This document shows, piece after piece, positions 1 through 64,000 of a DNA stretch of 64,000 bases (position 1 is the first letter of the stretch; the number at the start of each line of letters is the position of its first letter). The notes under the pieces were generated by a model. The model made no database searches. It had not been told where the DNA came from and was given only the letters and a program-made list of their open reading frames with translations. Both the position numbers and the translations under genes were made by a program. Source of the stretch: Prochlorococcus sp. RS04 (GTDB taxonomy: Bacteria > Cyanobacteriota > Cyanobacteriia > PCC-6307 > Cyanobiaceae); contig NZ_CP018346.1 of assembly GCF_001989455.1 (NCBI RefSeq), positions 1,550,001 to 1,614,000 of the forward strand, given 5' to 3'.

Positions 1-386
1 GCAAGTTTTCGATCTTTAATTAAAGCACTGCCTCCACCTTTTTTTGCAATTTTTTTTACTGGACATCCCATATTTATATCAATTAAGAAAGCTCCAGAGT
101 CCTCAGCTTGTTTCGCAGCTTCAGAAACTGCATATGGCCTATTATCAAATATTTGTACTCCAATTGGACCTTCTTCTAAATCTATTTGATTGATTTTTTG
201 TGTGCCATATCCTTTTTTAAGACTTGTGGCATTTATCATTTCTGTAAAAAGTAAAGAGTTTGGAGCCCATTTACGTACAAGTCGTCTAAAAATGTTATCT
301 GTAACTCCTGCTAATGGCGATAGCATTACCTTACTCGTAATTATCCTGTTAATTCCCCTTCCTTTTAGTCTTATATTTGAAGACAT
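1..386 (-). CDS. dus: tRNA-dihydrouridine synthase (Dus family), N-terminal part
   Basis: Reduces uridines in the D-loop of tRNA to dihydrouridine using FMN and NADPH. The frame reads leftward from ATG at 384-386 and runs off the window edge, so only the first 128 or so residues are present. Visible are the flavin-barrel start VMLSPLAGVTDNIFRRL, the TEMINA segment, and IDINMGCPVKKIAKKGGGSALIKD, which matches the Dus signature (N-GCP-K near the catalytic Cys, then the G-G/A-AL loop). The expected catalytic Cys lies further on and is outside the window. The subfamily (DusA or DusB/NifR3 type) cannot be settled from this part. Confidence 0.9.
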   Translation of the reverse strand, partial: MSSNIRLKGRGINRIITSKVMLSPLAGVTDNIFRRLVRKWAPNSLLFTEMINATSLKKGYGTQKINQIDLEEGPIGVQIFDNRPYAVSEAAKQAEDSGAFLIDINMGCPVKKIAKKGGGSALIKDRKL

Positions 387-556
387 ATAATTTAAATTTA
401 TTTAATCTTTGTTTATTATAAATTCAGATATAGAGCTGATTTTATGTTTTCTATTTATTTCTTAATTTATAATAAGTGCTTTTACTTAAAAAGGCCTAAT
501 TGATTTTTTTTTTTGCTAGTTTATGTTGAGTTGAAATTTAAAAAGGAAATTTTTTC

Positions 557-949
557 TTGTTTATATTAGTATCTATTTTTCTTCCAATAATTATTTTTAT
601 TGCACCTATAAATGTAAATGCTATACAAGGTAATTTAGATTTATCAAGTGCTCAAACTTCAGTAGGCAAAAGATTTGCTAAAGTTTTTTGTGATGCTAAG
701 AGGGAAGGTTTAGATTCTGATTTTGCTAGTGAATATGCTTTGAATAATACATATTTGAAATTTGTAGCATTTCCAGATGATGACGAATATTTGGCTGATT
801 TATGGCACTTCACTCATAATAATATATTAGATAATTGTGGTGAATTTGTAGATATAAATGATCTAAAAGACCTAGAGATTTTTTTTAAAGAAGAAGGTTT
901 AATTGCATCAAATAGGGAACTATATTTACCAACTTTTGAGAATAATTAG
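557..949 (+). CDS. small exported two-cysteine protein, function unknown
   Basis: A 130-residue protein starting at TTG, with AAAGGA at 542-547 as a plausible ribosome binding site. Residues 1-22 form a signal peptide ending near VNA. The mature part has two Cys about 50 residues apart: one in RFAKVFCDAKREG and one in ILDNCGEF. The same layout occurs in the protein at 19753-20154 and more loosely at 22194-22421, so these look like members of one divergent family of small exported proteins. A structural disulfide is a reasonable inference. No enzymatic motif is seen. Confidence 0.75.
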   Translation: MFILVSIFLPIIIFIAPINVNAIQGNLDLSSAQTSVGKRFAKVFCDAKREGLDSDFASEYALNNTYLKFVAFPDDDEYLADLWHFTHNNILDNCGEFVDINDLKDLEIFFKEEGLIASNRELYLPTFENN

Positions 950-996
950 ATTAAATTTTTAGCATGTACTAAAATATAAATAGAATATGAAATTTT

Positions 997-1635
997 ATGA
1001 AACTATTAGGTTTAAATTCACCTGAAATATTCATAATATTAGTAATTTTGCTTTCAATTTTAGGTCCAAAAAGAGTTGAAAAAGGTTTCTTATTATTCAA
1101 AAAACTATTAAAGTTCCTCTTAAGTAAAGATGAAGATCAAAGCTCAGCAAATTCACAAGTAAAATCAGAGGAACCAGAAGAAAGTGAGGTTAAAGAAGAA
1201 ACAATAGAGTCAGAGGTAAAATCAGAGGAACCAGAAGAAAGAGAAGTTAAAGAAGAAACAATAGAGTCAGAAGTAAAATCAGAGGAACCAGAAGAAAGTG
1301 AGGTTAAAGAAGAAACAATAGAGTCAGAGGTAAAATCAGAGGAACCAGAAGAAAGAGAAGTTAAAGAAGAAACAATAGAGTCAGAAGTAAAATCAGAGGA
1401 ACCAGAAGAAAGAGAAGTTAAAGATGAAATAATAGAGCCAGAAGTAAAATCAGAGGAACCAGAAGAAAGAGAAGTTAAAGATGAAATAATAGAGCCAGAA
1501 GTAAAATCAGAGGAACCAGAAGAAAGAGAAGTTAAAGATGAAATAATAGAGCCAGAGGTAAAATCAATTAAACCTAAAAAAAGAACTGTTAAAGATGAAA
1601 TAATAGACGTAGAAGTTGATTCTGATAATAAATAA
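997..1635 (+). CDS. TatA/TatB-like membrane protein with acidic tandem-repeat tail
   Basis: The N-terminus (NSPEIFIILVILLSILGPKRVEKG) has the form of the TatA/TatB/Hcf106 transmembrane helix, with a short hydrophobic stretch, a GPKR hinge and an amphipathic K/L-rich helix (residues 23-45). From residue 55 to 206 the protein consists of eight 19-residue units of the type VKSEEPEEREVKEETIESE, strongly acidic and probably unstructured or helical. The last unit is diverged. TatA and TatB tails are normally short and variable, so this is either an atypical Tat component or a Tat-derived protein with another role. It sits alone, followed by a bidirectional hairpin. Confidence 0.7.
   Translation: MKLLGLNSPEIFIILVILLSILGPKRVEKGFLLFKKLLKFLLSKDEDQSSANSQVKSEEPEESEVKEETIESEVKSEEPEEREVKEETIESEVKSEEPEESEVKEETIESEVKSEEPEEREVKEETIESEVKSEEPEEREVKDEIIEPEVKSEEPEEREVKDEIIEPEVKSEEPEEREVKDEIIEPEVKSIKPKKRTVKDEIIDVEVDSDNK
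1159..1614 (+). repeat. 57-bp in-frame tandem repeat, eight copies
   Basis: Eight consecutive 57-bp units beginning GTAAAATC. Units 1 and 3 are identical at DNA level and so are units 2 and 4, so these four form a duplicated 114-bp pair. Units 5, 6 and 7 are a second subtype (KDEIIEPE endings) and differ by at most one base. Unit 8 is diverged. The array keeps the reading frame. Confidence 0.95.
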
Positions 1636-1677
1636 GATTTAAAGTAAATAAAAGGATACAGGCCAAGCTTGAATCTT

Positions 1678-1713
1678 AAAAAAAGGAAATTTTAGGATAA
1701 TTTCCTTTTTTTT
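1678..1713. terminator. bidirectional Rho-independent terminator
   Basis: AAAAAAAGGAAATT, a short loop, then AATTTCCTTTTTTTT. The stem has A-runs and T-runs on both sides, so it can end the TatA/B-like gene on the + strand and the glutathione peroxidase on the - strand. Confidence 0.8.
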
Positions 1714-1769
1714 GAATTAAGTATAAAAGTCTTATTTTTAATATTTTAATTTGAATTATAAGAAGGTTT

Positions 1770-2249
1770 TTATGAATCTAAAGCTACTTCTATGGCTGCG
1801 ATTAAGTTTTCGTCAAATGGTTTAACACCTGGCTTGAATCTTGCAATTACTTTACTATCTTTCCCTATCAGAAACTTCTCGAAGTTCCATTCAACATCTC
1901 CTACAGGTTCAGTTTTGTTAAGGGTTGTGTATGGTTCTGTGGTGCTGCCTTTGGCATGAACTTTTTCATAGATTTCAAACTTAACTCCATATTTTGTTGT
2001 GCAAAAATCTTGTATTTCTGAAAGAGAGTCGGGTTCTTGTTTTCCAAAATCATTACAAGGAAATGCAAGTATTCTTAGGCCTTTGCTTGAATATAAATCA
2101 TGTAGCTTTTGAAGATCCTCATATTGAGCGGTATTCCCGCAATAACTAGCTACATTAACAACTAAAATTACTTCCCCTGAATATTCACCTAGTTTTATGG
2201 ATGATCCGTCTGCGGAAAGAACAGTAGTATTTTGTACGTCAACTTGCAT
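1770..2249 (-). CDS. glutathione peroxidase family protein
   Basis: A thioredoxin-fold peroxidase that reduces H2O2 or lipid hydroperoxides. All 159 residues expected for the small monomeric bacterial/plant type are present. The peroxidatic Cys is at residue 37 in NVASYCGNT (Cys, not selenocysteine). The partner Gln is in the FPCNDFGKQEP block and the Trp in EWNFEKFLI, completing the catalytic tetrad region. The second Cys in FPCNDFG and the one in DFCTTKYG are candidates for the resolving Cys, so the enzyme probably uses thioredoxin, as known for plant-type members. It is transcribed alone and ends at the bidirectional hairpin. Confidence 0.93.
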   Translation of the reverse strand: MQVDVQNTTVLSADGSSIKLGEYSGEVILVVNVASYCGNTAQYEDLQKLHDLYSSKGLRILAFPCNDFGKQEPDSLSEIQDFCTTKYGVKFEIYEKVHAKGSTTEPYTTLNKTEPVGDVEWNFEKFLIGKDSKVIARFKPGVKPFDENLIAAIEVALDS

Positions 2250-2394
2250 GTCTAAAAAAATTCACCCCTTGAAGATAACATTGTATAGACTTTATTGTGT
2301 TTAATTTATATGGTAGTTTTGTTTATTTCTTTTATAAGTTTTAATTTTTCATCTATTAAACCATTTATAATTAATATTATTAATCAGTTTAAAT

Positions 2395-2637
2395 TTGGAC
2401 CCTTTAGACCCACTTACTGAAATTATATATTCCGGTCAAGGATTTTCATCTGCAATTGCTTTAGAAAGAATTATTTGGGCAATGATTGGAATCTTTTTTT
2501 TGGGATCAATTTCAAGATCAATAACTAATAGTATTCGAAGTCAAAATTGGTTTGGTAGAAATTTTTTATTTAGTTATTCTAAAGATAAAAAAATTACAGA
2601 TGATAAATCTTCACAACCTTTTGGTGATGAGGAATAA
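2395..2637 (+). CDS. small membrane protein, function unknown
   Basis: An 80-residue protein with a TTG start (MDPLDPLTEIIYSG). One hydrophobic helix spans about residues 20-42 (ALERIIWAMIGIFFLGSI), followed by a polar tail. It ends 11 bases before purT and probably shares its transcript. No family is recognised. No good ribosome binding site precedes the start, so the N-terminus is uncertain. Confidence 0.7.
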   Translation: MDPLDPLTEIIYSGQGFSSAIALERIIWAMIGIFFLGSISRSITNSIRSQNWFGRNFLFSYSKDKKITDDKSSQPFGDEE

Positions 2638-2648
2638 GTTTTATATAT

Positions 2649-3824
2649 ATGAAAGAATCAATTTTTTCTAAAAAGAGAATTTTGTTACTTGGTAGTGGCG
2701 AGCTTGGAAAAGAATTAGTAATAGAATCCAAAAGATTAGGATTAGAAGTTATTGCAATTGATCGATATGAAAAAGCTCCGGCAATGCAAGTTGCTGATTA
2801 TTCAAGAGTAATTGATATGGGAGATAAAAATATTTTAAAAAATGTCATAAAAGAATTTAAGCCTGATTATGTTGTTCCAGAAATAGAGGCACTTTCAATT
2901 GAAGCCCTAAAAGAACTCGAGGATGAAGGATTCAATATTGTTCCCAACGCTAGGACTGTAGAAATTACAATGAATAGAGATAAAATTAGAGACTTAGCTT
3001 CTAAAGATTTAAAAATTAAAACTGCAAAGTTTGATTATATTTTTGAATTTGATGATTTAGAAAAAAAAGCAGATGAAATTGGATTCCCACTTTTACTTAA
3101 GCCTTTAATGAGCTCTTCAGGAAAAGGGCAGAGTTTGGTTGAAACAAAAAATGATTTACAAAATGCTTGGAAACAGGCACAAGCAAATTCAAGAGGAAAG
3201 GTTAAGGGTGTAATTATTGAAGAATTTATTAATTTTGATTTTGAGTTTACTCTTTTATCTGTAAGAAAAGAAAATGGTGAAAATATTTTTTGTTTACCAA
3301 TTGGACATCTTCAATCTAATGGAGACTATCAATGTAGTTGGCAACCCTTAGAGATCAAGAAGTCCTTAATTATTGAAGCTAAGAGAATGACAAGTAGAAT
3401 ATTAAATAATCTTAATGGAGCTGGATTATACGGAGTAGAATTTTTTATAAAAGGAAGTGAGGTTATATTTTCAGAATTATCTCCCAGACCACACGACACT
3501 GGTATGGTTACATTAGTTAGTCAAAATATTAATGAATTTGAATTACATTTAAGGGCTTTTTTAAATTTACCAATACCGCGTATAGATCTAATAGAGCCCT
3601 CTGCAACCAGAGTTATACTCTCAAACCAAGAGTATCCTAATCCTATTTATGAGGGTCTTAATGAAGCTTTAGAATTTGAAAAGACCAAAGTGCTGATATT
3701 TGGCAAACCAGTTTCCAGAAAAGGCAGAAGAATGGGTGTTGTTCTCTCATCAAATTCTGACATTAATTTGGCTAGAAAAAATGCAGATGAAGCTGCTCTT
3801 AAAATAAAAGTCAGTACTACATAA
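2649..3824 (+). CDS. purT: formate-dependent phosphoribosylglycinamide formyltransferase (GAR transformylase 2)
   Basis: Makes formyl-GAR from GAR, formate and ATP in the third step of purine synthesis, independently of folate. The 391 residues equal the usual PurT length. It opens with the N-terminal nucleotide-fold segment ILLLGSGELGKELVIESKRLG, followed by the ATP-grasp domain (PLLLKPLMSSSGKGQSLV), the GVIIEEFINFDFEFTLL segment, and the metal-binding ELSPRPHDTGMVTL motif near residue 280. The C-terminal lid (SATRVILSNQE onward) is intact. The only close upstream gene is the small membrane protein 11 bases before it. Confidence 0.96.
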   Translation: MKESIFSKKRILLLGSGELGKELVIESKRLGLEVIAIDRYEKAPAMQVADYSRVIDMGDKNILKNVIKEFKPDYVVPEIEALSIEALKELEDEGFNIVPNARTVEITMNRDKIRDLASKDLKIKTAKFDYIFEFDDLEKKADEIGFPLLLKPLMSSSGKGQSLVETKNDLQNAWKQAQANSRGKVKGVIIEEFINFDFEFTLLSVRKENGENIFCLPIGHLQSNGDYQCSWQPLEIKKSLIIEAKRMTSRILNNLNGAGLYGVEFFIKGSEVIFSELSPRPHDTGMVTLVSQNINEFELHLRAFLNLPIPRIDLIEPSATRVILSNQEYPNPIYEGLNEALEFEKTKVLIFGKPVSRKGRRMGVVLSSNSDINLARKNADEAALKIKVSTT

Positions 3825-3917
3825 ATATTAAATAAAAATAACGAAAAAAATACTTATTTCCTTTGTTTTTGTTAAGTGTCTCTCTGAGTATTATTTAAAT
3901 ATGTTCTCTCTTTCTCA

Positions 3918-4118
3918 ATGATAGAAAATTATAAAGGTTGGGATATAACTTTAAATTGGGATAATAAAAATTATCTCGAGAGGGATACTACTAAAAATAA
4001 TTTTTTTAATCAAAAGGAAAAATGGATTGGGGTTCACTTAAATGGTGAAAAAATCTATGGCTCTTCTCTGAAAGAAATTAGACATATTATTGATTACCCT
4101 AGCTTGCATGCAAGGTAG
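3918..4118 (+). CDS. conserved small protein, function unknown
   Basis: A 66-residue soluble protein (MIENYKGWDITLNWDN...) rich in aromatic and charged residues, without signal or membrane segment. The end of the coding region is overlaid by a strong inverted repeat that includes the stop codon. No family is recognised. Confidence 0.6.
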   Translation: MIENYKGWDITLNWDNKNYLERDTTKNNFFNQKEKWIGVHLNGEKIYGSSLKEIRHIIDYPSLHAR

Positions 4119-4122
4119 GGTA
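4095..4122. repeat. 28-bp inverted repeat across a stop codon
   Basis: TACCCTA-G-CTTGCA/TGCAAG-G-TAGGGTA: 13 of 14 positions pair, with one G-G mismatch. It lies between the converging genes at 3918-4118 (+) and 4133-4294 (-). No T-run follows on either strand, so it is not a standard intrinsic terminator, but a hairpin at this spot could protect or end both messages. Confidence 0.75.
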
Positions 4123-4132
4123 AAAGATTTTA

Positions 4133-4294
4133 TTAATTATCCTGATTATTTTCATTATCTTCAATTAGTTCATTAGCAAGTTTTCTTAAATCTCCCTTAA
4201 TCGAGACCCATGTAAAGGCAATTATAAAAATTGAAGCAGATATTGCAACAGTGATTTTTTCGACAGGGGACATTCCAAGTGCAATAGCAAACAT
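4133..4294 (-). CDS. small single-helix membrane protein
   Basis: A 53-residue reading frame from ATG at 4292-4294 (MFAIALGMSPVEKITVAISA...). One transmembrane helix spans about residues 13-32 (ITVAISASIFIIAFTWV), followed by a cytosolic-looking acidic tail ending EDNENNQDN. The frame stays open a few codons upstream, so the true N-terminus may be slightly longer. No family is assigned. Confidence 0.6.
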   Translation of the reverse strand: MFAIALGMSPVEKITVAISASIFIIAFTWVSIKGDLRKLANELIEDNENNQDN

Positions 4295-4459
4295 TTCAAA
4301 CCAAATACTAATTTTTTATTATATTGAATTTTTTTAAATAGTTAGAAACAATTTTTTTTTTGCAATGATATTTAATTAATCAAAATATAATAAATAAAAT
4401 TTAAATTACTTATTTTATTTATTGTTTCTGATTTCAATTTTATTCAGTAAGATTAAATT

Positions 4460-4681
4460 ATGGAAAAAAAAAAGTGCCCCCAATGTAAAAATTTAATTTT
4501 AAATACTTCTCCAACATGTTTATATTGTGGTAGACCTAATAAATTTATAACTAAGGAATACGTAAATAAAAAGTGGAATAGAGATAATAATAAAAATGTA
4601 TTTGATTATATTTTTATTAATAAGTATATTGTATTTATTTTATTATTAATATTTACAATCGTTATTATTAAATTTATTTAA
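4460..4681 (+). CDS. zinc-ribbon membrane protein
   Basis: 73 residues. The N-terminus has a compact zinc ribbon with two Cys pairs (CPQCKN at 6-9 and CLYCGR), as in the zinc-ribbon families seen at the start of many small membrane proteins. The C-terminus (about residues 52-72) is one hydrophobic helix. It lies alone, converging with pepN. A metal-binding or regulatory role is inferred; the partner is unknown. Confidence 0.75.
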   Translation: MEKKKCPQCKNLILNTSPTCLYCGRPNKFITKEYVNKKWNRDNNKNVFDYIFINKYIVFILLLIFTIVIIKFI

Positions 4682-4694
4682 ATATCATCAAAAA

Positions 4695-7301
4695 TCACTC
4701 TATTATTGCATCTAAAACTTCTTTTGTATTTTTTGATAGTTTATTTTTTTTAATCTCCTTTATTGTTTCTATCATATTACTTTTGTAAGGTTCTGAATAA
4801 TAATTATATCTACTAAATACTTTTATAAAACGGGAAATTACTATTGGATTTAATTTATCAAATTCAATTATCTTTTTTGCAATATATTTATAACCAGAAC
4901 CATTAATCGCATGAAAAGTACTATTTCTTGTTACGAATGTATTTAATATAGCTCTTAAAGTGTTTGGCGATTTTGAATCAAAAAACTTATTTTCAAATAA
5001 TTTTTCAATAATGCTTGTTTTTTCATCAATTTCTATAGATGCATTAAATGAGAACCAACTATCCAAAACGACACTATTATTTTTCCATTTATTGAAGAAT
5101 ATATTTGAAATAATTTTTCTTTCAGGACAATTAATTCTACTGAAAGAATTCATTGCAGCTTTTGCTAGCGTCATAGAATTACTATCGACATAATTAATTA
5201 TTGTGCCTTTAATTTCCCTATCATCACTGCTTAAGAGTAGTTTCCAAATAGTTTCGATTAGTTTTCTTTCATTTTTACCTTCTGGCCAAACTTTATCTAG
5301 ATTTTTCTCTATTTCTTGGAGCTTACAATGTAATTCTTCTTTTAATTTGGTACCGAATAAATGATTTAATTCGTCAATAGTTTTATATATCTTTAAAGGG
5401 TCTATATTTTCTATCTCCGATTCAATTTCAGCAAATGTCGGAATACTTAGTAATTCTGATAAAAGGGATAAATTAATATCTTTATTTTTTATAAATGTTA
5501 TTAAGGTGCTTATTAATTTATTTTCAATTTTATGATCTGGTTTTTCATCTAATCTGCATAAAATAATTTTTTTATAAAATACTTTTACAGTATTAGTTAG
5601 TGTAAAAAAATCTTTTTCATATTCTAAGATTAAAAATTTTTCATCCAAGGTAGTGTCTGATTCCCACTCAACAGGTGAAGAGAATTCGCGAAAATAAGTT
5701 ACTAAAGGAATTTGGATGTGAGATCTTAAATTTCTAAAAATGAATTCTTGTTTTTTTGTTTTTAAAACAACTGTTTTTTCTATCGTTATATTATCACCGC
5801 AATATATAGCCAGATTTATAGGAATTATTAGTGGTAAATCATTATATGGGTTCTTCTTTATTGGATTACTTTGTGAGGCTTCAATTGTAAGTTTTTCTCC
5901 TGTTTGATCCCAGATTCTCTTGAATTTAATTTTTGGAGTTCCATTTTGCTTGTACCAGATTTTAAACTTTTCAGGATCAATTTCCTTATTGTGCTCTAAA
6001 ATTTTATCGACAAATTGGTCTATTGTTGCTGCCTTTCCATCATATGTTGAGATGTAATTACTAAATCCCCTATAGAAATTTTCATCTTTTACAAGCTTAT
6101 TAAGCATTCTAATTATTTCTGCACCTTTCTCGTAAATCGTGGTCGTATAGAAATTGTCTATTTCTTGGTATCTCTCTGGCATTACAGGATGTGATGTTGG
6201 ACCAGAATCCTCTCTAAATTGACTTCTCCTAAGAAATTTCGCATCATCAAGTCTCTTGATTTCGCAATTATGAACATCTGCAGTGAATTGTTGATCTCTG
6301 AATACTGTTAAGCCCTCTTTTAGAGATAGTTGAAACCAATCCCTACAAGTCACTCTATTCCCCGTCCAATTATGGAAGTATTCATGGGCGATCACGCCCT
6401 CAATTCTTTCTAATTCTTCATCAGTTGTTGTTTCAGAATTAGCGAGTATTAGTTTTGAGTTGAAAATATTGAGACTTTTATTTTCCATTGCTCCCATATT
6501 AAAGTGCCTGACTGCAACAATATTGAATAATGACAAATCGTATTCAAGGTTATATTTATCCTCGTCCCACTTCATAGATTTCTGTAATGAACTTATTGCA
6601 TGTTGAACATATTTTTCATCGCCATATTCAACATAAATATTTATTTTTACTTTTTTATTCGATTTTGTTATGAAATTGTCTTTTACACAATTAAGTTTTC
6701 CTGCTACCAATGCAAATAGATATGAGGGTTTCGGATATGGGTCTTCCCAAATTATTTCATGTCGATTATTTGCAAGATTATTTTCTTTTACGACGTTACC
6801 ATTTGAAAGTAAGACAGGGTAATCATTTTTGTCTGCCTCAATTCTCACGGTGTATTTGCTTAGAATATCAGGCCTATCAGAGTGAAAACTTATCCTTCTA
6901 AATCCCTCCGCCTCACATTGCGTAGTTATAATCCCATTGCTCTCATACATTCCTAAAAGAGATGTATTTTCCTTAGGTTTAATTATGCCTTCTATTTTTA
7001 ATAAAAAATTATCTTTGTTTATATTTTCAATTTTTAAATTATTTTTTTGCTGTTTGTAGTATTCCTTTCCCAGTAGTAAGTCATCTATAAATATTTTTTT
7101 TATTAATATATCTGTACCATCAAGAATTAGATTTCCGGTATTCTTATTTTTTTTAACCAATTTTAGTTTGGTCGTAACATTTACAGCATTTTTCTTAATT
7201 ACGAAGTCCAAAAAGATTTCTGGAATTTCATAATCAAAAACTTTGTAATCTTCAAGTTTTACATATCTTGAAATATTATTTTGGTTTTTTGGATTGTTCA
7301 T
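4695..7301 (-). CDS. pepN: aminopeptidase N (M1 zinc metallopeptidase)
   Basis: Removes N-terminal residues from peptides in the cytosol. At 868 residues it matches the bacterial PepN class. The exopeptidase motif GAMEN is at 270-274. The zinc site HEYFHNWTGN has His306 and His310 as ligands, and Glu329 in SLKEGLTVFRD is the third. The catalytic Tyr region (IYEKGAEIIRML) follows, and the C-terminal helical domain is complete. No signal peptide is present. It is separated by about 50 bases from the next gene on the same strand (start near 7352). Confidence 0.97.
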   Translation of the reverse strand: MNNPKNQNNISRYVKLEDYKVFDYEIPEIFLDFVIKKNAVNVTTKLKLVKKNKNTGNLILDGTDILIKKIFIDDLLLGKEYYKQQKNNLKIENINKDNFLLKIEGIIKPKENTSLLGMYESNGIITTQCEAEGFRRISFHSDRPDILSKYTVRIEADKNDYPVLLSNGNVVKENNLANNRHEIIWEDPYPKPSYLFALVAGKLNCVKDNFITKSNKKVKINIYVEYGDEKYVQHAISSLQKSMKWDEDKYNLEYDLSLFNIVAVRHFNMGAMENKSLNIFNSKLILANSETTTDEELERIEGVIAHEYFHNWTGNRVTCRDWFQLSLKEGLTVFRDQQFTADVHNCEIKRLDDAKFLRRSQFREDSGPTSHPVMPERYQEIDNFYTTTIYEKGAEIIRMLNKLVKDENFYRGFSNYISTYDGKAATIDQFVDKILEHNKEIDPEKFKIWYKQNGTPKIKFKRIWDQTGEKLTIEASQSNPIKKNPYNDLPLIIPINLAIYCGDNITIEKTVVLKTKKQEFIFRNLRSHIQIPLVTYFREFSSPVEWESDTTLDEKFLILEYEKDFFTLTNTVKVFYKKIILCRLDEKPDHKIENKLISTLITFIKNKDINLSLLSELLSIPTFAEIESEIENIDPLKIYKTIDELNHLFGTKLKEELHCKLQEIEKNLDKVWPEGKNERKLIETIWKLLLSSDDREIKGTIINYVDSNSMTLAKAAMNSFSRINCPERKIISNIFFNKWKNNSVVLDSWFSFNASIEIDEKTSIIEKLFENKFFDSKSPNTLRAILNTFVTRNSTFHAINGSGYKYIAKKIIEFDKLNPIVISRFIKVFSRYNYYSEPYKSNMIETIKEIKKNKLSKNTKEVLDAIIE

Positions 7302-7351
7302 CTATACAAAGACGTTCAGAAGTTAAAAAATCTAGAATACTTATTTTGAAA

Positions 7352-7717
7352 TTATAAGTTTGGCTTGTTATCTTCTGTTTCACAAAAATGTGTTTTAACC
7401 TCCCCAGAAGGTAGTAATTCGTATAAAGAAGGATTATTTATGTCAGGCGATCCGTCCTTATTATATTGATACCTCCAGTCCCATTTTTTATCTGTAAAGG
7501 AAATATAATCTTTTCTTAGAGAATATGGGAGCATAAGCTTTTTTTTATTCCAATTAATATTTATAAATGCTCCTGGCTTTAACTCAGATATCTTTTTTAC
7601 TATAGAAAAGTCACCATTAATATTATTTCTCATAACAAGATCAAGCTTTGAATTTTCACATACATAGCTATTATTTAAAGCTAATAAAAGTATTGAGGTA
7701 ATAAAAAATGAATGAAT
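7352..7717 (-). CDS. small exported protein, probable ATT start
   Basis: The first in-frame ATG is at 7631-7633, but the frame stays open upstream and encodes a signal peptide (HSFFITSILLLALNNSYVCE). The only strong ribosome binding site, AAAGGAG at 7726-7732, sits 8 bases before an ATT codon at 7715-7717, and no ATG, GTG or TTG lies in that frame between them. With the ATT start the protein has 121 residues and is exported, possibly with the Cys near the cleavage site. The mature part (NIN-GDFSIVKKISELKPGAF...) is unrecognised and contains a W-D-W-R-Y-Q segment. Confidence 0.65.
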   Translation of the reverse strand: MHSFFITSILLLALNNSYVCENSKLDLVMRNNINGDFSIVKKISELKPGAFININWNKKKLMLPYSLRKDYISFTDKKWDWRYQYNKDGSPDINNPSLYELLPSGEVKTHFCETEDNKPNL

Positions 7718-7725
7718 TTTTTGAG

Positions 7726-7732
7726 CTCCTTT
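7726..7732 (-). promoter_or_regulatory. Shine-Dalgarno that points to an ATT start
   Basis: Reading leftward: AAAGGAG, 8 bases, ATT. It is one of the clearest ribosome binding sites in this AT-rich window, and it decides the start of the gene at 7352-7717. Confidence 0.7.
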
Positions 7733-7788
7733 TAAAGTAGATTTACTTTCAAGCTAAATGACTTAATTAAAGATCTTTTAGGATCGTT

Positions 7789-8511
7789 TTAAATCATAAT
7801 AGATTGCATACTCTTTAGATCTACAAGATTACAATCTAATTCCTCTTCATAATCCTGAACTGAAATAAAATTATTTAAAAAACCTGAATATTTTGCATCT
7901 CCACCTATGGTGCTTGAAAGTATATATTTTGGATTGAATTTGTTAATCAATTTAGGGATTACATCAGCACCTCTTACAAAAGAACCAACTAGGGGTAATT
8001 CTAAATTTTTAGTAGGAGTAATAACTGCATCAAGACTTTGATTGTTTAAATTTTCATCAAGATATCCATGGGGTTCTATATAAAACCCATTATCTAGATC
8101 GTCTTTAACAATATATCCGTTTTCTATTTGTGGCACTGGAGCACCAGCAGTTGCTTCAAAACTTAAATTAAGAAGATTTGTCTTTTCAGTTGGCTTAATC
8201 ACTTTAATTGAACTAAAACCAATTTTTTTTAATGTTTCAACAGCACTTTTAGGGCAAATTATAGGAATATCCTTTCTGAACATTTCTAATGTTGGAACGT
8301 GACAGTGGTCAGGTAATCCTTGGGTTAACAAAATAATATCTATTTTTTTATCTATTGAAATTTCTTCTTCTAATGATCCTTTAAAAAACCACTCACCTGG
8401 AGGAAATATTAAATCTCCCTTGAGCCAAGGATCAATAATTAAATTTGTTTTTTTAAATTTTATAAGCCAACCATTTGAACCAAGGTAGGTCGCTTCAAAA
8501 GTCATTATCAA
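7789..8511 (-). CDS. MBL-fold (metallo-beta-lactamase-like) protein with degenerate metal site
   Basis: 240 residues with the fold signature FEATYLGSNGWLIKFKKTNLIIDPWL and a later G-A-P strand, as in the UlaG-like hydrolase branch. The usual HxHxDH metal motif reads QGLPDHCH at the end of IDIILLTQGLPDHCHV, so the first two His are replaced and only D-H (plus the following His) remain. Whether it still binds metal is open. The first Met may be residue 1 or 3. It is preceded by its own gap and followed by the exported protein. The substrate is unknown. Confidence 0.75.
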   Translation of the reverse strand: MIMTFEATYLGSNGWLIKFKKTNLIIDPWLKGDLIFPPGEWFFKGSLEEEISIDKKIDIILLTQGLPDHCHVPTLEMFRKDIPIICPKSAVETLKKIGFSSIKVIKPTEKTNLLNLSFEATAGAPVPQIENGYIVKDDLDNGFYIEPHGYLDENLNNQSLDAVITPTKNLELPLVGSFVRGADVIPKLINKFNPKYILSSTIGGDAKYSGFLNNFISVQDYEEELDCNLVDLKSMQSIMI

Positions 8512-8571
8512 TTAATTGTTTTATTAGACTATAAGGTACTTTTGGCTTTATCGAGAAATTAATAATAAAGA

Positions 8572-8874
8572 TTAGTTTGCTTCATTTAAGATTTGAAATG
8601 ACTTTCTTTTTAGATTAAATATTAAAACTTGATTATCTTTATAATTAATCTCGAAGTTTTCTTTTTCTAGCATTTGTATTGGTATTAGAGCTAATCCTCC
8701 TGTTCCTGAAAATATGATTGGCATGGTGCTATTTTTAGTCCCATTCATTTTTTGTAAGTCAATAGCTTGAGAAACTATTTTTCTGGCTTTATCAAATCCG
8801 TAGTCTTCTATTAATTCAGGCCATAAAAAGTTAACTAATTCATATTTCGAAAACTCAATTTGTACTGTTTTCAT
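8572..8874 (-). CDS. conserved protein of unknown function
   Basis: A 100-residue soluble protein (MKTVQIEFSKYELVNFLWPELIEDYG...). It contains a Gly-rich turn FSGTGGLALIPIQML near residues 55-70 and ends with a beta-rich segment. No family, membrane segment or catalytic motif is recognised. Confidence 0.65.
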   Translation of the reverse strand: MKTVQIEFSKYELVNFLWPELIEDYGFDKARKIVSQAIDLQKMNGTKNSTMPIIFSGTGGLALIPIQMLEKENFEINYKDNQVLIFNLKRKSFQILNEAN

Positions 8875-8919
8875 TAAAAAATAATAGATATATAGCGATT
8901 AAAAGATAAAAATATAAAA

Positions 8920-9105
8920 TTAATTACTATTTTTAAACCTATCCATGACTAGTTGCAACATATCCACTACATCACCATCAGTTAAATTTAAATCCTTCTT
9001 TAAATCATTACAGGTTAAATTCATTTCAAGTGCCGCTTCAGCCATATGATTAACTTTTTGGTTATCACCGCCCAATGAAATAAAGGGATTGAAGTTTTCT
9101 ATCAT
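8920..9105 (-). CDS. small conserved protein, function unknown
   Basis: 61 residues (MIENFNPFISLGGDN...). The helical core is MAEAALEMNLTCNDLKKDLNLTDGDVVDMLQLVMDRF, which suggests a helix-turn-helix-like or small helical bundle, but no DNA-binding family is clear. It lies on the same strand as 8572-8874, 45 bases upstream of it. Confidence 0.6.
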   Translation of the reverse strand: MIENFNPFISLGGDNQKVNHMAEAALEMNLTCNDLKKDLNLTDGDVVDMLQLVMDRFKNSN

Positions 9106-9212
9106 TTAATACTTGTTGTTACCACCTAGTTCTAGCTAAGAAATAATCAATTATCATTTATTGAAACAGAAGCTTATAAATATGTTATTTAATATTTAGA
9201 AAGGTTTTATTT

Positions 9213-9593
9213 TTATACTAGGGATATTGATATACCTTTTGATATCAATGCAAATCTTCTGGCTCTGACTAGTAAAGGAAATATCAAATTTGTTCGTTTA
9301 GTTGATTTAAACACTCTAGATAGTATCAAAAGTAAACTACTTGAGGGATTATTTATTTGTTTGCAAATAGTATTAATTGCATCTGCCCCATGAAAGATCT
9401 CTTCATCTTTCAGGAGAATAGCTCCTTTATCAAGGTCATAACCTTTATCTAGGAGGGATTTAATTAGAGTTAAATTTTTACGACCATCCAAAATTTTAAT
9501 ATTATTTAACTTGCTTTTGATCTCAAGAAGCTCAGCAAAATGATTGCAAAATGGGCATTCTCCGTCATAAATAAAGGTATAGTTGGAAGTCAT
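9213..9593 (-). CDS. DCC-family thiol-disulfide oxidoreductase-like protein (DUF393)
   Basis: 126 residues with the DCC signature YDGECPFCN at 9-17, where Cys13 and Cys16 form a thioredoxin-like CxxC. The conserved later segment GAILLKDEEIFHGADAI matches the family's G-x-D/A core. Members are thioredoxin-fold proteins of poorly known role. It stands alone and diverges from the small gene at 9793. Confidence 0.88.
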   Translation of the reverse strand: MTSNYTFIYDGECPFCNHFAELLEIKSKLNNIKILDGRKNLTLIKSLLDKGYDLDKGAILLKDEEIFHGADAINTICKQINNPSSSLLLILSRVFKSTKRTNLIFPLLVRARRFALISKGISISLV

Positions 9594-9792
9594 TAGAAAA
9601 AACAGTCTTGATGGTATTAAAGTGCGCCAACAAAATAGTAATGCATTGATAATAAAATAAATAATAAAAAATTTGTGGATTTTTTAAAAGGGATAGCTAA
9701 ACGATTCTAATAATTACGAAGAAATGTCTCAATATAGGTATATTTTTCATAAAAATCTGTATGCTTACTCGAAGATATTATGTTTTAAAATC

Positions 9793-9930
9793 ATGAATTT
9801 ATTAGCTTCTTTTGCTTTAGGTGGTTTCAATCCTTGGGCTGCAGGCTTTGGAATTGGTTCTTTAGTCCTTTTTGGTCTTGTTGGTCTTGTTGCTGGTCCA
9901 AACCTAAAGAATTTTGACCCTGATGCATAA
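9793..9930 (+). CDS. small membrane protein (45 residues)
   Basis: The frame is open from an ATG at 9724, but the first 23 codons there look non-coding. The ATG at 9793 gives a compact product, MNLLASFALGGFNPWAAGFGI..., with one long hydrophobic segment and the tail GPNLKNFDPDA. It resembles the size class of photosystem or NDH accessory peptides but matches none that I can name. A terminator follows directly. Confidence 0.6.
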   Translation: MNLLASFALGGFNPWAAGFGIGSLVLFGLVGLVAGPNLKNFDPDA

Positions 9931-9955
9931 ATCATCACATTTAATATAGATTTTT

Positions 9956-9980
9956 AAAAGGCTCATTTGAGTCTTTTTTT
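9956..9980 (+). terminator. Rho-independent terminator
   Basis: AAAAGGCTCA-TT-TGAGTCTTTTTTT: a 10-bp stem with one G-T pair and a T-run, 26 bases after the 45-residue gene. Confidence 0.8.
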
Positions 9981-10172
9981 ATGCGGTTTTTTAAATTTAT
10001 TTTTAGAATTGATATAAATTACATTCCGTCAAAAATGTTGTTGAATCCTTTTTATCCATTTACTTTTCTGAAAATCTCTTCTCTTAAAGCCACTATTGTT
10101 TTTTTATCAATACTTTTAATTAAATCAAATTTGCTCAGATTAAAAGGGGGTCTAATAGGAGGTCTTTTTGCC

Positions 10173-10304
10173 TTGATACTCATATCAGGGATTTTTGCCT
10201 CTAGTGCCATAGCTTTAGGATCTTTAGTTTATGTCTATCGATTAAAGAACAAATCTAATTCTGATGATAATCAAATGCAGGATTTAGAAACTGTAAATGT
10301 TTAA
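10173..10304 (+). CDS. small membrane protein (43 residues), start chosen by RBS
   Basis: The open frame extends back to 9981, directly after a terminator hairpin, where no ribosome binding site exists. AGGAGG at 10158-10163 lies 10 bases before TTG at 10173. That start gives ILISGIFASSAIALGSLVYVYRLKNK plus a polar tail (one helix). The upstream part could still be translated from another start, so the choice is an inference. Confidence 0.5.
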   Translation: MILISGIFASSAIALGSLVYVYRLKNKSNSDDNQMQDLETVNV

Positions 10305-10336
10305 GATATTTTGTGAATAAAATTCAGATGGATAAC

Positions 10337-10453
10337 CTAAAATGGAGTTCCAGGTACAAAATGCAAGACTAAAAATCCAAAACCGGCAGCAAAAACTATT
10401 GATACTGCGATGATAAGGAGACCAGATGCCATCCCCCCTTCGTTAAACGCCAT
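10337..10453 (-). CDS. small hydrophobic peptide (38 residues)
   Basis: ATG at 10451-10453 gives MAFNEGGMASGLLIIAVSIV... with a single helix over residues 9-31 and the tail HFVPGTPF. It has the size and shape of thylakoid accessory peptides. I cannot match it to a named Psb, Psa, Pet or Ndh subunit. Confidence 0.6.
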   Translation of the reverse strand: MAFNEGGMASGLLIIAVSIVFAAGFGFLVLHFVPGTPF

Positions 10454-10523
10454 TTAGTTAGTTATTTTTAAATTAATAATAGAACATATTTGTTCCCAGG
10501 TAATAGTTCTAATTACTCATATA

Positions 10524-10703
10524 TCATCCAAATCTATTATTAATGGTGAATAAAAGTAAAAAGATGGAAGTTAATGAGATGATAAAACCAAATATTATTA
10601 ATGGAGTAGATTTGACGTTTTCTTCCTTCTTAAGCTTATTTTTTGAAGAATCAAAATTTTTATCTTTTTTTTTATAAATAAGATTGGAAAAAGGTTTAAT
10701 CAC
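10524..10703 (-). CDS. small membrane protein with Lys-rich N-terminus
   Basis: Starting from GTG at 10701-10703, 59 residues: a basic linker (YKKKDKNFDSSKNKLKKEE) and then one helix, STPLIIFGFIISLTSIFLLLF. No ribosome binding site is visible and no family is recognised. Confidence 0.5.
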   Translation of the reverse strand: MIKPFSNLIYKKKDKNFDSSKNKLKKEENVKSTPLIIFGFIISLTSIFLLLFTINNRFG

Positions 10704-10726
10704 GATAATTTTTAGATTTAAGCTAA

Positions 10727-11044
10727 TTAAACTAAAGTTTTGAACAAATCTTTATGATAATCAACAACATTTTGACAACTTATTACAGGTGTAAATTCCA
10801 TATGAATTCCAAATTTGGCTCTCCATGGAGCAAAATGCTCGAAAATTTCTTTATCACTCTCTGCCTTACATAAACAAACTACTCTACCCTCCCCAGGAGC
10901 ATGAACTCTAAATAACATTTCAAATTTATCTGTTTTGTCTGATTTTGCAATTTCACCGTTTTCCCAAGCTTCTACGAATAATTGATAAGCTTTCACTTGA
11001 TTCTCAATATCAGGGAATTGGCAGTCAGCAAGAAATAATTGCAT
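10727..11044 (-). CDS. DUF3303 family protein
   Basis: 105 residues (MQLFLADCQFPDIENQVKAY...). The sequence shows the dimeric alpha/beta-barrel-like layout of DUF3303: an N-terminal strand, the R-V-H-A-P-G-E-G-R-V-V turn at about 46-56, and PWRAKFGIHMEFTPVIS near the C-terminus. The biochemical role of the family is not established. It is a single gene. Confidence 0.8.
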   Translation of the reverse strand: MQLFLADCQFPDIENQVKAYQLFVEAWENGEIAKSDKTDKFEMLFRVHAPGEGRVVCLCKAESDKEIFEHFAPWRAKFGIHMEFTPVISCQNVVDYHKDLFKTLV

Positions 11045-11135
11045 TGGAGTATTTTAGGGTTTTACTCATTATCCCTCAAATACTTATTTATTAATGGGAC
11101 TGTTTGAATTTGAAGATCAGAAAAAAAATATTTTC

Positions 11136-11285
11136 CTAAATAAAGTGCGAAGAGAGAGTCTCAAGGAATTTTCCAATATCTTTTTTATATAAACTATCTG
11201 TGATTTTTAAAGAGAATAATTCATAATCATTTTTATCTTTTTTTTTATCAAAATTTATATTTCCCTTTAATGAAATATTTTTCAT
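11136..11285 (-). CDS. possible small protein (49 residues)
   Basis: From ATG at 11283-11285, reading MKNISLKGNINFDKKKDKND..., a hydrophilic peptide ending ETLSSHFI. The composition resembles coding sequence, but no ribosome binding site or homologue is recognised. Confidence 0.35.
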   Translation of the reverse strand: MKNISLKGNINFDKKKDKNDYELFSLKITDSLYKKDIGKFLETLSSHFI

Positions 11286-11399
11286 GATTTTATTGATCAC
11301 TATTTAAAATTTAAACAAATATAAGTAAAAGACAAATTTCTTTACATTATGTTTTTTATGAGAGAAGATTCTAAGTCTATTAAATAATAATTAATTTAT

Positions 11400-11723
11400 T
11401 TAAAAGTTAACTAATTTTTCTAAAATAAATAAGAAAGAATTAGTTAAAGAAAAAATTACAGTTAATAGAGATGCAATAACGGGTAATAAATTGAACCACA
11501 ATTGTGAAGTTGTCATTTTTGAATCAATAGGCAGAAAATTGTTTCTTTTTTTAATTCTTATTTGTAACCAAAAAATAGATAATGGATAAATAATTCTTGA
11601 GAAAGTAATTAATATCGAAGGCAAAATCCCTTTGTATGAATAAAGTACAAATCCTGAAAAAAAGTATAATGCCCAAATTAGAACCCTTTGAATCAGAATT
11701 AATCCCTTGCTTTTGCGAGACAT
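11400..11723 (-). CDS. membrane protein of unknown function
   Basis: 107 residues with three hydrophobic segments (about 9-27, 34-53, 77-104) separated by basic loops such as RIKKRNN. It starts 6 bases after the acetyltransferase gene ends, so the two probably share a transcript. Confidence 0.65.
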   Translation of the reverse strand: MSRKSKGLILIQRVLIWALYFFSGFVLYSYKGILPSILITFSRIIYPLSIFWLQIRIKKRNNFLPIDSKMTTSQLWFNLLPVIASLLTVIFSLTNSFLFILEKLVNF

Positions 11724-11729
11724 TATTAA

Positions 11730-12200
11730 TTAATTAATTTTTATAATTTTAGTCATTTTATATCTTTCAAAAAAAATGTTATTTATAATAACTTTTTCTT
11801 TACGTATAATTTTCCATTCATTTTTAAGAAATAATTCATAACTTATTAAGCTCGCTTCAGTGTAAAGAGAGTCTAAACCTTCTCTCTTTGATTCATCTTC
11901 TAATTTATGTAGTAACTTAGAGCCGTAGCCTTTTCTTTGGAATTCACCTTTACAGTAAAATAGAGAAATTCTGTCAATGGGATATCTTGTAGCAAAAGCA
12001 ATAATAATGCCTTGTTTACTTATTAGCCATCCTTTTCCTTTAATTATTGACTTATCAAAATTTGGGTTATTCCAAGCTTGGCTTGACCAGGCTCTTTTTT
12101 GTTCTTTACTATAAATTTTTTCATCTAAAGATTGAATTGAATCAAAATAAACCTTCTTTAATTCCAGTTGATCTTTAATGGTAATTTGTCTTAAATTCAT
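11730..12200 (-). CDS. GNAT-family N-acetyltransferase
   Basis: 156 residues. Motif A of the GNAT fold is seen at ISLFYCKGEFQRKGYGSKLLHKLEDESK (acetyl-CoA pyrophosphate loop R-K-G-Y-G-S). Motif B is LYTEASLISYELFLKNEWKII, and a final strand follows. The N-terminus carries the usual RQITIKDQLELKKVYFDS region. The substrate cannot be told from sequence. Its start codon is only 20 bases from that of the divergent peptidase gene. Confidence 0.85.
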   Translation of the reverse strand: MNLRQITIKDQLELKKVYFDSIQSLDEKIYSKEQKRAWSSQAWNNPNFDKSIIKGKGWLISKQGIIIAFATRYPIDRISLFYCKGEFQRKGYGSKLLHKLEDESKREGLDSLYTEASLISYELFLKNEWKIIRKEKVIINNIFFERYKMTKIIKIN

Positions 12201-12220
12201 ATATAAATCTATTATTTAAT

Positions 12221-12901
12221 ATGCCTAGTAAAAATATAGTGGCAATTGGGGGAGGGGGGTTTGGACGTTCATTAGGATCTCTTGAAATTGAAAAATATAT
12301 AGTTTCTTTGAGTAATAAAAAAAGACCTAAAATTTGCTTTATTCCAACAGCATCTGGCGATAGTAGTTTGTACAAACTAAATTTTTATAGAGCATTTTCT
12401 AAACTTGATTGTATAACAAGCCATATTGATTTTTTCTCTAGAACAGAAAACTTAGAAGAGATAGTTTTAACTCAAGACATCATTTATGTTGGCGGAGGAA
12501 ATACAAAAAGTATGTTAGCTGTTTGGAAAGAATGGAATTTACATAAAATTTTGCGAAATGCTTATGAAAAAGGAATTGTAATGAGTGGTGTAAGTGCTGG
12601 GGCTATTTGTTGGTTTGATAAAGGTATAACTGATTCTTATGCTAGAGAATTAGCTATAATTGATTGCTTAGGAATAGTTGAAGGTATTGCCTGCCCGCAT
12701 TTCGATGAAGAGAAAGAGAGGGAACCTTACGTTAATGATGTTATTCAGAAAGAAATTATTAAATCTTGTATATGTATTGAGGGCAATTGTGCCTTGCATA
12801 TTAAAAATGATTTTGACTATACCTCAATTGATTTTGGTAATGGTAAAAACTGTTTTAGAGTTGCAAGGGAAAATAATATAGTAAAGAAAAAAATTATTTG
12901 A
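12221..12901 (+). CDS. peptidase E-like serine hydrolase (family S51)
   Basis: 226 residues. The nucleophile elbow VSAGAICW puts the catalytic Ser at 125, and His160 in IACPHFDEE is the likely partner. The YVGGGNTKSMLAVW motif (about 89-102) is typical of S51 enzymes, which cleave Asp-Xaa dipeptides or process cyanophycin-related peptides. The N-terminus IVAIGGGGFG is the first strand and loop of the flavodoxin-like fold, so the ATG at 12221 fits. Without cyanophycin genes in view, an aspartyl dipeptidase-like role is more cautious. Confidence 0.85.
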   Translation: MPSKNIVAIGGGGFGRSLGSLEIEKYIVSLSNKKRPKICFIPTASGDSSLYKLNFYRAFSKLDCITSHIDFFSRTENLEEIVLTQDIIYVGGGNTKSMLAVWKEWNLHKILRNAYEKGIVMSGVSAGAICWFDKGITDSYARELAIIDCLGIVEGIACPHFDEEKEREPYVNDVIQKEIIKSCICIEGNCALHIKNDFDYTSIDFGNGKNCFRVARENNIVKKKII

Positions 12902-12919
12902 AAAATATTTTTAATATCT

Positions 12920-13324
12920 TTAGATCTCATCATTCTTTGAGATAGAAGTAAATTCAATCCCTTTGTATTTTACGAAAGATGCAGTCCATACTTCTTTTGA
13001 GAGATTGCCAAGGTATTTTATAAACTGTTGTGTATCTCCATCTCTTATCCATTCTGATTTAATGAATGGAAGTTCTTTCTGCATTCTTTTAGGATGCATA
13101 TGAACTAGTAGCAAACCTTTTTCTTCAGAAGCCCTTTTTAAAGCACCTTCATCACTTCTTTGAAATACTCTCATTAGAAGATTTAAAATTACCTCTTCAC
13201 CAAGTTTCTTGAAATTTTCTGATTCCTCTAAATTATCTTTAATTTCTTTACCTCCAAGAGGCATTGCTCTTACTAAGTTTTGCTCTATTAAAGCTATTGC
13301 AATTAGATAATCTTGGCTAGCCAT
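12920..13324 (-). CDS. conserved cyanobacterial-type protein, function unknown
   Basis: 134 residues, soluble and mostly helical (MASQDYLIAIALIEQNLVRAMPL...). It has a central LLLVHMHPKRMQKELPFIKSEW stretch. No family is recognised. It converges with the S51 gene, 18 bases apart. Confidence 0.65.
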   Translation of the reverse strand: MASQDYLIAIALIEQNLVRAMPLGGKEIKDNLEESENFKKLGEEVILNLLMRVFQRSDEGALKRASEEKGLLLVHMHPKRMQKELPFIKSEWIRDGDTQQFIKYLGNLSKEVWTASFVKYKGIEFTSISKNDEI

Positions 13325-13489
13325 ATTCTAAAATAATACTTTTTTGTTATTCTAACCTCTCGAGTTCATGAAAATCTTTCATGGATTAAATATCTGCGAT
13401 AAGAAGAATGGAAATAATTTATAAATTATTTTCCAATACAACTAAACTATTATTTTAATTTAATTAGTAAAATTAAAAATTTATTTGTC

Positions 13490-13723
13490 ATGAGGTTTTT
13501 TTTATTTTTATTTTTCGGTATTTTTGTAGGTCTTTATTTATCATGGCCCGGTTTAGTAATACCAGAAAATTGGAAATGTTTTAATCAAATTATTACAAAA
13601 TCTGCAGAAGATAAAATTTCTTTAAAAGCTGCATTAGAGATTTCTCCCAGTTATTTTCTAAAAGCTAAGAATAAAAAGACGACTTCCAAAATAAAAATCG
13701 TAGCGGATGCGTGTTTTCGTTAA
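13490..13723 (+). CDS. small membrane-anchored protein
   Basis: 77 residues. The N-terminal helix FFLFLFFGIFVGLYLSW serves as anchor or signal, followed by PGLVIPENWKCFNQII and a Lys-rich tail ending KIVADACFR. It is 32 bases upstream of the MTHFR-like gene and may be co-transcribed. Confidence 0.65.
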   Translation: MRFFLFLFFGIFVGLYLSWPGLVIPENWKCFNQIITKSAEDKISLKAALEISPSYFLKAKNKKTTSKIKIVADACFR

Positions 13724-13755
13724 TATGTTGAGTGACTAAATAAGACTACTAAATA

Positions 13756-14574
13756 ATGAACAATAATATAAGATTTGAATTGTCATTTAAAAATATTTCT
13801 CAGTTAGACGATAAACTTAATTTCTGCAAATTAAATAATATCAAAAATATTAATATTCCATGTAAAGGACTTATAAAGAAGGATTTATTTAATTCAACTA
13901 TTAAATATATATCAGAAAACTATAATGAATTTAATGTGACCTATCACTATAGTCTTTATCATCAATATGCAAAAAATAAAGAAGATTCTTATAAGGAATT
14001 TTTAGGTTTTGTTAAAAGATCTCAGAATAATAAAAATTTTGAAATTCTACTTGTGTCGGGATCAAATAAGAAAAAAAACTTTGACTCAGTTGATGTATTA
14101 GCTTATTTAAAAAAAGAAAAAAATTTAAAAGTTAAATTAGGTATAGCTTACAATCCATATTTGAAAAAATATTATAATATTTTTTCAGAAAGGGATAGGT
14201 TCGAAAAAAAAATTTCAACTGGTTTAATAAATTCAATTTGGTTTCAATATGGTACAGATATTAAAGTTCTTCAGAATGAGTTGACTTATCTTAAAAACTT
14301 AGCAAAAGAAGAAAAATTAAATTTATTTGGAAGTTTATTTATTCCATCTAAACAATTTATAGCACGGTTTAAATTTCGTCCTTGGAAAGAGGTATATATA
14401 TCTGAAAAGTGTTTATATGCCTTGGAGAATTTTTGTGATTTCACAAACGATTTAGTTAGTTTTTATAAAAAAAATCATATTACACCTGTAATTGAATCTG
14501 ATTTTTCATCATCAAAGAAACTCGATTCTGTTTATAGTTTTTTAAAAATTAAAGATAATTTCTGTCAATATTAA
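13756..14574 (+). CDS. methylenetetrahydrofolate reductase-like TIM-barrel protein
   Basis: 272 residues. The pattern resembles the MTHFR fold: an N-terminal strand with FELSFKN, the VTYHYSLYHQYAKN segment, EILLVSGSN (strand with G-S), KLGIAYNPYLK, and RFEKKISTGLINSIWFQYGTD, corresponding to the family's R-x4-K-x2-G-x6-Q strand. True MTHFR would have a T-C-H-D-type flavin loop, which I do not see clearly, so the substrate may differ. It ends 4 bases before the flavoprotein gene at 14579, so the two are likely one operon. Confidence 0.55.
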   Translation: MNNNIRFELSFKNISQLDDKLNFCKLNNIKNINIPCKGLIKKDLFNSTIKYISENYNEFNVTYHYSLYHQYAKNKEDSYKEFLGFVKRSQNNKNFEILLVSGSNKKKNFDSVDVLAYLKKEKNLKVKLGIAYNPYLKKYYNIFSERDRFEKKISTGLINSIWFQYGTDIKVLQNELTYLKNLAKEEKLNLFGSLFIPSKQFIARFKFRPWKEVYISEKCLYALENFCDFTNDLVSFYKKNHITPVIESDFSSSKKLDSVYSFLKIKDNFCQY

Positions 14575-14578
14575 ATCT

Positions 14579-15745
14579 ATGAAAAGTGATGTTACATATG
14601 ACTTATTAATAATAGGTGGTGGCATATCTGCGTGTGTTTTCGCTTCACAGTATCTGAAAAATAATATTACAAAAAAAGTTGGATTAATTGAAATTGGTCG
14701 TGGACTTGGAGGGAGATCAAGTACAAGAATAAGCAAAAAATATGAAGGATGGAAACTAAATCATGGTTCTCCAAATTTTAATATATCTAATAGTAAAAAT
14801 AATCTTCTATTAAAAAGATATATTGATGAATTATTGAGAAATAAATATATAAAAATTGACGACTCAGAAATAATTTTTTTAAATGAAGATTCTAATTTAG
14901 AAACTATAAAAAAATCTGAATTTTCTTGCGGGGTTAATTATTTATCTCTAGATTCCATGAGTGAATTATCGAAAAAGATAATTGAGTCAAATAATTTAAA
15001 AGAGGAAATTGATTTTTTCTTTGAAACTTTAATCGTTGATATGGAGTTTAATGATAAGGAATGGTTACTAACATCAAAAAATGGCGACAAATTCAAGTCT
15101 AAATATCTAATTTGTTCAACTAATTTGTTGTTACATAATAGGTCTTTAAAAATATTAAACCTAAATCAAATTCCATTAAGAAAAGCAATTCCTATTAATA
15201 GTGATAAAAAAATAGATTTACTATTAAATTTCTTAGAAAACCAAACATTTATTCCCAGGTTAACTTTTCTAATTTATACAAATGAAAATTATAGTTATAA
15301 AGATTATTATTCTAAAAAACAAAGGTATTTTTATTTAAAAAATAATTTAGAAAAAAAATATAGATTTGAAAGAATTATTTTTCAGCTGCAAGATAATAAT
15401 AAATTAGGAATTGTAGTACATACAAAAAACTTAGAGTTAATTAATTCTTATATAAGTGCAAAAGATGATGAAGTTTTTAAACAAAAAATAATTAAAAATT
15501 TCAATAAATTGTTTGAAGAGAATTCTTTAGTACATAAATTAACTTATGATGAAAACATATCTATTATGAAATGGAGGGCTTCACAGCCTTCTGGCCTTGC
15601 CGTACCATTATCTTTACAATTTAGTAGAAAATATAAAATTGGATTTTGCGGAGACTGGTTTGAAGGAGATGGATTCGGCAGAATTGAAGGCTCAATTTTA
15701 AGTGCTTTAATATTAGAGAAAAAAATAAAAGAATTAATTAAATAA
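14579..15745 (+). CDS. renalase-like FAD-dependent oxidoreductase
   Basis: 388 residues. The Rossmann FAD-binding motif LLIIGGGISACVFASQYL is at the N-terminus, followed by LIEIGRGLGGRSSTRI (the GG-doublet and R-x-R of the amine-oxidase/renalase branch). The C-terminal FAD block YKIGFCGDWFEGDGFGRIEGSILSALIL contains the GDW motif. Renalase-like proteins oxidise dihydropyridine or amine substrates; the substrate here is unknown. It is coupled with the MTHFR-like gene, and its 3' end overlaps the converging kinase gene by 12 bases. Confidence 0.8.
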   Translation: MKSDVTYDLLIIGGGISACVFASQYLKNNITKKVGLIEIGRGLGGRSSTRISKKYEGWKLNHGSPNFNISNSKNNLLLKRYIDELLRNKYIKIDDSEIIFLNEDSNLETIKKSEFSCGVNYLSLDSMSELSKKIIESNNLKEEIDFFFETLIVDMEFNDKEWLLTSKNGDKFKSKYLICSTNLLLHNRSLKILNLNQIPLRKAIPINSDKKIDLLLNFLENQTFIPRLTFLIYTNENYSYKDYYSKKQRYFYLKNNLEKKYRFERIIFQLQDNNKLGIVVHTKNLELINSYISAKDDEVFKQKIIKNFNKLFEENSLVHKLTYDENISIMKWRASQPSGLAVPLSLQFSRKYKIGFCGDWFEGDGFGRIEGSILSALILEKKIKELIK

Positions 15746-16330
15746 TTTTTTCATAATTTGAGCTACATCAGTGTTTTGTTCAATAATGAATTTGTTTGTA
15801 TTATTTTTTATGCTATGAGGTTTGAATTTTTCATAATAAATGCTCCATGATTTTAAGAAATCATGCTCAGCTTGTTTTTTATTCTTTCCCCTTTCTTTTA
15901 TATCTCTTTGGATAACTCTTTTCATGCACTCATTTTTTTTAGTTTTTATTTCTAAAAAAATATAATCCTTATTATTTAAAGTGTTTGAGAATTCCTTAGC
16001 AAATATACCTTCAACAATTAAAAAACTAATATTATTTGTTTCGTTTAAGATATTCTGAATTGTTTTATTTTCGAAATTATAATAACGATCATAGATTGAA
16101 ATTCCATTCTTATAAATAAAATCAAAATCTTTTTTGAATAGTTCGTTATTAAAACTAATACTTCTATCAAAAAAACCTTCTATAAATTTTGGTAGTAATT
16201 TACTTATTAACCCTGTCTTATAGTAATTGTCGGTACTTAAAACAATACCATTTTTATTTTTTTGTATTATTTGATTTGATAAAGTTGTTTTTCCGCTTCC
16301 GGAAGGTCCACTTATAAAAATAAGCTTCAT
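15734..16330 (-). CDS. uridine-kinase-like P-loop kinase
   Basis: 198 residues. Walker A GPSGSGKTTLS is at 8-18, STDNYYKTG follows as in the nucleoside-binding loop of uridine kinases, and FLIVEGIFAKEF is the Walker B-like strand. IQRDIKERGKNKKQAEHDF is the lid region with its Arg residues. It is close to uridine/cytidine or phosphoribulokinase-type enzymes but shorter than full Udk. The role is probably phosphorylation of a nucleoside or sugar; the exact substrate is uncertain. Confidence 0.75.
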   Translation of the reverse strand: MKLIFISGPSGSGKTTLSNQIIQKNKNGIVLSTDNYYKTGLISKLLPKFIEGFFDRSISFNNELFKKDFDFIYKNGISIYDRYYNFENKTIQNILNETNNISFLIVEGIFAKEFSNTLNNKDYIFLEIKTKKNECMKRVIQRDIKERGKNKKQAEHDFLKSWSIYYEKFKPHSIKNNTNKFIIEQNTDVAQIMKKLFN

Positions 16331-16411
16331 TTTTATGATCTGTTCTTTAATAAGATTTTAACTTTACTATCAATAAATACCTTTAAATTTTGAATATACA
16401 TTTGAACTTTT

Positions 16412-16528
16412 TTAGTTTTTAAAATAATTTAAAATACCTTGCAATGGCTCGTAAGCTTGCATAAATATTAAATGTGTGTCTTTATATAATTGTAAATAAA
16501 TTATTTCTATGCAGTTATTTTTTATCAT
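16412..16528 (-). CDS. possible small protein (38 residues)
   Basis: ATG at 16526-16528 follows AGAGGA with about 9 bases of spacing, a good ribosome binding site. The product, MIKNNCIEIIYLQLYKDTHLI..., ends QGILNYFKN. It is 81 bases upstream of the kinase gene on the same strand. No family is recognised. Confidence 0.45.
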   Translation of the reverse strand: MIKNNCIEIIYLQLYKDTHLIFMQAYEPLQGILNYFKN

Positions 16529-16595
16529 GTTATAAATTCCTCTAGAATTTGATAAAATTAAAATGAATAGCTAATTTTATTACTAATATATTGTA

Positions 16596-16925
16596 ATGAT
16601 TTCTAAATTTCTCAGCAAACTAAAATCAACTTTATTTAAAAGGGAAGTAACTTCTGAAACCCCTTTAAAGAAAGAAAAAAAAGCAGCAAAGTCTGCAAAA
16701 ACAAAAACAAAAACAAAAACAAAATCAAAAACCAAAGCAGTAAATTCTAAGAAAAATATTGAAACTTTGACTACACTTCCAGGTGTTGGAGCAAAAAGCG
16801 CAAAAGCTTTGTATGAGGCGGGATTTAAAACAACAAAGGCAGTTATCGCTGCAGATGAAAAAGATCTTCTTGCTGTATCAGGCGTTGGAATAAATCTTGT
16901 TAAGAAGCTTAAAAAGCTTAAGTAG
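16596..16925 (+). CDS. helix-hairpin-helix protein with Lys-rich linker
   Basis: 109 residues. A basic N-terminal region (about 20-50, tandem KTKTKTK) is followed by a double helix-hairpin-helix domain: LTTLPGVGAKSAKALYEAG and LLAVSGVGINLVKKLKKL. Such HhH pairs bind DNA backbone non-specifically, as in RuvA, polymerase and histone-like proteins. A role as nucleoid-associated or DNA-repair accessory protein is inferred. The KT repeats are low complexity. Confidence 0.8.
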   Translation: MISKFLSKLKSTLFKREVTSETPLKKEKKAAKSAKTKTKTKTKSKTKAVNSKKNIETLTTLPGVGAKSAKALYEAGFKTTKAVIAADEKDLLAVSGVGINLVKKLKKLK

Positions 16926-17005
16926 TTAAAATTTTATTTTTAAACCTATTTTTAAAAAATTTGTAATATCAAATCACAATCAAAAAATTTATGAGATCTA
17001 GCAGA

Positions 17006-17182
17006 TTATCTTCTTCTTGCTTTTCTTCTCTGTTGCAACTTTCTTTTATATTTTTCAATAGGTGTTTCGTGATGTCTTAGTCTTTTTAAATCTGCAAAGA
17101 TTCCTGACTTAGATACTTGTCTTTTAAATCTTCTAAGGGCTGACTCAATACCCTCGTTCTCTCCAACTGTAACTTGTGTCAA
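17006..17182 (-). CDS. rpsU: 30S ribosomal protein S21, TTG start
   Basis: 58 residues: [43 protein letters not shown] and the C-terminal basic RRKARRR, as in all bS21 proteins. It helps bind mRNA on the small subunit. The start is TTG at 17180-17182; no other in-frame start precedes the conserved N-terminus. It is transcribed alone between the HhH gene and the deoxyribosyltransferase. Confidence 0.95.
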
Positions 17183-17267
17183 AATTTTCTAAATAAATGA
17201 TATTCTAGCACTTAAACAGATACATTCAAACTCAAAACATCTAATTAAGAGTTATTCGTTTATTTGG

Positions 17268-17726
17268 CTAATTTTTTGCCCACTCCATAAATCTTTTTTT
17301 ATTACTTTTTATGTCTTGTAATGATTCAAAATAATATTTTTCCCAATTATCTTTAGGCAGGCCAAGAAATAACATAAGGTTTAATGGGTATTGATTGCTA
17401 TCAGTACAATTTCTAAAATCATCCCTGAATAAAAAGATTTCCTTTTTTAGAGCAATTGCGATACCCAATTCAATCATTACACCTTCATCTGGAGGATTTC
17501 CATTAACAATCGCAAAAATACAATCACATTCTTTTAAATCATTGAAATTACTATTAGCAACTTCATATGCCCATTGACTTTTTTGTTGTGTTATTAGTTT
17601 TGCTCTCTCAAAAGGTTCAAATACTTCTACATTTAAATCATTAAAGATTTCAATAAATTCATTTAAAAGTGTTTTAGTTTGTTTTGAAAATCCATATGGA
17701 TTTGCCAAATATAATTTCTTACTCAA
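17268..17726 (-). CDS. nucleoside 2-deoxyribosyltransferase family protein
   Basis: 152 residues of the NDT fold, which transfers or hydrolyses deoxyribose on nucleosides or nucleotides. Seen are the N-terminal strand KLYLANPYGFS, the CDCIFAIVNGNPPDEGVMIELGIAIA motif with the putative catalytic Glu86, and the late block NQYPLNLMLFLGLP. Its start overlaps the stop of the phosphoribosyltransferase gene by 4 bases, so the two are translationally coupled. A joint role in base or nucleoside salvage is inferred. Confidence 0.85.
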   Translation of the reverse strand: MSKKLYLANPYGFSKQTKTLLNEFIEIFNDLNVEVFEPFERAKLITQQKSQWAYEVANSNFNDLKECDCIFAIVNGNPPDEGVMIELGIAIALKKEIFLFRDDFRNCTDSNQYPLNLMLFLGLPKDNWEKYYFESLQDIKSNKKRFMEWAKN

Positions 17727-18118
17727 CTTAAACCTCTTTTTTTGATGTACTCTTCGCGGTCACTTTTTGAATTTAAAGTATTTTCCCAAGGAAAAACAAT
17801 CCATTGACTTTTTTTTGTTACGTGCACTGTATTCCACCATGTAGGTTTGATTTTACTAAATAATACAAAAAACATAGCTCCTTCAATATTCTTGAAGCTT
17901 GTCAATGTAATGCCTGTTTCATAAACATCATCTACTATTAGTGAATTCTTTATTGGCTCTGAAATTAATTCAATTTTTAATTTATGGCTTAGTGCTACAG
18001 CAAGACATAATCCGCCACGAGGAACTCCATATATCCCAGAAAATTCCTTAAACCTACATTTATTAGCTATTTGTTCTACGCTCTTATCAAATTCGCTCCA
18101 AGTAAAAAAACTTATCAT
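17723..18118 (-). CDS. phosphoribosyltransferase
   Basis: 131 residues from ATG at 18116-18118. An earlier ATG 15 codons upstream would overlap the previous gene and add an unlikely N-terminus. The PRPP loop NSLIVDDVYETGITLTSF has the family's V-D-D-x3-T-G-x-T pattern, and GIYGVPRGGLCLAVALSHKL is the first conserved block. It resembles the short hypoxanthine/xanthine-type PRTs. It starts right after the 61-residue gene and overlaps the NDT gene by 4 bases. Confidence 0.85.
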   Translation of the reverse strand: MISFFTWSEFDKSVEQIANKCRFKEFSGIYGVPRGGLCLAVALSHKLKIELISEPIKNSLIVDDVYETGITLTSFKNIEGAMFFVLFSKIKPTWWNTVHVTKKSQWIVFPWENTLNSKSDREEYIKKRGLS

Positions 18119-18119
18119 C

Positions 18120-18305
18120 TTAATTTTCGTTTTTTTCTGTTGTAGTAGCGTAATTTGAAGCAATTACACTTAAAAGTGCTACTACTTGCTCATTTGGACA
18201 ATTAGTATTTTTTTTTAAATTTTCACATTCATTTATTATCTTAGCGTATGTATCCTCAACTATCCCGTTCATTTGCTCGATGCTAAAAGAATATGGTTTA
18301 TTCAT
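18120..18305 (-). CDS. small protein upstream of the PRT-NDT pair
   Basis: 61 residues (MNKPYSFSIEQMNGIVEDTYAKII...), helical and soluble, with two Cys. Its stop lies one base from the phosphoribosyltransferase start, so it is the first gene of that three-gene unit. No family is recognised. Confidence 0.6.
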   Translation of the reverse strand: MNKPYSFSIEQMNGIVEDTYAKIINECENLKKNTNCPNEQVVALLSVIASNYATTTEKNEN

Positions 18306-18379
18306 TATTTAATTATTAGTTATTTTATTTTTACTTAAATATCCAACGAAGTAAATATTTTTAGTATTTAAAGATAAAT

Positions 18380-18883
18380 TTATTCCCACATGGGGTCATT
18401 GAATTTTTCATTTTTAAGTGAAGAAGGAACATAAGTATGTAAAGTTTCAATTTTTATAGCCCATTTTTTAGAGTTTCCCTTTAAACTTTTACTTTCAATT
18501 AGGTTTGTTAGGGAAATCCTTTTTCTAACTTTAAGAAGTCCTAAACAAGCTTCCCAGGCTTCATGATTTTTATAAATATTTAGCCAAAAATCAAAAATAT
18601 TTTCCAAGATTTCTAAAGGGATATCAAATGGAATCCCTATTGAAGGTTTTGCAATTAAATAATTTTTGTTTCTTAGTTCATTTAATAAATTATTTACGTT
18701 TAAATTAATAGCTAAAAGAATGTCTTTTGCTGATTCATTACCTATTAATTCTTTTCTATGGCAATCTAAAAGATTTTCATCCTCAAGGATATTTTCATCG
18801 CAATTTTTTATTCCCACAATCCAAAACCCTTCTCCATTATTCACTCCACTAGCAAGAAATAGATATTGAGGTGAATTCTCCAA
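18380..18883 (-). CDS. conserved protein of unknown function
   Basis: 167 residues from TTG at 18881-18883 (MENSPQYLFLASGVNNGEG...), soluble. The Trp-containing NGEGFWIVGIKNC segment and the C-terminal KWAIKIETLHTYVP are its more distinctive parts. The frame is open only nine codons further upstream. No family is recognised. Confidence 0.65.
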   Translation of the reverse strand: MENSPQYLFLASGVNNGEGFWIVGIKNCDENILEDENLLDCHRKELIGNESAKDILLAINLNVNNLLNELRNKNYLIAKPSIGIPFDIPLEILENIFDFWLNIYKNHEAWEACLGLLKVRKRISLTNLIESKSLKGNSKKWAIKIETLHTYVPSSLKNEKFNDPMWE

Positions 18884-19107
18884 GATTTTAAATAGTTTTG
18901 TCCATTTTTAACATTATTTGCTTGATATGAAAATAATTTAGCTATGCAATTAACAATATGAAGTCCTCGTAAAAAAAAATTTGTTGTTATAGTTAAATTT
19001 TTAGAAAATGTTTGATTTAAGAGAACTAACATTAATGTTTTTAGATCCTACTGATTTAATAATTAATAATATAAATAAATATCTTTATAGTAATAAAGCA
19101 ATTAAGT

Positions 19108-19335
19108 TTATTTTTTCTTAGGAAATAATTTTCCAATTTTTTCCTTTTGCAAGTATTCCTTTTTAGTTCTTATTTTTTTGTCTTCTAAAGATTCTTTATT
19201 AGTACTTACAGCATAAATAATATAGAAAATCATGCCAGTAAATATTAATCCTACAAAAATTATGAATATTCCTATAGGTTCACTTGGACTGAATATTTTA
19301 AGATCTAAAGTTGTATTTAGGGAAATTATCATCAA
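19108..19335 (-). CDS. small membrane protein
   Basis: 75 residues. One hydrophobic helix spans about 22-45 (IFIIFVGLIFTGMIFYIIYAVS), and the C-terminus is strongly basic (KEYLQKEKIGKLFPKKK). It is downstream of the 77-residue gene on the same strand, 33 bases away. Confidence 0.6.
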   Translation of the reverse strand: MMIISLNTTLDLKIFSPSEPIGIFIIFVGLIFTGMIFYIIYAVSTNKESLEDKKIRTKKEYLQKEKIGKLFPKKK

Positions 19336-19368
19336 TAAACTAATTCCTTAAATAAATTTTATAGAAAT

Positions 19369-19602
19369 CTAATTGATTTCCTCGTATCCGTAATATGTTG
19401 CATTGTCAGAATTTTTATACCCATTAGCCGCTTCCTGTAAGTTTTGACTATCAATTTTTCTTGCTTTAGCATGAATCATATTGAATGGGAAAATCACAGC
19501 TCCTACAAAAAAATGAAGAATTAAGAAATCTGAAGGTAATCCATTTGTCCAATCAGGAAAAAAGAGCAATGTCATCAATGATTCGTACATATTTGTAATC
19601 AA
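19369..19602 (-). CDS. small protein, function unknown
   Basis: 77 residues, or 73 if the second Met (MYESLM) is used. A moderately hydrophobic middle (DFLILHFFVGAVIFPFNMIHA) is followed by a polar tail ending YYGYEEIN. Not recognised. Confidence 0.6.
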   Translation of the reverse strand: MITNMYESLMTLLFFPDWTNGLPSDFLILHFFVGAVIFPFNMIHAKARKIDSQNLQEAANGYKNSDNATYYGYEEIN

Positions 19603-19752
19603 TAAACCTCTGACTATTATTGCTGAACTTATCGCAATACTTTTAATTATTAATAAATTGAAATTTAATTTTCTTTATATAATTATCAGATTTAATTGAA
19701 AAGACAATCTTGAAATACTATTATATTATTTAAAAGTTTTGATTAATAGCTG

Positions 19753-20154
19753 TTGTTAAAATTATTTTTTGGATTTCTTTTATTTATAAATTTTCAATTA
19801 AAACCTGCAATAGGTTTAACTTTTGATACGTCCGATCCTAGTGTTAGTTTCCTACAAAATAGGATCTCTAATAATTTCTCTAAGAAATATTGCAATGCTA
19901 TTCAAAATGGTTTTTCTAAAGATGAAGCAATGAAATCAGCTATTATAAAAACTGAAAACATTATATCTTTTTCTTATAATCCACAGAAAAAATGGATTGA
20001 GAAAAGTGACTTGGCCAACCAAATCGCATTACAAGTAGTAAATAACTGTGGACCTTCATTTGGATTAATTGGAAAGGATGGAGTAAATTACTTTAAATCA
20101 TATTTTCTAGAAATTTACGAAAAAACTACTCCTGACAAAAATTTTTCTAGATAA
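19753..20154 (+). CDS. small exported two-cysteine protein
   Basis: 133 residues from TTG. Signal peptide residues are about 1-21 (LFFGFLLFINFQLKPAIG). The mature part shares the layout of the protein at 557-949: F-S-K-K-Y-C-N-A-x3-G near residue 48 and a second Cys in VVNNCGPS about 53 residues later. Five bases separate the ribosome-binding region from the following 64-residue membrane protein, so they are likely co-transcribed. Confidence 0.75.
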   Translation: MLKLFFGFLLFINFQLKPAIGLTFDTSDPSVSFLQNRISNNFSKKYCNAIQNGFSKDEAMKSAIIKTENIISFSYNPQKKWIEKSDLANQIALQVVNNCGPSFGLIGKDGVNYFKSYFLEIYEKTTPDKNFSR

Positions 20155-20163
20155 ATTAGGTTA

Positions 20164-20358
20164 ATGAACAATATTTCAGATAAATTAGTAGTAACAATCA
20201 TATTGATTACTATTCTTTTTGTTTTTGGATTGATTTTTTCAGTAAAGTCACCAGAAAGAAAGATTATAGATTCGCCAATAATTTGGAAAGATGACTATTC
20301 TAATATTTCGCTTTACAGGAGCAATAAAATAAATTCAGAAATAGAAAGAATATTTTAA
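20164..20358 (+). CDS. small membrane protein
   Basis: 64 residues. One helix spans about 8-27 (LVVTIILITILFVFGLIFSV), with a polar C-terminus. It follows the two-Cys exported protein by 9 bases. Not recognised. Confidence 0.6.
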   Translation: MNNISDKLVVTIILITILFVFGLIFSVKSPERKIIDSPIIWKDDYSNISLYRSNKINSEIERIF

Positions 20359-20448
20359 ATGATAATTCATTATTTACCTAATTAGAAAGATCCTATTCAA
20401 CAATATAAAAATATTATTTAGAATCTCAATCAATTTATCATTTCATTT

Positions 20449-20790
20449 TCAATTTAAGTAGTTCAAAAGAACTGACGCAAGTTTCAAGTCTTCATTAAAC
20501 CATGCTCGTATCGCCATAGCTCTTCGAGGATCATAAAAAATTTGTTTTCTGTACCAACTAAGAACTTCTGAATCTGATTTCTTCCCATTACATGACAAAC
20601 AACATGGCACGCAATTACTTGTACTGCTAATCCCACCTTTTGACATTGGGTGAAGGTGGTCAAGTGATTCTGAGGGTTTACCGCAATAAATACATTTATA
20701 GTTAGTAAGTTTATTAAGTGACTCTTTCCAATTTTTATTACTTATCTTGGGACAAAACTGATCAAGATAAATTGCATCTTGTTTATGCAT
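20449..20790 (-). CDS. HNH-type nuclease-like protein
   Basis: 113 residues. The zinc-structured HNH core is CIYCGKPSESLDHLHPMSKGG-x-STSNCVPCCLSCNGKKSD, with Cys pairs at both ends, D-H of the metal-finger and N-C-V-P-C-C-x2-C-N. The C-terminal SWYRKQIFYDPRRAMAIRAW is also common to this cyanobacterial HNH group. It is a lone chromosomal gene with no restriction or intron context. The role is unknown. Confidence 0.85.
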   Translation of the reverse strand: MHKQDAIYLDQFCPKISNKNWKESLNKLTNYKCIYCGKPSESLDHLHPMSKGGISSTSNCVPCCLSCNGKKSDSEVLSWYRKQIFYDPRRAMAIRAWFNEDLKLASVLLNYLN

Positions 20791-20928
20791 AAAACTCTTG
20801 ATATCCTTCTTGATGATAACAGTTTTTTTTGAAAGTATGATTGAATGATAAGGTGAGACTTTTTAAATCATATGCTTCTTATGAAAAGAATAATTTTCAC
20901 TTATTAATACAAAGGCAATTTATGGTTA

Positions 20929-21741
20929 ATGCTTTATTTATTAACAATATTATTAGGAAATTTTGATCATTCTTTACTTAAAAGTATTTATATCTTTTTG
21001 ATATCGTTTTTTTCTAATACGTTCTCAGCGATTTCTGGAGGAGGAGCAGGATTAATACAATTGCCTGCATTAATTTTATCTGGAGTTCCTTATTATCAGG
21101 CTCTGGCTAGTCATAAATTAGCAACAGTAGCACTAGGAATAGGGGGTTCCTTACGAAATCACAAATCATTAGGTAATGATATAAGTGTTGCTTGGCAAAT
21201 TTTAATTTTTGGATTGCCAGGAGTAATTTTAGGGGCTTCTGTAGTTGAATATATATCAGAAAAGTACTTGTACTTAATTTTAGGAATAATATCCATATTA
21301 CTAGCATTTTACTCATTCCTTAAACCAAATTTAGGTTTAACATCTGGTTACAAAAAGCTTAATTTTGTTCATAAAATTAGATTTTTAATTTTTATTTTTC
21401 TTATAGGTATATTAAATGGCTCTATTTCTTCAGGAACTGGATTGCTTGTAACAATACTTTTAATAAAAACTTTTGAAATGGATTTTCTTCGAGCTATAAG
21501 TATGACATTCTTTACTGTTGGGATTTTTTGGAATTTTATAGGAGCAGTTTTTTTGGCAAGAATAGGATCGGTTCCTTTGAATATGTTGATAGTGTTAATA
21601 ATTGGATCCTTTACAGGAGGATATTTCGGAGCTCACCTGTCAAAATTAAATGGGAATATTCGAATTAAAAAAACTTTTATAACAGTTTGCATTTTGGTTG
21701 GTATTAGCTTATTGATTAAATCCATAAAAATTTTTTTGTAA
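20929..21741 (+). CDS. TauE/SafE-family membrane permease
   Basis: 270 residues with about eight hydrophobic segments. The repeated family motif is seen in the first half (FFSNTFSAISGGGAGLIQLPALILSGVPYYQALASHKLATVALGIGG) and again in the second (IGILNGSISSGTGLLVTILLIKTF). Members export sulfite, sulfoacetate or other organic anions. The substrate here is not inferable. A 450-base gene-poor stretch follows. Confidence 0.88.
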   Translation: MLYLLTILLGNFDHSLLKSIYIFLISFFSNTFSAISGGGAGLIQLPALILSGVPYYQALASHKLATVALGIGGSLRNHKSLGNDISVAWQILIFGLPGVILGASVVEYISEKYLYLILGIISILLAFYSFLKPNLGLTSGYKKLNFVHKIRFLIFIFLIGILNGSISSGTGLLVTILLIKTFEMDFLRAISMTFFTVGIFWNFIGAVFLARIGSVPLNMLIVLIIGSFTGGYFGAHLSKLNGNIRIKKTFITVCILVGISLLIKSIKIFL

Positions 21742-21893
21742 ATTAATTGAGAATTTCAATAAATTTGTATTTAAAAAGGCTAAATAAGGTTAATTAGTTA
21801 ACAAATTAAATTCATTCTTATTATGCATTGGCAAAGTGGTTAATGAATAACTCTTTTTATCAAATAATAATTTTAAAGAGACCTTGTCTAAAA

Positions 21894-21923
21894 ACCATAA
21901 AAAAAGGCCTCACATATGTGTGG
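21894..21923 (-). terminator. strong Rho-independent terminator on the - strand
   Basis: Reading leftward: GGCC-A-CACAT/ATGTG-A-GGCC then seven T. The stem has one A-A mismatch. Its orientation shows that a leftward transcript ends here. Confidence 0.75.
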
Positions 21924-22011
21924 CCGGGTGATGGGGAACCTTATTTTTAAACCAATTTCTTAAAAAATGCAACCCCCTATCTATAGCGCTAACTAACTCA
22001 TTTTCATACAC
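21910..22011 (-). CDS. possible small protein ending in the terminator hairpin
   Basis: From GTG at 22009-22011: MYENELVSAIDRGLHFLRNW... ending HHPATHM, 33 residues, with its stop inside the terminator stem. The frame is open back to 22084 without ATG. The sequence looks protein-like (amphipathic, with Trp and His), but no ribosome binding site is visible. It could instead be a small RNA ending at the hairpin. Confidence 0.3.
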   Translation of the reverse strand: MYENELVSAIDRGLHFLRNWFKNKVPHHPATHM

Positions 22012-22193
22012 TACAGATAGTGCTTTAATTATTTTCTTGTATATAAATTCAAAAATTCTAAAAAAATTTTGTAATCTAAGAGATTATGAGTAAAAATCCT
22101 ATTTTAGGATTTCAAATGTTTTTGGGTAATTTTACTTGTTAAAAATATCCTGCACAGTATCATTCGTAAGAACTTTGCTAGTAAAAAGCTTTA

Positions 22194-22421
22194 ATGATTG
22201 AATTAACTTTACTAACTCTTTTAAATTATGTTGGGGATAATTTCTGTGAGTATAGAAATCTAGGTCATGATAACTATAAATCTTTACTTCTTTCCTACAG
22301 TGATGCAAGTAATAAGTTTGGACCATTAGAAGTTAAAAAGGTCATTGAGAAGTCAGATAATTTTAAAGTTACGGCTGTTGCTATTGCTGCAATAAAATGC
22401 CCTCAGCATATAGTTAAGTAA
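22194..22421 (+). CDS. small two-cysteine protein, possible relative of the exported family
   Basis: 75 residues. Cys18 in GDNFCEYRNLG and the second Cys in AIAAIKCPQHI are about 52 residues apart, like the spacing in 557-949 and 19753-20154, but there is no signal peptide. Its stop overlaps the next start by one base (TAATG), so the two are coupled. Confidence 0.6.
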   Translation: MIELTLLTLLNYVGDNFCEYRNLGHDNYKSLLLSYSDASNKFGPLEVKKVIEKSDNFKVTAVAIAAIKCPQHIVK

Positions 22422-22687
22422 TGAAGTTTGAATTAAAAACTGAAAATAATAATTATTCAAAATCAATTTCAGTATTTTTCGGTATATTTTTTTTTCTCAC
22501 TTTAATAATAATCCTTTGTGATGTTGCTCTCAAATTAGGAATTATATCTAGAAATCATAAAATCGAATACAACTGTAGGCTTCTATCTGTTGAAAAATCT
22601 AAACCTCATTTTAAGAAATTATCTAGGATTTCTAATTTGAAAAGTAAACAACAAATTTGGGAATTTTGCAGGGAGGTTATTAAATAA
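22421..22687 (+). CDS. small membrane protein
   Basis: 88 residues. One long helix spans about 18-42 (VFFGIFFFLTLIIILCDVALKLGI), then a basic tail. Coupled to the preceding gene. Not recognised. Confidence 0.6.
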   Translation: MKFELKTENNNYSKSISVFFGIFFFLTLIIILCDVALKLGIISRNHKIEYNCRLLSVEKSKPHFKKLSRISNLKSKQQIWEFCREVIK

Positions 22688-22690
22688 TAG

Positions 22691-23485
22691 TTAGCTAGAT
22701 GCTGATGAATAGAACTTTAATGCAAATAACCAGAACTTTCTTGAAGTTATAAGAAATACTGAAGCAACAATAACTTCAAGCAATATTTTCCACGATTGAG
22801 AAAGTCCAAGAAAAACTTCAGAAGGAATTGTAGTAATAAAAGCAATAGGAATGAAAATACTAAAAAAAACTCTTAAAGAAAATGAAAATGAATTTAGAGG
22901 AAATCTTCCAATATAAAGAAATGATCTTAATACTTCTATTGCATTCCAAGTCTTAACAAACCAAATAGTAGTAGTAGAGATAAAAAACCATATGCTATAT
23001 AAAATACAAACCGAGCAGCTTATCGTAATCAAGGATAGGGTCAGAAAACTTAAACTTAAATTTATTTGATTTATTCTTATGCAGAAGAGCAACAAGAAAA
23101 ATCCAAGCATTATTTCTAAAAATCCAGATGGATTTATTTTTTTTAACGAAATAAAAAATTGACTATCAATAGGTTTTAAAAGTACGAAGTCTAATGTTCC
23201 TTCTCTTATGTGTTTAACTATTTCTGTAAGATTAGGGTTGAACCATGTATTTGTTATTCCATTCAAAATTGTATAAATAGCTTGGATTATTAGTACCTGT
23301 TCAAATTTCCACCCTCCAATATAGCCACTATTTTGAAAAAAAATAGATAATAGAAAAATGCTACCTACTAAACTTAAAATTGCAGTAAATAGATCAATTA
23401 ATATATTTGTTTTATACTCCAACTCGGAAGCTAAAGAAGTGTGTAAGAATTTTTTATAAACTTTTAGATATTTTCTTAAATTCAT
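22691..23485 (-). CDS. ABC-2 type exporter permease
   Basis: 264 residues, about six membrane helices. ANNLRKYLKVYKKFLH-like N-terminus, then the FEQVLIIQAIYTILNGITNTWFNP and IREGTLDFVLLKPIDSQFF segments, which match the integral-membrane ABC-2 group (DUF990-like). It is the third gene of a leftward operon ATPase-permease-permease and overlaps the preceding permease by 4 bases. Together they export a hydrophobic or drug-like compound; the substrate is not inferable. Confidence 0.85.
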   Translation of the reverse strand: MNLRKYLKVYKKFLHTSLASELEYKTNILIDLFTAILSLVGSIFLLSIFFQNSGYIGGWKFEQVLIIQAIYTILNGITNTWFNPNLTEIVKHIREGTLDFVLLKPIDSQFFISLKKINPSGFLEIMLGFFLLLFCIRINQINLSLSFLTLSLITISCSVCILYSIWFFISTTTIWFVKTWNAIEVLRSFLYIGRFPLNSFSFSLRVFFSIFIPIAFITTIPSEVFLGLSQSWKILLEVIVASVFLITSRKFWLFALKFYSSASS

Positions 23486-24276
23486 GACCCCATTGCGGTA
23501 TATTTTTTCGTTCCTTCAAACCAGATTTTCTTAAATAATGGGAAAAGTAAAAAAATCCATAGGATTTGCATACTTAAGCCTCCACTAATATTTGTTTCAT
23601 TGCCTGACAGTAAGTTCGCAGGGAAATCAATTAGATATGGAAAAGGAGTCAAATAAATCCATGATTTAACATATGTAGGAAATGAAACTACTGGTGCTAG
23701 AAGACCTGAGAGAAATAAAGTTGGAATAAATAACAATCTTTCTATAGATGATGCTTTCTCCGTCCAGAAACATAGACATGCAACTATTGACTGAATTAAA
23801 AATTGAATCAAGAAGGATAAGAAAGTAGATACTATCGATAAGAGTAAAATACCTAAATTTGGTATCCATATACTTTCTGGATTAAAAATAAAAAAGAAAA
23901 ATGCGATTATTAGTGCGAAAGGGAATCTTGTTATTTGTTCAGCAAGATGTTGTGCAAGATATCTGAAAAATGGATTTAAAGGTTGGATTAAATACGGAGA
24001 TACTTTCCCAAGAAGAGAATCCTCTTCAAAACTAAATACAACCCAAACTACAGAAAACTGTCTTACAAAAAAAGCACATAAGAAATACCTAGAAAGCAAT
24101 ACATCACTTATGTTTATGGATTCATTTAGATTATTGTTTGTCCAAATATTTAACATGAAAAAAGGAATAATCCCTGAAATTGCCCATAATGCAATTTCTA
24201 CCCTATATTCCAACATGTTTGAATATTGGACTTTTAATAAGGTGAACATTTTACGTTTAATTAAATTAGATAGCAT
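23482..24276 (-). CDS. ABC-2 type exporter permease
   Basis: 264 residues, about six membrane helices, same general class as the next gene: LSRYFLCAFFVRQFSVVWVVFSFEEDSL, LGKVSPYLIQPLNPFFRYLAQHLAEQ (the loop between the first helices) and SIERLLFIPTLFLSGLLAPVVSFP. It overlaps the ATPase gene by 11 bases and the following permease by 4. The two permeases probably form a heterodimer with the ATPase. Confidence 0.85.
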   Translation of the reverse strand: MLSNLIKRKMFTLLKVQYSNMLEYRVEIALWAISGIIPFFMLNIWTNNNLNESINISDVLLSRYFLCAFFVRQFSVVWVVFSFEEDSLLGKVSPYLIQPLNPFFRYLAQHLAEQITRFPFALIIAFFFFIFNPESIWIPNLGILLLSIVSTFLSFLIQFLIQSIVACLCFWTEKASSIERLLFIPTLFLSGLLAPVVSFPTYVKSWIYLTPFPYLIDFPANLLSGNETNISGGLSMQILWIFLLFPLFKKIWFEGTKKYTAMGS

Positions 24277-25261
24277 AATCTTTTTTTATTAATACCTTCC
24301 CAATAACTTCATCTATGGGTGGCTCATTTATAAAAAGATCTTCAATATCAAAATTATTTAGGATGGTTTTTAGTGAAGAGGTAATAGAATTGTTTTCAAT
24401 TTTTATAGTGATTTCATTCTTTATTTTATTTTTAACAGTAAAACCTGAATTTTCTAGTTTAATTGCATCCTCTTCTGAGCGACAAACTATTAATATTTCT
24501 TTGACAGGAGAAAGTTTTTTTAATAACTGGTCAAGTTTTCCATCATATGATATTGCCCCTTCTTGTACACATATAACTCTTTTGCATAGAGATGTAATAT
24601 CTTTCATGTAATGACTGGTTAGGCATATCGTTGCATTAGTTTCTTTATTATATTTTTGAAGGAATTTTCTTAAATTTCTCTGTGCATTAATATCTAATCC
24701 AAGTGTGGGCTCGTCTAAAAATAGAATATTTGGTTCATGTATCAAAGCTGCTAGTAATTCTGATTTCATACGCTGACCTAATGAAAGTTTTCTAACAGGT
24801 ATGAATAGCTCTTGATCAATTTCCAGCATTTCTGATAGTTTTTTTATTCTCTTTTTAGCTTCGAATTTATCTAAGTCATATATTGAGGCATTCAAATAGA
24901 ATGATTCAATTGGCGGAAGATCCCAAATAAGCTGTTGCTTTTGTCCCATTATTAAGGTGATATTCTTCAGGAAATTTTCTTTTCTTCTGAAAGGTAAGTA
25001 GCCTGAAACCAATATCGAACCTTCACTTGGATAAATTAAGCCACAAAGCATTTTTAATATTGTTGTTTTCCCTGCTCCATTTGCACCTAGAAAACCAACT
25101 ATTTCTCCTTCTTTAATTTCAAAACTTATATCTTTTATAACTTTTAAACTTTTTGTTTGTCTTCTAAAAAAATGTTTAATTGTCCCTTTTAAGCCTGGTT
25201 CTTTGGAAGAGATGTCAAATGACTTAGATAAATTTCTTACATCGATAATATTTTGTACCAT
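24266..25261 (-). CDS. ABC exporter ATP-binding protein
   Basis: 331 residues. Walker A is GANGAGKTTILK (about 59-70), the signature LSLGQRMKSELLAAL, Walker B NILFLDEPTLGLD, and the switch His is in CLTSHYM. The C-terminal extension (about 240-331) has the beta-rich form of the ABC-2 ATPase regulatory tail. It is the first gene of the exporter operon, with its own 77-base upstream gap. Confidence 0.93.
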   Translation of the reverse strand: MVQNIIDVRNLSKSFDISSKEPGLKGTIKHFFRRQTKSLKVIKDISFEIKEGEIVGFLGANGAGKTTILKMLCGLIYPSEGSILVSGYLPFRRKENFLKNITLIMGQKQQLIWDLPPIESFYLNASIYDLDKFEAKKRIKKLSEMLEIDQELFIPVRKLSLGQRMKSELLAALIHEPNILFLDEPTLGLDINAQRNLRKFLQKYNKETNATICLTSHYMKDITSLCKRVICVQEGAISYDGKLDQLLKKLSPVKEILIVCRSEEDAIKLENSGFTVKNKIKNEITIKIENNSITSSLKTILNNFDIEDLFINEPPIDEVIGKVLIKKDYAI

Positions 25262-25338
25262 TTAAATTTTTAATTACTGAAATTTTATATTTAAATAAAT
25301 TGTTTAATTACTTTCATTTTAGAAAATTTTTTAATCAC

Positions 25339-25728
25339 TTAAAAAATATCTTTAAACGATACAACCAGCCATATAAAAAAGTTAATTGGATTAAGTAAAT
25401 CGCTTACCTTATTTTTATTTTCATAATTTAATCCTCTTAAAAAATCATATATAAAATTACTATTCACTTTTTTATAATTATTTTTTTTAATTACATTACC
25501 ATTTTCGTCGAGAAGATCGATTTCATCCTCAAAAAACCATTGTTCTTTTCCATTAGATAATTGCAAGACAACTCCAATACCTTTGCCATCAGTTATTCTG
25601 AAATCACTTATCTTACCCAATGAAGAAACATTAATCGCATCAATAGTTTCTTTAGTAAGTCTATCCTTAGATAGTTGTAGGTTAACTTGAACAGAATTTC
25701 CTATTTTAACCTTATCTAAAATTGACAT
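25339..25728 (-). CDS. DUF2862 family protein with C-terminal extension
   Basis: 129 residues. The family core is VKIGNSVQVNLQLSKDRLTKETI ... SLGKISDFRITDGKGIGVVLQL ... EQWFFEDEIDLL. The last 45 residues are additional, with one hydrophobic stretch (FFIWLVVSF). The function of DUF2862 is not known. Confidence 0.75.
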   Translation of the reverse strand: MSILDKVKIGNSVQVNLQLSKDRLTKETIDAINVSSLGKISDFRITDGKGIGVVLQLSNGKEQWFFEDEIDLLDENGNVIKKNNYKKVNSNFIYDFLRGLNYENKNKVSDLLNPINFFIWLVVSFKDIF

Positions 25729-25798
25729 TTTTAGGTTATTATACTTAGTGATAAAGGATTTATGTGATTAATTCAGAATTATTGATTTTTTTCAATAA

Positions 25799-25945
25799 TT
25801 ACGATTTTTTTAAAACAGCTTCAAGGATTCTTTTAATTGAAATTGTTAGTACTCTCAAAAATACAAAAAACAGACCTAACCAACCTAATATGACAGCTAT
25901 TGATAACATGTTTGAACCCAAATCACGCTGTAGAAAATTCTGCAT
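25799..25945 (-). CDS. small single-helix membrane protein (48 residues)
   Basis: From ATG at 25943-25945: MQNFLQRDLGSNMLSIAVIL... with one helix, SIAVILGWLGLFFVFLRVL, and a basic end. The opposite strand also has an open frame, but this one has the hydrophobic-core and amphipathic pattern of a real membrane peptide. Confidence 0.6.
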   Translation of the reverse strand: MQNFLQRDLGSNMLSIAVILGWLGLFFVFLRVLTISIKRILEAVLKKS

Positions 25946-26287
25946 ATAATTATTAATTATTCTAAATTATATAAATTTTACTCTACTTTATTAAATTACT
26001 TTTTAAAGCTGTAAATGTTTAAAATTCAGATTTTTTAAATTCTTTTTCTTTGACTTATTTAATAGATATGATTTGTGAGTTAAGATTCATATAGAAAAAT
26101 ATTTTAATATTTTGGACCTATCTTTGAATTCATACATTGGAATACTTTTTATCATTACTGGCCTAATAGTTAGGGTTGACTTGAAATTCTCTATTGAAAA
26201 AGATTTCAAATAATTTTTAATAAACTCTTTTTAGTTAAGACTTTATAATCTTTACTTTTATAATTTCTGTAACTTCTGCAAAAAACT
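25946..26287. other. gene-poor interval
   Basis: About 340 bases between the 48-residue membrane peptide and the tRNA terminator. The only candidate is a 33-residue frame on the + strand from TTG at 26112 to 26213 (LNSYIGILFIITGLIVRVD core), with no ribosome binding site. I see no RNA gene or repeat. Confidence 0.3.
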
Positions 26288-26313
26288 AAAAAAAGCAGCT
26301 TTGAAGCTGCTTC
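26288..26313 (-). terminator. Rho-independent terminator of tRNA-fMet
   Basis: Reading leftward: AGCAGC-TTCAAA-GCTGCT followed by T7, just after the tRNA 3' end. Confidence 0.85.
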
Positions 26314-26317
26314 TAAA

Positions 26318-26394
<77 letters not shown>

Positions 26395-26439
26395 ACATAT
26401 ACATAGCATACATCTGAAAGGGTTATTTTTTCCTGTTTT

Positions 26440-27405
26440 TTAGGATTCTTGGAATTTTACTTTACCTTTAACTTCAAGTCGCACTCCTTCAGAAAAATTA
26501 AACACCTTTTCTTCGATGTCTTGAATTCTTAAGTCAGATATCCACTCTAACTGTTTTAATAAGTGAAGACTAACAGCATGCTTTGCTCTTTTTGAACCGT
26601 CTTCTACTTTTAAAGCTAAACCTATACCTTCATTTACTTTACATAAACACTGTATTCCCTCAGCTCCACCTTTGCCTATAACGTTCCCATGAGAAGCTTT
26701 AATTATTTCTGAATCAAATTTATTGTTATCACCTATCATTATTGGGTTTATTGTCATAGCTCTACTGATTTGCTCTAACTCAGCATTTTCGGAACTACTA
26801 AGAAGTGAATATAACCTCGACATTTCTAATAGTTTTAAATAAAGAGTGGGCGCACCACAATCATCACGTTCTGCGTTTATTTCAGATAAAGGGATTTGAA
26901 GCAATTCAGAAACAATTCTGAAGATTTCTATTTGAAGAGGATGATCCCCTTTTAAGTAACTATCTAATGGCCAATTCATTTTTTTGCATGTAGCTAAAAA
27001 AGCAGCATGTTTCCCCGAACAATTATGTTCTAATGGACTTGTCTTTGATTTTGGACACTTAAGATTATTAATATCAATGTCGTATTCCCATAAAATTTTG
27101 AATGCTTCCCTTGAATGAAGTTTTGATCCACTATGTGACCCGCATGCTAAAGCAATTGATTTTGATTCATTATTGAATTTTGATGAGGCTCCACTACTTA
27201 CGAAAGGTATTGCTTGAAAAGGTTTTAGTGCGGACCTTATGAAACTTTTATATTCTGGATTTCCTGCGCACATTAGAACCCTCCCTTTTTTATCAGTAAT
27301 AACAGCATGAATCTTGTGGATCGACTCAATATTTGATCCTCTTATTAAGGTTGCTTGTAAGGGGGGATTGTTAGAAGTGTAGAGGTTTTTGAAATTAGAA
27401 CTCAT
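26440..27405 (-). CDS. asparaginase II-type L-asparaginase family protein (PF06089 type)
   Basis: 321 residues. This bacterial family (distinct from AnsA/AnsB) hydrolyses asparagine to aspartate and ammonia. Seen are the IHKIHAVITDKKGRVLMCAGNPE core, FIRSALKPFQAIPFV, ALACGSHSGSKLH, and SPLEHNCSGKHAAFLATCKKMNW, the most typical block, with the DDCGAPTLYLKL segment later. It starts one base from the CGLD27 gene on the same strand and is 46 bases from the tRNA. Confidence 0.88.
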   Translation of the reverse strand: MSSNFKNLYTSNNPPLQATLIRGSNIESIHKIHAVITDKKGRVLMCAGNPEYKSFIRSALKPFQAIPFVSSGASSKFNNESKSIALACGSHSGSKLHSREAFKILWEYDIDINNLKCPKSKTSPLEHNCSGKHAAFLATCKKMNWPLDSYLKGDHPLQIEIFRIVSELLQIPLSEINAERDDCGAPTLYLKLLEMSRLYSLLSSSENAELEQISRAMTINPIMIGDNNKFDSEIIKASHGNVIGKGGAEGIQCLCKVNEGIGLALKVEDGSKRAKHAVSLHLLKQLEWISDLRIQDIEEKVFNFSEGVRLEVKGKVKFQES

Positions 27406-27900
27406 TTAGAAATTGTTGTATTGAAAAATCAAAATACCAGACAAAGCTAAGACTGAAATAATAGAAAAAATTTGAATTAAATTTTTTAAAATTGGTTTTA
27501 CCTCGATTGTGGCTATAAGTGATTCTTTTTCTTTTAAAACTAATGGCTTTTTCCATACTTGACCGTCATACCAACCGGACTCCTCGTACTCTACTTTTTC
27601 AGATATTAATCTATTAAATATATGATTCCAACCTAGATATAATCTTATTGAAATTAAAAGAGGTATTGATAAGCTGCCAAAAAAACTTAATAGAATATAT
27701 TTTAGAATGGACGTTTTGAAATATACACTACCTGAAGAAATAACAAGAAATAGAACAAAAGCAACTACCCAGAACTTTATTAATATAAGAATTAGTGACT
27801 TTTTTGTTTTTGGCCAAGAAAAAATTTTAGATTTTGATAATTCTATGAATTCATTTGTGGGTTGCTGCTCTCTAGGGACAGGACATTTAGATTGATTCAT
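27406..27900 (-). CDS. CGLD27 family (DUF1230) membrane protein
   Basis: 164 residues. The N-terminus CPVPREQQPTNEFIELSKSKIFSW and the VEYEESGWYDGQVWKKP motif are the family's hallmarks. Three hydrophobic segments surround them. The CGLD27 group is conserved in cyanobacteria, green algae, plants and diatoms; in algae it has been linked to iron or oxidative-stress responses. Next to the asparaginase gene on the same strand. Confidence 0.85.
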   Translation of the reverse strand: MNQSKCPVPREQQPTNEFIELSKSKIFSWPKTKKSLILILIKFWVVAFVLFLVISSGSVYFKTSILKYILLSFFGSLSIPLLISIRLYLGWNHIFNRLISEKVEYEESGWYDGQVWKKPLVLKEKESLIATIEVKPILKNLIQIFSIISVLALSGILIFQYNNF

Positions 27901-27909
27901 AAAATAAAA

Positions 27910-28254
27910 TTATGGAAATAAAAGATTATCTCCATTACTCCAGAATGATTCGAGGTCATAGTATTTTCTTATTTCTGGTTGAAAAATATTTACTATCAAA
28001 TCACCATAATCGAGTAAAGCCCATTTCGCTTCGTTTATCCCTTCTTTTCGTATAGGTTCAATTTTAGCCTTTTCTCTAAGCTCTCCCTCTACAGAGTTAG
28101 TTATAGATCTAACCTGTACATCAGATAATCCTTCTGCAATTAAAATCCATTCACTTATAAATGATACTTTGTCAATTTTTATAAGTTTTATATCTCTTGC
28201 TTTTTTTTCATCACACGCTTTGGCTGCTATTAAAACCAAACTTTTATTGTCCAT
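27910..28254 (-). CDS. rsfS: ribosome silencing factor RsfS (Iojap)
   Basis: 114 residues from ATG at 28252-28254 (28260 is an alternative Met). The domain is DIKLIKIDKVSFISEWILIAEGLSDVQVRSITNSVEGELREK with the C-terminal WALLDYGDLIVNIFQPEIRKYYDLESFW. RsfS binds L14 and blocks subunit joining in starvation. The frame stays open upstream into the DUF3318 gene, but that part has no family pattern. The two genes overlap by 11 bases. Confidence 0.9.
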   Translation of the reverse strand: MDNKSLVLIAAKACDEKKARDIKLIKIDKVSFISEWILIAEGLSDVQVRSITNSVEGELREKAKIEPIRKEGINEAKWALLDYGDLIVNIFQPEIRKYYDLESFWSNGDNLLFP

Positions 28255-28882
28255 AAACATTTTCACTTGAAACTGATTTCTCTGAGCCTTCTTGCTGAGA
28301 TAATTCTGATCTTGCTTTTTCTGCACTTTTTCTTAAGGCATCTAACCTATCTTCAAAGAAACTTCTTTTTTTCTTTTTTCGTGTCTTCTCTATTAGCTCC
28401 TTTAATGCTCCTCCAAGGCTTTTATAAGCATTTGGAACGCTGTATCCAAATCTACAAGCAAGATCTATAGCTCTTTCATCTGCATAAATAGCATCTTGAA
28501 GCTTTTTTTCAGAATTATTTTTTAAATATAATCTATATCCTGCAAAACTTGATAAACCAAGAGCAAGTAATAAAAGTAACCCATCTTGCACCCACAACTC
28601 TCCTATTGCCCCTCCAAGTCCTATTGCAAGAGCGGCCATTTCCCATCCATCTCTTGGAATCGTGTCATTTTGGATTTTTCCAACCTCGTGCCAAAATAAT
28701 AAATTTCTATGGTCAATAGCAAAGTTATCCCATTCATCTAAATCTATTTGAATTTCTACTTCGTCACGACCGATTTCCTCAAGTGTGATTAAAGGTGGAT
28801 CTATAGCTGCAGCAGCTTCAACAAATACCCAACTTTCATTCTCTGGAGGCAACAAACTTTTAAGTCGCTGAAGTTCGCTCAT
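28244..28882 (-). CDS. DUF3318 family protein
   Basis: 212 residues. The N-terminus SELQRLKSLLPPENESWVFVEAAAAIDPPLITLEEIGRDE and the IQIDLDEWDNFAIDHRNLLFWHEVGKIQNDTIPRDGWE block are typical. It has a short hydrophobic hairpin (LWVQDGLLLLLALGLSSFAGYRL) and a basic, acidic-ended coiled tail. Upstream and overlapping rsfS, a common cyanobacterial neighbourhood. Function unknown. Confidence 0.85.
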   Translation of the reverse strand: MSELQRLKSLLPPENESWVFVEAAAAIDPPLITLEEIGRDEVEIQIDLDEWDNFAIDHRNLLFWHEVGKIQNDTIPRDGWEMAALAIGLGGAIGELWVQDGLLLLLALGLSSFAGYRLYLKNNSEKKLQDAIYADERAIDLACRFGYSVPNAYKSLGGALKELIEKTRKKKKRSFFEDRLDALRKSAEKARSELSQQEGSEKSVSSENVYGQ

Positions 28883-28989
28883 AAAAAATTAATTTCTTTC
28901 AATACTATAGAAACAAATGTTGCTTTTCAAGTAACTTGATTAACATCTGATGATTTATAAGTAGCATGAGATAAATGTTCGTTTAAATT

Positions 28990-31900
28990 ATGCCTCAAAG
29001 AGGTGATCTTAAAAAAATTCTTATTCTAGGTTCGGGACCAATTGTTATAGGTCAAGCATGCGAATTTGATTACTCTGGTACTCAAGCTTGCAAAGCATTA
29101 AGAAATGCTGGTTATGAAATTGTCTTGATAAATTCAAATCCAGCATCAATAATGACAGATCCTGATATTGCAAGCAAAACATATATTGAACCATTGACTC
29201 CTGAAATAGTTTCTCAGATCATTCTAAGAGAAAAACCTGATGCGATTCTTCCTACTATGGGAGGTCAAACCGCTTTGAATCTTGTGGTTAAATTATCAGA
29301 GTCAGATTTTTTAAAACAAAACAATATTGAATTAATTGGAGCTGATTTAATAGCTATTAATAAAGCTGAAGATAGGAAATTATTTAAAGAATCGATGGAG
29401 AAAATAAATGTAAATGTTTGTCCATCTGGTATTGCATCTAACCTAGATGAAGCTATTGAGGTATCAAAAAAAATTAGTTCCTATCCTCTTATAATCAGGC
29501 CTGCGTTTACTTTAGGCGGTGTAGGTGGTGGAATTGCTTTTAACCTTGAAGAACTTGTCGAGTTGTGCAAATCAGGTTTAGAGGAAAGTCCAAGCAATCA
29601 AATATTAATTGAAAAATCACTCATTGGATGGAAGGAGTATGAACTAGAGGTAATGAGAGATACTGCTGACAATGTCGTAATAGTTTGCAGTATTGAAAAT
29701 TTAGACCCAATGGGTATCCACACTGGAGATTCGATTACTGTAGCTCCTGCACAGACTTTAACAGATAAGGAGTATCAGAGGTTGCGGGATTTGTCATTGA
29801 AGATTATTAGAGAGGTGGGAGTTGAAACAGGAGGCAGTAATATTCAATTTGCAGTAAATCCATCTGATGGAGAAGTAATTGTTATAGAAATGAATCCTCG
29901 TGTAAGTAGATCCTCTGCTTTGGCAAGTAAAGCAACTGGATTCCCCATAGCTAAGATTGCAGCTTTATTATCTGTTGGCTATACACTTGATGAGATTATT
30001 AATGACATTACAAAAAAAACACCTGCATGTTTTGAGCCATCAATAGATTATGTAGTTACTAAGATCCCAAGATTTGCTTTTGAAAAGTTTAAAGGCTCAT
30101 CAAATACTTTAAGCACTGCCATGAAATCTGTTGGTGAGTCAATGGCAATAGGACGTTCCTTTGAAGAATCATTTCAGAAAGCATTAAGGTCATTAGAAGT
30201 AGGTGTTTTTGGATGGGAATGTGATTCACAAGATGAATTCAAAGATGAGAGTCAAATTAAAAATAGTTTAAGAAAACCAACATCTGAAAGAATTCTCCTA
30301 ATTAAAAAAGCTATGCAGCTTGGGAAAACTAATAACTATATTCAAGAAGTTACAAATATAGATTTATGGTTTATCGAAAAATTACGTAATATCTTTAATT
30401 TTGAAAATGATTTCTTGAAAGATAAGGAACTTTATACCCTAGATAGGGATTTGATGTTACATGCTAAACAATTAGGCTTTTCAGATCAACAGATAGCAAA
30501 GTTAACTAATTCTGAGTTTTTTGAAGTAAGAAGATATAGAAAAAAACTTAATATAATTCCAATTTATAAAACTGTTGATACTTGTTCAGCAGAATTCTCT
30601 TCCTCAACTCCCTATCATTATTCAACTTACGAAGAATCTTTCATTAATTCTAATTCCCAAATTTTTGATAGCGAGATTTCAGAAAATAGTAAATCAAAAA
30701 AAATTATGATTTTAGGGGGAGGTCCAAACAGAATTGGTCAAGGAATAGAATTTGATTACTGTTGTTGTCATGCATCATATCAATCTTCTACAAATGGCTA
30801 TAAAACAATAATGGTTAATAGTAATCCTGAAACTGTATCAACAGATTATGATACTAGCGATATTTTATATTTTGAACCTGTAACTTTGGAGGATGTGCTT
30901 AACATAATAGAAGCTGAAAATCCTTATGGATTGATTGTTCAATTTGGAGGTCAAACTCCACTGAAATTATCATTACCTTTATATGAATGGCTTAAATCTA
31001 ATGATGGGATCAGAACTGGATCAAAAATACTTGGGACTTCTCCAATCTCTATTGATTTAGCGGAAGATAGAGAGGAATTTACAAAAATTCTTGAAGAATT
31101 ATGTATTAGACAACCTTTAAACGGTATTGCACGTAATCACAATGAAGCAGAAATAGTAGCAAAAAATATAGGATTCCCCTTGGTTGTAAGACCTTCTTAT
31201 GTTTTAGGTGGAAGGGCAATGGAAATTGTTAAAGATGAAAATGAATTATCGAGATACATTTCTGAAGCAGTTAAGGTATCACCTGATCATCCAATCCTTC
31301 TTGATCAATATTTGAATAATGCAATTGAGATAGATGTTGATGCTTTATGCGATTCAGAGGGTTCGGTTGTAATTGCTGGACTAATGGAACATGTGGAACC
31401 TGCAGGAATTCATTCAGGAGATTCAGCTTGTTGCTTACCCTCCATTTCTCTTTCAAAATCCACAATAGAAAATGTAAGGAACTGGACTAAATTAATTGCA
31501 CAAAGATTAAATGTTGTTGGTTTAATTAATTTGCAATTTGCAGTAATAAATACAAATAACAAAGAAAATCAATTATTTATTCTCGAAGCAAATCCAAGAG
31601 CATCCAGGACAGTTCCATTTGTTTCCAAAGCTATAGGTAAACCAGTTGCAAAATTAGCTACTCAGTTAATGCAGGGTTTTACATTAGAAGATCTCAATTT
31701 CACAGAAGAATTTTCTCCAAAATATCAAGCAGTAAAAGAGGCTGTTTTACCTTTTAAAAGATTTCCTGGCTCTGATACATTACTTGGTCCTGAAATGAGA
31801 TCTACTGGAGAAGTAATGGGTTTAGCTAAAGATTTTGGAATTGCTTATGCCAAGTCGGAATTGGCAGCAGGTAATGGTGTTCCTTCAGAAGGAGTTGCTT

Positions 31901-32286
31901 TTTTATCAACAAATGATTTAGATAAAAAAAATCTTGAGGAAGTTGCTCGAGAACTTTTGAATTTAGGATTTAAATTAATCGCAACAAAAGGTACATCTTC
32001 ATATTTGATTAATTTAGGAATTCAAGTTGAAGAAGTGTTAAAAGTTCATGAAGGAAGACCAAATATTGAGGACCTAATACGTTCGGGTCTTGTTCAATTA
32101 ATAATTAATACTCCAATTGGCTCACAGGCTCTTCATGATGATGCTTATTTAAGACGTGCCGCTTTAGAATATAATATTCCAACTTTTACAACTATTCCGG
32201 GAGCAAAGGCAGCAATTAAGGCGATTAAAGCTTTGCAATGCAATAAAATCAATACTTACTCTCTACAAGAAATACATAATTATTAA
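28990..32286 (+). CDS. carB: carbamoyl-phosphate synthase large subunit
   Basis: 1098 residues, the usual length. It makes carbamoyl phosphate from bicarbonate, glutamine-derived ammonia and two ATP for arginine and pyrimidines. The two homologous synthetase halves are both seen: N-half [23 protein letters not shown] and [16 protein letters not shown]-half [23 protein letters not shown] and [17 protein letters not shown]. The allosteric MGS-like domain follows from about residue 955. The partner carA is not in this window. Confidence 0.97.
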
Positions 32287-32291
32287 AAATT

Positions 32292-32510
32292 TTATTCTAA
32301 GTTTTTTAGCTTTTCTCTTAATTGATTAACTAAAGAGTTTCGACTAATTGAAATTAATTTGAGAGTGTCTTGATGCATTTTAAGTTGTGTCTCCGCTATT
32401 TGTAGTACTTTTATAGATTCTTTTATTTCATTAGAAAGTTCATTTATTAAATATTTTTTGCCTTCAAAGGTTAAAACTGGATTTGCAAAATCATTTGTGT
32501 TTTCGCTCAT
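32292..32510 (-). CDS. small helical protein (DUF6447-like)
   Basis: 72 residues: DFANPVLTFEGKKYLINELSNEIKESIKVLQIAETQLKMHQDTLKLI. The first part is a short beta hairpin and the rest a long helix, likely coiled coil. The form fits the marine-cyanobacterial and phage DUF6447 proteins; the assignment is from memory of the pattern. It converges with carB with 5 bases between. Confidence 0.6.
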   Translation of the reverse strand: MSENTNDFANPVLTFEGKKYLINELSNEIKESIKVLQIAETQLKMHQDTLKLISISRNSLVNQLREKLKNLE

Positions 32511-32540
32511 GGATTTACTTTTTTTATAAATAAAATAGAA

Positions 32541-34247
32541 CTATAATTTTTTAATCAATTGTTTTTCACATAATTCTTTATAAATTCCTGGTTTATTTAT
32601 TAAATCAATATGTTTTCCAACTTCAATAATTTCACCTTTATCAAAAACAACTATTTTATTGGCCTCTTGAGTAGTAGCTAATCTATGAGCAATCACAATA
32701 ACTGTTCTATTTTTCATAGCTCTATTAAGACCTTTTTGTACTTCAGATTCTGATTCTGCATCTAACGCACTTGTGGCCTCATCTAAAAGAAGAATTGAGG
32801 GGTTCCCGAGTATGGCTCTTGCAATTGCTATCCTCTGGATCTGACCACCTGAGAAATTTGATCCTCTTTCAGTTATCTCAGTTTCATACTTCTCAGGAAG
32901 CTTTTGAATGAAGTTGTGAGCGTTTGCTTTTCTTGCTGATTCTATAACTTCTTCTTTGGTAAAATCCCTGCCCATTCTTATTACATCAATAATGGTTCCT
33001 GAAAATAAAAAAGGCTGTTGTTGTACTAATGCAATGTTTTTTCTAATATCTTTTGTATTTAATATTTTGAGATTTTCATCATCTATAAAAATGTCTCCAT
33101 TATTTGGAGTTATAAACTTTAATATCAAAGCCAACATTGTACTTTTACCAGCTCCAGAAGCTCCAACAAATGCTGTGACTTCCCCTCTTTTAATTTCTAA
33201 ATTGATATTTTTAAGCACTTGATTATCTTTTTTGTATGCGAAATTTACTTTCTTAAAAACTATCTTGCCTTCAAAATTGGATATCTTTTGTAAATTTTCT
33301 TTTTCATCTTCGACAGGTTCTTGATTTATGCTTTTCAACCTTTTTATTGAGGCTTCTGCCTGTTTATAGTCATTAAAATTTGTACTTACATGGCTTATTG
33401 GATCAATAAGCATTAAAATGGCTGCAAAAAAACTACTAAATTCTTCACTTGTTAGAAGGCCTAGATTTATTCTTGCGGCTCCTAAACCTAATATTGCTAA
33501 AATTCCAAATGCTTCAACAAATCCAACAACGGGATGTTGAAATGCAAGTAGTTTTAATGTTTTATATTTTGCTTTTTTATTTGTACTTAATCTTTTATAA
33601 AATCTTTTTTCAATCCAATTTTCTGCGGCAAAAGCTCTTATCGTGGACATTCCATTTATAGATTCACCTATTAAACCTGCTAAATTACTTGTTGATTCTT
33701 GACTTTTTTCAGATGCTAATAAAACTCTTCTTCCAAAAGTGTTAACTGAAAGAATAATCAATGGTGCTAAAACGAAAGTTGATACTGTTAATGACCAGTC
33801 TAAATAAAACATATAGATTATTACCGCTAACAACTGTAAAGTGCATGGAATAGTATCTTGAGCTGTTTTATAGATTACTTCGCTTACCCTGTCTGCATCC
33901 TCAGTAAGTCTATATGTGATGTCCCCAGCTGAAATATTTTCAACAAAATTCATCTTTATTTTTTGAATTCTTCTAAATAAATTTCCCCTCATCACTTCAC
34001 TAATTTCTAAAGATGGTTTTGCTATGAATACATCCTGTCCAAATTGTGCAGTTTTCTGAACTAAAAATACAAATAAAGACTTTATTATTATGCTAGAAAC
34101 TTTTGAGAGATCACCTGACCCAATTGCTGGGATTAAGTTTCCAGCTAGATAAGCTAATAAAGGCCAACAAGCTACATAAATAAGCATGCATATAAAACCC
34201 TTGATAAACCTATTTGAATATGGTCTGACAGGTGGTATTAGTCTCAA
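32541..34247 (-). CDS. MsbA-like ABC exporter (fused permease and ATPase)
   Basis: 568 residues. The N-terminal part has about six membrane helices of the type-1 exporter fold, from MLIYVACWPLLAYLAG to the SFFAAILMLIDPISHV segment. The ATPase half has Walker A FVGASGAGKSTMLAL (about 371), signature NFSGGQIQRIAIARAIL, Walker B ILLLDEATSALD and switch His in VIVIAHRLAT. Such half-transporters act as homodimers and move lipids, lipopolysaccharide or peptides; the substrate is not inferable. Confidence 0.92.
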   Translation of the reverse strand: MRLIPPVRPYSNRFIKGFICMLIYVACWPLLAYLAGNLIPAIGSGDLSKVSSIIIKSLFVFLVQKTAQFGQDVFIAKPSLEISEVMRGNLFRRIQKIKMNFVENISAGDITYRLTEDADRVSEVIYKTAQDTIPCTLQLLAVIIYMFYLDWSLTVSTFVLAPLIILSVNTFGRRVLLASEKSQESTSNLAGLIGESINGMSTIRAFAAENWIEKRFYKRLSTNKKAKYKTLKLLAFQHPVVGFVEAFGILAILGLGAARINLGLLTSEEFSSFFAAILMLIDPISHVSTNFNDYKQAEASIKRLKSINQEPVEDEKENLQKISNFEGKIVFKKVNFAYKKDNQVLKNINLEIKRGEVTAFVGASGAGKSTMLALILKFITPNNGDIFIDDENLKILNTKDIRKNIALVQQQPFLFSGTIIDVIRMGRDFTKEEVIESARKANAHNFIQKLPEKYETEITERGSNFSGGQIQRIAIARAILGNPSILLLDEATSALDAESESEVQKGLNRAMKNRTVIVIAHRLATTQEANKIVVFDKGEIIEVGKHIDLINKPGIYKELCEKQLIKKL

Positions 34248-34305
34248 GATGTTATATATTTAATTCTTTATCCTACTTTATCAATATCTTTGGGTATAAA
34301 AAACA

Positions 34306-34482
34306 ATGAAATTGGATCAATTCTTAAAATGGAAAAATTTGGTATCTTCTGGTGGTGAAGCAAAAATTTTTATTAAATCCGGCTCTGTTAAGGTTAATGG
34401 CGTAATTGAGACTAGGAGAGGAAGGAAGTTAAACAAGGGAGATAAAGTAATATTTCTAAAAAATGAATTAATTTTTGAATAG
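34306..34482 (+). CDS. S4-domain RNA-binding protein (YbcJ-like)
   Basis: 58 residues forming one S4 domain: MKLDQFLKWKNLVSSGGEAK, IFIKSGSVKVNGVIETRRGRKLNKGD, and the last strand KVIFL. The V-N-G and R-G-R-K-L-x-x-G-D pattern matches small S4 proteins such as YbcJ or YaaA, which bind structured RNA. It lies between the divergent ABC exporter and tpiA (about 50 bases before tpiA). Confidence 0.9.
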   Translation: MKLDQFLKWKNLVSSGGEAKIFIKSGSVKVNGVIETRRGRKLNKGDKVIFLKNELIFE

Positions 34483-34534
34483 TTAGCTTATTCAACTCAC
34501 TTTGTATTAGTATATTTTTCTTGGAGATAGTATT

Positions 34535-35260
34535 TTGAGAAAATCTGTAATTGCTGGTAATTGGAAAATGCACATGACTTGTGCTGAAGCTAAATCCTTT
34601 TTAGAAGAGTTTATTCCTTTAATTAAAAACATAAAAGACGATCGAAAAGTAATCATTGCTCCACCTTTTACAGCTATTTCAACCTTTTCTAATCATTCTG
34701 ATTTTAATTATATAAATATTTCTAGTCAAAATATTCATTGGGAAGATCAAGGAGCATTTACTGCAGAAATATCTCCAAAAATGCTTCTTGAACATGGTGT
34801 CTCATATGCAATCGTTGGACATAGTGAACCAAGGAAATACTTTAGTGAAAGTGATGAACAAATTAATAAAAGAGCAGTTTTTGCTCAGTCTAGTGGACTT
34901 ACTCCAATAGTTTGTGTAGGAGAAACATTAGAACAAAGGGAGAGAGGAGAAGCTGATAGGGTTATTACTAGACAGGTTGAACAAGGATTAGAAAATACAG
35001 ATCCATCTAATTTAATTGTTGCCTATGAACCAATATGGGCTATTGGCACTGGTAAAACATGTGAGGCTGAAGATGCTAATAAGATATGTTCTTTGATTCG
35101 TAAATTAATAGGTTTTGATGATGTAATTATTCAATATGGAGGATCTGTTAAACCTAATAATATTGACGAAATCATGTCAATGAGTGATATAGATGGGGTT
35201 TTAGTTGGAGGGGCTTCATTAGATCCAAATAGTTTTGCGAGAATTGCAAATTATCAATAA
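34535..35260 (+). CDS. tpiA: triose-phosphate isomerase
   Basis: 241 residues. The TTG start at 34535 follows GGAG by 8 bases. It interconverts DHAP and glyceraldehyde-3-phosphate in glycolysis and the Calvin cycle. Seen are [12 protein letters not shown] (Lys11-type region), the [11 protein letters not shown] block with the electrophile His, the catalytic Glu in [14 protein letters not shown] (loop 6), and YGGSVKPNN. The start of folP overlaps its end by 26 bases. Confidence 0.97.
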
Positions 35261-36089
35261 GAAAAATCCATGGCCAAATGGCTGGGGTCAAAAAACTTCA
35301 ATTATGGGAGTTATTAATTTAACTCCTGATTCATTTAGTGATGGTGGGGAATTAAACTCTTCAAAAAAAGTTTTAGATCAAGTAAATCATTTCTTGAGTA
35401 ATGGTGTTGATGTTATTGATCTTGGCGCTCAAAGTACGAGGCCTGGGGCTGAAGAAGTTGGATCTAGTATAGAAATAAAAAGATTGATCCCATATCTAAA
35501 ATTAATAAAATCTGAATTTCCAGATGTTTTAATTTCTATTGATACTTTTAATTCAGAAGTGGCTTACGAAGCTCTTTTAAATGGTGCTAATTGGATAAAT
35601 GATGTCACGGGAGGAAGAAGAGATATAAAAATTTTGGATGTTGTATCAAAATTCAACTGTCCATTCGTAATAACTCATAGTCGTGGTAATAGTCAAAATA
35701 TGAATCAACTCTCTAATTACCAGAATGTATTGATTGATGTTAAGTGCTCGCTTGATAATTTAATAAAGAATGCTTTAGAAAAAAATATATCTGAAAGGAA
35801 TATAATAGTTGATCCTGGAATTGGTTTTTCAAAGGATATCAATCATAATTTGGAAATCTTGAGAAACCTAGATGTATTTAAAAAATGGGATTTGCCAATT
35901 TTGATAGGTGCATCTAGGAAGAGATTTATAGGAGAAATTTTGAATGAGAAAAATCCAAAAGAAAGGGATATAGGAACACTAGCAATAAGTTGTCTTTGTT
36001 CTCAATTTAATATTGACATTGTGAGAGTTCACAACGTAAAACTAAATTATCAAATCCTAAAAGTAGCTGATAGTATTTACAGAGAATAA
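35235..36089 (+). CDS. folP: dihydropteroate synthase
   Basis: 284 residues. Joins p-aminobenzoate to the pterin in folate synthesis. Motifs: [17 protein letters not shown] (loop 1), [16 protein letters not shown] (loop 2), [11 protein letters not shown], the ITHSRG strand, [12 protein letters not shown] and [11 protein letters not shown]. The start is TTG at 35235 or at 35244, both inside tpiA, so the two are translationally coupled. The 3' end shares a palindrome with chlH. Confidence 0.96.
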
Positions 36090-36104
36090 TAAATTTATTA
36101 TTCT
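36083..36104. repeat. 22-bp perfect palindrome covering two stop codons
   Basis: AGAATAATAAA/TTTATTATTCT. It contains the TAA of folP at 36087-36089 and the reverse-strand TAA of chlH at 36098-36100. It is AT-only apart from the end G-C pairs, so it is a weak hairpin; a shared boundary for the convergent messages is possible. Confidence 0.7.
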
Positions 36105-39100
36105 TTAACCCCTTCGATTTTATCCTCTACCTCTTGATATAGTTCTTTCAACTTTTCTATATTCTCATCTGAAGTTTCCCAATATCCCCTGCCATTTACT
36201 TCTAGCAGTGTTCCAACAATTCTTCTGAAACTATTAGGATTAAGATCCATTAATCTTTTCCTCATCTCTTCGTCATTTATAAATGTTTCATTAGTTTCTT
36301 CATATACAAAATTATCTACTTGTCCACTTGTCGCACTCCATCCAAGAGTATAATTAAGTCTGTTAGAAAGTTCTCTAACTCCTTCGTAGCCAGATTTGAG
36401 CATACCTTCATACCACTTAGGATTTAAAAGTTTTGTTCTTGAGTCTAATCTGATAGTTTCTCCAAGTGTTCTAACTTGAGCATTAGAAGTGGTTGTATCC
36501 GCTATGTAGCTACTTGGTTCTTTTCCGTCATCTCTTAATGTCTTGATCAATTTTGTTGGATCCGAATCAAAATAATGACTAACATCTGTTAATGAAATCT
36601 CTGAAGAATCAAGGTTTTGAAAAGTAACATCTGCTGTTTTCATTACTGACTCAAATACCTCTCTTTTTTGATTCATCTCTCCTGGATTATCTGCATTAAA
36701 AGCATATGTTTTGCGTGATAAATACATTTCTTGTAATTCATTTTCTTCCTCCCATGTTGAATTTTCTACGGCTAAATTAACATTTGAACTATAACTTCCA
36801 CTTGCATTAGAGAATACTCTCGCTGAAGCTTCTCTGATAGAAGTACCTTCTTTTTCTGCTTGTTCTAGTGAATGTTTCCTTACAAAATTAGATTCCAATG
36901 GTTCATCAGCTTCAGCTGCTAATTTTACTGCCTGATCTATTAATGCCATTTGATTGATAAATAGATCTCTGAATACTCCTGAACAGTTAACAACTACATC
37001 TATTCTTGGTCTACCTAATTCTTCTAAGGGGATTAATTCTAGTTTGTTAATTCTTCCAACAGAATCTGGTTTTGGTTTTACCCCAACAAACCATAAGATT
37101 TGTGCAAGTGATTCTCCGTAAGTTTTGATGTTATCGGTACCCCATAAAACACAGGCTATTGTTTCAGGCCAAGTTCCTTGTTCTTCTTTTTGCCTTTCAA
37201 TTAATTTGTCAACAACAGATTTCGCTGCTGCTACAGCTGCTGTAGTTGGGATTGATTGAGGATCAAGTGCATGGATATTTTTACCACTGGGCAAAACACC
37301 TGGATTTCTTATGGGATCTCCACCTGGTCCAGGTAAAACATAATTTCCATCTAGTGCTTTAATGAGGCTATCCATTTCTTTGTCTGCGCAGACCTGTTCC
37401 AGACAGAAAAGTAAGTAATCAAATAATTTATTTAATTCTTTCTGATTAACTTCATTAAATCCATTAAATCTGCAGACTCTTAGCCAAGGGGTAGGTAGAT
37501 TTAGACCAAAAACTTTTAGTAAATCGAACAGTTTAGAAAGAAGTGATTTTTCTAAATAAACTCTGCCATCAACAATTTTTAAAGAGTTGACCATCGCAAA
37601 AATTGATTCTCTTGCTGTCTTTATGATTTTTTCATTTAACTCTACAAATTTAAGTTCACCTTTATTGTTACCATCATAAATTTGTTCAATAGTTAGACCG
37701 ATGGATTCTGCGAGTAATCCAGGAAGAGATCTTAATCCTTCTTGTTCTCTCTCTAAAGATGCGATATTTACAAGTGTTGCAACAGCTTCTTCTGCTGTTG
37801 GAGCTTCTCCAATAGTATGAAGACCGCAAGGTAACAATCTACTTTCAATTTCCATCAACTGTTTATAGACATTACCAACAAATAAATCTCTTTCATCTAT
37901 TGAAAGTTCTTCAACGTCTTTTGAAGGAAGCTCTACATCTTTGTCGAGGTTACATTGTTTAGAAGTTTCAACTATTGCATTAACAATTTGAATACCCCTG
38001 CTATTTTCTCTTAATTGCTGATAAGAACCAACGAGTTCACTTAGTTCTTTAAGACCTTTATAGAGTCCTGCATTTTCCGCTGGAGGAGTCAGATAACTAA
38101 TAGTTGAAGCATATCCTCTTCTCTTCGCAATTGTTGCTTCAGATGGATTATTCGCAGCATAGTAATACAAATTAGGCAATGATCCAATGAGAGAATCCGG
38201 ATAGCAAGTTTCACTCATGCCCATCTGCTTCCCTGGCATAAATTCAAGTGAGCCGTGAGTTCCAAAATGAAGAACAGCATCAGCCCCCCAGATTTTTTCT
38301 ACATACGTGTAATAAGCAGCAAAACCATGATGAGGGCTAGCACTTCTTGAATAGAGCAATCTCATGGGATCACCTTCATAACCAAATGTAGGTTGAACTC
38401 CAATAAAAACATTTCCAAAATGTTTTCCATAGATAAGGAGGTTTTGTCCATCACTATTAAGGTTTCCAGGAGGTTTACCCCAATTTTCTTCAAGTCTTTG
38501 TGAATACGGTGTGAACTCTTCGTATTCTTTTACTGACATCTTGTGAGCAATATTTAACTCTGGGGAACCATCCATCGCTTCAGGGTTGTTAATTACTTTT
38601 TCCATTAATTCTTTTGAATTACTTGGAAGTTCATCTATTTGGTATCCTTTCGATTTCATTTCAAGCAGTACTCTATAAATTGAACCAAAAACATTCAAGT
38701 ATGCTGCCGTACCAACATTTCCTTTGTCTGGTGGAAAACTAAATACTGTGATGGCTAGTTTTTTATCCTTTCTTTGTTTAACTCTTAAAGTTGACCATTT
38801 TATGGCTCTTTCAGCGATTACATCAACTCTATCTTGGAGCGTATGGGCCTTACCTGTAGCATCATCACGACCTGAGAGGATAATAGGTTCAATAGCACCA
38901 TCAAGCTCTGGAATTGCAATCTGAAGAGCTACCTGAACAGGGTGTAAACCTAGATCACTATCTTCCCATTCTTGTGTGGTTTGGAATACTAATGGAAGTG
39001 CAACCATATAGGGTCTGTTTAACCTTTTTAAGGCTTCAATAGCTTTAGGATGATCTTGTCTTGCTGGCCCACCAACTAGTGCAAATCCTGTTAGAGATAC

Positions 39101-40108
39101 AACTCCATCTACTATAGGTTGATCGTTATTTATGGAATCATAATAAAATTCGTTAACTGGTTTAGAAAAATCTAGACCTCCGCAGAAGATAGGTAGTACT
39201 CTGGCTCCTCTGTATTCCAATTCTTGAATAACGGCAACGTAATGAGCATCATCTCCCGTAACAATATGACTCCTTTGCAGCACTAAGCCTATTGTTGGAG
39301 TTTTGTCATCTTTAGGGTTTATATCTTTCCTATTATTTTCCCAATTTTGATATTCTTTAAGACTTTCAAACATGCAAGGAGCAAGAGGATGCCAAATTCC
39401 TAAATCTGGGAATGTTTCAGGATCTTGAATCTTGAATTCTTCTATTTGATCTTTTATGATCTCTGAAACAGCATACTTTTCAGAAATCATTAACAAGAAG
39501 TTCTTTAAGTTCTCAGTGGTGCCACCTAACCAGTACTGAAAACTAAGAATAAATGTTCTGGCATCCTGAGCTTTCTCTACTGGAAGATATTTAAGTATTG
39601 AAGGTAGCGTATTTAATAACTTCAACATTGAATCTTGGAAACTTGCACCATCAGATTCTTTCTTCTTTTTTATTAAATCTCCAATAATACTTTTAGATTG
39701 ACCAAGTTGGGCCATACTAAATGAACCTAGCTTATTTAATCTCATTACCTCTGGCATGGAGGGGAAAACAATTGATGCTTTAAGTTTGTCTTTAAATGGA
39801 GATACTGCATCAACTACTTTTTGAGCAAGGTCTTCAATGAAAATTAGAGAAGCAACGAATATATCTGCATTAGCTATATCTTCTTTAAAATCTTCAAAAT
39901 TACTATCATTCCTAAGTTCTTCTATAAGATAGCCGCTAAGATCTATACCTATTGGCCCATTCATTTTATTTATTGACTTTGCAGCTTCCGTTAAGGAATT
40001 TTGGTATTGTGGCTCAAGGACAACATAAACTGCTTTTATTACAATTTTGTGTTTGTTATCCTCAACAGGAGATACTCTGCGGTTTGCTGAGCGGACCTGC
40101 GTAAACAT
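36098..40108 (-). CDS. chlH: magnesium chelatase subunit H
   Basis: 1336 residues, full length. ChlH binds protoporphyrin IX and inserts Mg2+ with ChlI/ChlD, the first committed step of chlorophyll synthesis. Family blocks seen include [90 protein letters not shown], and [30 protein letters not shown]. The dapB gene diverges from it with 102 bases between. Its partner acsF is at 53 kb. Confidence 0.98.
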
Positions 40109-40210
40109 TGATTTTCTTTAAGTATTTCTACCAGCCTACGAATGAAAAGACGTTATTGTGTGCAATATAAATAGCGTGTAACAACCTTTAAAAAAAAATT
40201 TTTTAAAAAA

Positions 40211-41059
40211 ATGACTGAAAATTCTAAAAAACCCATACCAGTACTAGTTTCCGGAGCATTAGGTAGAATGGGTAGCGAAGTTGTTAATACCGTATTAAAT
40301 TCTACAGATTGTGAACTTGTTGCTGCAATCGACATAAACGAAAAGAACAATGGCTCAAATATTTCTGAATTATTGAAGGTAAAAAATAGTGATATTTTAG
40401 TTTCAAATGATTTTGAAGGAACTTTATGTTCTGTTAGTCAAAATTACAGAAATGAAAGAATCAAACCTGTGTTGGTTGATTTTACTCATCCTGATTCTGT
40501 TTATGAAAATACCCGATCAGCTATTGCATATGGGGTATCACCAGTTGTAGGAACTACAGGTCTAAGCCCTTCGCAAATACAAGATTTGTCTGTTTTTGCT
40601 CAGAAAGCATCGGTTGGTTGTGCAATAATTCCTAATTTTTCAGTAGGTATGGTTCTTCTTCAGCAAGCGGCATCTGTAGCTGCAAAGTTTTACGACAATA
40701 TTGAATTAATTGAGATGCATCATAATCAAAAAGCTGATTCTCCTAGTGGGACGTGTATAAAAACTGCAGAAATGATTGAAGAATATCCAAAGAAATTTAA
40801 TCAGAATTTAGTAAAAGAGTCTGAGTCATTGAAAGGTGTACGAGGCGGGCTCAGAGATTCAGGAATTAATATACATTCTGTACGATTACCAGGCTTACTC
40901 GCTCATCAGTTAGTAATTATGGGATCTCCAGGTGAAACATACACAATTAAACATGACACTATTGATAGGAAGGCATATATGCCAGGAGTTTTACAGGCTA
41001 TTAAAAAAATTGGTAATTATGAAACTTTAGTTTACGGACTTGAAAAATTGATTTTTTAA
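40211..41059 (+). CDS. dapB: 4-hydroxy-tetrahydrodipicolinate reductase
   Basis: 282 residues. The NAD(P)H-dependent step of lysine and diaminopimelate synthesis. N-terminal Rossmann motif [15 protein letters not shown], the [13 protein letters not shown] loop, and the substrate motif [21 protein letters not shown] with the catalytic His pair and Lys. The [17 protein letters not shown] block is also present. It leads a tight rightward group; the next gene starts one base after its stop. Confidence 0.96.
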
Positions 41060-41060
41060 A

Positions 41061-41702
41061 ATGATAATTCCAATTAATTCAAGTCAAATTTCAAAACTTA
41101 TTCCTGCAGTTGGTACAGGAAGTCAATTTAAGTACGCTTTGGGGAATCCTAGAAAAATTCTTCAAAGAATAATAGTTTCTTCAATTGGTGGATTTATCTC
41201 ATTAATTATTAGTTCGACTGGAGATCAAACTAATAATTTCTGGTTATTCCTATGTGTAGGTTTCTTTTTGTATATCATCTGGGGCCCTATTCTTGAATCA
41301 AGTAGAAAAAACTTGCAATTAAGAAAATATAAATTTTTTTCTATATTTGATGGATATGTATCAGATATTTATAAAACAGAAAAGCTTGAGAGTTCAAGAG
41401 AACAATCTAATAGGCAAGGTCGATTAGAAGTTATCGAAAACAAAAGGACTTGGTTAGTACTTGAATTAGAAGATGAAGATGGTTATTTAGAAAAATTAAG
41501 TTTTCCTATGGAAAATAAGCACAGTCAAATTAGGGTTGGTTCGAATATTAGATGTTTAATAACATCTGATAACCGCAATTTTGACAGAGATTTTTATTTG
41601 ACCGATGCTTGGCTTCCTGAAATTAACTTATGGGTTGGTGAGTACCCCTATTTATTAAGACCAGCATTTGAGGAAATTTGCTATATTTATCTGAATAGAT
41701 AG
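41061..41702 (+). CDS. conserved cyanobacterial-type membrane protein
   Basis: 213 residues. Two hydrophobic helices (about 38-53 and 62-77) near the N-terminus, then a soluble beta-rich domain with DGYVSDIYKTEKLE and LELEDEDGYLEKLSFP. The position directly after dapB is the only functional hint. No family name is certain. Confidence 0.7.
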   Translation: MIIPINSSQISKLIPAVGTGSQFKYALGNPRKILQRIIVSSIGGFISLIISSTGDQTNNFWLFLCVGFFLYIIWGPILESSRKNLQLRKYKFFSIFDGYVSDIYKTEKLESSREQSNRQGRLEVIENKRTWLVLELEDEDGYLEKLSFPMENKHSQIRVGSNIRCLITSDNRNFDRDFYLTDAWLPEINLWVGEYPYLLRPAFEEICYIYLNR

Positions 41703-41721
41703 TTGATGCTTATATAATACG

Positions 41722-42876
41722 ATGAAAAATAAATTGAATTTTAAAATTGTTGGATCAGGGCCCACAGGTTTATTACTTTCAATTGCACTTTCAAAATTTG
41801 AATGCAATATTTTTTTAACTGATTTATTAACAAAAGATAGATTAATTGATAAAGATAAAACTTATGCAATTACTCACTCAACAAGAAAAATCTTATCTAA
41901 ATTCAGACTTTGGGAAAAATTAGAACCATTTTTATTTGGCTTTGACACCCTTTCAATTTCAGATAGCGTAACTTCTGCTTTCACCAATTTATCAACTTCT
42001 GACTTAGATGATGATATAAGTTCTGCCGAAAATATTGGCTGGGTAGTTAAACATTCGGATCTCATGAACGTATTTTTTCAAGAGATTGACAATTATGAAA
42101 ATATTTTTTTTATAACACCACAGAGATTGTTACGTAAAAAAATATTATTTGACTATCAATTCTTTTCAACAGGAGCAAACTCACTTGATAAAAAATTCAT
42201 AGATTTTGTTGATATAAAAAAATCCTATAGTCAGTCTTGTTTAACTTTTAAAGTTTCTCTTAGAGGTCATTGTGAAAAACGAGCTTATGAAATTTTTAGA
42301 AAAGAAGGCCCACTTGCATTATTACCTTTAGAAAAAAAATTATATCAAGTAATATGGACTTCCAGTACATCAAAGGCAATTGAAAGGTTGAATTCTGACA
42401 AGAATTTTTTAATGGATAATTTATCAACAATCTTGCCTAATGAATTTAAGTTGGATCAAATAATTGGCGAATTTAATATTTTTCCTGTTTCATTATCCTT
42501 AAATTTACCAGTTTTAAATTTTAAAAAATTAGTTTTTGTAGGAGATGCATTTCATACATTTCATCCTGTTGGTGGTCAGGGTCTAAATACTTGCTGGAGA
42601 GATGTTAATACTATTTATGATCTTTTTAATAAAAATACTGCTATTACTAAATTGCAATTGAGATTATTTAAATTTAAGTATTTTTCAAGCAGAATTTTAG
42701 ATATTATTGTCACTATTTTTATAACTGACTCGTTGATATCACTTTTTGCTAATCGAAACGTTTTTTTATTTCCAATAAGGAAATTTTCATTTTTACTTTT
42801 AAATAAATTTTTTTTTACAAGAAAATTAGTCCTTAATCAAATGACTAAATCTCTCTTTTACTCAAGTATTAAATAG
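41722..42876 (+). CDS. UbiH/COQ6-like FAD-dependent hydroxylase
   Basis: 384 residues. N-terminal FAD motif IVGSGPTGLLLSIALSKF, the HSDLMNVFFQEI middle, and the second FAD motif LVFVGDAFHTFHPVGGQGLNTCWRDV (GD-x-A-H-x-x-x-P-x-G-G-Q-G). This is the flavin monooxygenase group of ubiquinone and related hydroxylases; in a cyanobacterium a quinone or carotenoid-type substrate is plausible but not shown. The C-terminal 60 residues carry a hydrophobic, membrane-associating segment. Confidence 0.85.
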   Translation: MKNKLNFKIVGSGPTGLLLSIALSKFECNIFLTDLLTKDRLIDKDKTYAITHSTRKILSKFRLWEKLEPFLFGFDTLSISDSVTSAFTNLSTSDLDDDISSAENIGWVVKHSDLMNVFFQEIDNYENIFFITPQRLLRKKILFDYQFFSTGANSLDKKFIDFVDIKKSYSQSCLTFKVSLRGHCEKRAYEIFRKEGPLALLPLEKKLYQVIWTSSTSKAIERLNSDKNFLMDNLSTILPNEFKLDQIIGEFNIFPVSLSLNLPVLNFKKLVFVGDAFHTFHPVGGQGLNTCWRDVNTIYDLFNKNTAITKLQLRLFKFKYFSSRILDIIVTIFITDSLISLFANRNVFLFPIRKFSFLLLNKFFFTRKLVLNQMTKSLFYSSIK

Positions 42877-42881
42877 AATTC

Positions 42882-43079
42882 ATGAATAATTATTTATCTA
42901 GAGAAATGATAATTTATTTATTTAATGTATTAGGTTTAGATGAATCTACTATTGAACTTGGTATAAAATTATCTATAAAAAATAACACTCCATTACCAAT
43001 ATTATTATGGAGTTATGGAATGCTAACTATTGAAGAACTAGATAAGTTATATTCATTTTTATTTCAAAAAATGGATTAA
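42882..43079 (+). CDS. DUF2949 family protein
   Basis: 65 residues: YLSREMIIYLFNVLGLDESTIELGIK ... LPILLWSYGMLTIEELDKLYSFLF. The helical layout with L-P-I-x-L-W-S-Y-G-x-L-T fits DUF2949. Function unknown. Five bases after the hydroxylase gene. Confidence 0.75.
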   Translation: MNNYLSREMIIYLFNVLGLDESTIELGIKLSIKNNTPLPILLWSYGMLTIEELDKLYSFLFQKMD

Positions 43080-43117
43080 TAATTCTGTTATAATTCTTTT
43101 ATATTTAATCGAGAACA

Positions 43118-43642
43118 ATTACAGCTTTAACTAAGGGAAATCAGGTATCAAGACAATCTATAGAGAAGCTTGATTTATTATTAATAATCCTAGAAACTAT
43201 TGATTTAAATGGTATTCAATCCCTTTACGCTTTATCAGATAGACTTGATTTAAATGATGTTCTACCAAATAAAATTACTATTTGGAAATTAAGGAATAAT
43301 AATCCATTGAGAAAATCCTATGTCAACAACAATATTAAAGTAAACGAATTCGATGCCTTAATTAAAATCACCGTTGAAATGTCTAAATATTTATATCCTT
43401 ATATCAGAGAGATACTGAAATCTAAAGAAGATATTAAAGAGAATTCAATTATTTGGAATGATTTTAATAAGAGATTTATTGAGTTGATTAAAGAGAGATT
43501 TAATGTAGATAGTATGAGAGTGAAAAAGCTTTTAAATCAAGCTGAAAATGGTGAGATTATAATAAAATCTTTGCTTATTTTATCTTTTTGTATTTCAAAT
43601 CAGGGTTATCAAAAGTTGAAGAATTTTTTATACGATTTTTAA
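43118..43642 (+). CDS. DUF3038 family protein, start unresolved
   Basis: The frame is open from 43109. The conserved-looking block QSIEKLDLLLIILETIDLNGIQSLYALSDRLDL (the LDLLLLALEAL-type helix of DUF3038) lies before the first conventional start (TTG at 43307), so a start there would cut the domain. The only earlier candidates are non-standard: ATT at 43118, or GTA 6 bases after AAGGGA at 43133. The rest is helical and ends KLKNFLYDF. It directly precedes a DUF4335 gene, as expected for this pair. A damaged start is an alternative explanation. Confidence 0.6.
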   Translation: MTALTKGNQVSRQSIEKLDLLLIILETIDLNGIQSLYALSDRLDLNDVLPNKITIWKLRNNNPLRKSYVNNNIKVNEFDALIKITVEMSKYLYPYIREILKSKEDIKENSIIWNDFNKRFIELIKERFNVDSMRVKKLLNQAENGEIIIKSLLILSFCISNQGYQKLKNFLYDF

Positions 43643-43643
43643 T

Positions 43644-44234
43644 ATGATGCAAAATAAATTGTCATTTCATCAATCTTCAGTAAGTCTCGAAATAATCGGA
43701 TTGCCAGATTATTCCAATAATGAAAATAAAGATCAAATATCTATAATTTCTCAATGGAAATTAACTATAGTTGATAAACCACTTATTGAAGGCAAAATTG
43801 AACATTTATGGCCTATTATGGATGCTTTTTATATTTATTCAAATCTTTTAATCAAAAACGAAATTCCAATATATGAGTCAAAATTAATCGATATAAAAGC
43901 CGATAATATCCACATACATAATATTGTTCTCAAGAGTTCTAAAGCAAATGTAAAGCCTTTAGTTCTAAAGATTGGTAATTCATTGCTTTCAGATACCATA
44001 AATTGTTTTGATCAGTTAAATGAATCGCCAAAAGTAAGAATAAAAAAAACAGATACACTTACTAAAATTCCAAAAAAATTAAAATTTGGGTTAAATAAAA
44101 AAGTCAAATTTTTCAATTTCTTTATTCCACCATTTTTTGCAATTTGCTCTTTAATTCTATTCTCCTCTTCTTTTATTTATTTTTATAGTCCTTTTGAAAA
44201 TATAGAAAAAAAAGAACTAACAAATCCTAAATAA
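43644..44234 (+). CDS. DUF4335 family protein
   Basis: 196 residues. The N-terminal domain (SFHQSSVSLEIIGLPDY ... ISQWKLTIVD ... LEGKIEHLWPIMDAF type segments) fits DUF4335. One membrane helix near the C-terminus (FFIPPFFAICSLILFSSSFIYFY, about 155-177) anchors it. One base after the DUF3038 stop. Function unknown; the pair is conserved in cyanobacteria. Confidence 0.75.
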   Translation: MMQNKLSFHQSSVSLEIIGLPDYSNNENKDQISIISQWKLTIVDKPLIEGKIEHLWPIMDAFYIYSNLLIKNEIPIYESKLIDIKADNIHIHNIVLKSSKANVKPLVLKIGNSLLSDTINCFDQLNESPKVRIKKTDTLTKIPKKLKFGLNKKVKFFNFFIPPFFAICSLILFSSSFIYFYSPFENIEKKELTNPK

Positions 44235-44321
44235 AGAGCAATTAGCATCTTAAATACAAACACGATACTATAGGTTAATTTATTCTCAGAGTTATTTAAA
44301 TTTTTCTTTGAGCTTTGATTT

Positions 44322-44690
44322 ATGGCAGATTTAAACATCCCAAATTTGAATATTAAACCTGATAAATATATTTTTAAAAAAAAATTAAATTTAAGAAGAA
44401 AATCTAAAAGAAGACTATTTACTGAATCTTTCTTTTTATTTATTTTGAGTCTTTTATTAGTTTATATAAATTATTTAATTCCTAATAAAAATTTGCTGTT
44501 ACAAAATTTACCTTCGACATTTAATAAATCTTTTTTATTATTGATTGATCTCTTTTCATATCTCTATGAGATATTTTTGGTGATTTTTATTTTTGTATCT
44601 TCTTTTACTGCTCTTATTTTAATGATAGGTTCAATTAATAGATTATTTAAAGTCTCAAAGAGAAAGTCAAAACAAATTGTTTATAAATAA
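44322..44690 (+). CDS. membrane protein of unknown function
   Basis: 122 residues. A basic N-terminus (KKKLNLRRKSKRRLF) is followed by two helices, about 36-51 and 73-104, and a basic tail. Ends 2 bases before the converging 53-residue gene. Confidence 0.65.
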   Translation: MADLNIPNLNIKPDKYIFKKKLNLRRKSKRRLFTESFFLFILSLLLVYINYLIPNKNLLLQNLPSTFNKSFLLLIDLFSYLYEIFLVIFIFVSSFTALILMIGSINRLFKVSKRKSKQIVYK

Positions 44691-44692
44691 TT

Positions 44693-44854
44693 TCAAATAG
44701 GCTGCATTAGGCCTCCACTTCCTGAATCTGAATCATCATCATCATTTTCTGTTTCTTCTCCAAATAATGCAAATATGCCTAATACAATTGATGAAAGAAT
44801 AATTGATAAGGGTAAAATCGAAGTTTGGATTCCGACGTCTATATATTCACCCAT
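44693..44854 (-). CDS. small single-helix membrane protein with acidic tail
   Basis: From ATG at 44852-44854, 53 residues: MGEYIDVGIQTSILPLSIIL..., helix about 13-32, tail GEETENDDDDSDSGSGG. Looks like a thylakoid or plasma-membrane accessory peptide; no family is named. Confidence 0.65.
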   Translation of the reverse strand: MGEYIDVGIQTSILPLSIILSSIVLGIFALFGEETENDDDDSDSGSGGLMQPI

Positions 44855-44926
44855 AAAATAAATAAATTTTTATAAACCTAACCGAAATCAAACTGATTCG
44901 CGGATTTTAAATAATTATTTAATAAT

Positions 44927-47900
44927 TTAATCCGTTTTAATAAGTTCTTTATCGAAATTCTTTATTTCTCTTTCAAAAGAATCGAACCACAACATTAGTT
45001 GATCAATTTGATTTTGAATTTCAGTTGCACCTAAGCCCCTTATAGTAATGATTGAAAATTGATCGCCTTCAATAAAATTAAATTTATTTTGAACACTACT
45101 TGCCAAAGAATTTTTAAGAATTTTGAAAGTAGAATTTTTTAATTTTGTCTCTATCAAGATGTTTGGCTTTTTGAGCTTTATCTTATTAAAACCACATTTT
45201 TTAGCTAGTAACTTTAGTCTCATTATCATAATTAAGGACTCAACAGGTTTGGGTAAGTTTCCATATCTATTAACCCAGTCTGTAGCTAATTCAGTTAATT
45301 CATCATTATTTGAACATTCAGTAACAGATTTGTAAGCTTCAAGCTTCTCTTCTCTGTTTAATATCCATGTTGCAGGTATAAATGCATTTATTGGTAGATC
45401 AATTTGAGTGTCGTTAACTTCAGGTATTTCTTGCCCGCTGATTTCTGAAATAGCCTCATGGAGCATTTCTATATATAAATCATATCCAATAGCATTAACC
45501 TTTCCACTTTGTTCTTCTCCTAGTAAACTACCAACACCTCTTATTTCCATATCTTTCATTGCAAGTTGGTATCCACTACCTAGTTCTGAAAAGTCTTTTA
45601 TCGCTTTCAATCTTTGTTTTGCAGCGTCTTTAATTTTATTTATATTTGGATAAAATAACCAAGCATATGCTTGTACACCGCTTCTACCAACTCTTCCTCT
45701 AAGTTGATAAAGTTGTGAAAGGCCAAATTTGTGAGAATCTTCAATAATGATTGTATTTACTTTAGGGATGTCTAATCCACTTTCAATTATCGTTGTGCAT
45801 ATCATTAGATCTACTTCTCCATTATTAAAAGCAATCATTGCATTTTCAAGCTCTGTTTCGTTCATTTGCCCATGAGCAATAATAAATTTTAAGCTGGGAA
45901 ACATATTTTTTAATTTGTTTACAGCTTGATCTATATCAGAAATTCTTGGAAGAACATAAAAAATTTGACCTCCCCTATCAAGTTCTTGATTAATTGCAGT
46001 TCTTATAACATCCATATCTATTTCAGATAAATACGTTTTTATTGATCTTCTTGATGGTGGAGGAGTGTTTAATAAGCTCATTTGTCTTAGTCCAGATAAG
46101 CTCATATAAAGAGTTCTTGGAATTGGAGTTGCCGAGAGAGTTAAAACGTCTATGTTGGTTTTGATTTTTTTTATTTTCTCCTTTTGCCTTACTCCAAATC
46201 TTTGTTCTTCATCAATAACTAGTAGTCCTAAGTTTTTAATTTCTATTTCTTTTCCTAAAATTTGGTGCGTTGCTACAACTAAATCAATTTTGTTATTTTT
46301 CAAACCTGCATAGATTTCCTTTCTTTCATTAACAGTTTTGAATCTATTGAGTAATGATACTTTTATTGGGTAAGGTGAAAATCTATTACTTATTGTTCTC
46401 CAATGTTGCTGAGCTAGGATTGTTGTAGGTGCTAGTAGTATTACTTGTTTGCCTGATGTAATAGCCTTAAAAATAGCCCGAACAGCTACTTCTGTTTTAC
46501 CAAATCCTACATCTCCACAAACTAGCCTATCCATTGGCTTATCGCTTTCCATATCAGATTTTATTTCTTCTACAGCAGTAATTTGGTCAGGTGTTGGTTG
46601 ATAAGGGAATGATTCCTCTAATTCATCTTGCCAAGGACCATCTTCTGGGAAAATGTAACCCTTTAATTTTTCTCTCTTTGCATAAAGTTTTAAAATATCG
46701 ACAGCAACTTTTTTGATTTGTTTTTTATTTTTTTCTTTTATTTTTTCCCATTCTGTCCCTCCTAATTTATTTATTTTCGGCTTTATTTTTCCGCTTGATC
46801 TATATCTGTTAACACTACCAAGTTGATCAGCGGCAATACTTATCTTTCCATCTTGATACTGAATGACTAAATAATCTCTTGACTCTCCCGTTATATTTAT
46901 TTTTTCTATTTTTATAAATTTTCCTATTCCATGATTTTTATGAACTATAAAATCACCGGGACTAATTTTATTTACATTTATATTTGAATTGACACTTCTT
47001 TTTTTTCTTCTTATGAATACATTATTAAAAAGAAATTGTTGTGAAAATAATTCTCTATCTGTTATCAGGACAACTTTCCATATCGGAAGATAAAACCCCT
47101 CGATTTCGTAATTGTTCTTATTTTTTAAAATTAGAGGCGTTGAATTATTAATTGACTTATATGCTTCATCAATATCATTAGGATTGTTTAAGAAGTTTAC
47201 ATTACATTCGTGCTCAAAAAGTAAAGTGCTTGTTCTCAATGGTTGTGCTGATAATATCCATACTTTTTCATTATTTTTTATATTTTTATTTATATCATTG
47301 GATAATTTCCCTACATTTTTTGAGTATGAATTTAATCTTTTATCGTTTAACAAAAATCTATTATCAATATTGTTTTTAGATTCAAATTCATAAAATTTTA
47401 TTAAATTAAAATTTCCTAGTGAATTTAATATTTTGTCAAACATTAAATGCAAATTAGGTTTGGCCTCTAAATTAATGTCATTATTTTTAAGGTTTTCATT
47501 TAATTCATACGTACAATTATCAAAATTACTTTCTGAATCTAGATACCAATTATTTGCAAATTTTTTACAATCTTCTAATTCATCAATTACAAGTATTGTT
47601 TCCCTATTTATATAATCTATTATGTTTGAGGGTTCCTCTTCAATTATTCCTAAATAACGATCAAGATTATTTTTATTTATATCTTCTGAATTAAAAAGAT
47701 TGTTCTTAGATAAATTATTTAACTTATCTTTTATTAGCAAATCAAATCCAGCCTGTATTATTTCAATATTATTTATACTTTCTAATGTTTTCTGTGTATT
47801 GGGATCATATTCTCTTATTTTCTCAATTACATTATCAAAAAATTCTAATCTTATTGGAAACTCATTATTGACAGGATAAATATCTATTATTTCTCCTCTC

Positions 47901-48436
47901 CTACTCCAAAATCCTTCAGTGGAAGTTACATTATCCTTCGTATAGCCCAGCAAAGTAAGTTTATTTGCTAATTCTTGAATCTCGATTTGAATCCCTTTTT
48001 GCAAATCTAACTTGTTTTCAATTAATAGGTTTTTATTTATTAGATGAGGTTGTAGTGATCTCTCAGTTGATATAACAATATTTAGTTCATTTTTCTCTTT
48101 TTTTATTAATTTGGATAAAACAGTAAGCTGACTAAATTCAATCTCTTTGGATTTATTAATTGATGAGTATGGTAGATGTTCTGTTGGAGGATAATATAAA
48201 ACTGCTTTGTCATTTATACTTTCAAAATAACCAATCCATTTGTAGGCAATTTCTACATTAGGACAAATTAATAATATATTTCTCCCCTCTTTTTTTGCGA
48301 TACTTTCTAATATTATTGATTTTGCATATCTACTTGAACCAACAATATTTAATTCATTATTTTTTGAAATTCTTTTTATTAATTCAGAAGTAATTTGTGA
48401 GTTCGAAATATAATCAACTAAAGTATTTAAACTCAT
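44927..48436 (-). CDS. mfd: transcription-repair coupling factor Mfd
   Basis: 1169 residues, full length. Removes stalled RNA polymerase and recruits UvrA. The CarD-like RNA-polymerase interacting domain is around 490-560 (ISPGDFIVHKNHGIGKFIKIEK). The RecG-like motor has Walker A CGDVGFGKTEVAVRAIFKA near 640, DEEQRFGVRQKEKIK near 740, SATPIPRTL, and YQLRGRVGRSGVQAYAW. The TRCF domain is at the C-terminus. Transcribed alone, diverging from terC. Confidence 0.97.
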   Translation of the reverse strand: MSLNTLVDYISNSQITSELIKRISKNNELNIVGSSRYAKSIILESIAKKEGRNILLICPNVEIAYKWIGYFESINDKAVLYYPPTEHLPYSSINKSKEIEFSQLTVLSKLIKKEKNELNIVISTERSLQPHLINKNLLIENKLDLQKGIQIEIQELANKLTLLGYTKDNVTSTEGFWSRRGEIIDIYPVNNEFPIRLEFFDNVIEKIREYDPNTQKTLESINNIEIIQAGFDLLIKDKLNNLSKNNLFNSEDINKNNLDRYLGIIEEEPSNIIDYINRETILVIDELEDCKKFANNWYLDSESNFDNCTYELNENLKNNDINLEAKPNLHLMFDKILNSLGNFNLIKFYEFESKNNIDNRFLLNDKRLNSYSKNVGKLSNDINKNIKNNEKVWILSAQPLRTSTLLFEHECNVNFLNNPNDIDEAYKSINNSTPLILKNKNNYEIEGFYLPIWKVVLITDRELFSQQFLFNNVFIRRKKRSVNSNINVNKISPGDFIVHKNHGIGKFIKIEKINITGESRDYLVIQYQDGKISIAADQLGSVNRYRSSGKIKPKINKLGGTEWEKIKEKNKKQIKKVAVDILKLYAKREKLKGYIFPEDGPWQDELEESFPYQPTPDQITAVEEIKSDMESDKPMDRLVCGDVGFGKTEVAVRAIFKAITSGKQVILLAPTTILAQQHWRTISNRFSPYPIKVSLLNRFKTVNERKEIYAGLKNNKIDLVVATHQILGKEIEIKNLGLLVIDEEQRFGVRQKEKIKKIKTNIDVLTLSATPIPRTLYMSLSGLRQMSLLNTPPPSRRSIKTYLSEIDMDVIRTAINQELDRGGQIFYVLPRISDIDQAVNKLKNMFPSLKFIIAHGQMNETELENAMIAFNNGEVDLMICTTIIESGLDIPKVNTIIIEDSHKFGLSQLYQLRGRVGRSGVQAYAWLFYPNINKIKDAAKQRLKAIKDFSELGSGYQLAMKDMEIRGVGSLLGEEQSGKVNAIGYDLYIEMLHEAISEISGQEIPEVNDTQIDLPINAFIPATWILNREEKLEAYKSVTECSNNDELTELATDWVNRYGNLPKPVESLIMIMRLKLLAKKCGFNKIKLKKPNILIETKLKNSTFKILKNSLASSVQNKFNFIEGDQFSIITIRGLGATEIQNQIDQLMLWFDSFEREIKNFDKELIKTD

Positions 48437-48507
48437 TTATAACTATCAATCTTGATTACAAATAACCGATACATTATATTAGATTTTATACTGATTGTGG
48501 ATAATAT

Positions 48508-49221
48508 TTGATGGATTCAGCCGCAATAAATTCTTTTATACCCACACTAGATCAGGTAGACAGTTGGTACGAAATCTTTACACTTTTACCAATATTAATT
48601 GCTCTAGAATTATTATTATCGGCAGATAATGCTGTAGCACTAGCTTCTCTTACTAAATCCCTCGATAGTTCAGAATTAAGGTCAAGAGCCTTAAATATTG
48701 GTATAACAATATCTTTATTATTTAGAATTATTCTAATCATATTATCTAATATTCTCCTAAAATTTATTCTCATTAGAGTTTTTGCTGGTTTTTATTTAAT
48801 TTATTTATTCTTCTCTAATGTTTTTTTAAATTCAGATATAGAAAACGCTGAAAATGGGACAGATAATAATAAAAATAATTTTAGGTTCTTAAGGGTTGTA
48901 GCTCTTCTTTCAATTACTGATTTTGCTTTTTCCATAGATAGTATCACTACCGCAGTAGCTATCAGTGATCAATACATATTAATTATATTTGGAGCAGTGA
49001 TTGGAGTATTAGCCTTAAGATTTACATCGGGGATTTTTCTGAAACTTCTTGATATATTTTCTAGATTAGAAACAGCCGGTTACGTAGCGATTTTAATAGT
49101 TGGGATTAAACTTTTACTAAATACGTTAATTAAAGAATCTATTCTTCCAGACTATTATTTTTATTTTTTGATTCTTTTTGCTTTCATTTGGGGATTCTCT
49201 AAAAAAGAATCTAAAACTTAA
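48508..49221 (+). CDS. TerC-family integral membrane protein
   Basis: 237 residues, about seven helices. The family motif ELLLSADNAVALASLTKSL is in the first helix pair, and the second half has VVALLSITDFAFSIDSITTAVAIS with the D-x-x-x-S-x-D-S pattern. TerC homologues move metal ions (Mn2+) or aid thylakoid assembly. It ends overlapping the fmt stop by 4 bases. Confidence 0.9.
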   Translation: MMDSAAINSFIPTLDQVDSWYEIFTLLPILIALELLLSADNAVALASLTKSLDSSELRSRALNIGITISLLFRIILIILSNILLKFILIRVFAGFYLIYLFFSNVFLNSDIENAENGTDNNKNNFRFLRVVALLSITDFAFSIDSITTAVAISDQYILIIFGAVIGVLALRFTSGIFLKLLDIFSRLETAGYVAILIVGIKLLLNTLIKESILPDYYFYFLILFAFIWGFSKKESKT

Positions 49222-50204
49222 TCTGAGAGATATTCACCTACTGATGGCTTTAGCTGTTGTATCAATTGCTTTTTGCTAGATATGTTTTTGCCTTCAAGTT
49301 TTGCTTCTAACAAAAGAATCGGTTCAGTTTTAGTTGAAATTATTATTCCTTCATTTTCTATTACAGCAAGAATAATACCTGGTCTTGAATAATTGCTCAT
49401 GAAAAGGTATTTTTCATTTTTAATTTCATCACTACTCAAAACTTTGATTTTAAGTATTTTTAGGTTCTTACCTTTAAAAGTTGTATTTGCTCGTGGGTAT
49501 AATCCTTTTATTTTTTGAGAAATTTCAATTGCCTCATTACCCCAATCAACTCTAAAGTCTGATTTTTCAATCATTCTTGCATAAGTAATTTCTCTTCCAA
49601 GGGAAGTTTGTTTTGTTAATTTGGAATTAGTATTTTTATAAATATTTTCTTCGAGAAGTGATGTGGCATTTATAAATAATTTTGCAGATAAAATACTAAG
49701 TTTTTCCGATAGTGTTTTTAAATTATCGTCATTACCAATTTTAATTTTGTCTTCTAATAATAAGTCGCCAGTATCTAGTCCCTCATCCATTTTCATAATT
49801 CCTACACCAGTAAATTCATCGCCTTTTATTAGTGACCATTGGATCGGGGCTGCGCCACGCCATCTTGGAAGCAATGAAGCATGTGCGTTCCAACATCCAA
49901 ATTTTGGGATTTCCAATATCTCTTTGGGTAATATTTTCCCGTAAGCTATAACAATAAATAAATCACAAGATAGCGATTTAAGTTCATTTATAAAATGTAT
50001 ATTGTCCCTGATTTTTGCTGGAGTATAAATTTTTATAGATTCTTGCTCGGCAAAGCTTTTAACAGGTGAGGATATTAATTTATTTCCCCTAGATCTTTTC
50101 TTATCGGGTTGGCTAACTACTCCAATTACCTCGTGCTTAGATTTAATAAAAATATCAAGGCTCGCAATTGAATATTCAGGTGTTCCCCAGAATATTATTC
50201 TCAC
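49218..50204 (-). CDS. fmt: methionyl-tRNA formyltransferase
   Basis: 328 residues. Formylates initiator Met-tRNA, which is encoded at 26318-26394. Blocks: FWGTPEYSIASLDIF, GVVSQPDKKRSRGNKL, the catalytic core WNAHASLLPRWRGAAPIQWSLIKGDEFTGVGIMKMDEGLDTGDLL, and ARMIEKSDFRVDW in the C-terminal domain. It overlaps the tldE-type gene by 4 bases, forming a tldD-tldE-fmt operon. Confidence 0.97.
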   Translation of the reverse strand: MRIIFWGTPEYSIASLDIFIKSKHEVIGVVSQPDKKRSRGNKLISSPVKSFAEQESIKIYTPAKIRDNIHFINELKSLSCDLFIVIAYGKILPKEILEIPKFGCWNAHASLLPRWRGAAPIQWSLIKGDEFTGVGIMKMDEGLDTGDLLLEDKIKIGNDDNLKTLSEKLSILSAKLFINATSLLEENIYKNTNSKLTKQTSLGREITYARMIEKSDFRVDWGNEAIEISQKIKGLYPRANTTFKGKNLKILKIKVLSSDEIKNEKYLFMSNYSRPGIILAVIENEGIIISTKTEPILLLEAKLEGKNISSKKQLIQQLKPSVGEYLSD

Positions 50205-51553
50205 GCGTCACCAGTTATTGATAATTCATCTACCCATATATGTGGAGAAATTCCACTTGTTGTTACTTCTTGGTTTGATTCAATATTTACTATATTCTTC
50301 AAAAGATATTTGATATCGCCCGCAACAGTAGCAGATTCTATTGAGATTTTTTTACCATTTTTATAGAGCCATCCATCAAATGGAAGAGAGAATGAACCTT
50401 GACTTGCCCTGACACCTGCATGTATAGCATTTAATTCTTCAATATAAACAAATTCCCCTTCATAAGTTGAGTGATCTAATGATGTTTTTAGATCTGCGTT
50501 TTTCTCTGATTTCTCAACTACTATCCAATCAGGAGATACTGAGACTTTTGATCCTAGTCCAGCATGTCCTGTGGGGATTGTTTTAAATATTCTTGCAGTT
50601 GATTCAGAATGTATAAAATTTTGAAGTCTCCCTTTGTTAATTAAACATAGTCTTTTGGTAGGAGTTCCCTCTCCATCAAATGGTGATGAAGAAATATTTT
50701 TTTCGTGAAGTCCATCATCATAAATATTAAGTGCTTCTGTAGAAAGTTTCTCTCCTATAGAATTTTTATTAGATAAGCTAACTCCATCTAAAATGCTCCT
50801 AGCATTAAACATTGAACTAAAGGCATTTATGATCGTTAAAAAAGACTCTGGTGAAAAACATATTAAATATTTATCAGTTTTGATAGATGAATAATTTAAA
50901 TGAGAAATTGTTTTATTAGAAGCGTCTTTGATACACGACTCTATGTCTATATCTTCAACTCCATATCCAAGTTTTACAGAACCCGAGCTACGAGGTTTCT
51001 TATCTTTCTCTTCTGCTCTTGCATATAAATAAAGTGCAGCTTGACTTTTGGTATAGCTCCGAAAGGCACCATCACTATTTGCATAAACTCTCTCATAAAA
51101 ACTCTCAGAAAGACCATTATACGGAACAGATTTTATGGATTCATGGCTTTCTAATAGTTTTACTTCCGCTTCTCTTAAAAGAGTAAGTAATTTTTTTATT
51201 CCAACAGGATTTCTTTTTTTTGAGTCCTTAACTTCAATAGGATCTTTGGCTAGTGGTGAGAATTCTGTTATTTCATTCTTGTTACCAAAATCTGATGCGA
51301 TATTTGCTTGATTTAGAGCTTTTTTAATGCCAGATTCACTGATATCACTAGTTGTTGTAATACCAACTAAATTAGATTCGTTCCAAACTCTTATAGTTAA
51401 AATTTGCTTTTCTGATGCCTTAAGTTGTTTAGCCTCACCTTTATCTACTTGTACAGAATAATCATTAGAAAAGCTTGCACCATAATCCCACTTTTTAAGA
51501 TTTAGAGAATCTGCAGCTTCAGAGATTTGAATAGTAATTTCTTTTGAATTCAT
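50201..51553 (-). CDS. TldE/PmbA-type protease subunit
   Basis: 450 residues. Partner of TldD in the heterodimeric metalloprotease that processes small peptides. Lacks the HExxxH motif, as usual for TldE. Seen are EARQLKASEKQILTIRVW-type N-terminal region, the middle FDGEGTPTKRLCLINKGRLQNFIHSESTAR and the end GSFSLPFDGWLYKNGK ... GISPHIWVDELSITGDA. Two bases after tldD. Confidence 0.88.
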   Translation of the reverse strand: MNSKEITIQISEAADSLNLKKWDYGASFSNDYSVQVDKGEAKQLKASEKQILTIRVWNESNLVGITTTSDISESGIKKALNQANIASDFGNKNEITEFSPLAKDPIEVKDSKKRNPVGIKKLLTLLREAEVKLLESHESIKSVPYNGLSESFYERVYANSDGAFRSYTKSQAALYLYARAEEKDKKPRSSGSVKLGYGVEDIDIESCIKDASNKTISHLNYSSIKTDKYLICFSPESFLTIINAFSSMFNARSILDGVSLSNKNSIGEKLSTEALNIYDDGLHEKNISSSPFDGEGTPTKRLCLINKGRLQNFIHSESTARIFKTIPTGHAGLGSKVSVSPDWIVVEKSEKNADLKTSLDHSTYEGEFVYIEELNAIHAGVRASQGSFSLPFDGWLYKNGKKISIESATVAGDIKYLLKNIVNIESNQEVTTSGISPHIWVDELSITGDA

Positions 51554-51555
51554 TC

Positions 51556-52980
51556 CTATCTTCCTCCAACAGTGATTGAATCAACCTTAATATGAGGTTG
51601 GCCAACAGTTACATTGACACTTCCACTGATAGATCCACAAAATCCAGGCGCTAATTCGAGGTCATTTCCACACATTGATATTTTTGGCATAACTTCTTTT
51701 GCCTCACCAATCAAAGTTGCTCCCTTTACTGGATTAGTTAATTTTCCATTTTTAATAAGATATCCTTCTTCTACTGCAAAATTAAATTGTCCTGTAGCAC
51801 CTACACTGCCACCACCCATTGATTTGCAGTAAAGACCATCACTAATACTGTTGATTAAATCCTCTTTTGAGTGCTCACCTTTAGCTATATAAGTATTTCT
51901 CATTCGTGAAGCTGCAGCAAAAGAATAATTTTGTCTTCTTCCACTTCCTGTTCTTTTATGGCCAGTTCTTAATTCACCTGCCCTGTCAGATATGAATTTT
52001 TTTAAAATTCCATCTTTTATAAGAACTGATTTTTCGGGTTCCATACCTTCATCATCTACTGATAATGAACCAAAGGATCCTTCTGAAATTCCTTCGTCTA
52101 TTGCTGTTACAGATTCATGTGCAATTTTTTCATTCAATTTGTTCTCAAATGGGGTTGTTCCTCTCTCTATTTGAGTCGTTTCAAGTAAATGACCGCAGGC
52201 TTCGTGGAATATAACGCCACCAAATTTATTAGCTAATACAACAGGCATTTGTCCCGCATCGACATAATCTGCGTACAACATGTTCATTGAGCTTTCAAAT
52301 ACATCATTAGCTGCTTTTTCGTTATCCCATAATCTGAATTCATGAGGCATTCCTGACGATCCAAATCTTCTACTTCCACTAGATCTATATTGGGCATCAC
52401 TAGCAATCACGTTGAGTCCAACTGTTTGATGCAACCTAATATCTGAGACATAGGTTCCATCGCTGGAGGCTATAATTACTTCCTGTAGATTTCTAGAGTA
52501 ACTTCCTTTTCTAGTTATTATTTTATTATTTTTTTTTAGAGACTTCGTGCTGACTAATAGTTTTTCACTTATCTCATGTATAGATGGGACTTCATTAATC
52601 CATTTTTTCTTAGATAAACTATAGTCCCTATGTTTATCAAGACCGTTAAATACTTCTATTTTTTTATTATCTGTTATGTCTAACATCTCAATAGCCTGAG
52701 ATACCGACCTCATCAAGCCATTCTTTGTTAAATCATTTGTACTTACAAAACCATCCTTTTTATCTTTGAAGATTCTAATACCAGCACCTCTTCCAAATGA
52801 TGGACTTACACTTGTAATGAAATCCTCTTCAGCTAGAACGCTTGAGTTGTCTGTATTCTCTATAAATATTTCTACAAAATCAGCACCAAGTCCAATTCCG
52901 TAGAAAATGATTTCTTCTAATAAATCTTTATTGCAACTACCAAAAACGATTTCATTTGATTTGATTTGTGACGAAAGCAT
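51556..52980 (-). CDS. tldD: TldD-type metalloprotease subunit
   Basis: 474 residues. The zinc-protease motif GVIFHEACGHLLETTQIERG (HExxxH) lies near residue 260, followed by DDEGMEPEKSVLIKDGILKKFISDR and the GSISGSVNVTVGQPHIKVDSITVGG end. First gene of the tldD-tldE-fmt group. It works with the next gene to cut unstructured peptides. Confidence 0.93.
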   Translation of the reverse strand: MLSSQIKSNEIVFGSCNKDLLEEIIFYGIGLGADFVEIFIENTDNSSVLAEEDFITSVSPSFGRGAGIRIFKDKKDGFVSTNDLTKNGLMRSVSQAIEMLDITDNKKIEVFNGLDKHRDYSLSKKKWINEVPSIHEISEKLLVSTKSLKKNNKIITRKGSYSRNLQEVIIASSDGTYVSDIRLHQTVGLNVIASDAQYRSSGSRRFGSSGMPHEFRLWDNEKAANDVFESSMNMLYADYVDAGQMPVVLANKFGGVIFHEACGHLLETTQIERGTTPFENKLNEKIAHESVTAIDEGISEGSFGSLSVDDEGMEPEKSVLIKDGILKKFISDRAGELRTGHKRTGSGRRQNYSFAAASRMRNTYIAKGEHSKEDLINSISDGLYCKSMGGGSVGATGQFNFAVEEGYLIKNGKLTNPVKGATLIGEAKEVMPKISMCGNDLELAPGFCGSISGSVNVTVGQPHIKVDSITVGGR

Positions 52981-53011
52981 ATGAGTCTATAAATCTTCTC
53001 TGGATTAAAGA

Positions 53012-54184
53012 TTATCTAATCGAAGGTTGGAAATCTTTGCTATCAAGAGGTTTTAATAAGTATAGTCTTAATAGCTGGTAACCGTTTGATAAATATTTAG
53101 GTAATTTTTTAAAAGTTTTAGATACTTTATTTCCATCACTGTTTGCAATATCAGAAAGAACCTTATTATTCTCTACTATTTTATCTAATCTGCCATAAAA
53201 AGATTTATCATAAACGTCCATTACTACAGGGAAAACTCTAGCTGCAGTTTCATTTGTTTTATTAATAACAAACTGGTCGTAATCTCTGGCATCTAAACCT
53301 AAAGAACTGTAGAAATCTTTTTTAATTCCCAAATCCCTTGCATACATAGTTGCAAATACAGCTAATAGAAAGAACCTAGACCATAACTTGGATGTTAATG
53401 GAAGATTATTCAAGAAATATCTAAACCTATGGAAGTAGTCGAATAATGGGTGTGTAAAAGTAGAGCCGCCAATGGTAATTTTTTGACTTAATGATTTAAC
53501 AGTACGTGGCTGTGCTTTCATTAATGCGTCAAAGAAATCCCCATGTCTATTTTCATCTTGACACCAATTTTCAAAGTAATTAAATAGTGGAAAAATTTTG
53601 CTATCAGGGTTCTTTTCGAGATGCCTATAAATTGCTATATATCTCCAATAACCTATTTTTTCGGATAAATAAGTAGCGTAAAAAATACTTCTTGGAGGGA
53701 AATAAGTGTAATCTTTATTGGCTGTTAAAAAACCTAAATCTAACTGAAGTCCAAAGTCACTCATAGATTTATTCAAGAAACCTGCATGTCTAGCTTCGTC
53801 TCTGGCCATATGGGCAAAACATTCGGCAAGAAGAGGGTTTTTGACTTTAATCCTTTTGCTAAGCTCCTTGTAAAGTAAAAAACCTGAAAATTCTGAAGTA
53901 CAACTTCCCTCGAGAAAATCAACAAAAAGCTCTCTTGTCTCAGGATCTAATTTATCTGCAGCGCCTTCAAATTCACTATTTCTTACAAAATGATGTCTAT
54001 TGTAATCTTTCCTAAATTCCTCACATATAGCTTCCAATTCCTCCTCGTTTATTGATAAATCCATATTTTCCATAGCCTCAAAGTCTGTTGTATAGAATCT
54101 TGGAGACAAAATTGTTTCTTTTGCTGGTATCTTTCCATTATTAATATCTTTTTTATTTTTTGATTCAACAGTTGATTGAGCCAT
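53012..54184 (-). CDS. acsF: Mg-protoporphyrin IX monomethyl ester oxidative cyclase
   Basis: 390 residues. Forms the fifth ring of chlorophyll with O2. The diiron ferritin-like core: [35 protein letters not shown] (E-x-x-H), and [20 protein letters not shown] (E-N-R-H). [33 protein letters not shown] is the typical N-terminus. It has an 80-base upstream gap and is separated from tldD by 31 bases. Confidence 0.97.
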
Positions 54185-54264
54185 TTTTTATTCGGTTTAT
54201 TAATACTATTATTTACTATGATTTGTATTTTCGAGGGAAAAGTTAACTTGGTGTTATTGTTTTT

Positions 54265-54831
54265 CTAATTAACTCCTATTAACTTTTGCCCATTCAATCT
54301 TTGAAGTACTCTTGAAATTATTAATTTTAGGGTAATCCTTTTTTCATCAATAAGAAAAGATTCAATAATACTGGGTTGTTGATTAGGTTTTGATAAAGAA
54401 ATACTTTTTAATGAACTAATGTCATCTCTCTCAAAGGATAACCAAAAGTTACATGTATCTTTAATTTCACAATTTATTACCCAACATTTATCTCCAGCAA
54501 TAGGTCTATTTGTGTTAGTGAGTTTAATATTGTTTATTTCTAATCCTCTTTGATTAATTTCCTCAGTAAGTGAAGGAATTAGGTGTATGTTAATAAATTC
54601 TTGGAAAGGCTTTTTCTCTACTGGGAGTTCTTTTTTGGGTTTTGTTATAGGTTTTTCGGGGGTATTATTTTCATTTTTTATAACAACTTTAGTAGCAGAA
54701 TCACCATTATTTATGTCTATATTGATAACTTTTTCTGATTTAGGTACTTTTATTTCCTCAGAGTTTGATTTAGTAGTATTGTCAGATATTTCTTTATTTA
54801 ATTTATTATTTTTGTCTAAATTTTCTTCCAT
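54265..54831 (-). CDS. DUF2996 family protein
   Basis: 188 residues. The N-terminal 80 are acidic and low complexity; the C-terminal domain is KKPFQEFINIHLIPSLTEEINQRGLEIN, AGDKCWVINCEIKDTCNFWLSFE and SIIESFLIDEKRITLKLIISRVLQRLNGQKLIG, matching DUF2996. Cyanobacterial; function unknown. Upstream of acsF on the same strand. Confidence 0.8.
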   Translation of the reverse strand: MEENLDKNNKLNKEISDNTTKSNSEEIKVPKSEKVINIDINNGDSATKVVIKNENNTPEKPITKPKKELPVEKKPFQEFINIHLIPSLTEEINQRGLEINNIKLTNTNRPIAGDKCWVINCEIKDTCNFWLSFERDDISSLKSISLSKPNQQPSIIESFLIDEKRITLKLIISRVLQRLNGQKLIGVN

Positions 54832-54890
54832 AAAAAAAAGTGTTTACTCCATTATAAATTAAAAAAACATTTTTTAATTAATTTATTTTT

Positions 54891-55334
54891 CTACCAATCA
54901 TTATCTGCATTATCCCAGTCATCTTTAATATCTTGATTTGAATAACTTTGATCTTTTTTTAAATTATTATCATTCATATTTTTGACTACTCTGTAATTAA
55001 CAGAAATTGTTGGTTGAGTTTCTCTAATATCCCTTTGTGGCGGCATCTCAACGTTTGGTTCCATTTCTTCCTCATTATTATTAGATACAAAATCATCTTC
55101 CACATTTTCGAAAGTATTTTTTCTGAAATTAGTACTAATAATTGTTGTATTCAATAAAGTGCTTACAAATAAACCAGAAAAAAACGAAATACTGATTAAC
55201 TTACCTATACTTACTTCTTGAAGGGTCCATTTTAAGTATCTATATGAAGTCTTCTGATTATTATTTGTATATAATAAAATTTGAAAAATTATTATTAAAA
55301 AAAGAGTTAAAAGTAAATATTTTTTCTTAAACAT
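54891..55334 (-). CDS. membrane protein with acidic C-terminus
   Basis: 147 residues. Two hydrophobic helices (about 6-22 and 43-63) followed by an acidic tail ending KDDWDNADNDW. Seemingly a cyanobacterial family; not identified by name. Confidence 0.65.
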   Translation of the reverse strand: MFKKKYLLLTLFLIIIFQILLYTNNNQKTSYRYLKWTLQEVSIGKLISISFFSGLFVSTLLNTTIISTNFRKNTFENVEDDFVSNNNEEEMEPNVEMPPQRDIRETQPTISVNYRVVKNMNDNNLKKDQSYSNQDIKDDWDNADNDW

Positions 55335-55400
55335 AATTATAAAATGTTAGCTTAATTTTTTTTGGTTAATATTTCCATAATATATTTTGTGAAAATTTCT

Positions 55401-57623
55401 TTATGTTAATTCTAAATCAATTTGATATTTAAGAATATCGACTTTTATTATTTTTACTTCTATTGCATCTCCAACTTTATATGATTTTTTAGATTTTCTT
55501 CCAATCAATAGATTTTGCCTTGACCTGTATTCATACCAATCATTATTAAGAGTGCTTACGTGTACTAAACCCTCTACATTTAGTTCTGATATCTCAACAA
55601 AGAAACCATATGTTTGCACTGATAAAATAAACCCACTATAAATATTACCTAGTAATTTTTCTGCTTTTCTTACTTTTTTTATATTTATCAAATTAGATTT
55701 ATATTGGTTAACTTTGTACTTGAATTCATTAAGTTTATCTATCACAAACTTGTTAAATAATATTTCTAGATTTTTTGATGTTGATGAATTAAATATATCC
55801 CAATTTACTAGGTCTAATGAATTACTTTCCGATATATTGATTGCATCAATATTACTTTTCTTTGATTTCTTACCATTTATTATCATATTAAAAATACAGT
55901 ACTGGTTAATTAGATTAATGAAGTCAAATCCAGGAACTGTCCATGGAGAAATAAATAATTTTTCTGATTCATCATTATCAGGATCATTAGATATCAACCT
56001 TATTTCATTGTCCTTAAATTCATTAATTAGAAGTTTATGTAAGATTCTTTTTTTATTATCGTCGTCACATAATTTAATTACTTGACTAAATGTCAAATTG
56101 CCATCTTCATTAAGCTCTACATCATTATCAATAAATTCTGAATATTTGATAATTTCATTAGCATTAATGTGATCTATTTCATTTGAAGTGTATCCTGCAC
56201 TTTTTAAACCATATTGATTTGAATGTTTGAACCATATTAAATTAGCTTCATATAGTATTGGTGAAAGGTAAGTTTGGCAATCTTCTTTATTTAATGTTTC
56301 AAAATATCCTTTTGAATATTCAGCTGGATTGTGAATAAAAAATTCTTCTAGTGCTTCAATCTTATTCAGTGGCGCAGGAATTTCCACCTTACCCTCCAAA
56401 AGATGGTTTTCTCTGAATGAACATGAAATTTCTAGTATTTTATCTAAATCGTCGACATATTCCTTTATAGGTTTTAATACCCGAGAGGTTATTCTTGATT
56501 TGCTTTTTCTAGATAGAAGCGCGTCAGTATGATCACTTCCAACAATAAGAGTGCATTTAACTAAAGTAAGATGAAATGACCAATCAATTATTTCATTATC
56601 ACTATTTAAATTTACACAGAGGCTTATTGCTTCATTCTTTTCGCCAAATTTAAATTCAGAATCATTTCTTATGGCTTCACCAAGGTGGTTTTGCCAATCA
56701 TTTAATAAGGGTAATGATTCAAAGCCTTTGAAAAATATTTCTAGAGATTTTTTACTATTAAGATCTACTCTTTCTGCAAGATTATTTGTATGTATCCATA
56801 ATTTAGTATTTTTATTTTTTCCATGCTCTATTTGTATCATTGGGAGCATTGGAGAGTTATTAGAATTCCAACTTTTGAATAAATAAGAGTTTTTATCTGT
56901 AAGGTCTATTCTCTCCCTTTGTTCTATTTTTTTTGATTCAATATTATTTAAATCGTATGATTTAACGATATTGCTTTTAGATAGAACAAATTCTGTATCA
57001 TAGTCTTCATTATTGTTTAGTTTTAGTTCTTTTATCACATGACCTAGTCCTTCTTCTTGACCTATGGGGAATCTATCAATCTCAACTTTTACTATATTCT
57101 TTTTGTCTGGATTGAAAGTGTATTTTTCATTCTCTTTTGGAAGTTTAATTTTAGAAAGGATCCTATCGTCAATTGGGATTCCATATACATCATTGTTTAT
57201 TATTTCTACTTTAGAAAGAAGTATTTGATTTGATCTTTCAAGAATACAATCAACTATTCCTTCAGGTGATCTTCTTCTATATCCCTCTTTTATTATCCTT
57301 ACTAAAACTTTATCTCCATTCCATGCATGGTTAAGTAGATTTTCTTTAATGTAGATATCTTCTTTGTCTTTTCCTCTCACAGCAAAGCAATAGCCTTTGC
57401 TACTACATCTTATTTTGGCGACAAGATGATCATTATCCTTTATGCATGTATATTCATCATTTTCATTTTTATTAATTATTTCAAGTGTTTTTAGAGCTGT
57501 TAAAGCAATATCTAATTTATCTTTATCAGATTTCTTTGTTATTTTTAATAATCTGCATAATTTTTTATATTCTAACCCATCTGACTGATTAAGATTATCA
57601 ATTATTGAAGATGATGTGAACAT
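55401..57623 (-). CDS. RNase II-family protein without visible catalytic residues (Zam-like)
   Basis: 740 residues with the full RNase II/R layout: an N-terminal cold-shock-like domain (GYCFAVRGKDKEDIYIKEN ... GDKVLVRIIKEGYRRRSPEGIVDCILER), a central RNB-like domain, and a C-terminal S1 domain (GFILSVQTYGFFVEISELNVEGLVHVSTL). In active enzymes the RNB domain has a T-I-D-G-x-x-A-x-D-x-D-D-A run after R-V-D-L-T. Here, after RIDLTD (238-243), the text is SYLFKSWNSNNSPMLPMIQIEHG, with no aspartates. The S-P-x-R-R-Y-x-D-L motif reads SPWTVPGFDFINL. It probably binds RNA without cutting it. Confidence 0.85.
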   Translation of the reverse strand: MFTSSSIIDNLNQSDGLEYKKLCRLLKITKKSDKDKLDIALTALKTLEIINKNENDEYTCIKDNDHLVAKIRCSSKGYCFAVRGKDKEDIYIKENLLNHAWNGDKVLVRIIKEGYRRRSPEGIVDCILERSNQILLSKVEIINNDVYGIPIDDRILSKIKLPKENEKYTFNPDKKNIVKVEIDRFPIGQEEGLGHVIKELKLNNNEDYDTEFVLSKSNIVKSYDLNNIESKKIEQRERIDLTDKNSYLFKSWNSNNSPMLPMIQIEHGKNKNTKLWIHTNNLAERVDLNSKKSLEIFFKGFESLPLLNDWQNHLGEAIRNDSEFKFGEKNEAISLCVNLNSDNEIIDWSFHLTLVKCTLIVGSDHTDALLSRKSKSRITSRVLKPIKEYVDDLDKILEISCSFRENHLLEGKVEIPAPLNKIEALEEFFIHNPAEYSKGYFETLNKEDCQTYLSPILYEANLIWFKHSNQYGLKSAGYTSNEIDHINANEIIKYSEFIDNDVELNEDGNLTFSQVIKLCDDDNKKRILHKLLINEFKDNEIRLISNDPDNDESEKLFISPWTVPGFDFINLINQYCIFNMIINGKKSKKSNIDAINISESNSLDLVNWDIFNSSTSKNLEILFNKFVIDKLNEFKYKVNQYKSNLINIKKVRKAEKLLGNIYSGFILSVQTYGFFVEISELNVEGLVHVSTLNNDWYEYRSRQNLLIGRKSKKSYKVGDAIEVKIIKVDILKYQIDLELT

Positions 57624-57695
57624 GATCTAAATAAAATTATAAATCAATTTAGGGGTATACACTTCATTATTACACCTTATTATCCAAGCTTAAAA

Positions 57696-58007
57696 CTATT
57701 TATTTTCTTTCTCTTCTTTTTCTTCTTGTTCGATTTTGAAAGAGTTGATAAAAAGCCTTATACCAATGATGAAAAATGTAATGGAGGCTATTGTCTTAAG
57801 AACTACTTCTGGTAAAAAACTTGAAATAGACCCACCTGTTAAAGCTCCTAGTAAACTTGCAAAAACAAGTGCTGAAGAAGATCCTAGAAAAACTGCTAAT
57901 GGTTTATTTGAAGTGCCACTTATAGTTAAAGTAGCTAGTTGAGTTTTGTCACCTAATTCAGCTATGAAAACAGTTAGAAATGTTGATACTAATAAACTTA
58001 AAATCAT
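57696..58007 (-). CDS. UPF0016/GDT1-family half-transporter, second gene
   Basis: 103 residues, three helices, with the single ion-binding motif AELGDKTQLATL near residue 16-27. Full-length GDT1/PAM71/Mnx proteins (Mn2+ or Ca2+ exchangers) have two such motifs in one chain; here each lies on a separate protein. It begins at the base after the stop of the first half. Confidence 0.85.
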   Translation of the reverse strand: MILSLLVSTFLTVFIAELGDKTQLATLTISGTSNKPLAVFLGSSSALVFASLLGALTGGSISSFLPEVVLKTIASITFFIIGIRLFINSFKIEQEEKEEKENK

Positions 58008-58334
58008 TTATAAATAATTTTTGAATGTTTCGTAAGCTAAAAATATACTTATCAATATCATTAAAGTACCAGTAGATAAAGCAAATTTGCTAGGAGATAT
58101 TTTTTTTGATACCCATTTACCAATAAGAACTCCTACTATGCTAGAGCTTATTAATGCTAGAGAACTTCCAAGAAAAACAATTATTGGCCTGCCCGATTCA
58201 GCAGAAAGCATTAATGTGGCTATCTGAGTTTTATCGCCAAGTTCAGCAATAAAAATTGTTGTAAAAGTCGTTATAAATATTGAAAAAAAACTTTTTTCTA
58301 GATTGTTTTCTTTTTTTTCTATTTTACTATTCAT
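58008..58334 (-). CDS. UPF0016/GDT1-family half-transporter, first gene
   Basis: 108 residues: a polar N-terminus, then three helices and the motif AELGDKTQIATLML. It overlaps the YkgJ-like gene by 4 bases and touches the second half without spacing, so a heterodimeric manganese/calcium transporter is inferred. In Synechocystis and chloroplasts the full-length homologue exports Mn to the thylakoid lumen. Confidence 0.85.
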   Translation of the reverse strand: MNSKIEKKENNLEKSFFSIFITTFTTIFIAELGDKTQIATLMLSAESGRPIIVFLGSSLALISSSIVGVLIGKWVSKKISPSKFALSTGTLMILISIFLAYETFKNYL

Positions 58335-58678
58335 TTTTCTGAAACAGCAATTCTAAAAGTTTTCATCTCTTTACTTTGGTATCCATAATTTGATGAAATA
58401 TGTTGTTTGCAGCAATCTATTAAAAATTTATCACCAGATTTTAAATATCCTTTAAATGAAGTTGAAAATTCAATTACCCGGCAAAAATGTGGTCTGGTTT
58501 CATAAATTAAGCATTTTTTATTTTCTCTGTCCAGGTTTTTACACCAACCGTCTTTAGCTGTCATCGAATTTATCAAAGCTATATCTTCTTTGTTAAGTTT
58601 GTTAGCCAATTCGCTTCTTTCATTCAAATCGAATTTACAACAAGCTCCACAATTTTCTATACATGTCCATGATTTCAT
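58331..58678 (-). CDS. YkgJ-type cysteine-cluster protein
   Basis: 115 residues. The Cys cluster CIENCGACC at the N-terminus, then GWCKNLDRENKKCLIYETRPHFCRV and FLIDCCKQH: the YkgJ pattern for a zinc or iron-sulfur site. First gene of the three-gene group with the half-transporters. Role unknown. Confidence 0.85.
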   Translation of the reverse strand: MKSWTCIENCGACCKFDLNERSELANKLNKEDIALINSMTAKDGWCKNLDRENKKCLIYETRPHFCRVIEFSTSFKGYLKSGDKFLIDCCKQHISSNYGYQSKEMKTFRIAVSEK

Positions 58679-58760
58679 AATTTAATTCAATCTTGTAACG
58701 TATCAGTACAGTTTCTTCATTTATTTGTAAAAATAGTATCACAAAACATATTCATTAATC

Positions 58761-58838
58761 ATGGCAACACTTATTCCATTGGCTGTAGTTGCGTTAGCAG
58801 GACCAGCAATTATTGCTCTTGTATTTTACCGTAAATAA
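58761..58838 (+). CDS. psb30: photosystem II protein Psb30 (Ycf12)
   Basis: 25 residues: MATLIPLAVVALAGPAIIAL plus a short VFYRK end. The L-A-G-P-A-I-I-A-L helix is the Psb30/Ycf12 signature. It is a one-helix subunit near cytochrome b559. 82 bases from the divergent YkgJ-type gene. Confidence 0.85.
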   Translation: MATLIPLAVVALAGPAIIALVFYRK

Positions 58839-58850
58839 AAGTAATTCTTT

Positions 58851-59615
58851 TTGGTGGCTTATCTGGAGGGTGTTTATTGGGATTTAGATGGTACCATCGC
58901 AAATACTGAATTAGAGGCCCATTTACCTGCTTTTAATAATGCTTTTAATGACCTTGGTATTGATTGGGATTGGGATACTAAAACATATATAAAACTTCTG
59001 AAGATAAATGGGGGCAAAAATAGGATTGCTTATTACGCTAAATCTAATAATGATAATTTGTCAGAAGATTTAATTCTCAAAATTCATGAAACAAAGCAGT
59101 TTCATTATTTAGAAATTATAAAAAAAAATTTGGTTAGTTTAAAAACTGGTGTTTTTAGATTAATAAATGAATTACATACAAAAAAAGTAAGACAATTTAT
59201 TGTTACTTCAAGTTCAAGAATTCAAGTCAATCTACTTGTTGATCATCTTTTTAATGGCTTCAACCCTTTTGAGTTCATTATTTCAAGCGAAGACGTTGAA
59301 TTAAAGAAACCAAATCCATTACCATATTTAAAGGCAATCCAATTAAGTGGTATAAACAAAAACAACTCAATTGTTTTTGAAGATTCCAATCCAGGATTGA
59401 AATCTTCCTTGGCAGCTAACTTGCCAACAATTTTTGTTCATTCAAATATCCCAGTTGTTCTTGAGGAAAATATTAAATTAGATTGTATTTTAGACAGTCT
59501 TGGTGATCAGAATAATGTGGCAAATGTAATTAAAGGCCCTAAACTAAAAAAATCATATGTTGACTATAACTTTCTGAGTAATTATTTAGTGTCTTTTAAT
59601 AATGCAAAAAACTAA
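58851..59615 (+). CDS. HAD-superfamily hydrolase (CbbY-like)
   Basis: 254 residues. Start at TTG 58851 or the adjacent GTG. Motif I YWDLDGTIANTE is the nucleophile loop; motif II is TSSSRIQ; motif III KKPNPLPYL with the Lys; motif IV FEDSNPG. The cap is the helical CbbY/Gph type. Cyanobacterial CbbY removes phosphate from inhibitory xylulose bisphosphate; assignment to that substrate is an inference. 12 bases after psb30. Confidence 0.85.
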   Translation: MVAYLEGVYWDLDGTIANTELEAHLPAFNNAFNDLGIDWDWDTKTYIKLLKINGGKNRIAYYAKSNNDNLSEDLILKIHETKQFHYLEIIKKNLVSLKTGVFRLINELHTKKVRQFIVTSSSRIQVNLLVDHLFNGFNPFEFIISSEDVELKKPNPLPYLKAIQLSGINKNNSIVFEDSNPGLKSSLAANLPTIFVHSNIPVVLEENIKLDCILDSLGDQNNVANVIKGPKLKKSYVDYNFLSNYLVSFNNAKN

Positions 59616-59928
59616 TTTTTCAAAAATTACCTACCAGTTTAATAAATTATTTTTTGGTTTTCTAAGTGATACTTGGAGAACAAAATCTATTGGTCTAATT
59701 TCTGTTTTGACAGGTTATTTTTTGTTCGCAAATTTTATTACAAAATTTATATCTGAAGGTAAAAATGAGTTGATAATGGTCCCAATAATTATTATTTTTA
59801 TTGAAATCATTATACGAATTAAACCTAACACAAGTTCAAAATTTTATTATCTATGGACAGTAGTTGATAAATTAAGAATTGGTGCAATTTATGCCGTTAT
59901 ACTTGAAGCATTTAAATTAGGATCTTAA
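59602..59928 (+). CDS. DUF565 (Ycf20-like) membrane protein
   Basis: 108 residues, overlapping the HAD gene by 14 bases. Two or three helices, and the polar segments SDTWRTKSIGLISVLTGYF and IFIEIIIRIKPN resemble the Ycf20/DUF565 family. In algae Ycf20 affects thermal dissipation; here no more can be said. Confidence 0.75.
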   Translation: MQKTNFSKITYQFNKLFFGFLSDTWRTKSIGLISVLTGYFLFANFITKFISEGKNELIMVPIIIIFIEIIIRIKPNTSSKFYYLWTVVDKLRIGAIYAVILEAFKLGS

Positions 59929-59931
59929 AAG

Positions 59932-60102
59932 CTACTCTTCTTCTTCTTCTTCAATAGGATAAACAAATCCTTGAGCTTTCCCAGTTAAAACTGATTTACC
60001 TAAAGATATAGCTTTTTGAGCTGCTATTGCTGCTTTTCCTTTCCAAACAGCGTGCCTTTGGTTCCTTTTGCTTTTTGATTTTTTCTTCTTTGGTACAGCC
60101 AT
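59932..60102 (-). CDS. rpmF: 50S ribosomal protein L32
   Basis: 56 residues: [20 protein letters not shown] followed by [21 protein letters not shown]. Typical bL32 start (A-V-P-K-K-K-x-S-K-S-R-R/K). The C-terminus ends in six Glu, which is unusual only in length. Lies between the DUF565 gene and the ftsH homologue, divergent from the latter. Confidence 0.95.
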
Positions 60103-60232
60103 TCTGTTTCTTTATTTCCATATAATAATATAACCTTTAACTGGTTATCTCCAAAACTTTTGAGTATATTTTGTTTATATACGTCAATTTTTTAAATAAG
60201 CATATATGCTTCATTAATCACTTATAAAGATA

Positions 60233-61987
60233 GTGTTTAGATCAAAATTCTCATATTCAGATTCTAAATCAAGTTATTCGGATCTTCTAGAAGATATAGA
60301 GACGGGGAAAATAGAATCAATATTTTTCTATCCAAGACAGAGAGAAATTGATGTTCTGTATAAAAATGGTGATAAATTTAAAATACCTATCCTTTACAAC
60401 GATCAATTAATCCTTGAAAAGGTTACTGAAAATAAGGTAAATCTAACTATTAACAATAGTAGAAAAGAAGCCTCAGCTGCTAATTCATTTGCTTCAATAA
60501 GTCTTTTCTTGATTTTCATATTAGCTATAGTTTTAATACTGAGGAGTACATCAAAATTGGCTTCCAGAGCTTTTGGTTTTACTAAAAATCAAACTAAATT
60601 TGTAACTATTGATGATGTAGAAACGAGATTCGATGATGTAGCTGGCGTGCCTGAAGCCGCTGAGGAATTAAAAGAGGTAATAACATTTTTGAAAGAACCT
60701 AAGAAATTTGAAAATCTTGGAGCAAAAGTTCCTAAGGGAGTTCTTTTAATAGGCCCACCAGGAACAGGTAAAACATTATTAGCTAAAGCAATTGCTGGTG
60801 AATCAGGAGTGCCTTTTCTCTCAATATCGGCATCAGAGTTTGTAGAACTTTTTGTTGGTGTTGGAGCAAGCCGAGTTCGTGATCTGTTCTCTAAGGCTAA
60901 GGAAAAATCTCCTTGTATAATTTTCATTGATGAAATTGATTCCATTGGTAGGCAAAGAGGCTCTGGGATCGGAGGTGGAAATGATGAAAGAGAACAAACC
61001 CTTAATCAGCTTCTAACTGAATTAGATGGTTTTGCTGATAATTCTGGGATAATTGTTTTAGCAGCTACAAATAGACCAGATATTTTGGATGCAGCACTAT
61101 TAAGACCAGGTAGATTTGATAGGAAAATTGAAGTAATGCTTCCAGATTTAGATGGAAGAAAAAAAATTCTTTCAGTTCACTCACTTTCCAAACCACTTTC
61201 AAGCGAAGTTGACTTAGGATATTGGGCTTCTAGAACAGTTGGATTTTCGGGAGCAGATCTTGCAAACTTGATGAACGAGAGTGCTATTCACTGTGCAAGA
61301 GACGAATCTAAATTAATCAGTGACCTTCATATAGAAAATGCTCTTGATAAAATTACTATTGGCCTGAGAAGCTCATTAATAACTTCTCCTAATATGAAAA
61401 AAATTATTGCTTATAATGAAGTTGGTAGAGCAATTGTATCTGCTGCAAGAAATGGAATTGAATCAGTTGATAAAATTACGATTTTACCTAGATCTGGATC
61501 TATAGGAGGATATACAAAAATATGCCCTGACGAAGATGTAATTTCTAGTGGATTGATTTCAAAAAAACTATTATTTTCAAAAATTGAAATTGCTCTAGCT
61601 GGAAGAGCAGCAGAAACGATAGTTTTTGGTGAAGGTGAAATTACACAATGCTCCATAAATGATATCTCTTATGCGACAAATATCGTAAGGGAAATGGTTA
61701 CAAAATATGGATTTTCAATTATTGGTCCAATTTCAATGGATTCTGATAATAATGAAATGTATTTAGGAGATGGATTATTTAGAAGAAAGCCTCTGATAGC
61801 AGAAAATACCAGTTCTAGAATTGATAATGAAATCATAAATATTTCTAAAATTTCATTAAATAATTCAATAAAAATATTGAAAAAAAATAGAGTCTTACTA
61901 GATAAATTAGTTGACATACTTTTAAATCAAGAAACTATAGATAAAGAAGTTTTTAAATTAACAACTTCTAAATTGTTGAAAGTTTGA
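60233..61987 (+). CDS. FtsH homologue with lost zinc motif (FtsHi-like)
   Basis: 584 residues from GTG. Compared with FtsH it lacks the first membrane helix: only one helix (about 86-104) precedes the ATPase. The AAA+ part is intact: Walker A GPPGTGKT at 174-181, IIFIDEID, and [19 protein letters not shown]. The protease zinc motif HExxH reads NEVGR at 395-399, so both His ligands are lost, and only the later Asp in SINDISYAT remains. Plants have such inactive FtsHi proteins; this looks like a cyanobacterial counterpart, or a chaperone-like AAA+ that pairs with active FtsH. Confidence 0.93.
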
Positions 61988-62019
61988 TTTAATTGCTTTA
62001 AATTAAAAAAAATATTTTC

Positions 62020-62772
62020 TTGATAATTAAAAACAACACAACTAAGTTATTAGTTACGCTTTCATTTTTACTTATTCTTCCTTTTATACAAAAACAATGG
62101 TTAAATTTGTATTCACTCAATATTAATGTTATTTCCTTTTATTCAATCATTTACTATTTGAGTGGTGCAATATGTCCATCTTTGGTGTATATAAACTCTT
62201 TAAAAAACTATACTTATTATAATTTTACAAGGAATAAAATTCATAGTATAAAAATAATTAAAGGAAAAAGATTACTATTCTTAGTAGCAATAAATTTAAT
62301 ATTTCTCTCTTACTTAATTGCTGAATATATATATATAAATTTTGATTTTATATTTAATTTATTTCTTGAAGGAATTAATGTACCAAAACCGGATATTCCA
62401 CAGTTAAGTTTTTTCATATTTTTAATTTCTATCCTATTAATTTTTAAGAAATCTAGGTTTCTGTTAAAAAAAATAATATTGGTAAATTTTATTTTGATTT
62501 CTTTCTATCTTTGGCATCTTCAAATTAATAATATTAGTGTTGATGATCAGTTTTATATTTATAGATATTTTGGTTTAAATGACTTAAATTTAATTAATCT
62601 TTTTATCCTAGTCGCCATAGAAATTTTTTTCTATACGTGGTCCTTCTTATCATATAAAACTAATTTGAGCGATTGGATCGTACCAAAACCTCAAAAGGGG
62701 GATTTTATCCCCTTTTTGAATATATTTATTTTTTATTTTTTTATAATTATTTACTACTCAATACTTACTTAA
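62020..62772 (+). CDS. polytopic membrane protein, unknown
   Basis: 250 residues from TTG, with about seven hydrophobic segments and Lys-rich loops. No family pattern found. A terminator-like hairpin lies inside its 3' part (62693-62717). Confidence 0.65.
   Translation: MIIKNNTTKLLVTLSFLLILPFIQKQWLNLYSLNINVISFYSIIYYLSGAICPSLVYINSLKNYTYYNFTRNKIHSIKIIKGKRLLFLVAINLIFLSYLIAEYIYINFDFIFNLFLEGINVPKPDIPQLSFFIFLISILLIFKKSRFLLKKIILVNFILISFYLWHLQINNISVDDQFYIYRYFGLNDLNLINLFILVAIEIFFYTWSFLSYKTNLSDWIVPKPQKGDFIPFLNIFIFYFFIIIYYSILT
62693..62717. terminator. terminator-like hairpin inside coding sequence
   Basis: AAAAGGGG-GATTTTAT-CCCCTTTTT. It lies 55 bases before the stop of the membrane protein gene, and about 70 bases past the stop of the peroxiredoxin gene on the other strand. 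It is symmetrical, so it could end the peroxiredoxin message. Confidence 0.55.
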
Positions 62773-62787
62773 ATGTTTCTAATTCTT

Positions 62788-63372
62788 CTATAGGGCAGAA
62801 AAATATTCCTTACTACCTTTGGGGTCCTCTAACATTGTTTTCTCCCCGGGTGTCCAGTTTGCTGGACATACTTCATCAGGGTTTGAGGCAACATATTGAT
62901 AACCTTGAAGGATCCTTAGCGTTTCATCAACATTTCTACCTACAGGAGCCTTGTTAACAGTCGTATGCATAACTACTCCTTCTGGATTGATAAGAAATAA
63001 ACCTCTATCGGCCTCTCCATCATCATTAAGAACATTGTAAGCTTGGCAAATTTCTCTTTTTAAGTCAGAAACTAACGGGTAGTTAATATCACCTATTCCG
63101 CCTTCATTTCTTGGGGTTTGTATCCAAGCCAAATGACAGTGTTTGCTATCAACTGACACTCCAAGTATTTCAGTATTAAGAGCTGAGAAATCTTGGTATC
63201 TATCACTAAATGCAGTAATTTCAGTTGGACACACAAATGTAAAATCTAGTGGGTAGAAGAATAAAACAACCCATTTACCTCTTAGACCTGAAAGTGTAAC
63301 CTCCTTAAACTCTTGATCATATACTGCTGTAGCACTAAAGTCTGGTGCTTCTTGGCCAACTCTTAAGCTCAT
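62788..63372 (-). CDS. typical 2-Cys peroxiredoxin
   Basis: 194 residues. Reduces H2O2 with thioredoxin as partner. Peroxidatic Cys48 in [10 protein letters not shown], resolving Cys169 in [15 protein letters not shown] at 91-94 and YF near the C-terminus match the features that make such enzymes prone to over-oxidation in eukaryotes. A long upstream gap (304 bases) holds its promoter. Confidence 0.96.
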
Positions 63373-63676
63373 GAAAAAATTTGTCCTTAATTTAAATTAT
63401 GTATGGTCTTAATGACCGTAATAAGTATTATAATTTTATTGATAATGAATTAGCAAGTTTTTTTTTAATTCAATGAAATGGCATTATTCCTTTACTAGGA
63501 AATTTACAATTTTGAATCACAATAAACTTTTAAAAAATCTCAAAAAGGAGTTAATTAAATATCCCATTAACAGGCTTGACAATAAAAATTCTAATTAAAA
63601 GAAATTTTATTTTATTTAAGATTCCTTAAAATCTAACTCTCTATAATTAGAAATATTCTTTTTAATATTTTTAATT
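63373..63676. other. divergent gap upstream of peroxiredoxin
   Basis: 304 bases between two divergent genes. Besides likely promoters it has a 41-residue frame on the + strand, ATG 63473 to stop 63598 (MKWHYSFTRKFTILNHNKLL, Lys-rich end), without a good ribosome binding site. A real small gene is possible but not shown. Confidence 0.35.
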
Positions 63677-63835
63677 ATGGCTAAATATATTGAAAGACTA
63701 AAGGAAAAAATTAAAATAAAAAAATTTGATACTAATCAGCCAGTTGGAGCTTGGATTTTCGTTGTAATTTTGAATATAGTTGGATTTGCGGGTTATTTTT
63801 ACTTAAAGGTAAATCATATACAACTAGGTAGTTAA
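63677..63835 (+). CDS. small single-helix membrane protein
   Basis: 52 residues: a basic N-terminus (KYIERLKEKIKIKKFDTNQ), then one helix, VGAWIFVVILNIVGFAGYFYL. Converges with the partial gene at the edge. Not recognised. Confidence 0.65.
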   Translation: MAKYIERLKEKIKIKKFDTNQPVGAWIFVVILNIVGFAGYFYLKVNHIQLGS

Positions 63836-63839
63836 AAAC

Positions 63840-64000
63840 TTATCTTATTTCCTTCTTAATTGAGCGACAAAAATTTTTTAGTCTTTCATTCCTCGTTAAG
63901 TCAGGTAAAGTCCAAATTGATTCCGTCTCAGGTAATTGATCTATGCTCCATTCTTTGAATTCTTCTATTATCGAATCATTATTTAATTTTGATGTATACT
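63840..64000 (-). CDS. C-terminal end of an unidentified protein
   Basis: The last 53 codons of a leftward gene that enters from the right edge, ending SIKKEIR. Contains ESIWTLPDLTRNERLKNFC. Too little to identify. Confidence 0.6.
   Translation of the reverse strand, partial: YTSKLNNDSIIEEFKEWSIDQLPETESIWTLPDLTRNERLKNFCRSIKKEIR

Follow-up and report, generated by a model that had tools for sequence, protein, structure and literature searches.

A conserved FtsH1 ortholog of Prochlorococcus that lacks the zinc-protease motif and keeps its ATPase core

Introduction

The closest described relative of the gene reported here is cyanobacterial FtsH1 (slr1390 of Synechocystis), a type-B partner of FtsH3. 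The accessible parts of reviews class both FtsH1 and FtsH2 as type B and state that repression of FtsH3 lowers FtsH1, and the subunit types of the cyanobacterial complex are given, again in accessible excerpts, as 1:1. The FtsH1/FtsH3 hetero-oligomer is described as essential in Synechocystis and as degrading repressors such as Fur (accessible text of PMC11287208). In freshwater picocyanobacteria, FtsH1 rises on some amino acids, according to the available portion of PMC11851481.

FtsH proteins that have lost the protease site and kept the AAA domain are established in plants and algae, as FtsHi1–5 and in the Ycf2–FtsHi import motor, the ring of which contains Ycf2 and FtsH12. In cyanobacteria and chloroplasts, the ClpP/R core likewise combines an inactive subunit, ClpR, with active ones; ClpR resembles the inactive member of a mixed ring that we propose below, but it belongs to an unrelated serine protease and serves as an analogy only. 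Work by Zhang in 2010 reportedly states in its title that type-B protease activity is dispensable in an Arabidopsis heterocomplex. Most plant FtsHi are placed, with exceptions, in an i-AAA-related group (accessible text of PMC9020784).

For Prochlorococcus, Mishra 2019 (PMC6460958) lists one FtsHi in P. marinus SS120, a statement repeated by Mishra and Funk 2021 (PMC8197885). In its accessible text the SS120 report is a one-strain count, without orthology, clade-wide spread, single origin or Lys/Arg constraint; the protein counted is very probably the ortholog of the gene described here. Our literature search by titles and the starts of abstracts, with subscription journals mostly outside it, returned nothing on the FtsH1 identity, spread, history or constraint of such a protein. 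Bonisteel 2018 measured the transcript in strain MED4, and the word zinc is absent from its main text.

Results

The window, a 64,000-nucleotide stretch of the Prochlorococcus sp. RS04 genome, encodes an ftsH1 ortholog without a protease site (60233..61987, plus strand, as are all features of this gene given below). The product, which we call FtsH1i, has 584 residues and a GTG start. The open frame begins 15 bases 5' of the GTG, directly after a stop codon; the GTG is kept in all 63 orthologs of the genus, and the spacing to the upstream stop differs among them. A promoter and terminator scan gave no signal above shuffled sequences. The N-terminal region (residues 14–74; 60272..60454) is a remnant of the extracytoplasmic FtsH_ext domain that scores at the cut-off (PF06480, 25.5 bits) and matches profile positions 30–97 of 103, the first-helix part being absent. 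A single predicted membrane helix follows at about residues 85–103 (60485..60541; hydropathy peak 2.91), where the AlphaFold2 model places a helix at 77–117. The AAA+ ATPase domain (residues 170–301; 60740..61135; PF00004, 158 bits), the AAA lid (residues 326–368) and the M41 domain (residues 384–574; 61382..61954; PF01434; dN/dS 0.09–0.16) complete the protein.

The M41 match of 151 bits stands so far above the Pfam cut-off of 29.9 that it is not a chance hit, and compares with 227–255 bits for three further M41 genes of the same genome, each of which has HExxH. With AAA and M41 domains over its full length, the window protein is a member of the FtsH family, and it passes the NCBIfam FtsH equivalog model TIGR01241 (645.6 bits, cut-off 600), so annotation by that model would label FtsH1i a zinc metalloprotease. 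The AlphaFold2 monomer model (mean pLDDT 80, pTM 0.62) matched FtsH structures in Foldseek, chains of the Ycf2–FtsHi motor included.

The first-pass annotation had read NEVGR in place of the HExxH of FtsH, with Walker A, Walker B and the second region of homology (SRH) intact, and direct reading together with Pfam bears this out. The degenerate motif N-E-V-G-R occupies residues 395–399 (61415..61429), at the position of H-E-x-x-H in active FtsH. We searched the entire window protein for HExxH and found it nowhere, and the genus holds no sister strain with an intact motif: the ortholog, present in 63 of 68 genus genomes at 71–100% identity, reads NE[VIA]GR in every case (NEVGR 61, NEIGR 1, NEAGR 1). 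The asparagine and arginine replacements hold across the window's genus, and the agreement of all 63 orthologs rules out a strain error or assembly artefact.

The wider family search covered 400 genomes drawn evenly from a larger group, the 68 of the window's genus among them. An ortholog was read in 138, a count that excludes nine duplicate loci and one fragment (L104); no ortholog was recognised in 25 genomes, and the 237 others lay outside the reading. HE[VI]GH is present in 44 of the 138 orthologs (intact hereafter) and HExxH is missing from the other 94 (dead hereafter). The trait had been presented as that of one free-living picocyanobacterium, and while the gene is indeed there, its restriction to that organism did not hold, as seven genus-level groups carry the dead form (g1 63, g56 15, g11 8, g17 3, g39 2, g4 2, g27 1). 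Outside the window's genus the motif reads QIIGK, HEIGK, HQIGK, HEAGR, NEAGK (as in the ortholog of G010), NEVGK, YEIGR, NEIGR, NEVGR, NEIGI, QQVGR, RESAR or RNASK. In the 29 genomes checked for each paralog, FtsH3 always has HEAGH and FtsH2 always HE[VI]GH.

Across the 94 dead orthologs, the column of the second zinc histidine holds Arg in 69, Lys in 24 and Ile in one, and that of the first holds Asn in 68, Gln in 16, His in 7, Arg in 2 and Tyr in one. The glutamate of the motif is lost from 19. Asp477 (61661..61663), in a column that we take to be the third zinc ligand of FtsH, is Asp in all 44 intact and in 80 of the 94 dead orthologs. The ATPase residues are invariant in all 94: the Walker A lysine and threonine, the Walker B aspartate and glutamate, Asn280, Arg291 and Arg294 of the SRH, and the pore phenylalanine and glycine. 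Columns next to them differ in one to three orthologs. In Walker A (GPPGTGKT, residues 174–181; 60752..60775), Lys180 and Thr181 are fixed, and P175 and T178 occur in 91 and 93; in the F-V-G pore loop (residues 207–209; 60851..60859), F207 and G209 are fixed, with V208 in 91 and Ile in three. D233 and E234 of Walker B (FIDE, residues 231–234; 60923..60934) do not vary, and in the arginine region of the SRH (RPGRFDR, residues 291–297; 61103..61123) R297 is kept in 93 and is Lys in one. The most diverged ortholog, from G003 (L085:5034-6749), has 46% identity to the window protein and the motif RNASK. Its Walker A reads GSPGTGKT and its SRH RAGRFDK, and the ATPase catalytic residues are still present. 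As judged from these alignments, FtsH1i has lost its zinc-binding histidines and retains a complete ATPase core; with the gene maintained, it is an FtsHi in the loose sense of that name.

Five genus assemblies that are 93–97% complete (G376, G383, G388, G390 and G394) lack both ftsH1 and the adjoining peroxiredoxin gene. As the neighbour is absent too, we do not accept these as losses of ftsH1; the joint absence may reflect either a true deletion or a stretch that the assemblies miss. Among the genomes without a recognised ortholog, 24 were checked for the peroxiredoxin, G033, which has no clear ortholog, being outside this check. Twenty of them also lacked a close peroxiredoxin, and in G026 and G073 that gene lies at a contig end facing the gap; the other two were G011 and G059, the latter yielding only L104, which is masked by Ns. 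We found no clean loss of ftsH1 where the region is assembled, among the few such cases that can be judged.

The two N-terminal helices that flank the extracytoplasmic domain in FtsH are reduced here to one hydropathy peak, in agreement with the earlier reading of one helix ahead of the AAA+ domain and a stop just 5' of the GTG. That reading had treated the missing helix and the missing protease site as a joint loss, which the intact orthologs rule out: 42 of the 44 with HExxH also have one peak, and the other two have a weaker second one. The loss of the first helix thus predates that of the protease site and is separate from it. A second, N-terminal peak appears in all 12 FtsH1-type sequences from outside the family, and in 11 of 13 N-termini from outside the family a tract like A-L-A-Q, typical of a signal-peptide cleavage site, closes the first-helix stretch. 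The first helix of these proteins looks like a cleavable signal peptide. In the family FtsH1, the N-terminal domain of about 80 residues must either cross the membrane without a first helix or signal peptide, or have a different topology. The ortholog of G316 (L008) has an open frame of 615 residues with a hydrophobic stretch 5' of the conserved GTG. This stretch was not scored as a helix, and few other genus members have longer frames.

We placed the gene among FtsH proteins by the branching order of a FastTree of 220 sequences, which shows four cyanobacterial types, with the window clade sister to the L002 (FtsH2) type and apart from FtsH3 and FtsH4. Clade names come from the primers of Bonisteel 2018, matched by eye: L002 corresponds to the Synechocystis FtsH2 type, L001 to FtsH3, L003 to FtsH4, and the window gene to the 'FtsH4' of MED4. 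Bonisteel 2018, in its accessible text, equates MED4 'FtsH4' with Synechocystis FtsH1, cautioning that the match is 'less obvious'. Around both intact and dead orthologs of the family the genes lie in one common order, HAD hydrolase, DUF565, rpmF on the minus strand, ftsH and peroxiredoxin on the minus strand, with members missing at some loci. In the window, the conserved neighbours are rpmF for ribosomal protein L32 upstream (59932..60102, minus strand; PF01783) and the peroxiredoxin gene downstream (62788..63372, minus strand; PF00578). On tree position and synteny, FtsH1i is placed as the ortholog of cyanobacterial FtsH1 (type B), with which it shares the AAA core and M41 domain and from which it differs in lacking HExxH and the first helix or signal peptide. 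An open reading frame between ftsH1 and the peroxiredoxin gene (62020-62772, plus strand) appears hydrophobic by eye, has no Pfam family and, in the synteny comparison, was matched only at the loci of the genus. Two adjoining small genes at 57696-58334 (minus strand), each with a GDT1 match (PF01169), look like halves of a cation/proton antiporter made as separate proteins, and both are present at many of the compared family loci.

A full-length quick tree of 24 representatives of the 94 dead orthologs, 31 intact ones and three outgroup rows gathers the dead representatives into one clade (SH-aLRT 97). In a tree built on the part ahead of M41, which needs two state changes, the intact L091 joins the dead rows in a weak open fork, and an AU test of this region does not reject one dead clade (p 0.5; the likelihood is 0.18 higher when the clade is forced). 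In both trees L085 sits on a long branch. Since the 24 representatives form one clade, a single old event is the simplest, though not a proved, reading of the protease-site loss. Seven dead genomes retain the first histidine although the second is already basic, which suggests that the second was lost first.

The second-histidine column has changed at least eight times across the whole tree, yet it holds Lys or Arg in 23 of the 24 dead tips. We simulated neutral codon evolution along the dead clade with assumed base composition and transition bias; at branch scale 0.5, the lowest tried, 1.2% of the 500 runs ended with at least 23 of 24 Lys/Arg tips, and scales 1, 2 and 4.7, likewise with 500 runs each, produced none. 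By this measure, Lys or Arg at the position is held beyond the simulated neutral drift. In a 20-row set, 49 of the 191 M41 columns, this one included, reach the same conservation level, so the retention points to constraint and not by itself to a special role.

Whether the gene is still under selection was read from dN/dS in four genome sets (21, 36, 3 and 6 pairs). The ratios are rough: dS in the closest set is 0.13 for FtsH1i and nearly three times as high, 0.35, for FtsH3, which means that the genes of that set have differing histories. Within that limit, FtsH1i gave 0.066–0.098 for the whole gene, 0.025–0.055 for AAA plus lid and 0.089–0.159 for M41, against 0.013–0.029 for FtsH3 and FtsH2 in the same genomes. 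The roughly 3–6-fold difference indicates weaker constraint on FtsH1i than on those paralogs. All 94 dead orthologs have a long reading frame that stays open across AAA and M41, even in sets where dS is close to 1, and the tips of intact and dead FtsH1 orthologs look similar in length in the full-length tree. These ratios are clear in pointing to purifying selection on FtsH1i, M41 included, that is weaker than on the paralogs. The earlier proposal that an ATPase-only FtsH is kept for its usefulness is in keeping with a gene maintained by selection.

Discussion

We consider it probable that FtsH1 has here become a pseudoprotease, an ATPase subunit of a hetero-hexamer whose active member is FtsH3. 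The partnership with FtsH3, argued by analogy from the orthology to Synechocystis FtsH1, is our best reading of the locus and agrees with the active FtsH partner that the first-pass annotation had suggested. The second histidine would have given way first to Lys or Arg, the positive charge being held since, perhaps as a stand-in for zinc, and the first histidine would have decayed later and repeatedly. FtsH1i would still build a mixed ring with FtsH3, as FtsH1 does in Synechocystis, and would bring to it a pull powered by ATP, its pore loops, placement in the membrane and, through M41, contacts that keep the subunits together. All peptide cutting would fall to the FtsH3 subunits, three of the six if the ring is 1:1. 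Such a ring would cut at half as many sites and pull at undiminished strength, which would slow or redirect degradation while the complex is retained. Several points weigh against this reading, among them the weaker constraint on FtsH1i than on FtsH3 and FtsH2, the weak fork with L091, and an N-terminal domain that, as in the intact orthologs, has no first helix or signal peptide to take it across the membrane. The accessible literature on Prochlorococcus reports no isolated FtsH complex. By qRT-PCR in MED4, the FtsH pool is balanced between isoforms 1–3 (Bonisteel 2018, accessible text), so isoform 4 is low. The legend of a metaproteome figure, in the part of that source available to us, names FtsH1–3 only.

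FtsH1i might instead form a ring of its own, or another ring that does not cut, and use ATP to unfold proteins or to extract membrane proteins, as the Ycf2–FtsHi motor of chloroplasts would exemplify. The conserved AAA+ catalytic residues and pore loop fit such a motor, known FtsHi act in motors of this kind (accessible text of PMC9020784), and Ycf2–FtsHi chains are among the top Foldseek matches (8xqw_F at rank 3, 8xku_E at rank 5). Chains of active FtsH rank equally high, however, and the likeness is common to FtsH generally. As FtsH1 pairs with FtsH3 in Synechocystis and we found no sign that this pairing has ended, we hold a separate motor to be unlikely. The first-pass annotation had compared the gene to plant FtsHi, and the similar loss stands. 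It need not mean common descent: the window gene is an FtsH1 by tree and synteny and most plant FtsHi fall in the other, i-AAA-related group (PMC9020784, accessible text), so the losses look independent.

Another account is that protease activity became unneeded and the gene is being lost, the dead subunit having no particular role. In its favour are the variation in the first histidine, the glutamate and the third-ligand aspartate, a dN/dS above that of FtsH2 and FtsH3, and the strongly diverged ortholog of G003 (RNASK, 46% identity). Such a decaying relic is hard to square with frames open through AAA and M41 in every dead ortholog even at dS near 1, with the low dN/dS of the AAA region (0.025–0.055) or with the basic residue held at the second-histidine position; the lack of a clean loss in assembled regions, from the few cases open to judgement, also speaks against it, and we regard it as quite improbable. 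A decoy that caps or dampens FtsH3, perhaps FtsH2 as well, by occupying places in the ring would draw on partners of the same family that have HExxH, and a dead subunit would reduce the cutting sites. A mere decoy could do without Walker B, the arginines and the pore loop, yet all of these are conserved, which makes this account very doubtful. Continued proteolysis through a different metal site strikes us as scarcely credible: the window gene does retain Glu396 and Asp477 and a few relatives keep HE (HEIGK, HEAGR), but both zinc histidines are gone from all 63 genus orthologs, and other relatives also lose the glutamate (QIIGK, QQVGR, RNASK) or the aspartate.

A bolder form of the argument is that FtsH1 cutting in much of Prochlorococcus was switched off once, early in its history, when the second zinc histidine gave way to a basic residue, that this residue is retained as a built-in mimic of zinc, and that the dead subunit is an essential motor, with FtsH3 or alone. 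We give this combination an outside chance. If true, photosynthetic cells that are among the most abundant would use what is elsewhere in cyanobacteria a central regulatory protease chiefly for unfolding, and, were the motor to act alone, FtsH1i would parallel in bacteria the FtsHi import motor of chloroplasts. The 94 species-level genomes with an FtsH1 minus its zinc motif indicate that the need for the subunit is separable from the need for its protease site. They also place an FtsHi-type pseudoprotease, still called a zinc metalloprotease by TIGR01241, across a large group of free-living bacteria.

Loss of known FtsH1/FtsH3 substrates as the cause was considered for PhoU and Fur and set aside, as the presence of neither gene tracks motif loss. 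PhoU (PF01895), present in the control Synechococcus elongatus, was found in one of 40 single-contig genomes of the family: all 20 with dead FtsH1 and 19 of 20 others gave no match; FtsH1 was read in eight of these others, always with HExxH. Fur-family genes occur in all 40, with two matches in each of the 20 dead genomes and two to four in the 20 others.
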